Notes under the pieces: model-generated
The model's database searches: none
What the model was told of the DNA's origin: nothing
The model's input: only the letters and a program-made list of their open reading frames with translations
Assembly: GCA_017551665.1 (NCBI GenBank)
Contig: JAFZLB010000110.1
Coordinates: forward strand, 1-40,579
Origin: Lachnospiraceae bacterium
Lineage (GTDB): Bacteria; Bacillota; Clostridia; Lachnospirales; Lachnospiraceae
DNA: 40,579 nt
Direction of reading: 5' to 3'
In this document: positions 1 through 40,579 of the stretch, one piece after another
How the letters are laid out: every line of letters begins with the position of its first letter
How positions within the stretch are numbered: the first letter of the stretch is position 1
Translations under genes and position numbers: made by a program

Positions 1-504
1 ACTTGTCAGCGTATCCGGATGGTCTTCTCCCAATGCCTTCTTTCTGCCATGATATGCCTGCTCATACAGCCGGCGCGCTTCCTCATGATCTCCGAGTTTA
101 TAGTATGAGAGCCCCAGATGATGCAAACTTATCAGCGTATGCGGATAGCCTCCTCCCAACACCTTCTTTTGTCCCTGATAGGCCTGCTCTAACAACCGGC
201 GCGCTTCCTCATGATCTCCGAGTTCATAGTATGAGAACCCCAGATTATGCAAACCGATCAGCGTATCCGGATGGTATTCTCCCAACACCTTCTTTTTGCT
301 CTGATACGCCTGCTCTAACAACCGGCGCGCTTCCTCATAATCTTCGAGTTCATTGTATGCTCCCGCCATATTGTTCAGACTTGTCAGCGTTTCCGGATGT
401 TCCTCCCCAAGGATCCGTTTCATGGTTTCGTATACATGCTCGCACAGATTCTTTGCCTGTTGATAATATCCCTTTTCTACGTATGCTGAGGCCAATTTAA
501 GCAG
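1..504 (-). repeat. Four tandem 126-bp units encoding TPRs
   Basis: Units start at 1, 127, 253 and 379. The first three are very similar in DNA as well as protein, for example the shared block CGGCGCGCTTCCTCAT; the fourth has diverged. Such near-identical coding repeats can gain or lose units by slippage or recombination. Confidence 0.85.
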
Positions 505-660
505 ACCTAAGCTACGTCTGTATAGATAGTGTGAAACACAAGCTGTCACATAGTATGCTACGGATAATTGCTCCATACTTACCGCTGTTTCCGAATGCTC
601 CTCCCCGGGAATTAAATTCGAGGCTTCATATTCCTGCCCGTACAGCGTGTCTTTCCTCAT
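1..660 (-). CDS. Kinesin-light-chain-type TPR repeat protein, 3' end outside window
   Basis: This gene runs off the left edge; 220 residues are visible from an ATG at 660, preceded by GGGAG with a 9-base gap. From about residue 55 onward the protein is built of 42-residue tetratricopeptide repeats of the kinesin light chain (TPR_12) type, with the recurring core GDHEEARRLLEQAYQ and the repeat end LGEDHPDTLTSL. TPR_12 arrays are protein-interaction scaffolds and often form the sensor end of bacterial STAND NTPases. The start is odd: the first residues already read like the middle of a repeat (GEEHSETAVSMEQL), so the gene may be the detached C-terminal part of a larger TPR protein. It lies behind a terminator, so it probably has its own promoter, which I could not identify. 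The function is unknown; the repeat identity is certain. Confidence 0.85.
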   Translation of the reverse strand, partial: MRKDTLYGQEYEASNLIPGEEHSETAVSMEQLSVAYYVTACVSHYLYRRSLGLLKLASAYVEKGYYQQAKNLCEHVYETMKRILGEEHPETLTSLNNMAGAYNELEDYEEARRLLEQAYQSKKKVLGEYHPDTLIGLHNLGFSYYELGDHEEARRLLEQAYQGQKKVLGGGYPHTLISLHHLGLSYYKLGDHEEARRLYEQAYHGRKKALGEDHPDTLTS

Positions 661-735
661 CCGTGGATTCTCCCTTCAAAAATGTGAGTGTGTCGCGTTG
701 CAATGATGATCTTATCAGACGGTTTTTATTTTTTT

Positions 736-769
736 TTGGACACAAAAAGCGCCCCGGACGGGGCGCTTT
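736..769 (-). terminator. Rho-independent terminator after the truncated Rpn gene
   Basis: A perfect GCGCCCC/GGGGCGC stem with a 4-base loop, extended by AAA/TTT, lies at 746-769. Read on the minus strand it is followed by TTTTTGTG. It sits 30 bases past the stop at 799. Confidence 0.8.
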
Positions 770-798
770 CATGTCTGTCATATCATAGCAAACGTTAA

Positions 799-1254
799 TC
801 ATTCTGCTTCTCCGCGCAGCGCTTTCAGCTCTGCTCTCAGGCGATCGACTTCCGCCTTTGCGGCATCGCGTTCCTCTACTGCAGCATCGCGTTCTTTCTC
901 TGCACGCGCCAAGGCGTTCACGATCGTCGCGTGAACCTCCTCGTACTTTCTTCTCGCACGCAGAATCGACTGGTTATGCTGCTCCGCACTGACTTTGTAC
1001 ATCGCTTCCGCCACTTCAGACACCGCTTTGCTCCTTTCCGCAAGAGCCTTCAACTCCTCCCAGGTTTCGGCTCGAAACACCCTCGCCCAGTAATCCAGTC
1101 TGTGTTCCTTATCCTCATCCGTTGCAAGACGGATCCGGTTCAATGATAACACATTCATCCCAAAGATTGAAGTATAGACCATCCCGGTCTTTACATTCAT
1201 CATCAGGTACTTCGCGTAAAACTCCGGATGCTCCGGAAACAGATCACCGTCCAA
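799..1254 (-). pseudogene. Truncated Rpn/PD-(D/E)XK nuclease-family transposase (C-terminal half only)
   Basis: The 151 codons match the C-terminal half of the full-length paralogue at 2828-3742 (DGDLFPEHPEFYAKYLMMN here, DFDLFPSHPEFYAKYLMIN there), including the coiled-coil tail rich in Glu, Ala and Arg. The N-terminal nuclease fold with its Asp...Glu-x-Gln site is missing. The only possible start is a TTG at 1254 with no ribosome binding site, and the homology stops exactly at the palindrome that joins it to the 3' end of the transglutaminase gene. I read it as a decayed fragment left by recombination. The terminator behind it is intact. Rpn-family proteins are recombination-promoting or conflict-related nucleases; this copy cannot be catalytically active. 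Confidence 0.8.
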
Positions 1255-1278
1255 GGCAATGTCAATACATTGCCTTGG
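1251..1278. repeat. Perfect 11-bp inverted repeat at the junction of two unrelated genes
   Basis: CCAAGGCAATG, six bases, CATTGCCTTGG. One arm encodes the last residues of the transglutaminase (TKAM); the other is the first sequence of the truncated Rpn fragment. There is no T-run on either side, so it is not a normal terminator. Confidence 0.85.
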
Positions 1279-2125
1279 TGAGGCGCTCGGTGTGATCGCG
1301 GTTCATCTGCGCCTGCGAAAGCAGGAAGTAGTCATGAAGCAGGTAGTTTTTCCCGCTTCTGCTGACCGGGTCATCCCAGGTCACATCGATATACAGCCAC
1401 TGCCCCTCAATGTAGACGCGGTTCCAGGCATGACTGCCACCGTTGCCCCAGCCGGAAACCACGTCGCAGTTGATCCCGAGGACGCTCATGGCGTAGTCAA
1501 AGGCGTACGCGTAGCCCTGGCACACGGCGACATGGTCGATCATGACCCCCGTGATCTCATAGGAATCATTCGGGCGTTTGGCGCGGAGGTCGTAACTGGT
1601 ATTGTTGACAATCCAGTCATGCACGGCCTTCACCTTTTCGCGGTCGCTCATTGCGGGCGTCGTCACACGCTCCACCATATCAAAAATGAGGAGCTGCGCC
1701 TGCGCGTTGCGGGTGGACGGGAAGGCCTGTCTTCCCTCATACACACCGTAGTTGACATAATGATTCCATAGCGCGCCTGCATTGGTACCGAAGGCGGCCT
1801 TCAGGTCGGGGTATGCGTTCGCATACTTCACCGCGTCAAAGCCCTCGCCGTTCTTTCCGAAGATAGAGAGCCGCGAACGGCTGATGCGCTTTGCGGCACG
1901 CCCTTCCCGGATACCATACTCCACGTAATGCTTGTAGAGGGCATCGCGGTTGGTACCGAAAGCCGCCTTTACATCCGGATTGGCGTTTGCGTAGTAGATA
2001 TAATCAAAGCTTTCCTTCGGGATCGGGTCCGCCGCCTGCACACGCAACGGCGCGGCACCAAAAGCCATCGTCATTGCAAGAATCAGCATCATCACGCGTT
2101 TCTGAAATCCATTCGTCTTTTTCAT
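1262..2125 (-). CDS. Secreted transglutaminase-like cysteine protease with two N-terminal repeat modules
   Basis: The product has 287 residues from the ATG at 2125, which follows AAGGAGG and begins a classic signal peptide (MKKTNGFQKRVMMLILAMTM, cleavage probably after VQAA). An in-frame ATG at 2200 overlaps the gene upstream but would bury the signal peptide, so I prefer 2125. Two copies of a roughly 40-residue module follow (YANANPDVKAAFG...HYVEYGIREGR and YANAYPDLKAAFG...HYVNYGVYEGR), then a transglutaminase core with the triad Cys in VAVCQGYAYAF, His in GGSHAWNRV and Asp in YIDVTWDDP. Members of this superfamily act outside the cell as proteases or cross-linkers, probably on wall or surface proteins. 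The C-terminus ends in the inverted repeat at 1251-1278 and may be slightly altered by that junction. Confidence 0.88.
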   Translation of the reverse strand: MKKTNGFQKRVMMLILAMTMAFGAAPLRVQAADPIPKESFDYIYYANANPDVKAAFGTNRDALYKHYVEYGIREGRAAKRISRSRLSIFGKNGEGFDAVKYANAYPDLKAAFGTNAGALWNHYVNYGVYEGRQAFPSTRNAQAQLLIFDMVERVTTPAMSDREKVKAVHDWIVNNTSYDLRAKRPNDSYEITGVMIDHVAVCQGYAYAFDYAMSVLGINCDVVSGWGNGGSHAWNRVYIEGQWLYIDVTWDDPVSRSGKNYLLHDYFLLSQAQMNRDHTERLTKAMY

Positions 2126-2196
2126 GGTCGTTCCTCCTTGTGTTTTGTGGTTGTTGGTTTGTGTTTGCTTCTCTTTCTTTGTTTTCATTTGCACTT

Positions 2197-2664
2197 TCAT
2201 GTTTCCTCATCATAATATGCATGGTATTCACCTTCTACCTCTTCCTCATAAATATGTGCAAGGATTTCATGCGCAAAAAACTGCTTCTCTCTATCAATGC
2301 GACGTTTATGCCGGTCAAAGAGATCGACCATCATTTTGGGGTGACCCAAAAGCACCTCCATGGCCCATGTCGGGTCTTGGCAATCTATGGATCTCACCAG
2401 GATGGCATCAAGACTCGTATCATTTTCAGTTTTTATCTCGAAGAGGATATGATCAGTGTCCTGCCAAGGAGAGGCGCACATAAATACGCGACGAACGTTC
2501 TCTCCTTCCAGCATCGTTGGGCCGGTCGAATATTGAATCGTGGCTCCTGTGCCAATCAGTTCATCATTGGCACCCCAAAAGTTCGTCCATGCACTTACGC
2601 AAAGCTTCAAGTTTTCCTTTTTTCTCATTGCATTGCCAAAATCAATCACTTGATTCTTCTTCAT
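2197..2664 (-). CDS. Hypothetical cytosolic protein, 155 aa
   Basis: The start ATG at 2664 follows AAGGAGG at good spacing, so the gene is convincingly translated. I do not recognise the family. The protein has no signal peptide or membrane segment. Its middle is mixed strand/helix with several Trp and Cys residues; the C-terminal 45 residues look helical and end in a very acidic tail (EEEVEGEYHAYYDEET). It lies directly upstream of the secreted transglutaminase gene (71 bases to the preferred start), and the two probably share a transcript. Its leader region is a copy of a cassette found again at 7921-8034, which suggests that the gene moved or was duplicated together with that leader. Confidence 0.65.
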   Translation of the reverse strand: MKKNQVIDFGNAMRKKENLKLCVSAWTNFWGANDELIGTGATIQYSTGPTMLEGENVRRVFMCASPWQDTDHILFEIKTENDTSLDAILVRSIDCQDPTWAMEVLLGHPKMMVDLFDRHKRRIDREKQFFAHEILAHIYEEEVEGEYHAYYDEET

Positions 2665-2774
2665 TTCGTTCCTCCTTATTGGGTTTGTGGTTTTCGCTTC
2701 CGACCGTTACAGCATACCATCCGGATTTACAGAAAATTTGGACGTAAAAAAAAGCGCCCCGCAGAGGGACGCTT
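2664..2774. repeat. Dispersed leader/terminator cassette, copy A
   Basis: This block resembles 7921-8034 over most of its length: a GGAGG ribosome binding site, the stretch TTTTCGCTTCCGACCGTT, a shared CAGCATA block and then a GC-rich hairpin. On the minus strand it reads terminator of one gene, then TATGCTG (possible -10), then leader and ribosome binding site of the next. It looks like a promoter-carrying spacer copied with different genes. Confidence 0.7.
2745..2774 (-). terminator. Rho-independent terminator after the Rpn-family gene
   Basis: On the minus strand AAGCGTCCC pairs with GGGGCGCTT (one G-U pair) around a 5-base loop, followed by an uninterrupted T-run. It lies 54 bases past the stop at 2828. 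Confidence 0.8.
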
Positions 2775-2827
2775 TCGCGCTTTTTACTTACGCCGGCACT
2801 GAAGTCCCGGCAGGGGGATGTACTCCC

Positions 2828-3742
2828 TTAACTCAGTTTCGCAAGCTCAGCACGGAGCCGCTCAATCTCCAGCGTTTTCTGCTCATTATCCTGTGCTATT
2901 AGCTTGATCTCCTTTGCCTGCTTGCGGTTCTCGCGCTTTTGACGGCGCAGTTCCTTCTCCGCGCGCTCCAACGCGCCCTTCGCCGTCGCGTAGTCATGCA
3001 GATATCTTTCGTGCATTTCCAAAAGGACTCTCTGTTTTAATTCCGCGTTTGCCTTCGCCATCTTCTCCGTCACCTCCATGAATACAGGATTACCTTCACT
3101 TAAGTGTCTGAGCTCTTCCCATGTACCGGCCAGAAACAGCTTTGCCCATTGCACCAGGCCGTTCCGATGATCTTCTTCTGTCGCCAGTTCTATCTGCTTC
3201 AATGATAACACATTTAGGGCAAAATCGGGAGAGTAAACATTTCCGTTTCTGATATTGATCATCAGGTACTTCGCGTAAAACTCCGGATGTGACGGAAACA
3301 AATCAAAGTCCATGATCCCCACATGTGTCGCGGGTTTTGTTTTATCATAATCATCCCCGGACTGCAAATGATCAAATGTCCTTCCAAGATACAGCAGCGA
3401 GCGCGGAATCCACCCCTTCTGATTCCCTATCTGCACCTCTATATCCAGATACTCGGCATTGTTCAACTCGACACGCACATCCATCACGATATGCTTGCTC
3501 AGCACCTCGTTGTAATCGACCGGTGTCAGCAGCTTGACGGTTTTGACTTCTTCCTCCCGCAGGCCCTTCAGGGCACAGATCAGTCCCTTCAGCGCACGCT
3601 TTGATTTCGACATGACCATGTGAAACATCATGTCGTTTTTGAGCGACGTTTCAATAGTGCCACTTGCGCCCGCAAGTTGCCTGGACAAACAATCGTCGTA
3701 ACGAATCCCGGACACCCTGCCGGCTTCCAGCGCATCCTTCAT
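2828..3742 (-). CDS. Rpn/PD-(D/E)XK nuclease-family transposase with a chimeric N-terminus
   Basis: From about residue 33 (SLKNDMMFHMVMSK) this is a typical member of the Rpn/PDDEXK_2 family: helical start, then the nuclease core with Asp88 in IVMDVRVEL and Glu102-x-Gln104 in LDIEVQ, a middle motif FPSHPEFYAKYLMIN, and a C-terminal coiled coil. Family members promote recombination or act in conflict systems; they are often amplified in gut Clostridia. The first 19 codons, and 10 more before the ATG, are not Rpn-like: they encode the zinc-binding tail of RsgA (see 3686-3775) in the same frame. The ATG at 3742 has GGAG 7 bases upstream, so translation may really start inside borrowed rsgA sequence. 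The gene follows the STAND NTPase by 52 bases and is probably cotranscribed. The paralogue at 799-1254 is truncated. Confidence 0.85.
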   Translation of the reverse strand: MKDALEAGRVSGIRYDDCLSRQLAGASGTIETSLKNDMMFHMVMSKSKRALKGLICALKGLREEEVKTVKLLTPVDYNEVLSKHIVMDVRVELNNAEYLDIEVQIGNQKGWIPRSLLYLGRTFDHLQSGDDYDKTKPATHVGIMDFDLFPSHPEFYAKYLMINIRNGNVYSPDFALNVLSLKQIELATEEDHRNGLVQWAKLFLAGTWEELRHLSEGNPVFMEVTEKMAKANAELKQRVLLEMHERYLHDYATAKGALERAEKELRRQKRENRKQAKEIKLIAQDNEQKTLEIERLRAELAKLS

Positions 3743-3775
3743 CGCGCACTCCGGTTCCGTCAGGTGAGTGCATTT
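3686..3775 (-). pseudogene. Fragment of a second rsgA gene (C-terminal zinc motif)
   Basis: Minus-strand translation gives CTHLTEPECAMKDALEAG followed by RVSGIRYDDCL. The intact RsgA in this window has CTHLTEPDCAVKEALSEG followed by KIARLRYEDYRLL. At the DNA level 39 of 44 bases agree between 3729-3772 and 12907-12950. The upstream Cys and the GTPase domain are absent, so only the tail was carried along. Its frame runs straight into the Rpn gene. Confidence 0.85.
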
Positions 3776-3794
3776 TACCTTACTCCGCGCCTGT

Positions 3795-6700
3795 TCAGTC
3801 AGAAATAATAGCTATCCTTACGTCGCGCACCCGTTTACAATAGCTTTCTTCTAATACGTGCTCTTTTCGTTCTTTCTGTCCAAAGAATCTTTTTAATCCA
3901 AAGGCCTTGTCTGACAATTTCGAAAACCTGCCTTTTTCTTTATTGACTTCATTTTTCCTAGCCTCTCCAAAACCATCACCACCATCTTCCTGATACGCAT
4001 CTCCATTTTCTTGATCATAGTATTGCTCATACGGTATATACTCAACTATGCCGTCTACGCTTGCCGCAAGGTGAAAAAGATCAACCGTATCAAAAATATT
4101 ACTATCATAAATGTCCACAACGCCCATACCCCTCGTATGTATAAAGGAATCCGGCAACTTTTTTTCGCACTCATAGGCCACGAGTTGCTCCACCCCCTGC
4201 AATTCTTTTTCCAATGCCCATAACAGTTTACGATTCTCCGACGTGCGAATGAATGTGTCCAATTTTTGAAAAATCGGCGCCAAAACATGATTCCTCAGCA
4301 CATCAAAGCGTTTATTGAGAAACAGCTTCTCCATAAACAATCCGGCTTCCTTTTTAAAGGATGCGTATGATGTATAGGGATTGATTTCATCCAGCGCACG
4401 CAATGCCTTTTGGGTTTCCGTTTCAACCCATTTTACGATAATTTCATCTGTCATATCTGCAAACACATCCTCTCCTGCTGCAACACAAATATCAGAAAAC
4501 GCCATCAGCCTGTAATAATCCAGATGTTCCGCATCATCCTGATATTGTCTGCGCACCCCTCTCCCGACATCCCTGCACAATTTATGACAAATCGTATGAT
4601 CACCATATCCTTGGCACAGCAAATACAGATCAATTACATTATCCGTACACAGGATATGGTTCCGGATCGAATCCGGAACAGGCTTTTCGAAAACAATACG
4701 ATAGTAGTTTTCTGTATCATATCCATATACGTATTCTGATAGCAAGCGGATTCTGTTGGCTGTCCGTGAAACATATTGCATCAAATAGCGAAAAACACCC
4801 AAGGATTCTTCTGAAGGTATCTGAAGTTGTTTGATCTCTGCCAACCATTCTGTCAGCCGCTTTTCATCAGGAACGCCCAGTTTTTTTCTCAGCGCCTCTA
4901 TGGGCTCCAGATCCTCATCCTCCAAACATCCAACATCATACAACAATTCATCACGCAAATCCTGGAGATCACATTTGTTATCCAGCTTTATTTGTTCCTC
5001 CAACGCGTTGGTTACGCGCTCTCTAACATCTGACGCGATGTCTGAATGACGCAGGATTTCCTGCAGATACAGCGTATAACGAGTCGCGCATGTATATACC
5101 AGCCCCCCCTCCGAACGCCTAAGGTGTATCGACGCTTCTATTTGCGCATGCAAAACCCACTGCAACAATTCCTCTATTCTGTCCGCTTCGCAGAAAGCAG
5201 TTACCATCCTGGAAATATGCATCCCAAAAAGATTATTTAATAACTCGCGTTCTTCTTCTTGTTCAAATACTGCTTCTTCCGGTATGACAATCCAGTCTTT
5301 CAAATGCTCCACATTATCGCCAGCCATAATCCGGTCGACAATACAATTGATGATAACCGGAAACAATTCATTAAACGTTTCATTAAACTGTTTCATATCT
5401 GAAAATAACCAAAACTTGTTTTCACGGTACTCCTTCGGAAACAGAAGCGGCGTTTCACTTCCATAGCCATCATGGAGAACGCATTGCTCTATCAACGTCA
5501 AGGATAGCTGACAGATCCGTTTTTTCATTGACTCGACCCTGTCTGAATAACTGACTCTTCGAGATTCAAACTCTGTTGCAAAACGATAAACATCGTTCAC
5601 AAAGTCCGTTTGATAAAACAACTCTTCCAAATGATAGTTATCCGCACATTGACGCATCGAAGCAATCGACTGAACCCAAAAATCACATATTCTGAATTGT
5701 TCTTCCTTTCTTTCACCAAAACCACCATTACAGAAATCCTCAACCCAAAAAGAAAACGCACTTTGGAACTGACGCATGACCGATTCGACCTTATCGTGAT
5801 AGTGTTCCAGCAAATAAAGCCTGTATTGCCAATTTGACAATTCATACACCCTGCCATAGCCAGTACTTTTCGCCGTCAACACCGGCATCATGTCATTCAG
5901 TCTACCGATAAATGCATAGGATAAATCGTCTGCGCCGATCAAATCACAGTACTCTTCCAATGAAAGCTGTCCATACTGGGCTATTGCCACAAAAAACTGC
6001 AACATCTTTTGAAAAGACTTTTCATCACTGCAGCTTTGCAGGTATTCCATGTAGCACCTGAAAGCGTCTGTCTCCGTACTCCCCACATCTGACAAGACAT
6101 CCAGTAAGGGCAAAAGAATCTTAAGACGAAGCAATCTGTAATCCGCCATTTTCAACAATTCTTCTGTTTGCATATCGCTAATGTTCTTTCTATGGTTGCT
6201 TTGTATCCATCCGGCAGCATATTCTTTTAAGACCGCCTGATTGATCGGATCATCTCTTCGAATATCAATACAAACGTCAGCCTTCTTTCGAACAGATGCA
6301 ATCCGAGTCGCTACAAAGTCAGAGACATCCGGTTCATCCGAAAACCTGGATGTACAAATCACAAACACCCCCTCATTCAGCTGTTCTCCGTCGGGTATAA
6401 AATCCGCAACTCTTTCGGTTTGCTTTGTGATTTCATCCAGACCGTCAACAACAAGAACCAGCCGATCGATACCTTCCGTTTCGCGATACAGCTTTTGATA
6501 TGCATTCAGAAGATGTGCCATGGCAACCGCCGGTTCTTTTTCATCCAATCGGATGCGGGGAAGTCCCTCTTCCGCAGGGCGTATCACGTCCGCAGAATGA
6601 TAGCTTTTACGTCTGAAATCCTCATTCATTGCATTGATAAAATCACTCATTCCCCGAATCTGAGCTGTTGCAAACGAATAGGATCTGACAACCGCATTTT

Positions 6701-7748
6701 TTATTAAAGATCGGGTCATCAAACCGTCCATAGAATAACAAAACGCAGTCTTTCCCGTTCCCCTCTCCATGGACAGTAGCAGGAGACCCCTCCCATCCGG
6801 GTTGTCAAAAAACGTATTTATGCGTTCCAAAAGCTTTACCGGTTTTTTGTACTTATCCGGCTCATGCATCTTTTTCAAAAGCAAATCATCTTCTGTGCTT
6901 AAATACCGCTTCGTCACACCCTCATTCAGTCTGAGCTTCATTTGAAAATAACTCAGGAAAAGCTTATCCGATGTAGTCTCTGTTTCTCCCGAATAACAGT
7001 CCACATATTTCACCGCCCTTCTTCTTGCGTAAAAAGAATCAAGAAGAAATCGTTTTCCGGAAGAAAACTTCCCAAGCATAATCGTCTCACCCTGAATCGA
7101 CAACGCCGGATTACCATCGGTAAGCGAATCCATATCCACATCTCCGATAAGAGGAATATCGTTTAACACAAAAAAGCATTCCTGATAAGATGGTTTTTCT
7201 TTTTCCAGCTTAAAAACGTATTCCCTGTAATGATGCATCAGTTCATGAATCTCTTTCCGATAATCATCGTGATTTTCAAATTTCAAAGCCCCATGGCCAA
7301 TTGTATCATTACGCCAGGCAACAATATCTGGATAATCACCCACTTTTAAGCGGTACACATCCTGTGTTGCGCAGATCACATCTACAAGGTCTGCAGGTAT
7401 CGAGAAAGCCTTTGCCGCCTTATTGATTTCAACCGACAGTTCATACCAAGCCCCCGACGACATGGGTTTTTGGGTGAGAATCCTCATAATGTTTTGATTC
7501 CCCGTCAATTTATCTTCATCTTTGTGATCCATATAAATAAGCGCCATCAGCGTTGGAATCTTTAATGACACCTCATAAAGATCACGAAACGCAAGCATTG
7601 CACCATACACATTTCCCTTTTCCATTTGTTCCCTAAGACGAAGATAATCATTCACAATCGGCGCAGGCCAAGCTCGCCGTGTCATTTCATCCAAGGCCCA
7701 CAAGCTTTCATCTTCTGCCAGTTCTTTGATCCACTTTGTTTTATCCAT
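3795..7748 (-). CDS. Large STAND/NACHT-type NTPase with HEPN-like N-terminal motif, 1317 aa
   Basis: This looks like a signal-transduction ATPase of the STAND class. Residues 1-190 are helical and contain AWRNDTIGHGAL: Arg146, Asn147 and His152 fit the R-polar-x(n)-H motif of HEPN ribonucleases. A degenerate P-loop (LGKFSSGKR) lies at 225-233. The main NTPase has a Walker A with GTGKT at 330-334, where the usual first Gly is Met, and a NACHT-style Walker B VVDGLDE at 433-439. TSR at 466-468 fits the sensor position. The remaining 800 residues are helical and probably form the ligand-sensing superstructure; the end is charged and low in complexity. The ATG at 7748 follows AGAGGTG. In known systems such proteins detect phage proteins and trigger an N-terminal effector; that role is inference here. 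DNA composition is more AT-rich than in the neighbouring housekeeping genes. Confidence 0.8.
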   Translation of the reverse strand: MDKTKWIKELAEDESLWALDEMTRRAWPAPIVNDYLRLREQMEKGNVYGAMLAFRDLYEVSLKIPTLMALIYMDHKDEDKLTGNQNIMRILTQKPMSSGAWYELSVEINKAAKAFSIPADLVDVICATQDVYRLKVGDYPDIVAWRNDTIGHGALKFENHDDYRKEIHELMHHYREYVFKLEKEKPSYQECFFVLNDIPLIGDVDMDSLTDGNPALSIQGETIMLGKFSSGKRFLLDSFYARRRAVKYVDCYSGETETTSDKLFLSYFQMKLRLNEGVTKRYLSTEDDLLLKKMHEPDKYKKPVKLLERINTFFDNPDGRGLLLLSMERGTGKTAFCYSMDGLMTRSLIKNAVVRSYSFATAQIRGMSDFINAMNEDFRRKSYHSADVIRPAEEGLPRIRLDEKEPAVAMAHLLNAYQKLYRETEGIDRLVLVVDGLDEITKQTERVADFIPDGEQLNEGVFVICTSRFSDEPDVSDFVATRIASVRKKADVCIDIRRDDPINQAVLKEYAAGWIQSNHRKNISDMQTEELLKMADYRLLRLKILLPLLDVLSDVGSTETDAFRCYMEYLQSCSDEKSFQKMLQFFVAIAQYGQLSLEEYCDLIGADDLSYAFIGRLNDMMPVLTAKSTGYGRVYELSNWQYRLYLLEHYHDKVESVMRQFQSAFSFWVEDFCNGGFGERKEEQFRICDFWVQSIASMRQCADNYHLEELFYQTDFVNDVYRFATEFESRRVSYSDRVESMKKRICQLSLTLIEQCVLHDGYGSETPLLFPKEYRENKFWLFSDMKQFNETFNELFPVIINCIVDRIMAGDNVEHLKDWIVIPEEAVFEQEEERELLNNLFGMHISRMVTAFCEADRIEELLQWVLHAQIEASIHLRRSEGGLVYTCATRYTLYLQEILRHSDIASDVRERVTNALEEQIKLDNKCDLQDLRDELLYDVGCLEDEDLEPIEALRKKLGVPDEKRLTEWLAEIKQLQIPSEESLGVFRYLMQYVSRTANRIRLLSEYVYGYDTENYYRIVFEKPVPDSIRNHILCTDNVIDLYLLCQGYGDHTICHKLCRDVGRGVRRQYQDDAEHLDYYRLMAFSDICVAAGEDVFADMTDEIIVKWVETETQKALRALDEINPYTSYASFKKEAGLFMEKLFLNKRFDVLRNHVLAPIFQKLDTFIRTSENRKLLWALEKELQGVEQLVAYECEKKLPDSFIHTRGMGVVDIYDSNIFDTVDLFHLAASVDGIVEYIPYEQYYDQENGDAYQEDGGDGFGEARKNEVNKEKGRFSKLSDKAFGLKRFFGQKERKEHVLEESYCKRVRDVRIAIISD

Positions 7749-7811
7749 TCTCAGACACCTCTCTCATCTCCAGCCGTATCGCTTAAATCATTAATAAATG
7801 AAGTCATATTC

Positions 7812-7840
7812 AATCTATCCACAACTATTTTAACAGCCAA
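7812..7840 (-). promoter_or_regulatory. Possible promoter of the STAND NTPase gene
   Basis: On the minus strand TTGGCT and TAGATT are separated by 17 bases and lie about 65 bases before the start codon. The -10 is weak. The -35 lies inside the remnant reading frame at 7825-7923. Confidence 0.35.
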
Positions 7841-7923
7841 TCATTTTTTGTAAAGCTTGTAGAGGGCATCGCCATCGCAAGAATCATCATCACGCGCTTC
7901 TTAAATCCGTTCGTCTTTTTCAT
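7825..7923 (-). pseudogene. Remnant of a secreted repeat/transglutaminase gene (signal peptide joined to an internal piece)
   Basis: A perfect GGAGG leader is followed by MKKTNGFKKRVMMILAMA, nearly the same as the signal peptide of the transglutaminase at 2125. Immediately afterwards the DNA matches the segment encoding RDALYKH of the first repeat of that gene (GCGATGCCCTCTACAAGC), but in another frame, and a stop follows after 32 codons. An internal deletion between two GCGATG-type sequences explains the structure. No function is expected, although a short signal-peptide-like product may still be made. Confidence 0.8.
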
Positions 7924-8034
7924 GTCGCTCCTCCTTTGTGTTTGTTGTTTTCGCTTCCGACCGTTTCAGCATAGCATCCCGTTTTGCAGAAAAAATGGAC
8001 ATAACAAAAGTGCCCCGCGGGGGGGCGCTTTTGT
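7921..8034. repeat. Dispersed leader/terminator cassette, copy B
   Basis: Copy of the block at 2664-2774, with the same order of ribosome binding site, TTTTCGCTTCCGACCGTT, CAGCATA and GC-rich hairpin. It leads here into the signal-peptide remnant. Confidence 0.7.
8002..8032 (-). terminator. Probable terminator of the WYL-WYL-DUF3800 operon
   Basis: AAAAGCGCCCC pairs with GGGGCACTTTT on the minus strand with one mismatch, followed by a broken T-run (TTTTGTTATG). It is 51 bases past the stop at 8084. It is weaker than the related hairpins at 746 and 2752, and some read-through into the STAND gene is possible. Confidence 0.55.
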
Positions 8035-8083
8035 GCTTTTGTTTCCTTATGCCGGATCCGAAACATTGACGAATCTCTGCAGC

Positions 8084-10318
8084 TCAATGGAAGCTGAATG
8101 TTACCATCCGGTCCAGATTAGCAATCGGGATTTCCTCTCCGGTCACGCCGGTAATACCTTCCGCCCCGAGGTCGCGTAATATTCGAAGGCTTTCCCTGCA
8201 CAGCGCCTCATCCTCTTCCGTCCGGATTCCCTGCATATTGTGCAGCGTCAGAATGGAATGGTTCCGGATCACGGCAAGCGTCTTTTCTTTCTCTTCATTG
8301 ATCTCTTCCCGCAGGAGGTGCTCCTCATATTTTTTCGCAACCTTGTCCCGCCCGCACTTTAAGGCAATCATCGCGATATATTTGTAAATCAGCAGTATCG
8401 GATGCCCCTGCCACTTCCCGGCCGTCTCCTTTTCCATTTCCTTCATGCTGTCTTCCCATCGGAAGATCCGGTCTGCGGTTTTTGACGGGAGTGTCTCCGC
8501 GCAAAAATGATACAGCCCCTTCAGGAACACATAGGCGGCAAAGCGCATCGCGGTCTCAGCCGTGCAGGCAAGTCCCGCGATATAACGCATCTGTTCCTCC
8601 GGTTGCGTTTTTCCGCCGAAGTATTCTGCCGCATGGGCTTCAAATTTTTCACGCTCGTTATGATCCGCATAGAAATGCAGCAGATAAGATTGTGTGATCG
8701 CGTAATCGGCTGTGCCCGCATCCATCTGGGACAGCGCTTTCAGGAAGATCTCTTCTGCTCTTTTGTCATCTTGGAATGCATAACACTGGCCCAGCTGGCT
8801 TAAGCATTTCCCGTAATCCACCTGTTTTTCCGTCTTCACGTCCAGCAGTTCCTGTATTTCCATCATCATCTCGTAGGCATGGACGGTCTCCTCCGTATAT
8901 GCTTTTGCCGCTTCAAATTTGAATTTGTCGCATATGGAAACCGCTGCATTGTTGCGCATGGAATACAGTCGTTGAAGCCCGGTGTACGGTTCAAACTCCC
9001 TGCTCTTATTCCTGCATTCATCCGATTCATTTGTGCGGCCGGAGTGGTTGTAAATCCTGGCACCGGCGGCATACAGATCAAACAGCACTGCCCGTTCCTG
9101 CGAATCCCGAAATCCGACATGGCTGGCCAGTGCCTCCAGGCGCTGATAGAAATACAGCAGTTTGCTGTCAGCCCGATGACTGCTTTGGGTTGCTTGCGCC
9201 AATGCCTTTACCGCCTGCGTAAACGATAGTACGTTGACCCTCTTCTCCATCAGGCTTTGCAGTTCCGGCTCCCACACCTTTTTGTAAAACGCGGCAGCCT
9301 CGCCTTCTCCCCGCGTCGCGTGGTACAGATTCTGAAGACAGTGATACAGTTCGTCGCGTTCCAGCGCGTCCCGGGCCTGCGTATAATATGTGTCCGCGTC
9401 ATCATACAGAAACAGGATGTGCCGGTTGCCGCACAGTTCCCTCATCCGTTCCCGGATGACCTCCGTATACACCGGCTCCGTGCGATAGTTCAGCTGATAC
9501 CCGAGATGTGTACAGACGGCATCCGCCAGATAAAGAAATTCTTTCCCTCTTCCTTCCTTTACAAGTTCGTCTTTCTCATAGGTAATCGAACGGACAAACA
9601 GTCCCGCAATATCCTTCTGCTTATACGGAACGCCTGACATTTCCCTCGCCAGGGAAGTCCGGTAAAAATCCGCGCTCACAAGCGGGATCCCGTCCTCATA
9701 CTTCCCGGTATATTGACCGGTCTCTATATAGCCATTCAGTATTTCTCTGTTCTTTGAAACATACATACGTGATGCCAGATCCAGACAGACCACCTTCTGT
9801 TCTCCGAGCCGTTCATTATGGAAAAGCACGCCGGACAGGGCATCCATCGTCATGTGAAGATACAAATTGCTCAGCTTCCCGTCATCGTCAAGGTTGCTCC
9901 ATAAGGTCTCTTTCCCCTTCCTGCTTTTCACATAGGCGTACACATAGTATTTCCCTTTCCTCGGTTTTCCGTCATCGGAAAGCAGGTCCTGTCCGTCGTA
10001 GGTTCCTTTGGTCAAAAATTCCCCGAGCTTTGGGCGATAATATTCCTTCACCCTTCCCACGGTTTCATTGTTCGTTTTGCTTTCGTTGACGTGAAGATCC
10101 ATGGGATAGTTCGCACCGGTCTCCCGGCAAACTCTCTGAAAAAAAGTACGGATTCTCTGCCATTCGCGCTTCACCTCCGCATTGTAGCAGTTTTTCACCC
10201 CCTCGTCTTTCAGATCGTCAAACACCACTCCGCCGATGAAGCAAAAGTCGTTTGTCTTGTGTTTCGATGTCCCATCCCGTTCAAACAATCCGCCTTCATC
10301 CATGGAAATTGTAATCAT
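8084..10318 (-). CDS. DUF3800-like (RNase H fold) protein with C-terminal TPR region, 744 aa
   Basis: The N-terminal 290 residues fit the DUF3800 layout, a family with an RNase H-like fold and acidic active site. MDEGG at 6-10 corresponds to the usual DESG start, then FIGGVVF, DLHVNES at 74-80, VVCLDLASR with Asp180, and YLADAVCTHLGY with Asp266 as the closing acidic motif. The rest (about 300-744) is helical with TPR-like pairs such as YGKCLSQLGQCYAFQDDKRAEEIFLKAL. The ATG at 10318 overlaps the stop of the WYL gene by 4 bases and has AAAGGAG upstream, so it belongs to one translationally coupled operon. DUF3800 proteins are frequent in defence islands and are thought to be nucleases; the fusion to TPRs and the pairing with two WYL regulators suggest a sensor-effector. 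The domain call rests on motif spacing, not a search. Confidence 0.72.
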   Translation of the reverse strand: MITISMDEGGLFERDGTSKHKTNDFCFIGGVVFDDLKDEGVKNCYNAEVKREWQRIRTFFQRVCRETGANYPMDLHVNESKTNNETVGRVKEYYRPKLGEFLTKGTYDGQDLLSDDGKPRKGKYYVYAYVKSRKGKETLWSNLDDDGKLSNLYLHMTMDALSGVLFHNERLGEQKVVCLDLASRMYVSKNREILNGYIETGQYTGKYEDGIPLVSADFYRTSLAREMSGVPYKQKDIAGLFVRSITYEKDELVKEGRGKEFLYLADAVCTHLGYQLNYRTEPVYTEVIRERMRELCGNRHILFLYDDADTYYTQARDALERDELYHCLQNLYHATRGEGEAAAFYKKVWEPELQSLMEKRVNVLSFTQAVKALAQATQSSHRADSKLLYFYQRLEALASHVGFRDSQERAVLFDLYAAGARIYNHSGRTNESDECRNKSREFEPYTGLQRLYSMRNNAAVSICDKFKFEAAKAYTEETVHAYEMMMEIQELLDVKTEKQVDYGKCLSQLGQCYAFQDDKRAEEIFLKALSQMDAGTADYAITQSYLLHFYADHNEREKFEAHAAEYFGGKTQPEEQMRYIAGLACTAETAMRFAAYVFLKGLYHFCAETLPSKTADRIFRWEDSMKEMEKETAGKWQGHPILLIYKYIAMIALKCGRDKVAKKYEEHLLREEINEEKEKTLAVIRNHSILTLHNMQGIRTEEDEALCRESLRILRDLGAEGITGVTGEEIPIANLDRMVTFSFH

Positions 10319-11379
10319 CTCTCTGTCTCCTTTCCCGTGATGTCTTCCCTGATTTTCTTCATCTCGCGAATAATCTCATTCCTGAGTTTCGTGGGTTTCT
10401 CCACAACGACGGAGCTGCCGTAGCTCAGCACCCAGGACCGGAAGGCCTCATAGCCGTAAACATCATCCTCAAACACCAGACAGTCTCCGTCCTCCGTCAG
10501 CCTCGCGTATTTGCGGTTGGCCGTGTCCCGTCTGACCTTTGCCTGCACATTCGCCTCCGGATAAAAACGGATCCTGACGCGCACCGGCTTGTCCGTCATC
10601 TCAAACCCCCAGAGCTGATGCAGCTTTTCGAGCACGCCAAGATCCGGCTGCGCCGTTTTGCAAAGCTCCTTCTGCTCTATGTGGTCAATCTCCGAAAGCG
10701 GAATGATCAGCGGCTCCCCCTCCTTCGTCAGCGTGACCAGCGCGTGCTCGTTGTTTGTCGCGTCGTAAAGCACACGGTAGGGACGGACGCGGGGCGGAAA
10801 TCCGTGCCGTTTCCACAGATAACGCAGCTTCAGCCACCTGCCGTTCGGCGAAAGCTCTCCCGGCATGGCGTCCAGAATCATCTTCAAGTATTCTGTCAGG
10901 CGTTCGGTACCCGCGGAGCGGAAGCTGTCCTTGATCGACAGCGCCGGCAGCAGCTTCCGCGTTTTCTTCCTTGTGATTTCGTCATAATTGCGGCAGGCCG
11001 TATATTCCCCCACCGTCAGCGGAATCTTGTAAAGGCCGTCCCTGGGATTCGGCAGAAAACGGACACTGTCCGCCCGGCCCTTTTGAATCATTTTTTTGTC
11101 AATATTGACCACCAGCGCCCCGCGCATATCCTTTGCCGTTTCAAACAGGGATTTGTTTTGCAGCGAAGGCTTCCGGTCCCTGGACAGGGGCATCACCATT
11201 TTGAAGGAAAACATCTCCGCGATGTCCTTGCGCACCAGCGACAGCGGAAAGTCCAGAATCTTTGCGCACTCTTTGATGCTGATCCCCGTCTGATCCGCCA
11301 GTTCTTCCTCTGTCGCGCTACTCATCAGATACAAATACTGTGTCATCCGCCAAACCGGATCCGTCATTTCTTTACGCAT
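10315..11379 (-). CDS. WYL-domain transcriptional regulator (second of a pair), 354 aa
   Basis: The first 80 residues form a helix-turn-helix region (ATEEELADQTGISIKECAKI). The middle holds a WYL-like SH3-barrel segment (RVRPYRVLYDATNNEHALVTL, then PLSEIDHIEQ), and the end has the WCX-type tail (YGYEAFRSWVLSYGSSVVVEKP followed by a terminal helix). WYL proteins bind nucleic acid or nucleotide ligands and control DNA-damage or anti-phage genes (PafBC, CapW and BrxR are known examples). The start ATG at 11379 has GGAGGTGG upstream and overlaps the preceding WYL gene by 8 bases. The two proteins differ a lot in sequence and length and may work as a heterodimer, as PafB and PafC do. Confidence 0.8.
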   Translation of the reverse strand: MRKEMTDPVWRMTQYLYLMSSATEEELADQTGISIKECAKILDFPLSLVRKDIAEMFSFKMVMPLSRDRKPSLQNKSLFETAKDMRGALVVNIDKKMIQKGRADSVRFLPNPRDGLYKIPLTVGEYTACRNYDEITRKKTRKLLPALSIKDSFRSAGTERLTEYLKMILDAMPGELSPNGRWLKLRYLWKRHGFPPRVRPYRVLYDATNNEHALVTLTKEGEPLIIPLSEIDHIEQKELCKTAQPDLGVLEKLHQLWGFEMTDKPVRVRIRFYPEANVQAKVRRDTANRKYARLTEDGDCLVFEDDVYGYEAFRSWVLSYGSSVVVEKPTKLRNEIIREMKKIREDITGKETER

Positions 11380-12781
11380 GCTCCACCTCCCCGTAACGCT
11401 CCAGCACTCTTTGCGCCGTCGCCGCCATCCGCTCCTTCAGCTTCTGCGGCGCAATCACCCGCGCCTCACTGCCAAACTGCCGCAGGAAATTCGCAAAATC
11501 CCCGATGCCGCTGACCGTGTCCGAATACAACAAGGCATCGCTCTGTTCCTCATACAGCGCATGCCGCCTGCGCGCTTCCAGTCCCGACAACAGCTTCCGG
11601 TTCCGCTCGGTGTTTTTGAACCGGACCTCCACCCGTACGGTTTTTTCCGTCGAAACGCTGAAGGCCGTGTCCAGAAAGCTGCGGCAGTCTTCGCTGTCAT
11701 ACCAGTCGTTTTTCCGGTTCGTCGCGCTGACCTTCAGCAGCTGATCCATATCGATGATGCGGTACACATCCCTGCGGGAAGACTGCTGCTCCTTTTTCGG
11801 AAGGGCGCTCTTCTTGACGCGCTTTCCCTTCCGGTGCGTCACGATATAAAGCTTATCCTTCTCCACCGAATAGACAATGGCGCCGACGCCGAATTCCTCC
11901 CAGTGCTCACCGCTTTTGTCACGCAGCTTTCCGCGCACCATGGTGGTCCGGAAGGGAATCCCGTCAAAGAGACGCATCCGTTCCTGCACGGAATCAAAAT
12001 GCATATAGGCTCTGCCGACGGCGATGACGCGCTCATCCTCAAAGACCGCGGACTGCTCCGCGCCCAGCGCCGTGGCCACCTTCTGATGAATGCTCTCCCA
12101 GTGCTTGTCAAAGGGCGTTCCGCCCTTCAGGTTTTCCAGCATGGCGAAAAACTCCCAGCACTGCTCCTCGTTCAGCTCCAGTACCACGGGCACGGAACGC
12201 GGTGCCAGGTGATAGATTTCCAAAGGCTCATCTTCCAGCGCGTCTCCTGTGGATAAGGTCCGGATCACCTCCCCGCGTCCGACCATGTCTTCAATCACGG
12301 TCTTTAACTCCTCGCGGCGGACCTTGACCGCCATCATGTCCTTGCTCTTTTTCTGATACTGTTCCACGACCGTTTCCCACATCTCGGAGGCTCTGAGATC
12401 CATCTGCCGCTTGATTTCATGCAGATTCATCTCCCGGTCGCGTTCGCTCTCCAGGATGCGCGTGACGTGATAGCGCAGCACGGCGTTTCTGTCGATCGGT
12501 GCCGGCAGCTCCGCCCCGTCGTCCTTTTCGCGCTTTGCGCCCGCAGCGACCGCACGCTTTTGTTTTTTCTCCGCAAGGTAGTACAGGGGCGTCCGCTGCT
12601 CCTTCCTGCATTCCACGGGCAGGTCCCGTCCCCGCAGCTCCTCGATGTAATTGGCGAGGGACTGCCTGCTTTTCATGCCGAGGCGCTTGATGATCTGGTC
12701 ACCGGAAATCCCTCCCGCCGGCGTCTCCTTCTCCAGAATCTTCAGTAACATGTCCAGCCGTTTTTCCTTTGATCCACTCAT
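11372..12781 (-). CDS. WYL-domain transcriptional regulator (first of a pair), 469 aa
   Basis: The N-terminus is a winged helix-turn-helix (GGISGDQIIKRLGMKSRQSL), followed by a charged linker rich in Lys and Arg and a second helical segment around residues 95-165. The WYL core includes WEEFGVGAIVYSVEKDKLYI and VYRIIDMDQLLKV; the WCX tail includes SDTVSGIGDFANFLRQFGSE. The gene begins 19 bases after the rsgA stop with an AAAGGA ribosome binding site and no terminator between, so it is probably expressed with the housekeeping operon. As the first gene it is the natural regulator or ligand sensor of the three-gene cluster. An internal promoter near its start is possible, but I see no clear one. 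Confidence 0.82.
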   Translation of the reverse strand: MSGSKEKRLDMLLKILEKETPAGGISGDQIIKRLGMKSRQSLANYIEELRGRDLPVECRKEQRTPLYYLAEKKQKRAVAAGAKREKDDGAELPAPIDRNAVLRYHVTRILESERDREMNLHEIKRQMDLRASEMWETVVEQYQKKSKDMMAVKVRREELKTVIEDMVGRGEVIRTLSTGDALEDEPLEIYHLAPRSVPVVLELNEEQCWEFFAMLENLKGGTPFDKHWESIHQKVATALGAEQSAVFEDERVIAVGRAYMHFDSVQERMRLFDGIPFRTTMVRGKLRDKSGEHWEEFGVGAIVYSVEKDKLYIVTHRKGKRVKKSALPKKEQQSSRRDVYRIIDMDQLLKVSATNRKNDWYDSEDCRSFLDTAFSVSTEKTVRVEVRFKNTERNRKLLSGLEARRRHALYEEQSDALLYSDTVSGIGDFANFLRQFGSEARVIAPQKLKERMAATAQRVLERYGEVEHA

Positions 12782-12800
12782 GCTGCCGTCCTTTCTTTTT

Positions 12801-13718
12801 TTACCCCTTTTTTGCCTTCTTCACATATACCGGACGTTCGCCGCGCAGCTCCTCATAGAGCAGGCGATAGTCCTCATAGCGCAATCGCGCGATTTTTCCT
12901 TCCGAAAGCGCTTCCTTCACCGCGCAGTCCGGCTCCGTCAGGTGTGTGCAGTTATCATAGCGGCATTTGTCCGCGTACGGTTCAAATTCGGGAATCCACA
13001 AATGCAGATCACGCGCGTCCGTGTTCTCTGTTTTCAAAGACATGAAGCCCGGCGTGTCGCAAAGATACGAGGGCACGCCGCAGGCATACGCCTCCGAAAG
13101 CGCAAAGAGCTCGCTGTGGCGCGTCGTGTTCCTGCCGTGCCCGGTCTTCCTTGAGACATCCCCCGTCTCCATCCCCGCCTCCGCGCAGAGCGCGTTGATG
13201 AGCGAGGACTTGCCGACGCCGGAGGGGCCCGCGACCACAGAGGTCTTGCCCTTCAGCTCCGCCGCGAGTTCCCTGATCCCCCTGTCCTCGGCGACGCTGA
13301 TCGCGTGCAGGCTGCAGCCGCTCCCCGCGTAATCCTGAAGCAAAGACGCCGCCTGCGCCTCGTCGAGATCACGCTTGTTGAAGCATAGCAAAAGCGGCAG
13401 TTCCTTTTGCCGCATCATCACCAGAAAGCGTCCCAGCAGGTGATGGTTGACGGCAGGCGCCGCGCAGGCAAAGACCAGCAGCGCCTGGTCAATGTTGACG
13501 ACCGGCGGACGCAGCAGTTCGTTTTTTCTGGGATGGATGCTTTCGATATTGCCCTCTTTGTCAGCCTCATGCGTGACTTCAAAGGACACATTGTCTCCCG
13601 CGAGCGGCCGGATGCCTTCGCGGCGGAAAGTGCCTTTTGCCTTGCACTGCCAGACGGTGCCGGTTTCCGTGCGAACATAAAAAAAACCGGCAACCCCGCG
13701 GATGAGTTTGCCTTCCAC
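12801..13718 (-). CDS. rsgA: Ribosome small-subunit-dependent GTPase RsgA
   Basis: RsgA is a circularly permuted GTPase that checks late 30S subunit assembly. The order of motifs is characteristic: an N-terminal OB fold, then G4 NKRD, then G1 GPSGVGKSS, G3 DTPGF, and finally the zinc-binding tail CRYDNCTHLTEPDC. The length of 305 residues is normal. The start is GTG at 13718, with AGGGGG just before it and 8 bases after the stk stop, as is usual for the stp-stk-rsgA order of Firmicutes. What normally follows (often rpe) is replaced here by the WYL operon. A piece of another rsgA tail occurs at 3686-3775. Confidence 0.96.
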   Translation of the reverse strand: MEGKLIRGVAGFFYVRTETGTVWQCKAKGTFRREGIRPLAGDNVSFEVTHEADKEGNIESIHPRKNELLRPPVVNIDQALLVFACAAPAVNHHLLGRFLVMMRQKELPLLLCFNKRDLDEAQAASLLQDYAGSGCSLHAISVAEDRGIRELAAELKGKTSVVAGPSGVGKSSLINALCAEAGMETGDVSRKTGHGRNTTRHSELFALSEAYACGVPSYLCDTPGFMSLKTENTDARDLHLWIPEFEPYADKCRYDNCTHLTEPDCAVKEALSEGKIARLRYEDYRLLYEELRGERPVYVKKAKKG

Positions 13719-13726
13719 GCGCCCCC

Positions 13727-15736
13727 TTACGTGTTTTCCGTCATAAACTGGACGGTTCTGGTGATTGTCACCTGCTCACTCGTCTCCGGCGCGGTAAAGG
13801 TCAGGAAGATCGTGCCGGAGCCTCTGGAGAGATTATGCGCCTCCACCTCCAGCGGGAAGGTGGTCGTGGTGGTGTCCAGGATGGACACGTCATTGGCGAT
13901 TTCGAAGCGGACATGGACCTCCACTCCCGCCATGTAAAGTTCGCTTTCCGTGGGCGCGTCGATCTTGCCCACATAATAATATGTGATGTTCTCCGGTCCC
14001 TTGCTCTTTTCCAGATTGACGCCGGAGCCGCTCTCCGCCTGCGTTCCGGCGGCCGGCGACTGTCTGCAGATCTTGCCCGTGAGCGCCGCGTCGTCATGGT
14101 ACACATCCTGCACGTACGCCACCCGCAGTCCTGCTGCCACCAGCATCTGCGCCGCGGTCTGCTCATCCTGCCCGACAACATTGGGCACCTCCACCATCTG
14201 CGGTCCCTCCGACGCTTCCTCTCCCGCCGTATCGGACGTACCCGCGTCCGGCTGCTGCTCCGGTGTGCTCGCGGCCGTACCCGCGTTGGAGCCGTCGCTG
14301 ACAAAGAGCGAGATCTGTGTCCCGGACGGTGCGTGACCGCCGCCCTCCGGAATCTGTCTCGTCACATTGTTGCGGGGCGCGGTGTTTTCCGTATCGACTT
14401 CACGCAGCACCGTAAAGCCCTTGGCCTCTAATGTGGACTTGGCCTCCGCAAAGGACGCGCCCACAACGCCCGGAATCTCAATTCCCAGCTCCGCTTCCTG
14501 CGTTGCTTCCGTCGCCGCGCTGTCCGCGGTCTGCGCCGTACTCACCTCATCCGAGGCGGCGATGTTCCCGGAGGAACCGAAGAGCCCCAGGGCATTGCCG
14601 ACGGCAAAAATGAGGATGGCCAGGACGAGCACCGCGATGGCCACGGCCGTAATCATCGTCACGCGTTCGATGCCGCTCGTATCCTCTTCATCCTCACGCT
14701 TTGTCTTTTTCTTTGCGGGCGGCGCGGACGTACCGCTCTTTTTGCGCGGCTGCGTGCCGCCCTTGCCGGAAGAGGTTTTCACCGGCGCTACTGCCGCCTG
14801 CGGCCTGCGTCGTTCCGGCTGCTGGAGATTCTCACGCAGCTCCCGTTCCTCTTCCTCCGTCGCGACACGGGTGGCCCGCTCCTCGTCCGGATCCGCAAGA
14901 AGCACAAAGTCCTCGTCCGGCGTAATCAGCGAGCGCTTCAGATCCGCGATGAGATCGGAGGCCGTCTGGTAACGGCGGTCCGGGGATTTCTGACAGCACT
15001 TCAAGACAATCTTCTCCACGCTCACCGGGATGTCCGGCACATACTGCGCGGGCGTCACGATCGGCTCCTGGATGTGCTTGATGGCGATCGCGACCGTCGT
15101 GTCCCCGTTGAAGGGCACGCGTCCCGTGAGCATTTCAAACATGGTAATGCCCAGGGAATAAATATCGCTCATGGCATCGGAATACCCGCCCCTGGCCTGT
15201 TCCGGGGACGTGTAATGCACGCTGCCCATGACATTGCTGGTGATGGTGTTGGAGGTGGCGGCCTTCGCGATGCCGAAGTCCGTGACCTTGACCTTGCCGT
15301 CCTTGGAAATGATGATGTTCTGCGGCTTGATGTCGCGGTGGATGATGCCGCCGGCGTGTGCCGCCTCTAAGCCCATCGCGACCTGAATGGATATGCTGAC
15401 CGCTTCCTTGACCGTCAGGCGGTTCTTTTCCTCAATGTAACGCTTTAAGGTGATGCCGTCGACGAGCTCCATGACGATGTAATAAATGCCCTTTTCATCG
15501 CCCACGTCATAGACATTGACGATGTTCGGGTGCATGAGCCCGGCGGCCGCCTGCGCCTCCGTACGGAACTTCTGGACGAAGTTGTCGTTTTCGGAGAACT
15601 CCTGCTTTAATATTTTGACGGCGACCATGCGCGAGAGCTTTTCATCCTTGGCTCTGTACACATCGCTCATCCCGCCGGTGCCGATCTTCTCCAGCACCTC
15701 GTAGCGGTCGCCTATGACCACGCCCATCTTAATCAT
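13727..15736 (-). CDS. PASTA-domain Ser/Thr protein kinase (PrkC/Stk1 family)
   Basis: A eukaryotic-type kinase that senses wall fragments and regulates growth, division and wall synthesis. The kinase domain fills residues 10-280 with glycine loop GTGGMS, catalytic Lys in VAVKILK, HRDIKPQN, DFG and SPEQARG. A low-complexity Arg/Lys/Pro linker follows, then one membrane segment (ITAVAIAVLVLAILIFAVG) and two PASTA repeats (EIPGVVGASFAEAKSTLEAKG and VEVPNVVGQDEQTAAQML). A further extracellular beta-rich domain of about 90 residues ends the protein. The start is probably the second of two adjacent ATGs, 6 bases after GAGG; the gene overlaps the stop of the phosphatase by a few bases, so the pair is coupled. 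Confidence 0.93.
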   Translation of the reverse strand: MIKMGVVIGDRYEVLEKIGTGGMSDVYRAKDEKLSRMVAVKILKQEFSENDNFVQKFRTEAQAAAGLMHPNIVNVYDVGDEKGIYYIVMELVDGITLKRYIEEKNRLTVKEAVSISIQVAMGLEAAHAGGIIHRDIKPQNIIISKDGKVKVTDFGIAKAATSNTITSNVMGSVHYTSPEQARGGYSDAMSDIYSLGITMFEMLTGRVPFNGDTTVAIAIKHIQEPIVTPAQYVPDIPVSVEKIVLKCCQKSPDRRYQTASDLIADLKRSLITPDEDFVLLADPDEERATRVATEEEERELRENLQQPERRRPQAAVAPVKTSSGKGGTQPRKKSGTSAPPAKKKTKREDEEDTSGIERVTMITAVAIAVLVLAILIFAVGNALGLFGSSGNIAASDEVSTAQTADSAATEATQEAELGIEIPGVVGASFAEAKSTLEAKGFTVLREVDTENTAPRNNVTRQIPEGGGHAPSGTQISLFVSDGSNAGTAASTPEQQPDAGTSDTAGEEASEGPQMVEVPNVVGQDEQTAAQMLVAAGLRVAYVQDVYHDDAALTGKICRQSPAAGTQAESGSGVNLEKSKGPENITYYYVGKIDAPTESELYMAGVEVHVRFEIANDVSILDTTTTTFPLEVEAHNLSRGSGTIFLTFTAPETSEQVTITRTVQFMTENT

Positions 15737-16481
15737 CATATACCTCAGTGCCGGCGAAAGGCTCCACCAAAATCACGGCGATGTTGTCCTTGCCGCCGTT
15801 GCGGTTGGCCGCTTCCACCAGCTTTTCCGTCTTTTCGATAATGTCCCGCTGACCGTCCACGATCATGCGGATCTCTTCGTCTTCCAGCATATTGGTCAGC
15901 CCGTCGGAGCACATCAGGATGATGTCCCCCTTCTTCAGCTTCACCTGGAAGAAATCTACCTCCACATCCTCCAGCGCGCCCACCGCGCGGGTGATGATGT
16001 TCTTATCCGGTCTGTGTCTTGCAGTTTCCTCATCGATACCGCCGGCGCGCACCATCTCCTCCACGAGCGAATGATCCCTCGTGATCTGCCGGATCTTTTT
16101 GTTCCCGATGATGTAAAGTCTGGAATCTCCGACATTGGCGACGAGCAACTGATCCTCCCGGAAGGTGGCGGCGACGATCGTCGTCCCCATCCCGAAGAGC
16201 TTTTTGTCCTCGGAGGCCCTGACCCGCAGTTTCCCGTTGGCGCTTTCGATGGCATGGCGGAGAATCTTCTTCGGATCCTTTGTGTTGTCCGCGCTGATCT
16301 CCTCCATCATCGTCTCCACCGTAAAGCGCGAGGCAAAGCCGCCGCCGGCATGTCCCCCCATGCCGTCCGCCACGATAAAGACATTCGGAAGATTTCCCAC
16401 CGGGGTGTCCGAGGAATACACGTAGTCCTGATTCAGTTTTCGCTTCTTGCCGATGTCGGTAACGGAAAAACTTTTCAGCAA
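15729..16481 (-). CDS. PP2C-type Ser/Thr phosphatase (Stp), likely own TTG start inside a fused frame
   Basis: The phosphatase removes the phosphates placed by the neighbouring PASTA kinase. Motifs of the metal-dependent PP2C fold are complete: KKRKLNQDYVY, FIVADGMGGHAGG, GMGTTIVAA, VANVGDSRLYI, CSDGLTNML and GGKDNIAVILV. The family normally starts with a short MKSxSxTDxG sequence. Here that corresponds to a TTG at 16481, placed 7 bases after AGGGGG, giving 250 residues, the usual length. No stop separates this frame from rlmN, so the protein may also be made as the C-terminal half of a fusion. Confidence 0.85.
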   Translation of the reverse strand: MLKSFSVTDIGKKRKLNQDYVYSSDTPVGNLPNVFIVADGMGGHAGGGFASRFTVETMMEEISADNTKDPKKILRHAIESANGKLRVRASEDKKLFGMGTTIVAATFREDQLLVANVGDSRLYIIGNKKIRQITRDHSLVEEMVRAGGIDEETARHRPDKNIITRAVGALEDVEVDFFQVKLKKGDIILMCSDGLTNMLEDEEIRMIVDGQRDIIEKTEKLVEAANRNGGKDNIAVILVEPFAGTEVYDD

Positions 16482-17552
16482 GCTCAATCCCCCTGATGCC
16501 TGGCGCGATGACGGAGTTGTCCATCGCATCGCTGCGCGATGACGAAGCTGCCCGCAGGCGCCGTCGATATCTCTTCCCATTTCTCTTCTAATTGTAACAT
16601 TTATTCCCATTGTTTCAAGGTTTTTTTTGAATTCTCGAACGTGTGTTTTGTCCGGTTCGCGCAGGCTCTTTTCCGTCACCGGATTCACCGGAATGAGGTT
16701 CACGACGCAGAGCATCCCCTTCAGCAGCGCGGCCAGCTGCGCGGCATCCTCCGCACTGTCATTGCGCTCCCGCATCAGCGCGTATTCAAAGGTGATCTTG
16801 CGGTTCGTTACGCGCACATGCTCCCTTGCCGCCTGTATCAGCTCCGAAAGCGGATAGTCCCTTGCCGCCCGCGGCATGATGCGTTCCCGTTTCTCCTGCG
16901 TGGGCGCGTGCAGGGATATCGCCAGCCCCGCCTGCGGAAAGTCCGCCGCGAAGTCATAGATGCGCGGCACCACGCCGCAGGTGGACACCGTCACATGCCT
17001 TGTGCCAAGCCCCATGCCCTTGGGGTCCGTCAGGATGCTCAGAAAGCGGTGCAGGTTTTCGTAATTGAGAAAGGGCTCCCCGCTTCCCATGACAACGACG
17101 CGCTTCACCGGTTCCTTTTCCTGCGCGGAAACGGCTGAGACCTGCTCCAGCATTTCCGCCGCCGTCAGATTCCGGGCAAGCCCGCCGATGCCCGAGGCGC
17201 AGAAGACGCAGCCCCGGTCACAGCCCGCCTGCGAAGACACACAGACGCTTAAACCGAAGCGGTAGTGCATGGCCACGCTCTCGATCATCTCGCCGTCCGG
17301 CAGGCAAAACAGTGTCTTGGCCGTCCCGTCGATCGCGGAGCGCTGTATCTCCACGGGTGTCAGCAGCGTCAGTGGCGCTTCCTCTTCCAGACGCTCGCGC
17401 AGGGCACGGGGCAGATTCGTGGCTTCCTCATAAGAGCGGATGCGGTGCACATGCAGCCATTCATACAGCTGCGCCGCGCGGAAGGGCTTTTCCCCGAGGC
17501 TTTGAAAAAACGCCGCCAGTTCTTCCCTTGTCATGGATTTCACGTCCGTCAT
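15729..17552 (-). CDS. rlmN: Dual-specificity RNA methyltransferase RlmN, fused in frame to the Stp phosphatase
   Basis: The first 345 residues are RlmN, a radical SAM enzyme that methylates C2 of adenine 2503 in 23S rRNA and of A37 in some tRNAs. The cluster motif CDRGCVFC is at 111-118. The catalytic cysteines are in STCGVVPRI and DIDGACGQL. The gene overlaps rsmB by ATGA. RlmN normally stops soon after CGQL; here a short unrelated linker runs straight into the phosphatase, giving 607 codons. A direct repeat of 31-bp spacing in the linker explains this: removing one unit restores a TGA at 16484-16486, a 345-residue RlmN and the normal gene boundary. Whether the fused protein works in both roles is open. 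Confidence 0.88.
   Translation of the reverse strand: MTDVKSMTREELAAFFQSLGEKPFRAAQLYEWLHVHRIRSYEEATNLPRALRERLEEEAPLTLLTPVEIQRSAIDGTAKTLFCLPDGEMIESVAMHYRFGLSVCVSSQAGCDRGCVFCASGIGGLARNLTAAEMLEQVSAVSAQEKEPVKRVVVMGSGEPFLNYENLHRFLSILTDPKGMGLGTRHVTVSTCGVVPRIYDFAADFPQAGLAISLHAPTQEKRERIMPRAARDYPLSELIQAAREHVRVTNRKITFEYALMRERNDSAEDAAQLAALLKGMLCVVNLIPVNPVTEKSLREPDKTHVREFKKNLETMGINVTIRREMGRDIDGACGQLRHRAAMRWTTPSSRQASGGLSLLKSFSVTDIGKKRKLNQDYVYSSDTPVGNLPNVFIVADGMGGHAGGGFASRFTVETMMEEISADNTKDPKKILRHAIESANGKLRVRASEDKKLFGMGTTIVAATFREDQLLVANVGDSRLYIIGNKKIRQITRDHSLVEEMVRAGGIDEETARHRPDKNIITRAVGALEDVEVDFFQVKLKKGDIILMCSDGLTNMLEDEEIRMIVDGQRDIIEKTEKLVEAANRNGGKDNIAVILVEPFAGTEVYDD
16503..16550. repeat. Imperfect direct repeat with 31-bp spacing at the rlmN/stp junction
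   Basis: GCGCGATGACG occurs at 16503-16513 and again at 16534-16544; the match extends to 15 of 17 bases. The spacing is not a multiple of three, so gain or loss of one unit changes the frame. Confidence 0.85.
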
Positions 17553-18940
17553 GCCTTCGCGCCCCCTTTGACAAAGCCCGCGATAAAAAAGCCGTCCGTG
17601 CCGTACTTGCCGGGCAGAATCGTCACGCGTCCCGGATGTGCCGCGGATACCGCCTCATGCAAAACGGCGGGCAGATGCGGTCTGAGATCTGCCGGCACCA
17701 GACCGAGCGTCTCTTCCGCGAAATCCGCCACGCCTTCATTTTCTTCCTTCGTCAGGGTACAGGTGCTGTAAATGAGTCTGCCGCCGTCCTTGAGATAGTT
17801 TACGGCGGAGGACAGAATTTCCTTTTGCAGCGCGGCAAGCTCCGTAATGTCCGCCTCTGTCAGGCGGTACTTGATGTCCGCCTTTTTCTGCAAGACGCCC
17901 AGGCCCGAACAGGGCAGATCACAGAGTACCACGTCCGCCTGTCCGATGAGACTGTTATCCGTAAAACGCGCGTCCTGCTGCCGGACGGTCACATTGTCCA
18001 GCCGCATCCTCGCGGCGTTTTCGCGGATCTTATCGCATTTCTCCTCCGTTAAGTCAAAGGCGTAGACCGTCCCGGCTTCCGCCCCCTGCTGCGCAGGGGC
18101 AAGAAAACGCAGCATTTCCGCCAGCTGCAGCGCCTTACCGCCCGGGGCCGCGCAGACATCGATCACCGTATCCCCGGAGGATACGCCCGCGCATTCCGCC
18201 GCCAGCATGGCTGCGGCGTCCTGCACCATCCACTGCCCTTCCTGGTAACCGCAGAGCGCCGTGAGGTCTCCCGCACGCCGCAGGCAAAGCGCGTAATGCG
18301 CAAAGGGATGCCGCTCACTTTCACAGTCCGGGTGTTCCGCCGGTACCGACGCCGCAATCCGCTTTGCCAGCGCGTCCTGCTCCTCCGGTGTCAGGCGGTT
18401 GTCCAGCCTGAGCGTCACGGCAGGCACGGCCAGAAAGGCTCTCGCCATCGCTTCGGTTTCTTCTTCCCCGTAGGTTTTTGCCAGGGTATCCCAGATCCAT
18501 TGCGGAACGGAATATCGTGTGTATTTAGACGTAAATTCGATATGCTCCTGTTCGGCGGCGACTTTCCTGAGCACCCCGTTCACAAAGCCGGTGAGGTTCC
18601 CAAAGCCCCGCCCCCGCGCCAGCTCCACGGAGGAAGACACGGCCCTTGCCTCCGTCACGCGGTCCAGGTATAAGATCTGGCAGACGCCCATGCGGAGAAT
18701 GTTGCGGATGACGGGCTTCAAGGGCTTCTTCGTCTTCGCGTAGCGGTCGATCACATCATCCAGCGACAGCCGCCGCCGGATGCACTCTCCCGCCAGCATC
18801 CGCACAAAGGCCCTGTCCTTTGCGGACAGTGCCCCGCTTTCCGCCGCACGTTGCAAGAGGGCGTACACATGCGCCCCCTCCTTCTCACCTTCCGTTAAGA
18901 CACGCAGCACGCTTTCCCGTGCCCTGTCCCGTTCCGCCAT
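17549..18940 (-). CDS. rsmB: 16S rRNA (cytosine-967-C5) methyltransferase RsmB
   Basis: The enzyme methylates C967 of 16S rRNA using SAM. The N-terminal 130 residues form a NusB-like RNA-binding domain (DRAFVRMLAGECIRRR, then FVNGVLRKV). The methyltransferase domain has the SAM site DVCAAPGGKALQLAEML, the motif IV cysteine in DLPCSGLG and the catalytic cysteine in YSTCTLTKEENE. The length of 463 residues is typical. The start ATG at 18940 has AAGGAAAG upstream and lies 12 bases after fmt; its stop overlaps the rlmN start. It is part of the translation-linked block def-fmt-rsmB-rlmN. Confidence 0.95.
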   Translation of the reverse strand: MAERDRARESVLRVLTEGEKEGAHVYALLQRAAESGALSAKDRAFVRMLAGECIRRRLSLDDVIDRYAKTKKPLKPVIRNILRMGVCQILYLDRVTEARAVSSSVELARGRGFGNLTGFVNGVLRKVAAEQEHIEFTSKYTRYSVPQWIWDTLAKTYGEEETEAMARAFLAVPAVTLRLDNRLTPEEQDALAKRIAASVPAEHPDCESERHPFAHYALCLRRAGDLTALCGYQEGQWMVQDAAAMLAAECAGVSSGDTVIDVCAAPGGKALQLAEMLRFLAPAQQGAEAGTVYAFDLTEEKCDKIRENAARMRLDNVTVRQQDARFTDNSLIGQADVVLCDLPCSGLGVLQKKADIKYRLTEADITELAALQKEILSSAVNYLKDGGRLIYSTCTLTKEENEGVADFAEETLGLVPADLRPHLPAVLHEAVSAAHPGRVTILPGKYGTDGFFIAGFVKGGAKA

Positions 18941-18952
18941 AACGCTCTTTCC

Positions 18953-19894
18953 TTATCCGCCGAAGTGTTCTCCCGCCGTCAGCCTGCTTCCGTTTAAGAA
19001 ATCCGTAACAGGCATCCGCTTCTTGCCCTCTAACTGCAATTCCGTCACCCGTAATACGCCTTCTCCCGTCTGCACGAAAATGCCCTCGGCCTCCGCGCGG
19101 AGGACGCTTCCGGGTGCCATCGCTTCCCCTGCCGCGTTCTCTTCCTCTGCGGTTGCCGTCCAGATTTTACAGCCCTTTCCCTGCAACGAAGTATAAGCGC
19201 AGGGCCAGGGATTCATGGCACGCACAAGACGCGAAAGATAGGCCGCGTCCTTCGTCCAGTCAATGCGTCCGCTCTCCTTGGTGAACTTCGCGGCATGCGT
19301 CGCCTTGTCATCCTCCTGCTTACGCGGAACAAGCTTTCCTTCCGCAAGCATCGGCAGTGCCTTGACAATCGTCTCCGCGCCCAATGCCGCCAGCTTGTCG
19401 AAGAGCGAACCCGCGGTATCCTCCGGCGCAATCGCAATGCGCTCCTGCAAGAGAATCTCGCCGGTATCGCAGCCCGCGTCCATCCGCATGATCGTGATGC
19501 CGGTCTCTTCCGCCCCTTCCAGAATCGCCGTCTGGATGGGGGACGCGCCGCGCAGGGCGGGCAGGAGCGAGGCGTGGATGTTGATGCAGCCAAGCGCAGG
19601 GATGTCCAGCACCTCCTGCGGCAGAATCTGCCCGAAGGCCGCGACAACAAAGACCTCCGCGTCCGTCCCCCGCAGCTGTTCCACAGCACTTGCCTCGCGC
19701 ACGCGCACAGGCTGCCACACGGGGATGTCCTGCGCCAGGGCAAACTCCTTGACCGGAGAGGCCTGCAGCTTTCCGCTTCGGCCCCTGGGCTTATCCGGCT
19801 GCGTCACGACGGCCCTGACCGTATGGCCCGCCGCATGGATGGCGGACAGCGCCGCGGCGGCAAAATCAGGCGTTCCAAAGAATACGATGTTCAT
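18953..19894 (-). CDS. fmt: Methionyl-tRNA formyltransferase
   Basis: Fmt formylates the initiator Met-tRNA from 10-formyltetrahydrofolate. The N-terminus MNIVFFGTPDFAAAAL and the folate-site signature INIHASLLPALRGASPIQ with its catalytic Asn, His and the following MDAGCDTGEIL are all present; the C-terminal OB-like domain ends near ERLTAGEHFGG-type sequence (NGSRLTAGEHFGG). At 313 residues the protein has normal length. The start overlaps the def stop by ATGA, so both formylation and deformylation genes are coupled. Confidence 0.96.
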   Translation of the reverse strand: MNIVFFGTPDFAAAALSAIHAAGHTVRAVVTQPDKPRGRSGKLQASPVKEFALAQDIPVWQPVRVREASAVEQLRGTDAEVFVVAAFGQILPQEVLDIPALGCINIHASLLPALRGASPIQTAILEGAEETGITIMRMDAGCDTGEILLQERIAIAPEDTAGSLFDKLAALGAETIVKALPMLAEGKLVPRKQEDDKATHAAKFTKESGRIDWTKDAAYLSRLVRAMNPWPCAYTSLQGKGCKIWTATAEEENAAGEAMAPGSVLRAEAEGIFVQTGEGVLRVTELQLEGKKRMPVTDFLNGSRLTAGEHFGG

Positions 19895-20382
19895 TCTTCC
19901 TCAAAATCCTCTTCCGTCAGGTCTTCGTTGCGCACGAGCTCGCAGATCATCTTCTCCGTGTACATGATGCCCTCCAGATGATCGTACTCATGCAGGATGG
20001 CTCTCGCGACCAGCTCCTCCGCTTCCATCTCAAAGGGCTCCCCCTCCGCGTTCAGCGCGCGGATCTTCACCTTCATCGCACGCGTGACCTTGCCGGAATA
20101 CCCGGGAAGACTCAGACAGCCCTCATAGCCGGTCTGCTCTCCCTCCTCCGAAAGAATCTCCGGATTGATGCAGCAGAAGGCGTCCTCTCCCGTGGTGTCC
20201 ACGACAAAGACGCGCTTCAGAATGCCGACCTGCGGCGCGGCCAGACCGACGCCGTTTGCCTCGTGCATCGTCTCGATCATGTCCGCGACGAGTTCCCGGA
20301 TTCTCGGCGTTACCTCTTTGACTTCCTTGCAGCGCTTGTGCAGCGCCTCATCCGGTTCCTGCCGGACGGTTCTGATGGCCAT
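19891..20382 (-). CDS. def: Peptide deformylase
   Basis: Def removes the formyl group from nascent chains. All three metal-site motifs are visible: GVGLAAPQVG, EGCLSLPG with the cysteine ligand, and HEYDHLEG with the two histidines and catalytic Glu. The 163-residue length and the acidic tail (LTEEDFEEE) are normal. The start ATG at 20382 has AAAGGAG upstream. The gene lies 60 bases downstream of priA; the spacer contains a short GC-rich palindrome but no T-run, so the operon appears to continue. Confidence 0.96.
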   Translation of the reverse strand: MAIRTVRQEPDEALHKRCKEVKEVTPRIRELVADMIETMHEANGVGLAAPQVGILKRVFVVDTTGEDAFCCINPEILSEEGEQTGYEGCLSLPGYSGKVTRAMKVKIRALNAEGEPFEMEAEELVARAILHEYDHLEGIMYTEKMICELVRNEDLTEEDFEEE

Positions 20383-20442
20383 GTGATCTGTACTCCTTTC
20401 TTTGCCCCGTGACGCCGAAGGTCCTTCGGGGCTACTGAATAG

Positions 20443-22701
20443 TTATAAGGTACGCATGGGGTCCGTGTCAAACTGGACGCTGACATTCGCCGGAACCTCT
20501 TCTTTTTCCAGCAGGCCCCTGAGCGCCACCAACCGTTCCACGCTCCCCTGTTTCACATATAAAGCAAAGCGGTACACATCCTCCACAAAGCTGACCCTTG
20601 CGGGCGTCGGGCCGATGAGGATGGCCCTCTCTTCGGCGGGCAGAGCCGCATCCGCTTTTTCCAGACGCGCCCGCAGGCGCTTCGCAAAGGACAGGGCCGC
20701 TTCCTCCGAAGGGGAAAAGAGGAAGACCGCCAGCATGTGCGCCGCCGGCGGATACTTCAGCATTGAGCGGTACAGCATTTCCTCTTCGTAAAAGCGCGCA
20801 TAGTCCTGTGCGGCGGAAGCCAGGATGGCGAAATGCTCCGGCTCGTAGGTCTGGAACACCACCTCGCCCGGCCGTTCCCCGCGTCCGGCACGCCCCGCCG
20901 CCTGCGTCAGCAGCTGGAAGGTGCGCTCCGCGGCGCGGAAGTCCTGGATGTTCAAGGACAGATCCGCCGCCAAAACGCCCACGAGCGTGACGAGGGGAAA
21001 GTCATGCCCCTTCACGATCATCTGCGTCCCGACCAGAATATCCGCCTTGTAATCCGCAAAGGCGGAGAGAATTTCCTCATAGCTGTTCTTCGTCCGCGTC
21101 GTGTCCGCGTCCATCCGCATCACCCTTGCCGTGGGGAAGCGCTTTTTGAGCTCCTCCTCCATCTGCTGCGTCCCGGCCTTAAAGGCGGAGACATAGGGCG
21201 AAGCGCAGGAAGGGCAGATTTTCACGGCCGCTTCCGTATAGCCGCAGTAATGGCAGACGAGTTTCCCGCCCCGGTGCTCCGTCAGCGACACGTCGCAGTG
21301 CGGACACCGGAAGACATAGCCGCAGGAGCGGCAGGACAAAAAGGAATGCAGGCCCCTGCGGTTCAAAAAGAGCATGGCCTGCTCGCCGCGTTGCAGCCGG
21401 TCCGTCAGCAGCATCGTCAGATCGCGGGAGAAGGGGGAACGGTTCCCAGCCTTCAGCTCCGCACGCAGATCGGCGATGCGGACATTGGCCAGCGTTCCGC
21501 CCGTCAGGCGTTTCGTCAGCGTATAGAGCTGATACCTGCCCGTCCTTGCCGCCGTATAGGCTTCGAGGGAAGGCGTCGCGCTGCCGAGCAGCACCATGGC
21601 ACCGCCCTCCGCAAGCGATGCCCTTGCGATGGCGGTTTCCCGCGCGTGGTAGCGGGGCGCGGTTTCGCTCTTGTAAGTCATCTCATGCTCTTCGTCGATG
21701 ATGATGAGACCGAGACTGCGGAAGGGCGTAAACAGGGCACTTCTGGGGCCGATCATCACGTCGATCTCCCCCTCCCTGGCCCTGCGGAACTGGTCATATT
21801 TTTCACCGGGGGACAGCGTTGAATTCATCACGGAGACGCGGTCGCCGAAATGGCGGTAGAAACGCAGCAGCGTCTGGTAGGTCAGCGCGATCTCCGGGAT
21901 CAGCACGATGGCCTGCCGTCCCTGCCGCACCGTCTCTTCGATCAGGCGGATGTAGACCTCCGTCTTGCCGCTGCCGGTGATGCCGTGCAGAAGCGAGGGG
22001 CGCAGATCGCCCTGTTCGAAGCGCTTCATCATGTCCGCAATGACATGCGTCTGCTCTTCGCTTAACTGCTTGCGGGCTTCCTCCCCCGCGCCGCGCACCC
22101 GGTCCGAAACGGGATTGCGGTAAATGCTCGTCGTATCCACGGCGAGGATGCCCTTCTCCTTCAGGCCGCGGATATTCTGGGCGGCGATATGCAGCTTTCC
22201 CGTCACGAGGGTATAAGGCAGCACGCCGTCCGCCGTCTGCAGCAGCGCTTCCAGGAGCCTTGCCCGCGCGAGGTGATGCTTTTTCGTGCATTCCGCCAGC
22301 AGCGCCTCCGCTTCCTCGCGGGACAGCGCAAGACGCACGGCACGCTGCTCTAAGGACTTCATTTTTTTGTGGGCGGGCAGGACGGTCTTTAAGGCCTGAA
22401 TCATCGTGCCGCCGTAACGCTCCCGCATCCACGCGGCCAGGCGGATGAGCGAGCGCTCCACACTCTCCTCTTCCGCAACAATGCCTGCGATGTCCTTAAT
22501 CCGCGCTTCCTCGATTTCCGCCTGCGAAGACAGTCCGATGACATAGCCCTTGCGCGGCGTATTGCCCCTGCCGAAGGGCACGGACACGCAGCAGCCCGCC
22601 GTGATCTCCTCCCGCATTGCGGCGGGAACACGGTACTGAAAAGGCCGGTCGACTTTTTCATGGGATATATCGATGATAACGGAAGCGTATTGCTCAGGCA
22701 T
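20443..22701 (-). CDS. priA: Primosomal protein N' (replication restart helicase PriA)
   Basis: PriA reloads the replisome at stalled forks. The N-terminal DNA-binding domain (VIIDISHEKVDRPFQYRVP) is followed by the superfamily 2 helicase with Walker A GITGSGKTEVY, the box IIIDEEHE, and SATPSLEAY. Two zinc sites interrupt the helicase (CRSCGYVFRCPHC and CHYCGYTEAAVKICPSC), and the QAAGRAGRG motif VI follows. The length of 752 residues is typical. The start overlaps the murE stop by 8 bases. Confidence 0.96.
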   Translation of the reverse strand: MPEQYASVIIDISHEKVDRPFQYRVPAAMREEITAGCCVSVPFGRGNTPRKGYVIGLSSQAEIEEARIKDIAGIVAEEESVERSLIRLAAWMRERYGGTMIQALKTVLPAHKKMKSLEQRAVRLALSREEAEALLAECTKKHHLARARLLEALLQTADGVLPYTLVTGKLHIAAQNIRGLKEKGILAVDTTSIYRNPVSDRVRGAGEEARKQLSEEQTHVIADMMKRFEQGDLRPSLLHGITGSGKTEVYIRLIEETVRQGRQAIVLIPEIALTYQTLLRFYRHFGDRVSVMNSTLSPGEKYDQFRRAREGEIDVMIGPRSALFTPFRSLGLIIIDEEHEMTYKSETAPRYHARETAIARASLAEGGAMVLLGSATPSLEAYTAARTGRYQLYTLTKRLTGGTLANVRIADLRAELKAGNRSPFSRDLTMLLTDRLQRGEQAMLFLNRRGLHSFLSCRSCGYVFRCPHCDVSLTEHRGGKLVCHYCGYTEAAVKICPSCASPYVSAFKAGTQQMEEELKKRFPTARVMRMDADTTRTKNSYEEILSAFADYKADILVGTQMIVKGHDFPLVTLVGVLAADLSLNIQDFRAAERTFQLLTQAAGRAGRGERPGEVVFQTYEPEHFAILASAAQDYARFYEEEMLYRSMLKYPPAAHMLAVFLFSPSEEAALSFAKRLRARLEKADAALPAEERAILIGPTPARVSFVEDVYRFALYVKQGSVERLVALRGLLEKEEVPANVSVQFDTDPMRTL

Positions 22702-24169
22702 TTCCGTATAACTCCGCGGCGATGTCCCGCACGATATCGCGCTCGTCCATCGGGTATTTCACGCCCTTGATTTCCTGGTAATCCTCATGCCCCTTGCCGG
22801 CCAGGACGATGATGTCCCCGTCGTCGGCATGCTCCATCGCGTAGCGGATGGCCTCTCTGCGGTCAATGATCTCGATGTATTCGCCGTCGGTCTTCGCGAT
22901 GCCGGTCTTGATGTCGTCGATGATGGCCTGCGGGTCCTCGTCCCTGGGGTTATCCGAGGTGATGATGGTCAGGTCGGCGAGCTTGCCCGAGACCTCTCCC
23001 ATCTCAAAACGCCGGTCCCGCGCGCGGTTGCCGCCGCAGCCAAAGAGACAGACCAGCCGCGCCGGGCGGTAATCCCGAAGCGTTGCCAGCAGGCTCTTTA
23101 AGGCCATTGCGTTGTGGGCGTAATCAATCATCAGCGTGTATTTTTCGGAAACGGGAAGCATCTCGATGCGCCCCTTGACCTTTGCGCTCTTTAAGGCCTG
23201 CGCGATCACGTCCGTTTCGCAGCCGAGCGCATTCGCGACCGCGATCGCACAGAGCGCGTTATAGACGGAAAAGCGGCCCGGGTTGGCAATCTCCGCGTGC
23301 ATGGCAAGCATGCCTTCCGTATCAAAGAAGACGCCGAGTGCCCCGGGCTTGCGGATGTAGGCCAGGTTCAGCGCCCGTAAATCCGCTCCTTCCGAAAAGC
23401 CGTAGCGCAAAAGCTCACAGCTGTGGTCCTTAATGACGTCCCCGCAATGCGCGTCGTCCGCGTTGACGATGCCGAGGCGGCACTGCCGAAACAGCAGGGA
23501 TTTGCAGTGCAGATAATCCGCGAAATCTTTATGCTCATGCTCGCCGATGTGGTCGGCCTCTAAGTTCGTGAAAATACCGATGTCAAAATCGATGCCTGCC
23601 GTGCGGTGCAGCATGAGCGCCTGGGAGCTGACCTCCATCACGACGCTGTCGCAGCCCTTCTCCACCATCTTCGCCAGCATTTCCTGCAGGTCGTAGGACT
23701 CCGGCGTCGTGTTGCTCGCGTGGATGTGCTCCTCCCCGATGATGTATTCAATCGTGCCGATGAGCCCGCACTTTTTCCCCGCGCGTGTCAGCATGTCGCG
23801 GATGAGGAAGGTCGTCGTCGTCTTGCCCTTCGTGCCGGTGATGCCGACGGTCTTCAGCTTTTTTGCGGGATGCCCGAACCAGGCCGCGCTGATCAGCGCC
23901 ATGGCGTAACGCGTATTCTCCACGCGCACCTCGACCGCCTGCGTGCCTTCCGGCAGCGCAATCTCCTTTTCCGTGACGATGACGCTTGCCCCCGCCGCGG
24001 CGACCTCCGCCGCCTTTTCGTGCGCGTCAAACTTCGACCCCGCAATGCAGATAAAGAGACAGCCCTCCGTCACCTTCCCCGTATTGTTGACCACCGCGCT
24101 GATTTCCAGTCCGGAAATGTCTTTGTCACAGCGGTATGTCAGCCCCTGTAGCAGTTCGGAACAGATCAT
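22694..24169 (-). CDS. murE: UDP-N-acetylmuramoyl-tripeptide synthetase, probably meso-diaminopimelate adding
   Basis: MurE adds the third amino acid to the peptidoglycan stem peptide. The ATP site GITGTKGKTTTTF, the central TTPESYDLQEM and the C-terminal specificity loop SDNPRDEDP are present. DNPR in that loop is the hallmark of enzymes that add meso-diaminopimelate; lysine-adding enzymes differ there. I chose the ATG at 24169 (491 residues), which has AAAGGGG upstream and begins with MICSELLQGL as expected; an upstream in-frame ATG at 24229 lies before the promoter. It is the first gene of the long housekeeping operon. Confidence 0.93.
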   Translation of the reverse strand: MICSELLQGLTYRCDKDISGLEISAVVNNTGKVTEGCLFICIAGSKFDAHEKAAEVAAAGASVIVTEKEIALPEGTQAVEVRVENTRYAMALISAAWFGHPAKKLKTVGITGTKGKTTTTFLIRDMLTRAGKKCGLIGTIEYIIGEEHIHASNTTPESYDLQEMLAKMVEKGCDSVVMEVSSQALMLHRTAGIDFDIGIFTNLEADHIGEHEHKDFADYLHCKSLLFRQCRLGIVNADDAHCGDVIKDHSCELLRYGFSEGADLRALNLAYIRKPGALGVFFDTEGMLAMHAEIANPGRFSVYNALCAIAVANALGCETDVIAQALKSAKVKGRIEMLPVSEKYTLMIDYAHNAMALKSLLATLRDYRPARLVCLFGCGGNRARDRRFEMGEVSGKLADLTIITSDNPRDEDPQAIIDDIKTGIAKTDGEYIEIIDRREAIRYAMEHADDGDIIVLAGKGHEDYQEIKGVKYPMDERDIVRDIAAELYGNA

Positions 24170-24205
24170 GTGTTTTTCCCCTTTGAGATGATTGTCAGAG
24201 ACTCT

Positions 24206-24234
24206 ATTATACCACGTCTGCGTGCGCAAAACAA
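24206..24234 (-). promoter_or_regulatory. Sigma-A type promoter of the murE operon
   Basis: TTGTTT and a perfect TATAAT are separated by 17 bases; the -10 lies 37 bases before the start codon. The -35 is part of the T-run of the terminator of the upstream gene. Confidence 0.75.
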
Positions 24235-24260
24235 AAGAGGCCGCCGCACCGGCAGCCTCT
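24228..24260 (-). terminator. Terminator of the secreted repeat protein gene
   Basis: Stem AGAGGCTGCCG/CGGCGGCCTCT with one G-T pair and a 3-base loop, followed on the minus strand by TTTTGTTTTG. It lies about 63 bases past the stop at 24323. Confidence 0.82.
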
Positions 24261-24322
24261 TCTTAACTTCTTGGATGATCGCCTGCTCTCAAATACGCAT
24301 GCACAGACCGCGCCGTAAGGGA

Positions 24323-25291
24323 CTATTTCACCCTGACGTTTCGTTTCTCAACGCGACCGCAGAGCGTATAGTGCAGCCAGAGCATCTGTCTGTTTTCTCC
24401 ATAGACGTTGCGCACATCCTCATAACGCGTCGCATAGTCATTCGCGTCAAAGTTTTCCTCCGTCAGCACGTTGATGTATGCTTCCGCGTATCTATGATTG
24501 CCGAGGCTGAATCGGACAAGATGCCTGCCGGGCTTCAGCAGTCCCGTTGCTGTCATCCCGATGGTGACATTCTTCCCGTCAATCATCTGATGCGCGGGAC
24601 CGATCCAGAGTTTTTTGCCTGTGGCCTTGTCTTCTTCGGTCGGAACCTGAATTGCCTCCAGTCCTCCGAAGCCCTTCAGCAGACTCTCAAAGCTGTAAGT
24701 GATGCTTTCCGGCTGACCATACAAAAAACTGAATTCAGCAGGATGCACGGATACACGCTGCGGCTCGGGTTCTTTTTCCTCGGCAGGCGCCGGCGGAACC
24801 GGCGGGATGTACGGCGTCGGCGTCGCACCGGCTGCATTGATGTGGATGGTACCGATTCTTGTTCCGCCTATGTTGATCTCAACGGTCTCCCTTCCTGTGC
24901 TTTGGATCGTCCCGTACACCGTCATAAAACCGCTCATGATTTCCGTGTTATTAGAAGCAGGCGTACGACGAGTATTATAGCGGTAACCAACATTTGTTAC
25001 GCCCCCGGTCTGGGCGCCCGGAACTGCCTCCCATTGAGAGACGCTTGCAGACTTGCTTCCGCTGAGCTGATAGTAAACCTCAAAGGAATCCCCCGCATCA
25101 CCGTTTACATAAACGTCGGATGCGCTTGCTTTATCACTGTTATAAGTGATGCTGCCGGTCGCCCTCCTGATCGTGGCTGCTTTTGCCGTCATTCCCCCTG
25201 TAAGCAGGGACGCCATTAAAGTGGTCAGCAGTATCAGCAGTGCAAATGCCCTGCGGCAAATGTTTTTTGTTCCGCGTTTCATCAGTATCAT
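24323..25291 (-). CDS. Secreted protein with Pro-rich linker and one C-terminal repeat module, 322 aa
   Basis: I choose the ATG at 25291, preceded by GAGGAGG; it begins with a signal sequence (RRAFALLILLTTLMASLLTGG, cleavage probably after AKA). Residues 45-165 look like a beta-sandwich, then comes a linker rich in Pro (TPYIPPVPPAPAEEKEPEP), a second beta domain, and finally the module FDANDYATRYEDVRNVYG...WLHYTLCGRVEKR. That last module is the same one that occurs twice in the transglutaminase at 1262-2125. The function is unknown; it should be exported and may bind the cell surface. It has its own promoter and terminator. Confidence 0.75.
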   Translation of the reverse strand: MILMKRGTKNICRRAFALLILLTTLMASLLTGGMTAKAATIRRATGSITYNSDKASASDVYVNGDAGDSFEVYYQLSGSKSASVSQWEAVPGAQTGGVTNVGYRYNTRRTPASNNTEIMSGFMTVYGTIQSTGRETVEINIGGTRIGTIHINAAGATPTPYIPPVPPAPAEEKEPEPQRVSVHPAEFSFLYGQPESITYSFESLLKGFGGLEAIQVPTEEDKATGKKLWIGPAHQMIDGKNVTIGMTATGLLKPGRHLVRFSLGNHRYAEAYINVLTEENFDANDYATRYEDVRNVYGENRQMLWLHYTLCGRVEKRNVRVK

Positions 25292-25355
25292 GCTGTCCTC
25301 CTCGCTGTTTTTTCTTCTGGTATGGGATTCTTGTTTTGCATATTTCCGCGCTTCA

Positions 25356-25383
25356 TTATTACATTTTCTTATATGTCCGTCAA
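25356..25383 (-). promoter_or_regulatory. Probable promoter of the secreted repeat protein gene
   Basis: TTGACG and TAATAA with a 16-base spacer lie about 65 bases before the start at 25291. Confidence 0.45.
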
Positions 25384-25430
25384 GAGAAATGAGTGCGGTC
25401 TCCTTCCCCGGAACGGATTCCAGCACTTCG

Positions 25431-25769
25431 CTAAAATATCACAAAGAGTATCAGGCGGAAAAAGACGATCGCCACCGCCCAGCCGCCAAGATAGGGCAGG
25501 AAAAAATACATCACGAGAGCATACACCTTCTCCTTGTTCTCCACCCTTTGTTTATGCATATACCAAAAATACCCAACGGCACTCAGGATGATCGGAGCAT
25601 GCATGATCATCATCCCTCGGAAGGTTCTCGTGCCTTCTTCCGGATCCGGCATTCCCGCATCCCCCGGACGGAAGTTGATGCCGGACAACAACCTTCCCGT
25701 CAGACAAATTCCCATCCAGATGATGATCAGCACCACCCATAAATACTTCAGGTACTTGTTGCCGGACAT
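25431..25769 (-). CDS. Small membrane protein with three predicted transmembrane segments, 112 aa
   Basis: Hydrophobic segments are YLWVVLIIIWMGICLTG (near residue 15), IMHAPIILSAVGYFWYM (middle) and a long C-terminal stretch YLGGWAVAIVFFRLILFVIF. A loop between the first two is rich in Pro, Gly and Asp. The ATG at 25769 has GAAGGGAG upstream. I do not recognise the family. It stands alone between the ABC operon and the secreted repeat protein, with a weak promoter of its own; the next gene also has a promoter. Confidence 0.7.
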   Translation of the reverse strand: MSGNKYLKYLWVVLIIIWMGICLTGRLLSGINFRPGDAGMPDPEEGTRTFRGMMIMHAPIILSAVGYFWYMHKQRVENKEKVYALVMYFFLPYLGGWAVAIVFFRLILFVIF

Positions 25770-25828
25770 AACACTCCCTTCTTCGTCTTCGATCCCGGCA
25801 ATCTCCCGGTCGAACCGTCGCCATTTCC

Positions 25829-25858
25829 ATCATACCACAGCCCGAATGGACTTCGCAA
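25829..25858 (-). promoter_or_regulatory. Possible promoter of the small membrane protein gene
   Basis: TTGCGA and TATGAT with an 18-base spacer, between the end of the permease gene at 25874 and the start at 25769. Confidence 0.4.
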
Positions 25859-25873
25859 ATGCCGCCACGCTCC

Positions 25874-26569
25874 TCACCCGCGCAGCTTCTGCAGGTACTC
25901 GCGGCGGATGGGACGGCGGTAGGTGATGCGCAGAATCAGGTAAAACAGACCCGACAGCGGAATGCCGAGCAGGGCGATGATGCCGATGGTGCCGGCGGGC
26001 GTAATCCCTGCGGCAAAACGGGCAAAGGCGCCGTCCGCAGACTGGAGCGGTATGAGCATAGAAGTCTTATTCGCGGCAATCCAGAAGAGCATGACGATGG
26101 CGATGAGAAAAACCATCAGCAGCACGCTGAGCACACGGTTCATCTTGCCGGAGAATGCGGAGATGCCGGAAAGAAACAGCGTGAACAGGGTGTAAACGCC
26201 CATCAGGATCAGGGCATTGCCGCTACTCAGATCGGCACTTCTGCCGCTCACGTTCGCATAGACAACCAGCAGACACCACATCAGAATCATGGAGACATAC
26301 TGCAGCAGCGCCGGGATGACGGTCATGGTTCGTTTGCGGCAGCCGGAAAGCGCCATGCAGTCCGCGTATTCCATGCGCGTCAGGATCGACGCCGGAACGT
26401 TGGAATAGGTGCCCCACAAAAAGGCAGGCGTCATCAGATCCAGCCCGTCCCCTCTGTTCCCTGTCGTCGTTACGCCGATCACGAGGAAAAAGATCAGCAG
26501 GAGCAGGTTTGATTTTGCCTGATACATGTGGGGTAAAAGCGCAAAGGCTTTTTTACAATCAGCAATCAT
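25874..26569 (-). CDS. ABC-2 type permease-like membrane protein (second of the operon), 231 aa
   Basis: About six hydrophobic segments, for example LLLLIFFLVIGVTT, ALLQYVSMILMWCLLVVYA and VLSVLLMVFLIAIVMLFWIA. The cytosolic end is basic (RRPIRREYLQKLRG). The gene overlaps the preceding permease gene by 11 bases and has GGGAGA before its ATG. It is the last gene of the ytrA-ABC operon and most likely forms the transport channel with the 225-residue protein. The substrate cannot be told; related operons are induced by wall-active antibiotics or peptides. Confidence 0.75.
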   Translation of the reverse strand: MIADCKKAFALLPHMYQAKSNLLLLIFFLVIGVTTTGNRGDGLDLMTPAFLWGTYSNVPASILTRMEYADCMALSGCRKRTMTVIPALLQYVSMILMWCLLVVYANVSGRSADLSSGNALILMGVYTLFTLFLSGISAFSGKMNRVLSVLLMVFLIAIVMLFWIAANKTSMLIPLQSADGAFARFAAGITPAGTIGIIALLGIPLSGLFYLILRITYRRPIRREYLQKLRG

Positions 26570-27236
26570 GGTATTCTTCTCCCTTCATTCTGGTTCCGCG
26601 TACAACCATCCAGCGTCCGAGCAGCAGGCCAAGGAACGCACATGCGGCTGATATCATCAGCCCCAGCGGACGGTGCAGCAGATCAAACTCCATCAGCGGA
26701 AAAATCAGCAGCGCCGTTGCCCAGGCACAGACCACAGCAACTAACACGGAAAGATTCGATTCAAACTTCAGCAGTCTGCCGATGCTGATGCCCGTCTGCG
26801 CAAGCGCGTAAGAGGCGCAGGAAAAAAACAGCCATTCGCCCAGCGCGTGCAGGGGCGCCCGCTTCATCAGCAGCAGGGTGGACAGGATGACCAGTCCCTC
26901 GCAGCCAAGATGCATGAGCGCGCGCAGGATCTGATCCCCGGCAAGACAGTCCCGGTACAGCCGCATGCCTCTTGTGGAGGTTTTCAGCAGATCCATACTC
27001 GCGCCGCCCTTGCGCATACTGCCGCCGAAGACACGCGTGTCCATGGACGTTTCATAGCAGGTCAGGGCAAGGCAGGCCGCCATGGAGGCAATGACCGACA
27101 CGATCTCTGCGGCACCGTCTTCCTGCACCAAAATCAGGGCAAGGGCAAAGAGGAGCGCCAAACAGGGAATGACGATGTGCAGGATGATTTTATGCAGCAG
27201 GCTTGTAAATAAAAAGTAGCTTTTGATCTGTCTCAT
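26559..27236 (-). CDS. ABC-2 type permease-like membrane protein (first of the operon), 225 aa
   Basis: About six hydrophobic segments, including KIILHIVIPCLALLFALALI, SVIASMAACLALTC and VLVAVVCAWATALLIFPLM. The gene begins 15 bases after the ABC ATPase stop, with AGAGGAAA upstream. Sequence similarity to the other permease is not obvious, so the pore is probably a heterodimer. An ABC exporter role is inferred from context. Confidence 0.75.
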   Translation of the reverse strand: MRQIKSYFLFTSLLHKIILHIVIPCLALLFALALILVQEDGAAEIVSVIASMAACLALTCYETSMDTRVFGGSMRKGGASMDLLKTSTRGMRLYRDCLAGDQILRALMHLGCEGLVILSTLLLMKRAPLHALGEWLFFSCASYALAQTGISIGRLLKFESNLSVLVAVVCAWATALLIFPLMEFDLLHRPLGLMISAACAFLGLLLGRWMVVRGTRMKGEEYHDC

Positions 27237-27251
27237 GCTGTTTCCTCTTTC

Positions 27252-28208
27252 TCAAAGCTGCAGCATACTGTGCCGCTTCATCACCGCAACGCTGATCTGC
27301 GTGAGGGTGGGTGCTTCCGTGCTGATGTTGCAGCCCGCCAGCTTGTCCAGGTCTTCGGCCAGACACATGCCCTCATAGCCGTAGCTGCCGGAGGCCGAAT
27401 AGCTGTACAGCACGCTCTTTGCGATGTCCGCGCTGTCCGGCTCGCCCTTCACCAGCACGTATTTTTCCTTTAAGTCTTCCACAAAACCTTCCTCCGCAAC
27501 GGTACCGTGCGTCAAGATGATCGCGTAATCCGTCACCGCTTCCATATCCGCGATGTTGTGGGTGGAGAAGAAGACGCTGCGGCTTTTTGCCACCGGCGGC
27601 AGCAGCGCGTCGCCCTGCGGGGCATCCGATGCGTCCCTTCCGCCCTGTCCGCTGGCAAGATAGCCGCGCAGGATGTCGTTCAGTCTGTCGCGCATCAAAG
27701 GATCCAGCGGCGAAGCGGGCTCGTCCAAAATCAACAGCTCCGTGTCACGCGCCAGCACGCCGGCCAGCATCAGCTTCATCCGGTTGCCGTCGGAGAGCTT
27801 GGAGACGGGCTTGCCGTCCTTGCGGAAGCCGTCCGTATCAATCGCCAGCGCCTCACACCAGCGCGCAAAGCGCTCCGCGTCAAAATCGTCAAAGAGGATT
27901 TCCATCACCCGCCGGACCTGACGCGTATTCCAGCCGGGAAGATAATAATGCCCCGGGCCGGTATAGCCGATGCGGTCTCTGGCGTTGCCGCGGTCAATGT
28001 CCGTCGTTTCGCCAAACCAGTTGATTTCGCCCTTCGCGTCGAGGCGGATGCCGGAGAGGATGTTTAAGAGCGTCGTCTTGCCCGCGCCGTTTTCGCCGAT
28101 CAGGGCGGTCGCAAAGCCCTGCGGGATGCGCAGCTGCGGGATGTTCAGTTCAAAATGCCCTAACTTCTTGTACAGATTTTCAGCCTCGATGACGTTTGTG
28201 AATTCCAT
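27252..28208 (-). CDS. ABC transporter ATP-binding protein, 318 aa
   Basis: Walker A GENGAGKTT is at 38-46, the signature is LSDGNRMKLMLAG, Walker B is LLILDEPASPLDP, and the H-loop is FFSTHNIADMEAVTD. The signature has LSDGN in place of LSGGQ, as in many YtrB-type ATPases. Between the D-loop and H-loop there is an unusual insertion of about 25 residues rich in Gly, Asp and Pro. The C-terminal 90 residues are the regulatory extension of this group. It energises the two permeases encoded downstream; the upstream YtrA regulator controls it. Confidence 0.9.
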   Translation of the reverse strand: MEFTNVIEAENLYKKLGHFELNIPQLRIPQGFATALIGENGAGKTTLLNILSGIRLDAKGEINWFGETTDIDRGNARDRIGYTGPGHYYLPGWNTRQVRRVMEILFDDFDAERFARWCEALAIDTDGFRKDGKPVSKLSDGNRMKLMLAGVLARDTELLILDEPASPLDPLMRDRLNDILRGYLASGQGGRDASDAPQGDALLPPVAKSRSVFFSTHNIADMEAVTDYAIILTHGTVAEEGFVEDLKEKYVLVKGEPDSADIAKSVLYSYSASGSYGYEGMCLAEDLDKLAGCNISTEAPTLTQISVAVMKRHSMLQL

Positions 28209-28254
28209 TTCCGATACCTCGTGTGTTCCCTTTCTGTTTGCCCCCGTTGTCGCT

Positions 28255-28635
28255 CTATGCTTCCTGCTTCTTCAGCTGAATCAGCGCTTCCAGTGTCTCC
28301 TTCAGCTCCGCGTCCGACATTCCCGCCGTCTCCGCGAAGCGGATGGCCTCGGACAACGCATCCTCAACCTTGCGAAGATGCTGTTCGCGCAGCATTTCGG
28401 AGTCCTGCGCGTTGACGAAGAAGCCCTTGCCCTGGACGGCGGTGACGAGTCCCTCCCGCTCCAGTTCCTCATACGCCTTCATCGTCGTGATGACGCTGAT
28501 CTTCAGGTCTCTTGCCAGTTCCCGGATGGAGGGAAGGAAGCTTCCCTCCGCCATCTTTCCGGCCAGGATTTCGTTTTTCAGCTGTTCCGCGATCTGCCGG
28601 TAAATCGGCGTATTGCTGTTTTGCAGTATTCTCAT
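28255..28635 (-). CDS. GntR-family regulator, YtrA subfamily
   Basis: The 126-residue protein has the GntR winged helix (PIYRQIAEQLKNEILAG, LPSIRELARDLKIS, EREGLVTAVQGKGFFV) and only a short helical dimerisation tail of about 50 residues, which defines the YtrA group. The ATG at 28635 has GGGGAG 6 bases upstream; an ATG ten codons earlier lacks a site. Such regulators repress their own ABC exporter operon and release on a drug or peptide signal. A palindrome covering the -10 of its promoter is the likely operator. Confidence 0.93.
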   Translation of the reverse strand: MRILQNSNTPIYRQIAEQLKNEILAGKMAEGSFLPSIRELARDLKISVITTMKAYEELEREGLVTAVQGKGFFVNAQDSEMLREQHLRKVEDALSEAIRFAETAGMSDAELKETLEALIQLKKQEA

Positions 28636-28666
28636 GTGTACTCCCCGTTTTTGTGTAACACACAAC

Positions 28667-28687
28667 TGTTTATATGTTATATATACA
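28667..28687. promoter_or_regulatory. Probable YtrA operator
   Basis: A 21-bp palindrome with arms TGTTTATAT and ATATATACA (one mismatch pair) overlaps the -10 of the ytrA promoter, as expected for autorepression. Confidence 0.6.
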
Positions 28688-28708
28688 GCATAAACACATG
28701 GATGTCAA
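28680..28708 (-). promoter_or_regulatory. Promoter of the ytrA-ABC operon
   Basis: A perfect TTGACA, 17-base spacer and TATATA. The -10 starts 44 bases before the start codon. Confidence 0.8.
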
Positions 28709-28716
28709 GTGGTTTT

Positions 28717-28757
28717 TGGAAAAATAAAAAAAACTCCGCAGCCGGAACGCTGCGAAG
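28717..28757 (-). terminator. Terminator after recJ
   Basis: CTTCGCAGC pairs with GCTGCGGAG around a 6-base loop; on the minus strand a long T-run follows. It ends the scfA-scfB-secDF-recJ transcript. Confidence 0.85.
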
Positions 28758-28783
28758 CCGGCGCATCCCCGCGCCAATCCCGC

Positions 28784-30556
28784 TCAGACCCTGTAATCCG
28801 TCAGAATGAGCTGGATGCTCCGCTGTCCGCGGAATTCGTTGATATCGGGATAGTAGGCGATTTTGATCTTGATGTCATAAGAGGCGGCGTCGCCGGAAAG
28901 CATGGCCGCAACGGCCTTAGCGCCGAACTGTTCTTCCAGAAAGGCGTGAAAACGCTCCGTCTCGTTGAAGCGCATCATGGTATGCCGCATCCCCTTTGCG
29001 TCGCGCACCGTGTATTTCCCGACCTTGCCCTCTTTGCCGAGCATCCGCGCGGACAGGATCTGTATGTCGCGGGCGGCAAAGAGCGGGCGCTCGTTGCCGT
29101 TGCCGAAGGGCTCCAGCACACGCCGCCACTCCTCCAACAGCGCTTCCGTCGCGTAAACCGGGGGCAGCTCCATATCCAGATGCAGCGTTTCCTCAAAGTC
29201 CGCTTCCGTCAGCACACAGGCCGCGTTCAGGCGCTCGCGCAAACGCTCAACATCTTCTTCCGACCGCATGGACAGCCCCGCCGCCATGGGATGCCCGCCG
29301 AAGCGCGTAAAGAGATCGCTCACCGCGCTTAAGGAACGGAACATATCGTAAGCGGGAATGGAACGCGCACTGCCCTTCACACCGCCGTCCTCGCTCTTCG
29401 TCAGCACGATGGCCGGTCTGCCGTAAGCCTCGCGGACGCGCCCCGCCACAATGCCCGCGACGGATTCATGCGCCTCGGGCAGATAAATGACCAGCACCTT
29501 GTCCGGCGCATCCCCGATCCGCTGCTTCGCTTCCTCCGTATACACCGCCGTGATGTTCTTGCGGCTTTCGTTCAAGTCCTTCAGCTCCGTCGCCAGCCGG
29601 ACGGCCTCGTGCTCGTCCTGCGTCAGCAAAAGCTCCACGCCGCGCACGGCGGAATCCAGCCGCCCCGTCGCGTTGATGCAGGGGCCTAAGATAAAGCCCA
29701 GATGATACACGCCGATTTCTTTGCCGGACAGCCCCGTCGCCGCAATGAGCGCACGGATGCCGCAGATGCTGCTCTCCTTCATCCGCGGGAGCGCATCCTT
29801 CACCAGCACGCGGTTTTCGTCCTTCAGCTCCATGACATCGCAGACCGTACCGATGGCGGCAAGCTCCGTCAGGTCATAGAGCAGCCGCTTTGCCGCTTCG
29901 TCTTCGCGCCCCATGGCTAAAAAGGTAAGCGTCAGTACCTTATGCGCCACCATCGCGCCGCAGATGCCGTGAAAAGGATAGGACGCGTCCCGCTTCGGGT
30001 TGACCACCGCGTCTGCCTCCGGCAGAATCTGCGCACCGCTCCCCTCTTCAAAGGGAATGTCATGGTGATCGGTGACGAGCACCGTCATGCCTAATTCCTT
30101 CGCGCGCACACACTGCGTCGCCGCGGAAATCCCGTTGTCACAGGTGAGAATCGTATCCACGCCGTCGGCAGCGGCCTCGTCGATGATCGCGTCATTGATG
30201 CCGTAGCCGTCGTGAATGCGGTGCGGGATGCGGAAATCCGCCTCCGCGCCGAGAAAGCGCAGTCCGCGTAAAAGAATCGCCGTCGAGGTCACGCCGTCCG
30301 CGTCATAATCCCCGACAACGCGGATGCGCTTTCCCGCCCGGATCTTTTCCGCGAGAAGTTCCGCGCAGCGTTCCCCCTCCGTCAAAAGCGCGGCGTCGTG
30401 CATCAGGGAAAGATCGGTGGACAGAAAACGCGCAATCTCCTCTTCCGAAATCAGCTCCCTGTTACGAAGGAGCCGCGCGGTAACGGGCGAAATCCCGAAC
30501 CGCGCGGCGATCTGTTCAAAGTCGGCCTTCTTGGCCGCTACCATCCATGGTTTCAT
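28784..30556 (-). CDS. recJ: Single-stranded-DNA-specific exonuclease RecJ
   Basis: RecJ degrades single-stranded DNA 5' to 3' in recombination and mismatch repair. The DHH phosphoesterase motifs are present: VVGDYDADGVTST, TCDNGIS, VTDHHDIP with the name-giving DHH, and in the DHHA1 domain FGGHPMAAGLSM. The C-terminal OB fold covers about 450-560. The ATG at 30556 overlaps the secDF stop by ATGA, giving 590 residues; in-frame ATG at 30595 would lie inside secDF and is less likely. Confidence 0.94.
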   Translation of the reverse strand: MKPWMVAAKKADFEQIAARFGISPVTARLLRNRELISEEEIARFLSTDLSLMHDAALLTEGERCAELLAEKIRAGKRIRVVGDYDADGVTSTAILLRGLRFLGAEADFRIPHRIHDGYGINDAIIDEAAADGVDTILTCDNGISAATQCVRAKELGMTVLVTDHHDIPFEEGSGAQILPEADAVVNPKRDASYPFHGICGAMVAHKVLTLTFLAMGREDEAAKRLLYDLTELAAIGTVCDVMELKDENRVLVKDALPRMKESSICGIRALIAATGLSGKEIGVYHLGFILGPCINATGRLDSAVRGVELLLTQDEHEAVRLATELKDLNESRKNITAVYTEEAKQRIGDAPDKVLVIYLPEAHESVAGIVAGRVREAYGRPAIVLTKSEDGGVKGSARSIPAYDMFRSLSAVSDLFTRFGGHPMAAGLSMRSEEDVERLRERLNAACVLTEADFEETLHLDMELPPVYATEALLEEWRRVLEPFGNGNERPLFAARDIQILSARMLGKEGKVGKYTVRDAKGMRHTMMRFNETERFHAFLEEQFGAKAVAAMLSGDAASYDIKIKIAYYPDINEFRGQRSIQLILTDYRV

Positions 30557-32805
30557 TTCTTCTCTTTGCTTGTCGCCTTCCTTAAGTCTCTCCACAGCGG
30601 CGACGCGATGAAGATCGAGGAGAAGGTACCGCTGATGACACCGGCCATCAGGGGCAGTGCGAAGTTGCGGATATCGTTGACGCCGAAGATAAAGAGCGCC
30701 AGCACCATGATAAAGGTTGTGATCGAGGTGAAGAGCGAGCGCGTCAGCGTCTGCGTCACGCTCTTGTCAATCAGCTCCTCCAGGTTCTCACGGGAGGCCG
30801 CGTTTCTGCGGTTTTCCCTGAGACGGTCAAAGGTGACGATGGTATCGTTGATGGAATAACCGATGATCGTCAGCACCACCGCGACAAAGGTGGAGCCCAC
30901 TTCAATCCGCGTCAGCACGTAGCAGGTCACGACAATCAGCGCGTCATGCAAAAGACAGATGACCGCGGAAATACCGAAGCGGATGTCCTTGAAGCGGATG
31001 CGGATATAAATGAGGATGAGCACCAGCGCGATCAGAATGGCACGGATGGCGCTGCTGGTCATCTCTTTGCTGATCGTGGCGGAAATGGATTCCGTTGTAA
31101 TGCTGTCCGCCGCAACCTCGTAATCCTCCTGCAGCATCTTGCCGATATCGGCGCGCTGCCCGGCGTCTAAGGTGATCGTCTTGAAGATGACCTCATTGGA
31201 GCCCGCCACCGTCTGCGTCTGCACGGTGGACACACCGGCGATCTCGCGGATCTTCGGCAGGATTTCCTTGTCCAGTTCCTCCAGCGTCCAGTTTTCGTTG
31301 AAGGCGACGGTCGTGGATGTGCCGCCCACAAAATCGAGGCTGAAGTTCATGGCACCCTTGCCGGACGTGCCGTTCATCACCATGCCGGCAATGCCCGCGC
31401 AGATCAGCACAATCGAGATGCCGTAAGCGATCTTGCGCTTCTCCACCACCGGCAGCAGCTTCATCTTGCGGCTCTTGCCGTAGATCTTTTCGGCGGAGAA
31501 ACCGAGGTTATACAGAATGACGGAAATCACACGCGTAATAAAGAGCGCCGTGATCATGGAGAGCACGATACCGAGGGCCAGCGTATACGCAAAGCCCTTG
31601 ACGGGACCGGAGCCCAAAAGCATCAGCACCACCGCCGCGATCATCGTCGTGATGTTGCCGTCCAGGATGGCGGAGAGTGCGCGCTTGTAACCGGAGGTCA
31701 TGGCGTCTCTCACGTTTTTGCCGCCCGCCATTTCTTCACGGATGCGGGAGAACACGAGCACGTTCGCGTCCACCGCCATACCGATGGAGAGGATGATACC
31801 GGCAATACCGGGCAGGGTCAGCGTGATCTCCAGACCGTCCAGAAGGATGATCATCAGACTGGCGTAAAAGCCGAGCGCCAGCGAAGCGGAAAGGCCGAGG
31901 ATCAGATAGACGATCAGCATAAACAGGATGATGACCGCAAAGCCGTAAACGGCGGCCTTCAGACCGGACTGGATCGCGTCCTGACCGAGCTGTGCGCCGA
32001 CGACGTTGGAACGCAGCTCTTCCAGCTGTAATCTCAGTCCGCCGATGCGGATGATCGTTGCGAGGTTCTCCGCGCGCTCCACGGTGAAGCTGCCTGTGAT
32101 GATGGCGTTGCCGTCGGTAATCACGTTTTCCACATGCGGTGCGCTGATGATGTCACCGTCGTAATAAATGCCGATGGATTCGCCGAGTGCCAGCGCTTCC
32201 TTTGTGGCGTCCGCGAATTTCTGCGTTCCCTCTGCGTTCAGCGTCAGCTTCACGACAAATTCGGTTTTTCCGTTCTGGTTCTGACGGCTGCCGGCGGAAG
32301 CACCGGCGATATCGCTGCCTTCGAGAACGACCGCGCCGTCCGCCTTGAGTTCCTCAATGTCCTTTGACATCAGGTACACCACGTCTCCGTTTTCATCCAC
32401 GCCGAGCGCCGTGTAGTTCGCGTTGCCGTCGGAATCCTTCTCGCGGAGGAAATACAGATTACCGGGCTGCCCGAGTTCCCTTAAGACCTCGCCCGCGTCC
32501 GATTTGCCGGGGATTTCCACGGTCAGGCGGGTGGAGCCTTCCCGGTACACCTGCGCCTCGGTCGAATAATCCTCCAGACGGCGCTGCAGCTTCACGATCG
32601 TGTCGGACACATCCGTGGAAGAAGGTTCTTCCTCCCCGACGATGCCGTAGGTGATGGAAACACCGCCCGCAAGATCAAGGCCTAAGTCAACGCTGTTCAG
32701 CGAGCCGTCCCCGGCCTCGTTCACACCGTAGAGTGCGATATAGCCCAGTCCGACAAGCGCCGCCAGCACACACACCAGCGCCAGAAACCACTTTCCCTTT
32801 TTCAT
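30553..32805 (-). CDS. secDF: Fused protein translocase subunit SecDF
   Basis: SecD and SecF are one polypeptide of 750 residues with twelve expected membrane segments. It uses the proton gradient to pull exported proteins through SecYEG. The SecD half has a periplasmic-type loop and the motif GMAVDANVLVFSRIREEM; the SecF half has NFSLDFVGGTSTTVAF and IGYSINDTIVTFDRLREN. The preferred ATG at 32805 overlaps the scfB stop (ATGA), has AAGGAAG upstream and starts with a membrane segment (KKGKWFLALVCVLAALVGLG). The position behind scfAB is common in Clostridia. Confidence 0.94.
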   Translation of the reverse strand: MKKGKWFLALVCVLAALVGLGYIALYGVNEAGDGSLNSVDLGLDLAGGVSITYGIVGEEEPSSTDVSDTIVKLQRRLEDYSTEAQVYREGSTRLTVEIPGKSDAGEVLRELGQPGNLYFLREKDSDGNANYTALGVDENGDVVYLMSKDIEELKADGAVVLEGSDIAGASAGSRQNQNGKTEFVVKLTLNAEGTQKFADATKEALALGESIGIYYDGDIISAPHVENVITDGNAIITGSFTVERAENLATIIRIGGLRLQLEELRSNVVGAQLGQDAIQSGLKAAVYGFAVIILFMLIVYLILGLSASLALGFYASLMIILLDGLEITLTLPGIAGIILSIGMAVDANVLVFSRIREEMAGGKNVRDAMTSGYKRALSAILDGNITTMIAAVVLMLLGSGPVKGFAYTLALGIVLSMITALFITRVISVILYNLGFSAEKIYGKSRKMKLLPVVEKRKIAYGISIVLICAGIAGMVMNGTSGKGAMNFSLDFVGGTSTTVAFNENWTLEELDKEILPKIREIAGVSTVQTQTVAGSNEVIFKTITLDAGQRADIGKMLQEDYEVAADSITTESISATISKEMTSSAIRAILIALVLILIYIRIRFKDIRFGISAVICLLHDALIVVTCYVLTRIEVGSTFVAVVLTIIGYSINDTIVTFDRLRENRRNAASRENLEELIDKSVTQTLTRSLFTSITTFIMVLALFIFGVNDIRNFALPLMAGVISGTFSSIFIASPLWRDLRKATSKEKK

Positions 32806-34250
32806 TTCACAACTTCCTTTCGTATTTCTTCTTCTTCCGAAAGCGCGGCCTTTAGCATGATCGCGCATTCAATCCGTTTCTTTTGCAGGGCACAGCCCAC
32901 ATCGTAAATGCCCGTGATCTTCCCGTCGAAGTGATAGGCATTGGCCGCGCAGCCGCCGGAGCAGTACAGCCTTGCGAAGCAGCTGCGGCATTCCTTTCTG
33001 GAATACACATTGCACTGCTTGAACTGCTGCCGGATGTCCTCCCGGTCCAGCCCCTTCCACACATCGCCGATCAGAAAGTCCGGATCACCGACGAACTGAT
33101 GGCAGGGATAGAGCTCTCCCCAGGGCGTGACGCCCAGATACTCACAGCCCGCACCGCAGCCGGACAGGCGCTTGTACACACAGGGGCCTCCTTCCAGATC
33201 AATGTTGAAATGAAAGAAGTTGAAGGGCCTGCCCTCCGCCTGGCGCTTCAGCATCTCCCGCGCCAGAATGTCATACTGCTCACAAAGTGCGGGCACATCC
33301 TCCATCCGCAGCGCGTAACCATCCTCCGGCGAGGCCACGACGGGTTCCACGGAAATCTGTTCAAAGCCGAGATCCGCCAGATGCAGCACATCCTGTGCAA
33401 AATCAAGGTTATGCCGCGTAAAGGTACCGCGGACATAATAATTTGTCTGGCCCCGGCTGTCCGCCGCTTTTTTCAGCCGCTCCACAATGCGGTCATAGGA
33501 ACCCGAACCGTCCGCGAAGGGACGCATCCTGTCGTGCACTTCTTTGCGTCCGTCGATGGAAAGCACGAGATTGCTCATCTCCCGGTTGCAGAAGTCCAGC
33601 ACCTCATCCGTCAGGAGCACGCCGTTTGTCGTCAGCGTGAAGCGGAACTGCTTGTCATGCTGTTGCTCCAGCTCCCGCCCGTAGGCCACAAGCTCCTGCA
33701 CCACCCTGAAGTTCATCAGCGGTTCCCCGCCGAAGAAATCCACCTCCAGATGCCTGCGCTCTCCCGAGGAACGCACGAGAAAGTCCAGTGCCGTTTTCCC
33801 CACGTCCGCGCTCATCATGCCGCGCCGTCCGCGGTACTCTCCCTCATCGGCGAAGCAGTAGGTGCAGCGTAAGTTGCAGTCATGCGCGACATTCAGGCAG
33901 AGCGCCTTCACCACGGTTTTACGGTTCGCGAAGCTGTCGATCGCGCTCTCGTAGACATCCTCCGTAAAGAGCTGATCCGCTTCGATCAGTTCCAGGATAT
34001 CGTCCAGCGCTTCCCGCAGTGCCGCTTCGTCATGCTTCTCGCGAAGCGAAGCGTCGGAAAGCACCGCTTCCGTCAGCGCGTCCCTCGCTTCCTTTCCGCC
34101 GGGTGACGCCGCGTCCGCGCCTGTCATTTGTTTCAGGCGCTGCTCCGCCACGGGTAACACGTCAAAGACGACGTCGTCCGTGACGTGGACGGCGCCGCTT
34201 CCGGTGTCCATGACAATATTGTAGCCGTTATTGCGATATTGATGTACCAA
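32802..34250 (-). CDS. scfB: Radical SAM SCIFF maturase (thioether bond formation)
   Basis: ScfB introduces a thioether crosslink into the SCIFF peptide ScfA. The product starts with a RiPP recognition region (VHQYRNNGYNIVMDTGSGAV), then the radical SAM motif CNLRCTYC, FFGGEPLMNF and SIDGRKEVHDRMRP, then a SPASM domain with many cysteines (GCGAGCEYLG, LYPCHQF, CNVYSRKECRSCFARLYCSGGC) that binds further iron-sulphur clusters. No ATG fits; the family start corresponds to a TTG at 34250, two bases after the scfA stop, giving 482 residues. The ribosome binding site is poor, so translation is probably coupled to scfA. Confidence 0.94.
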   Translation of the reverse strand: MVHQYRNNGYNIVMDTGSGAVHVTDDVVFDVLPVAEQRLKQMTGADAASPGGKEARDALTEAVLSDASLREKHDEAALREALDDILELIEADQLFTEDVYESAIDSFANRKTVVKALCLNVAHDCNLRCTYCFADEGEYRGRRGMMSADVGKTALDFLVRSSGERRHLEVDFFGGEPLMNFRVVQELVAYGRELEQQHDKQFRFTLTTNGVLLTDEVLDFCNREMSNLVLSIDGRKEVHDRMRPFADGSGSYDRIVERLKKAADSRGQTNYYVRGTFTRHNLDFAQDVLHLADLGFEQISVEPVVASPEDGYALRMEDVPALCEQYDILAREMLKRQAEGRPFNFFHFNIDLEGGPCVYKRLSGCGAGCEYLGVTPWGELYPCHQFVGDPDFLIGDVWKGLDREDIRQQFKQCNVYSRKECRSCFARLYCSGGCAANAYHFDGKITGIYDVGCALQKKRIECAIMLKAALSEEEEIRKEVVK

Positions 34251-34252
34251 GC

Positions 34253-34402
34253 TTACTGCTTTTTCACGGCCTCGCAGCTCTGGTTGCCGACCGTGCAGCT
34301 GGTCTTGCAGGCCGACTGGCAGGATGTCTGGCACTCGCCGCAGCCGCCGCTCTTGACCGTCTCCTTCAGATTCCTGACGGTCAGCGTTCTGACTCTCGTC
34401 AT
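34253..34402 (-). CDS. scfA: SCIFF peptide precursor (six cysteines in forty-five residues), 49 aa
   Basis: The peptide is encoded from the ATG at 34402, which has AGGGGG upstream. Residues 19-37 read GGCGECQTSCQSACKTSCT, followed by VGNQSCE; the six Cys are at 21, 24, 28, 32, 36 and 43, exactly the SCIFF pattern. It is nearly invariant across Clostridia and is modified by the ScfB maturase encoded next to it. The biological role of the product is not known. The short size means automated annotation often misses it. Confidence 0.97.
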   Translation of the reverse strand: MTRVRTLTVRNLKETVKSGGCGECQTSCQSACKTSCTVGNQSCEAVKKQ

Positions 34403-34458
34403 GAAGCCTTCCCCCTTTCTCTGTGTCCCTTTTTCCGGGACTTGTGTTCAACCTGAAT

Positions 34459-34464
34459 AGTATA
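34459..34464 (-). promoter_or_regulatory. Extended -10 promoter element of scfA
   Basis: TGCTATACT on the minus strand is an extended -10; a T-rich stretch lies at the -35 position. It is 57 bases before the scfA start. Confidence 0.55.
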
Positions 34465-34591
34465 GCACAATTCAATCGGTAAAAAAAGAAGATAATTACA
34501 GGAACGGTTGTTCGCTAAATTATTGATCGACTGTCGCCGATATACATACAAACTCTCTGATCAGGAGAGCCGGATGCGGAGGTAAGGAAAC

Positions 34592-35503
34592 ATGAAAGAC
34601 ATACTCTACGGCTTCATCGGCATTATCGCGGCACTCGCGATCTTTGCCGGCGGTGTACTTGTCGGAGCCGGCTATCTCAATCCTGCAAGAATTAATGACA
34701 TGGGCGAAGACAGCGCGGAGGGAACAACAGATGACACTGCCGTGATAGATCTGACGTATCACAGTTCCGCCGCTCCATCGGCAGAAACAGTTCCAGTTTA
34801 TGAGGTCGCACAGCATCTTTCCTATACACAGAGTGACCCTGCAGAAAGTGCTTCTGTCGCTGACGAAACAGCATCCCATGGAACGCAAAGCATTCCTCAC
34901 ACATCCCAGACAACTGCGACCGAGTCTATGCAGGTTAGCATCGATACCGAATACAACAATAGCACTCAATCCTCATCCGTAACTGCACAACCTATAAATA
35001 CTTCACAGGTAACCAGTTTTAGCCAAGAAGACATTTCACAGAGTAAAGCTGTTACAGATACCGAGCGATTGATGAAGCTAAATCAATTCGTCGAATACAT
35101 CGCTCGTCCAAGAATGGATGATAGCATCTTTTACAGTATCCAGATTCCCAGTGATGATGAGGTGGTTTTTTATATGAAAATCCCTCAGTTTTGGGCAACT
35201 GAGCAACAAAAAGCGACTCATTCCGCGGAACAAATCGCGCTGTTCAATCAAACGCTGCTGGATTCATGGACAGCGCTTAAGGAAGAACTCATAACACAAA
35301 ACAGAGAATTATCTATCGCGATGAGCGAAAACATATCTTCCGGGTGCTATTGCTCTTTTATTGTTGTTAACGAAAATAATCATGATGATGTCTTCTTAAT
35401 CGTTTCAAACGGTGCCGTTCTCTATGATAGCCTTGTTAATACCGGCATTGATCCCTATGCTTTGTATAACACAAGGCATACTTCCTATTTTTTTAAAAAC
35501 TGA
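34592..35503 (+). CDS. Membrane-anchored Ser/Thr-rich protein, 303 aa
   Basis: One N-terminal membrane segment (FIGIIAALAIFAGGVLVGAGY) is followed by about 120 residues of Ser/Thr/Gln-rich linker and a folded C-terminal domain (from LMKLNQFVEYIARPRMDD) that ends with NGAVLYDSLVNTGIDPYALYNTR. The ATG follows GGAGGTAAGG. The gene at 37172 shares the plan and parts of the C-terminal domain, and a fragment at 35970-36047 is closely related to the last 25 residues. I do not recognise the domain; the linker resembles wall-spanning stalks, so the domain probably sits outside the membrane. The gene is divergent from scfA and AT-rich compared with the housekeeping genes. Confidence 0.75.
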   Translation: MKDILYGFIGIIAALAIFAGGVLVGAGYLNPARINDMGEDSAEGTTDDTAVIDLTYHSSAAPSAETVPVYEVAQHLSYTQSDPAESASVADETASHGTQSIPHTSQTTATESMQVSIDTEYNNSTQSSSVTAQPINTSQVTSFSQEDISQSKAVTDTERLMKLNQFVEYIARPRMDDSIFYSIQIPSDDEVVFYMKIPQFWATEQQKATHSAEQIALFNQTLLDSWTALKEELITQNRELSIAMSENISSGCYCSFIVVNENNHDDVFLIVSNGAVLYDSLVNTGIDPYALYNTRHTSYFFKN

Positions 35504-35625
35504 CCCGTCAAAACAATTGACTGTTTATTCTTACACGATATCATGGTTTTGAGCATTGTTTTTGACGCGCTACACAAATTACTTATGGTGCATTACACAA
35601 ACAATAATACGAGGAGGCTGACTAT

Positions 35626-35895
35626 ATGAAAACCACAAAGAGATTCAGTGCATCATTCTTAGAGAAGGAAAATGGGGAGAAAAGCAAAACCATTTCTATT
35701 GGCAAAGTTGAGTATCCTGTTGAGTATATCTGTGAAATACAGTCTGATGCAACTGACCATAACGGAACACGATTATTAAAAGCATCATCTACATTTACGC
35801 ACATAAGCGAAGAGGGAGATGTCCTAATAACACTATTTGATGATATCGCGCATGTTGAATGCATAATAACATTTGATTTGCCATTCTCTGTTTGA
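35626..35895 (+). CDS. Hypothetical small protein, 89 aa
   Basis: The ATG at 35626 follows GAGGAGG with a 9-base gap. The protein appears to be mostly beta strand with alternating charged and hydrophobic residues (EYPVEYICEIQSDAT, DVLITLFDDIAHVECIITFDL) and lacks a signal or membrane segment. I do not recognise it. It lies between two members of the Ser/Thr-rich membrane protein group on the same strand, 122 bases after the first, and may be functionally tied to them. Confidence 0.6.
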   Translation: MKTTKRFSASFLEKENGEKSKTISIGKVEYPVEYICEIQSDATDHNGTRLLKASSTFTHISEEGDVLITLFDDIAHVECIITFDLPFSV

Positions 35896-35969
35896 ACCCC
35901 GAATGTATTCAGATATCAACAAGAGCGAGTTCTAAACAGCGCGCGAGTACAAAAAAAGTACCGGCACTG

Positions 35970-36047
35970 ATGACTAGCGGAAATCTTTATTGTGACTTTT
36001 ATACAAGCAGCGACATCGATCCCTATGCCGCGTACAATTCTCGTTAA
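35970..36047 (+). pseudogene. C-terminal fragment of a Ser/Thr-rich membrane protein paralogue
   Basis: The frame reads SGNLYCDFYTSSDIDPYAAYNSR and stops. The intact protein encoded at 34592 has NGAVLYDSLVNTGIDPYALYNTR at its end. No matching sequence precedes it, so only the tail of a third copy is left. Confidence 0.75.
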
Positions 36048-36067
36048 CATATTACATTCCATGCGCC

Positions 36068-36499
36068 TCATTGACGCCTGCGCTTCTGATTTCTGATTGC
36101 GCCATACCGACGCATCCTCTGAAGCTGTTCCGGCGTTGACTTCGGGCAATCTGCCGTATATACCACTGGCCTTAAATCAACAACCCTGAGCATTTCCCGC
36201 TGTTCATCCGTGAGATGCACATCCGGTGTCAGATCAAACCGTTCCATTGTTTCCGGATCAAAATGCTCTAACCGAATCAGTCGTCCGCTCCGGCTGTACA
36301 CATACTCATAGCCTTCTTTCACAATCGGATTTCCCGGTGTGCCCGGCGCACCTTCTGCAAGATCATTTGTGCTGTCAACTGTTGCCGCTCGCGCCATTCT
36401 CGCAGGTGAGACTCCCGGTCTTTTGTACTTCACTCCATTCAGCATCACTTCCTTATACGGCGCAACAGGTTTAATTTCAACTGTGTTTGTTGTTCCCAT
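36068..36499 (-). CDS. Probable antitoxin partner of BrnT, not of the BrnA type, 143 aa
   Basis: The gene starts 21 bases after the BrnT toxin stop, with AGGAGG 8 bases before the ATG at 36499, so both are expressed together. The sequence has no recognisable ribbon-helix-helix BrnA domain. It contains an N-terminal segment VEIKPVAPYKEVMLNGVKYKR, a Gly/Pro-rich stretch, a beta-rich middle (EGYEYVYSRSGRLIRLEHFD) and a basic tail with STPEQLQRMRRYG. The tail resembles the end of several antitoxin-like proteins (TPEQL followed by basic residues), but this is weak evidence. The role is inferred from its position behind a toxin gene. Confidence 0.6.
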   Translation of the reverse strand: MGTTNTVEIKPVAPYKEVMLNGVKYKRPGVSPARMARAATVDSTNDLAEGAPGTPGNPIVKEGYEYVYSRSGRLIRLEHFDPETMERFDLTPDVHLTDEQREMLRVVDLRPVVYTADCPKSTPEQLQRMRRYGAIRNQKRRRQ

Positions 36500-36520
36500 C
36501 CTGAAAACCTCCTGATTCAT

Positions 36521-36928
36521 CTACACAATATCATACTTCAAAGATTCATATAAGGCTTTTTCGTCATCATCGGCTTTTCGAGCGGAAATGATGCGAAAGA
36601 CTTCTTCACCGTCGTAACTTCGGGTCGTATATACAACAAAAAGCACGTTATCAACGGAGCCAATGATAACTCTTGGTACGCTTCCAACACCCGCGATATC
36701 CGCAATATCATCCGGATCAACCGGCTGTCCGGTGATAGATTCACGTATTTCGCCGTCGCTATGTGCATAATCATCATTGATCAGGCAATAATCATCGTTA
36801 AAGACCAGCGCAGCCGTTCGAAAATCAATGCCATGCGTCTTGATGTTGTATGCGTTTTTCGCCTTATCCCAAACAAAATGAAGTCCGCTTACGCGGTAAT
36901 CTTCGTCCTCATGAAATCCTGTCGGCAT
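36521..36928 (-). CDS. BrnT-family ribonuclease toxin
   Basis: BrnT toxins have a RelE-like fold and cleave RNA to stop growth. The characteristic motifs are FVWDKAKNAYNIKTHGIDF near the start, then VFNDDY, a strand LFVVYTTRS, and the C-terminal FRIISARKADDDEKALYES with the conserved Arg and Lys. At 135 residues it is longer than the usual 90, because of an extra N-terminal dozen residues and an insertion around DGEIRESITGQPVDPDDIADIAG. The ribosome binding site before the ATG at 36928 is weak. The toxin gene comes first and its putative antitoxin second, as in other brnTA loci. Confidence 0.85.
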   Translation of the reverse strand: MPTGFHEDEDYRVSGLHFVWDKAKNAYNIKTHGIDFRTAALVFNDDYCLINDDYAHSDGEIRESITGQPVDPDDIADIAGVGSVPRVIIGSVDNVLFVVYTTRSYDGEEVFRIISARKADDDEKALYESLKYDIV

Positions 36929-37001
36929 AATGATTTACCATCCCCGGCAATGAGCTGTAAACAGCTTCTCTCATCGTAGTGTCCCCACGACGCACAGTTA
37001 T

Positions 37002-37007
37002 ATTATA
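37002..37007 (-). promoter_or_regulatory. Extended -10 element of the brnT operon
   Basis: TGCTATAAT on the minus strand, 74 bases before the brnT start. The -35 position has only a weak match. Confidence 0.5.
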
Positions 37008-37171
37008 GCATATTAAGCCTGCCTATAGAACAACTGTTTTTCTGTTATTTCTCAGCCTGTTTACGGATCAGATGAATTAATGATATTGTTAAGATAATTG
37101 AATCACAATCCGATATACTATATACCGCAAAAAGAAACGACAACATGTTATGGCAAATGCGGAGGTGTGGT

Positions 37172-38263
37172 GTGCGTCCAAAATTGTTTTTTCAGGCTCT
37201 TCTCGGAGTTGTGTCTGTTGGTGCAATCATTATGATAATGATCGCCTATTTCTTTGGCGATAAAACAACAGATGGTAAAAAAACTGCCGCAAGCACTACA
37301 ACCGATGCTATTGTCGAATCAGCGCATGCATCATCCCCTGTTGAAATGCGTTCTTCCGGCGATGACACTCAGTATTCAAACCCTATCGCGCAAACAGTTT
37401 CCTACACATCATCCCCTTCCGCTATTGGTGAATCCGTTCCTGTTACAACGCCGCAGCGCATAAACAGCGTATCTTCTGGCACACTTCCGACAGTTTCGCC
37501 ATCCTCTGCATCTGAGACCGGGACTCCGGAAACCGACCTCGATCAAATACTCTCTGATTTGAGCGGGATTCTTATTCAAAATTCAGACGATGGGGTTATT
37601 TTCGAGCTTTCCTACAATTATACCAGAAAAAACGTGATTGTATTTATGATCCCCACCGGCAATGAGACCAGCCTGTTTTTCCTCGATAATCTGTTAGGTG
37701 GAGAAGAATCCATGCAGATATGGAAGCAGATTGTTTCTGAGATCAATGAGATTTCTTACTCAATTCATAAAGGACTGCTTGAAAAGGGGCACTCAGATAT
37801 CACTTCTTACGTTCAACTCTGGGACAGGGCGACGAACGGTCGAAACCTCCTTACTTCGAAAAACGGCGAGGTGATTTACGATTTCTTTGAAGAAACCGGC
37901 TGGGTCTTTGGACGTAATGAATCAAATGCCACACCGCACACTTCTTCGACCGATACAAGTCAAGCACAAAACGCCACCACAACAGAGGCGTCACTGGGAA
38001 CAAGCGACGCTCAGAATAATGCTTCGACACAGGAAACACCAACCGTCGGGAACACTGTCACGGTTCAAGCTGTCACCGCGCAAAATCCCTACAACTATGA
38101 TTTCCCTTCAAACGTCTGGCTCTCCGCCACGGACGGTTACTTCCATGAGAAAAACGCCTGCGGTCACATGAACCCGAATTACGCCACACCGGTCACCCTG
38201 AAGTACGCGCTCACACACAATATTGCTCCCTGCACCGACTGCTTCCCCGGCGCGGAAAAATAG
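37172..38263 (+). CDS. Membrane-anchored Ser/Thr-rich protein with C-terminal Cys/His metal-binding-like motif, 363 aa
   Basis: I choose the GTG at 37172, which has GGAGG 6 bases upstream; the ATG at 37145 lacks a site. A membrane segment (LLGVVSVGAIIMIMIAYFFG) is followed by a Ser/Thr-rich stalk, a central domain related to the protein encoded at 34592 (NLLTSKNGEVIYDFFEETG), a second Ser/Thr/Gln stalk, and a tail with the pattern HEKNACGHM...ALTHNIAPCTDC. The last pattern (His, Cys, His, Met and a Cys-x-x-Cys) resembles small zinc-binding modules at the end of some ComEC-type or nuclease-related surface proteins. The function is unknown. Confidence 0.75.
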   Translation: MRPKLFFQALLGVVSVGAIIMIMIAYFFGDKTTDGKKTAASTTTDAIVESAHASSPVEMRSSGDDTQYSNPIAQTVSYTSSPSAIGESVPVTTPQRINSVSSGTLPTVSPSSASETGTPETDLDQILSDLSGILIQNSDDGVIFELSYNYTRKNVIVFMIPTGNETSLFFLDNLLGGEESMQIWKQIVSEINEISYSIHKGLLEKGHSDITSYVQLWDRATNGRNLLTSKNGEVIYDFFEETGWVFGRNESNATPHTSSTDTSQAQNATTTEASLGTSDAQNNASTQETPTVGNTVTVQAVTAQNPYNYDFPSNVWLSATDGYFHEKNACGHMNPNYATPVTLKYALTHNIAPCTDCFPGAEK

Positions 38264-38284
38264 TTCCTCAAATCCTCCCCCGTT

Positions 38285-39580
38285 TCATTTTTCAAGAAAA
38301 CAAAAACAGTTTCCGATTGCCTCCGCTTTTTTCTCCGGCACATTGCTTTCTTCGGCAAAACGCCGCCAAGCTCCTGCTGCCTCACGTACTTCGCCGATGA
38401 TGCGTTTCATACGCCCCCTACCGAGATCCATGCTTCTGCCGCAGGAAAGGATATCTTCCTCCTCAATTTCTTCCTGCTTGCCGTTCACGCTCATCTGATG
38501 CCTCGCAAGCCAGTAATTGGAAGGCGCAAAAGCAAATGTGATGTCATACGCCGGAGAAAGCCGCCACTGCCCGTCACGGTTCATCAGAAAAGAAGAATTC
38601 TTCACATGGTCATCATGATTGCGCGTGATGACGTTGAACACCATTCTCCGGAACAGTTCTTCTGTATCATCCTGTCCCGCGCCGATGCCCCGGAGCACCT
38701 GTGCCGCCTGCTCATAACTGTGCGCACCGGGCGCATTGTAATCAAAATGCGCCAGCCCGCCCAATGTCAGGACATGCAGCTTATCACCGGTTTTCGCATC
38801 CCTGTCAAAACGCTTCGTCATGAAGTGAAAATGCCCCGCCCTTTTCAGCAAACGGCATGGCTGCATCCGGATTCCTGCCGCGGTTGCCATCAGAGAATAG
38901 GCATATTCGATTCTTGTATACGCCCTGTCATCGGGACGGTTTCCCTTATCCTTATTATTCTCCACACCGTCAAACTTGATAATCCAGTATCCGTAGCCGC
39001 TGCCGGCATCCACCTGTCCGGAGCGAATATCGCCTGTCTCCTCATTCCATGCCACAACAGCCTTTGCTCTTGCACCTCCGGCGGAGGTTCCGATTTGCAG
39101 GATCTGTTCCATCATCTGCCCGGAATCCCCGATATGCATACTTTCACGTTCATTCAGGACATCCGATGCAAGGCGTATCAGCGCTTCCACATCAACGGTT
39201 CCGTCCTTTGTGTCCGAAAAGCGCAGCGACGGCACATATTCCAGCGCCCCCATGCCACGGCTCCCCGTGTAGCAAAGACGTTCCACTGCAGTCAACGAGG
39301 ACAACGTCCTTCCTCTGTCGGACAGGTATCGTTCAATCAGTCTTGTACCGAATTTGTCCGGCAAAGAATCTGCCAAAAGCCCCGGCAGACGATGAAAGCT
39401 TTCTTCATTCAACGAAGGGAAAGAAAATACGCGCGCGGAAAGCGGCATCACCAGCGGTGAGACTTCGATGCCGCTGCGCTGGAACGACGGGTCGTATGAA
39501 AAACGCGGTACATCAGACACGTCCTCCTGTTCCACGACACCGATCAGACTTCCCCACAAATACACCTCCGCGGCAATCAT
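38285..39580 (-). CDS. HipA-family Ser/Thr kinase toxin
   Basis: HipA toxins phosphorylate targets such as aminoacyl-tRNA synthetases and induce dormancy. The family features are FPSLNEESFHRLPGLLADSLPD in the N-terminal part, the ATP-loop GTSAGGARAK, the catalytic loop NVITRNHDDHVKN and the metal-binding-like LSPAYDIT. The length of 431 residues is normal. The start overlaps the hipB stop by 4 bases, so the antitoxin is made first. The gene is convergent with the membrane protein gene ending at 38263, only 21 bases away. Confidence 0.93.
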   Translation of the reverse strand: MIAAEVYLWGSLIGVVEQEDVSDVPRFSYDPSFQRSGIEVSPLVMPLSARVFSFPSLNEESFHRLPGLLADSLPDKFGTRLIERYLSDRGRTLSSLTAVERLCYTGSRGMGALEYVPSLRFSDTKDGTVDVEALIRLASDVLNERESMHIGDSGQMMEQILQIGTSAGGARAKAVVAWNEETGDIRSGQVDAGSGYGYWIIKFDGVENNKDKGNRPDDRAYTRIEYAYSLMATAAGIRMQPCRLLKRAGHFHFMTKRFDRDAKTGDKLHVLTLGGLAHFDYNAPGAHSYEQAAQVLRGIGAGQDDTEELFRRMVFNVITRNHDDHVKNSSFLMNRDGQWRLSPAYDITFAFAPSNYWLARHQMSVNGKQEEIEEEDILSCGRSMDLGRGRMKRIIGEVREAAGAWRRFAEESNVPEKKAEAIGNCFCFLEK

Positions 39581-39921
39581 GTTTCATCCCCCCATTTCCA
39601 CTCCCGGGACGTCTGTTCCTTTGCACGGGCAGTCACCCGTTTGCGCTTTTTCTCCTGCCGCAGACGCATGACGGGCGTTATCTCCGTCATCGGAATCAGA
39701 ACTTCCAGAGACGGCAAAAGCATGCAAACGCGCATCACGTTCAGAATGCACTCCACGCCGACGTTTTCACCGCTTTCCATTCGTTCCACTGTGCGCAGGG
39801 AAATACCGGCCTTCGAGGCCATATCTTTTTGCGTCAGGGACATGGCAATCCTGAGATCCCTGATGCGACTCCCCAACTCTTCCAGAATCATTCTGTTATT
39901 TTCCTGTCCCGTGATTCTCAT
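39577..39921 (-). CDS. HipB-family antitoxin with Xre helix-turn-helix
   Basis: The 114-residue protein contains a clear Xre-type helix-turn-helix (LGSRIRDLRIAMSLTQKDMA followed by SKAGISLRTVERMESGENV) and a basic tail. HipB binds HipA and represses the operon. The ATG at 39921 has AGGCGG 8 bases upstream. A promoter with a palindromic spacer lies just before it. Confidence 0.9.
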   Translation of the reverse strand: MRITGQENNRMILEELGSRIRDLRIAMSLTQKDMASKAGISLRTVERMESGENVGVECILNVMRVCMLLPSLEVLIPMTEITPVMRLRQEKKRKRVTARAKEQTSREWKWGDET

Positions 39922-39947
39922 TACTTAATCCGCCTTTTCTGACGGAT

Positions 39948-39976
39948 ATTATCTCATATTGCGTGTAATATGTCAA
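39948..39976 (-). promoter_or_regulatory. hipBA promoter with palindromic operator in the spacer
   Basis: TTGACA, 17 bases, GATAAT. The spacer carries CATATT-6-AATATG (39955-39972), a good candidate HipB site; flanking ATCCG/CGGAT blocks at 39928-39947 form a second one. Confidence 0.75.
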
Positions 39977-40032
39977 ATATTGCGGATTACACTTCGCTGT
40001 CGTGCTCTTCCGCAGGAGCGGCGGCCTCTGCC

Positions 40033-40269
40033 TCAGTCCCCTTCCGAAGCAAACACGGCACTCGTGCCGACCGTCAGCAGAAGCGATACCACAAGCATGA
40101 AGATGCCGCCGCTGATTGTCATCAGGATGCAGATGGCCGCACCGGCCGCAATGACCGGAAACATGAAATACGCGGAAAGCTTCCCGAGCAGGGCCTCGCC
40201 GTAGGCAATCACCTGCATGGTCAGCCGGAACAAAAAGAGACAGTAGATCAGTAAGAGTGCAAATGCCAT
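40033..40269 (-). CDS. Small membrane protein, 78 aa, start codon inside a hairpin
   Basis: Two to three membrane segments (AFALLLIYCLFLFRLTMQVIA, then FMFPVIAAGAAICILMTISG and GIFMLVVSLLLTVGTS). I choose the ATG at 40269, which has GGAAGGAGG 8 bases upstream. An in-frame ATG at 40326 would add 19 polar residues (MMHNGDILKRQSIWKEDIP) and place the hairpin inside the coding region. Small size and two or more membrane helices with almost no loops resemble holin-like or toxin-type peptides, but the sequence is not diagnostic. The GGAGG/ATG lie in a 13-bp palindrome, described separately. Confidence 0.65.
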   Translation of the reverse strand: MAFALLLIYCLFLFRLTMQVIAYGEALLGKLSAYFMFPVIAAGAAICILMTISGGIFMLVVSLLLTVGTSAVFASEGD

Positions 40270-40316
40270 GGGGATATCCTCCTTCCAAATGCTTTGTCGT
40301 TTCAGGATATCCCCAT
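40268..40316 (-). promoter_or_regulatory. 13-bp perfect inverted repeat covering ribosome binding site and start codon
   Basis: ATGGGGATATCCT (40268-40280) and AGGATATCCCCAT (40304-40316) with a 23-base loop. In the minus-strand RNA the 3' arm contains the last bases of the AGGAGG site and the first two bases of the AUG, so the folded RNA would block initiation. Confidence 0.7.
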
Positions 40317-40351
40317 TGTGCATCATTTGCTGTACGATAAGACGGACACAA

Positions 40352-40371
40352 AAAAACCGCGAGCAGTTTTT
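40352..40371. terminator. Possible bidirectional terminator
   Basis: AAAAACCG, loop CGAG, CAGTTTTT, with T-runs on either strand. No gene ending here on the plus strand is visible, so its use is uncertain. Confidence 0.4.
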
Positions 40372-40500
40372 CGTTACTATTCACAGCCTCTGCGGCTTTC
40401 CGGCTTTTGATTTCTTCTTTGCCAATCATTCATAACGATATCGCGCCCTGTTCCCGATCGTAAAAAATGTTGATTTTATGCTGATTTTTACGCTTTTGTG

Positions 40501-40529
40501 TTGACTTTGCTATCGTTATGTGTTATACT
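40501..40529 (+). promoter_or_regulatory. Promoter of the right-edge gene
   Basis: TTGACT, 17 bases, TATACT; the -10 ends 28 bases before the ATG at 40558. Confidence 0.75.
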
Positions 40530-40543
40530 TTTTACATAACGAT
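40512..40543. repeat. 10-bp inverted repeat around the -10 of the right-edge promoter
   Basis: ATCGTTATGT (40512-40521) and ACATAACGAT (40534-40543). A third copy, CATAACGAT, is at 40431-40439. It could be a repressor operator or the end of a mobile element. Confidence 0.7.
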
Positions 40544-40557
40544 TGAGGGGGTGACTT

Positions 40558-40579
40558 ATGGCTATCATCAAACAACACG
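40558..40579 (+). CDS. Start of a gene cut by the window end; resembles the start of an IS transposase
   Basis: Only MAIIKQH is visible, after GAGGGGGTG. The sequence MAIIKxx is a common start of IS1634/IS4-type transposases in Clostridia, but seven residues are far too few to decide. The strong promoter and operator-like repeat upstream say that the gene is real. Confidence 0.5.

What the first reader, a model, noticed from the sequence alone, without database searches (positions are those of the whole stretch)
8084..12781. Three-gene WYL-WYL-DUF3800/TPR operon: candidate undescribed defence or conflict module
Two different WYL regulators and a 744-residue protein overlap each other by 8 and 4 bases, so they are made as a unit. 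The third protein has DUF3800-like motifs (MDEGG, DLHVNES, CLD, YLADAV), which point to an RNase H-like nuclease, and a helical TPR-like second half. WYL proteins are ligand-binding regulators of anti-phage and DNA-damage genes, and TPRs usually sense. The combination suggests a regulated sensor-nuclease; I know of no named system with this composition. Seen: operon layout and motifs. Inference: defence role.
Basis: partly seen in the sequence, partly recalled or inferred. Interest (0 to 1): 0.75.

Follow-up and report, generated by a model that had tools for sequence, protein, structure and literature searches.

The report
Cas13a helper genes without Cas13a
Three overlapping bacterial genes turn out to be relatives of little-studied genes that sit beside the RNA-cutting CRISPR enzyme Cas13a, here kept without a detectable Cas13a and next to a different predicted RNA-cutting defence protein, which suggests a helper kit that can move between defence systems.

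Summary
The three overlapping genes are real but not an isolated new module. The 744-aa protein and both WYL proteins have homologues in type VI-A CRISPR loci; in Lachnospiraceae NK4A179 the order is cas13a-744-WYL-WYL. Of 19 loci found through the 744-aa protein, 11 have cas13a within 1.2 kb of it. Of 6 family genomes found through Cas13a, 4 have the 744 gene near it. The own genome (91.4% complete) shows no Cas13a, the window no CRISPR array. A near-complete genome, G547, also keeps WYL-WYL-744 without Cas13a. Downstream in the window, and directly after the 744 gene of distant G797, lies a P-loop NTPase with a conserved HEPN-like motif. Best reading: a portable accessory kit of RNA-targeting defence, here beside a predicted HEPN-NTPase. 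The 744-aa protein is an alpha/beta domain plus TPR-like helices. DUF3800/RNase H identity is likely from motifs and published analogues but was not confirmed. Mechanism is inference.

The parts
11372..12781 (-). WYLa: 469-aa WYL/WCX regulator, first gene of the operon; starts about 20 nt downstream of the rsgA stop
   Evidence: homologous to a WYL protein of the NK4A179 Cas13a locus, 26% identity over 286 columns, E 3e-27 for that one comparison; leave-one-out profile E 5.4e-33
10315..11379 (-). WYLb: 354-aa WYL/WCX regulator
   Evidence: homologous to the second WYL protein of the NK4A179 Cas13a locus, 28% identity, E 2e-34 for that one comparison; leave-one-out profile E 2.8e-30
8084..10318 (-). 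744-aa protein ('744 family'): N-terminal alpha/beta domain plus TPR-like helical domain
   Evidence: homologues beside or near cas13a
9401..10318 (-). N-terminal domain (residues 1-306), candidate DUF3800/RNase H-like nuclease; invariant D7, E8, E52, R55, H76, R184, D266
   Evidence: models; invariance in 17 sequences; family membership not confirmed
8087..9400 (-). TPR-like helical domain (residues 307-744)
   Evidence: AlphaFold2 model and Foldseek matches to TPR and similar repeat proteins; weak Pfam TPR_12 match in 5 of 12 family members, not in the window protein
8004..8034 (.). terminator-like hairpin after the 744 gene, reported on both strands
   Evidence: consensus match only; 20 such sites found in the stretch against 11.4 expected
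3795..7748 (-). 1317-aa P-loop (STAND-like) NTPase with a HEPN-like motif near its N-terminus; candidate effector partner, probably its own transcription unit
   Evidence: Pfam NPHP3_N 24.9 bits against cut-off 24.8, AAA_16 below cut-off; homologue directly after the 744 gene in L070
7293..7313 (-). HEPN-like R-x5-H motif of the NTPase (R146 to H152)
   Evidence: conserved in the window, L070 and L075 copies; HEPN reading recalled, no profile match
12801..13718 (-). rsgA, intact housekeeping gene directly upstream of the operon (context)
3689..3775 (-). diverged fragment of an rsgA 3' end just beyond the NTPase gene: other edge of the putative island

Best explanation
The operon is a form, without a detectable Cas13a, of an accessory cassette that many Lachnospiraceae type VI-A CRISPR loci carry in whole or part: a tandem pair of WYL/WCX regulators and a protein with an alpha/beta, probably DUF3800-like nuclease, domain on a TPR-like scaffold. 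Shown: homology of all three proteins to proteins of Cas13a loci, recurrent adjacency of the 744 gene to cas13a, no Cas13a found in this genome, a second genome with the same three genes and no Cas13a, and recurrence of the 744 + HEPN-motif NTPase neighbourhood in one distant relative. Inferred: the WYL pair senses an infection signal (perhaps single-stranded RNA, which WYL1 of a Cas13d locus binds) and controls expression or activity; the TPR-like part docks onto a partner RNase (Cas13a elsewhere, the HEPN-NTPase here); the N-terminal domain cuts or processes nucleic acid and strengthens or limits the response.
For: cas13a within 1.2 kb of the 744 gene in L005, L006, L007, L008, L011, L015, L018, L027, L053, L054, L055 (profile-confirmed for 7 genomes) and 3.6 kb away in L083. 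WYLa and WYLb homologues in 5 of these 12 Cas13a loci and in L028; in L053, L054 and L055 they are divergent from 744-cas13a, a usual layout for a regulator. Own genome: no Cas13a by NF038188. G547 (99% complete, 2 contigs): no Cas13a, yet WYL-WYL-744 in the layout of its Cas13a-bearing sister L053, 100/100 support, with a nearby gene of the family that directly follows cas13a in L084 and L085. NTPase homologue in 1 of 15 other 744-bearing genomes searched, and there directly after the 744 gene. Model of the 744 protein: pLDDT 81.1. Papers: PMC6547453 (abstract), PMC10910872 and PMC12669027 (passages).
Against: The window differs from the Cas13a loci in gene order (744 last, WYL genes first) and its 744 protein is only 27-35% identical to the other members. 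The own genome is 91.4% complete and was not scanned for CRISPR arrays outside the window, so a Cas13a system elsewhere is not excluded. 7 of 12 Cas13a loci show no WYL pair (L006, L008, L011, L015, L018, L027, L083; some cut by contig ends). The partner role of the NTPase rests on two loci; its paralogue in the same genome (L075) has no 744 gene beside it, a terminator-like site lies between the two genes in the window, and the L070 copy is interrupted. HEPN is a motif call only. DUF3800/RNase H not confirmed. 2 of 6 Cas13a genomes have no 744 gene in the stretches read. L012, L013 and L017 have neither Cas13a nor a recognised HEPN partner. No functional data.
Confidence: 0.6

Rival explanations
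1. Decaying remnant: a type VI-A locus lost cas13a and its array, and the accessory genes have not yet decayed.
For: G547 (L028) looks like that: the layout of Cas13a-bearing sister L053 without cas13a. In the 744 tree the window falls, unresolved, on the same side as the ten Cas13a-linked members (a split with 82/78 support; midpoint root for drawing only).
Against: In the window all three ORFs are intact, with overlapping stops and starts and a gene order not seen in the Cas13a loci read, beside a HEPN-motif NTPase that also follows a 744 gene in a second lineage. A long branch with intact ORFs suggests upkeep, but with one sequence selection could not be measured.
Confidence: 0.2
2. The 744 protein is a stand-alone nuclease or toxin-like protein controlled by the WYL pair, independent of Cas13a and the NTPase; its neighbours merely share defence islands.
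For: Solo copy in Butyrivibrio FCS014: no Cas13a in the genome, no PADLOC match in the 6 neighbouring proteins scanned; the neighbour list was partly cut, so other neighbours were not judged. Other neighbours are AbiP2 and AbiE.
Against: Cas13a is rare (6 of 397 family genomes), yet is beside the 744 gene in 11 of 19 loci found by the 744 search; spacing is often tight (4-nt overlap in L005, 2 nt in L008, 20 nt in L027).
Confidence: 0.15
3. Ordinary regulatory or housekeeping genes read through from the rsgA operon, unrelated to immunity.
For: WYLa starts about 20 nt after rsgA, so read-through from the rsgA transcript is plausible.
Against: No WYLa, WYLb or 744 match within the 1.5 kb flanks of rsgA in 11 of 11 same-genus loci read; patchy distribution, 4 of 299 family genomes; defence neighbours in most of the other loci.
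Confidence: 0.05

Closest known systems
Type VI-A CRISPR-Cas loci of Lachnospiraceae and kin (NK4A179, [Clostridium] aminophilum, Eubacteriaceae CHKCI004)
   Same: 744-family gene near cas13a in all three; tandem WYLa-WYLb pair in NK4A179
   Different: The window has no cas13a or CRISPR array, and the 744 gene follows the WYL genes
TPR + DUF3800 protein beside a Cas12a2 sub-branch (PMC10910872, passages); DUF3800 nuclease in some VI-F and V-A2 loci (PMC12669027, passage)
   Same: Same reported domain pair, beside class 2 effectors
   Different: Those sequences were not at hand, so homology was not tested; the window has no CRISPR effector
WYL1 accessory protein of type VI-D (PMC6547453, abstract)
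   Same: WYL protein encoded with a Cas13; WYL1 binds ssRNA and boosts Cas13d
   Different: RspWYL1 has a ribbon-helix-helix N-terminus; here two WCX-bearing WYL proteins and no Cas13d search was run
PafBC and BrxR WYL regulators (PMC9122601, passages)
   Same: WYL with the WCX extension; two WYL regulators side by side (the PafB-PafC pair is recalled)
   Different: PafBC regulates DNA-damage genes; no sequence comparison with it was run
Avs-type antiviral STAND NTPases (recalled; search listing and abstract starts only)
   Same: Large P-loop protein of STAND-like layout in a putative defence island
   Different: No PADLOC match; a HEPN-like motif in the N-terminal part

Membership tests
Type VI-A CRISPR-Cas locus | cas13a in the locus or genome | tested here: not met
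   NF038188 finds none in the own genome, 91.4% complete
Type VI-A CRISPR-Cas locus | CRISPR array | tested here: not met
   no spaced repeat array in the window; the rest of the genome was not scanned
Accessory cassette of type VI-A loci (as defined here) | 744-family protein plus homologous WYLa and WYLb encoded together | tested here: met
DUF3800 (PF12686) | match to the Pfam model | tested here: not met
   0 of 12 members at E up to 1
DUF3800 (PF12686) | DESG ... D ... LAD motifs in order | tested here: inconclusive
   hhalign P 0.013, 0.0042 with 17 rows, 28-30 columns, probability 3-8%; a forced full-length alignment puts the motifs opposite each other at low confidence; one of 30 column shuffles scored far higher
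DUF3800 / RNase H fold | RNase H-like fold | tested here: inconclusive
   model pLDDT 77.5, six strands with interspersed helices; Foldseek: no match at E 0.001 or better, RNase H1 3u3g at E 1.4
TPR superhelix | TPR-like helical repeats | tested here: met
   Foldseek top matches are TPR and similar helical-repeat proteins, two at E below 0.001; Pfam TPR_12 in 5 of 12 members, none in the window protein itself
WYL/WCX regulators | WCX domain and WYL profile match | tested here: met
WYL/WCX regulators | N-terminal DNA-binding HTH | tested here: inconclusive
   HTH_11 below cut-off in WYLa (0.0051), none in WYLb
STAND / Avs NTPase | P-loop STAND-type NTPase domain | tested here: met
   NPHP3_N just above its cut-off, 24.9 against 24.8 bits
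STAND / Avs NTPase | match to a known Avs model | tested here: not met
   PADLOC
HEPN RNase | HEPN fold around R-x4-6-H | tested here: inconclusive
   motif conserved in 3 homologues; no Pfam HEPN match; fold not modelled

The most novel reading that the evidence does not exclude
The 744 family is a general, portable partner of HEPN RNases, passed between type VI-A (Cas13a), type III-D (CARF-HEPN Csx1 in the locus), HEPN-motif STAND NTPases (window and G797) and an AbiU2-like HEPN gene (G547, in the place of cas13a), doing the same job for each, for example processing the cleaved RNA or adding a second nuclease step, with the WYL pair as a sensor-regulator. The window would then be a crRNA-independent version. 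L012, L013 and L017, which show no HEPN partner, count against it.
Probability: 0.3. Interest if true: 0.85.

Novelty: new variant of a known kind. Interest (0 to 1): 0.63.

Why it matters
Cas13a of such bacteria is widely used as a tool (recalled), yet a review read here in passages lists no small accessory protein for type VI-A (PMC8209922). If the WYL-WYL-744 genes are real partners, the native Cas13a response has regulated components that laboratory work has left out. Their presence without a detectable Cas13a, beside a HEPN-motif NTPase, would make it testable whether CRISPR and innate defence share interchangeable parts.

Tried and rejected
Rejected: that this is a free-standing three-gene novelty (homologues lie in Cas13a loci). 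No sign of plasmid or phage carriage: no match to the 744 protein in the plasmid or phage collections nor a confirmed one in viral contigs. Not established: DUF3800 by Pfam, by profile-profile comparison, by fold; PDB sequence searches gave one chance-level row (E 0.22) and none. The second-look structure library was not on the machine. The BFVD fold search gave repeat proteins and chance rows, one at E below 0.001. Which of the two rsgA 3' ends is native could not be decided: the intact gene scores better against the sister tails in 11 of 11, as expected of the working copy (one search was a failed parse of the same question). DUF3800 controls: unrelated-family comparisons with the 744 profile scored 16.9-24.2 against 28.6 observed; 29 of 30 column shuffles scored at most 19.7, but one scored 138.6 (99.2% probability) for reasons I did not resolve, so the control is not clean.

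Dropped or weak rows: L056 (partial gene at a contig edge) says nothing about partners, and G602 (L029) matched only in the TPR part, so it is not counted among the loci although it is one of the 6. L054 and L055 are two loci of one genome. L015, L055, L012 and L027 are cut by contig ends. L009 begins 444 bases from its contig end, so its upstream side is unknown. L083 was found through Cas13a and is left out of the 11 of 19. L018 has 1,137 nt and L055 480 nt between the two genes. G797 was not searched whole for Cas13a; the 19 kb of L070 show none by single-sequence search.

The identity range is corrected to 27-35%.
Full report
WHAT IS THERE. The three ORFs are as described: minus strand, 469, 354 and 744 aa, overlaps of 8 and 4 bases. 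The first starts about 20 nt after the stop of rsgA, which follows a PASTA kinase gene, so read-through from that operon is plausible; a terminator-like hairpin at 8004-8034 lies after the 744 gene (consensus match only). The two regulators carry the WCX extension and match PADLOC's WYL profile. The 744-aa protein has no family match.

RELATIVES. Searching 299 genomes of the family with the 744 protein gave 4 with a match, the own genome included. An order-wide profile search gave 6 of 392, one of them (G602) only in the TPR part; the genus of G547 gave 5 of 29; a phylum-wide search 2 of 398. These samples overlap. The species collection gave 11 loci, three of them the same records as family hits (L010 = L005, L014 = L006, L016 = L007). 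Without duplicates and G602, 19 loci were found through the 744 protein, the window included: window, L005, L006, L007, L008, L009, L011, L012, L013, L015, L017, L018, L027, L028, L053, L054, L055, L056, L070.

CAS13A. In 11 of the 19, cas13a lies within 1.2 kb of the 744 gene: L005, L006, L007, L008, L011, L015, L018, L027, L053, L054, L055. NCBIfam NF038188 matches the partial genes first read in L002-L004 (the L004 piece is below the cut-off) and whole genes over the cut-off in 7 of 13 genomes searched; L015, L053, L054 and L055 rest on single-sequence matches. Spacing ranges from a 4-nt overlap (L005) to 1,137 nt (L018). Repeat arrays were seen in L005 and L006, L011, L015, L016 (= L007) and L018, L027 (4 copies) and L053, and L083; none in L008, L009, L012, L013, L017, L028, L054, L055, L056 or L070. 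The other 8 of the 19: the window; L009 with type III-D genes (Cas10, Cas5/Cas7 III-D, CARF-HEPN Csx1); L012 with a split AbiP2 reverse transcriptase; L013 with no partner recognised; L017 with a truncated 744 gene and AbiEi/AbiEii; L028; L056 (contig edge); L070. Going the other way, 6 of 397 family genomes have Cas13a, and 4 of these 6 have a 744 gene near it (G004, G177, G293; G1105, 3.6 kb away); G277 and G288 have none within the 19.9 kb read.

THE WYL PAIR. Window WYLa and WYLb align with the two WYL proteins of the NK4A179 Cas13a locus (E 3e-27 and 2e-34 for these single comparisons). Profiles built without the window sequences find them at 5.4e-33 and 2.8e-30. Both families occur together with the 744 gene in L005, L007, L028, L053, L054 and L055; in L007 WYLa is a longer, distant member (3.6e-21). 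In L053, L054 and L055 the pair is divergent from 744-cas13a. Of the 12 Cas13a loci with a 744 gene (the 11 plus L083), 5 have the pair.

CASES WITHOUT CAS13A. The own genome (91.4% complete) has no Cas13a by NF038188. G547 (99%, two contigs) has none either, yet L028 keeps the divergent WYL pair and the 744 gene; its 744 protein is sister to that of Cas13a-bearing L053 with 100/100 support, and a 552-aa gene nearby belongs to the family that directly follows cas13a in L084 and L085. Where cas13a stands in L053, L028 has other genes, one with a weak, below-cut-off match to HEPN_AbiU2 (E 0.0077). The genomes of L009, L012, L013 and L017 have no Cas13a either. The 744 protein of the type III-D locus L009 is sister to that of the Cas13a locus L018, 100/100, and L018 carries an RT-Cas1; PMC6753606 (passages) reports that the RT-Cas1 of CHKCI004 clusters with type III-D. 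So exchange between III-D and VI-A has a precedent. In the tree of 16 full-length members the window is unresolved; it lies with the ten Cas13a-labelled members, L009, L013 and L028 on one side of a split (82/78) from L012 and L070, the root being a midpoint for drawing only. Its branch is long (1.78) and the tool warns of long branches meeting.

THE NEIGHBOUR. The next gene, 3795-7748, is a 1317-aa P-loop protein (NPHP3_N 24.9 bits against 24.8). In L070, from another family of the same phylum, a 28%-identical homologue follows the 744 gene by 130 nt and ends at what looks by eye like an IS66 element (not profiled). The NTPase search found 2 of 299 family genomes (own, and G118 with another N-terminus) and 1 of 15 other 744-bearing genomes (G797). 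The motif W-R-N-[DE]-[TE]-[IL]-G-H-G-A-L-K-F-E is conserved in the window, L070 and L075 copies; it resembles the R-x4-6-H of HEPN RNases (recalled), but no HEPN profile matched. Against a fixed pairing: the own-genome paralogue in L075 (45% identical) has no 744 gene beside it.

ISLAND EDGES. A fragment resembling residues 256-284 of RsgA (55% identity) lies at 3689-3775, about 20 nt beyond the NTPase gene. The four genes thus fill the space between an intact rsgA and an rsgA 3' fragment, as if they had moved as a unit; which copy is native is undecided. None of 11 same-genus rsgA loci read shows a WYLa, WYLb or 744 match within 1.5 kb on either side.

FOLD. AlphaFold2 gave a usable model (pLDDT 81.1, pTM 0.76): residues 1-306 alpha/beta, the rest helical. 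Foldseek matched TPR and similar repeat proteins. The N-terminal domain alone (pLDDT 77.5, pTM 0.83) had no significant PDB match; CasPhi appeared at E about 0.5 and RNase H1 3u3g at E 1.4 among chance matches. Profile comparison with canonical DUF3800 proteins was weak (P 0.013; P 0.0042, score 28.6, unrelated families with the 744 profile up to 24.2; the shuffle control was not clean). A forced full alignment puts DExG, a mid-domain Asp and LADxxC opposite DESG, D and ADxxA of DUF3800 at low confidence. I judge DUF3800-like at about 0.65, from motifs and the published TPR+DUF3800 precedent, not from a passed test.

HOW IT MAY WORK. Known: WYL1 binds ssRNA and boosts Cas13d (PMC6547453, abstract). 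A TPR+DUF3800 protein accompanies a Cas12a2 sub-branch, and its authors predict an RNase H fold with rearranged catalysis (PMC10910872, passages). Inference: an RNA-triggered or infection-triggered HEPN RNase (Cas13a, or here the NTPase) is the main effector; the 744 protein docks on it through its TPR-like part and cuts or processes nucleic acid; the WYL pair senses a nucleic-acid signal and sets expression. Beyond homology and adjacency every step of this is unproven.

NOVELTY. No paper that describes a 744-type protein or a WYL pair in Cas13a loci was seen in the listings of six library searches; several listings were capped (20 of 118, 20 of 3,122, 12 of 1,100 papers), and only PMC12669027 held all four terms Cas13a, WYL, accessory and DUF3800. 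That paper names DUF3800 in VI-F and V-A2 loci (passage) and draws WYL genes as dispensable in its type II and VI figure (legend). Supplementary tables and most subscription papers were not seen, so an earlier listing there is possible.

Noticed in passing
window 3689-3775 (-): Diverged fragment of an rsgA 3' end just beyond the NTPase gene; with intact rsgA at 12801-13718 it brackets a four-gene, about 9 kb putative island.
   Followed up: partly
L075 5964-10070 (own genome, contig C64): Paralogue of the window NTPase, 45% identical over residues 1-922, with the same HEPN-like motif and no 744 gene beside it.
   Followed up: partly
L028 3001-4659; L084 12971-14566; L085 7882-9570: A further uncharacterised protein family that directly follows cas13a in two genomes and is present in Cas13a-free G547.
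   Followed up: partly
L028 6407-7984: 525-aa protein with a weak HEPN_AbiU2 match (E 0.0077, below cut-off) downstream of the 744 gene, in the place where relatives have cas13a.
   Followed up: partly
L006 6043-7788: 581-aa protein in the C. aminophilum Cas13a locus: weak similarity to the defence kinase MAD6 (1.5e-5, below cut-off) and a part that matches the 744-family TPR region.
   Followed up: no
window 799-1254 and 2828-3742: Two Rpn/PDDEXK_2 nuclease-like genes or fragments next to the island.
   Followed up: no
window 6-398: Three direct repeats of 141 nt spaced 126 nt apart, overlapping an ORF at the window's edge.
   Followed up: no
L070 12854-15134: IS66-like genes (by eye) directly after the NTPase piece that follows the 744 gene.
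   Followed up: no
L012 8272-9980: AbiP2-type reverse transcriptase split into two overlapping ORFs beside a 744 gene in Veillonella sp. VA139.
   Followed up: no
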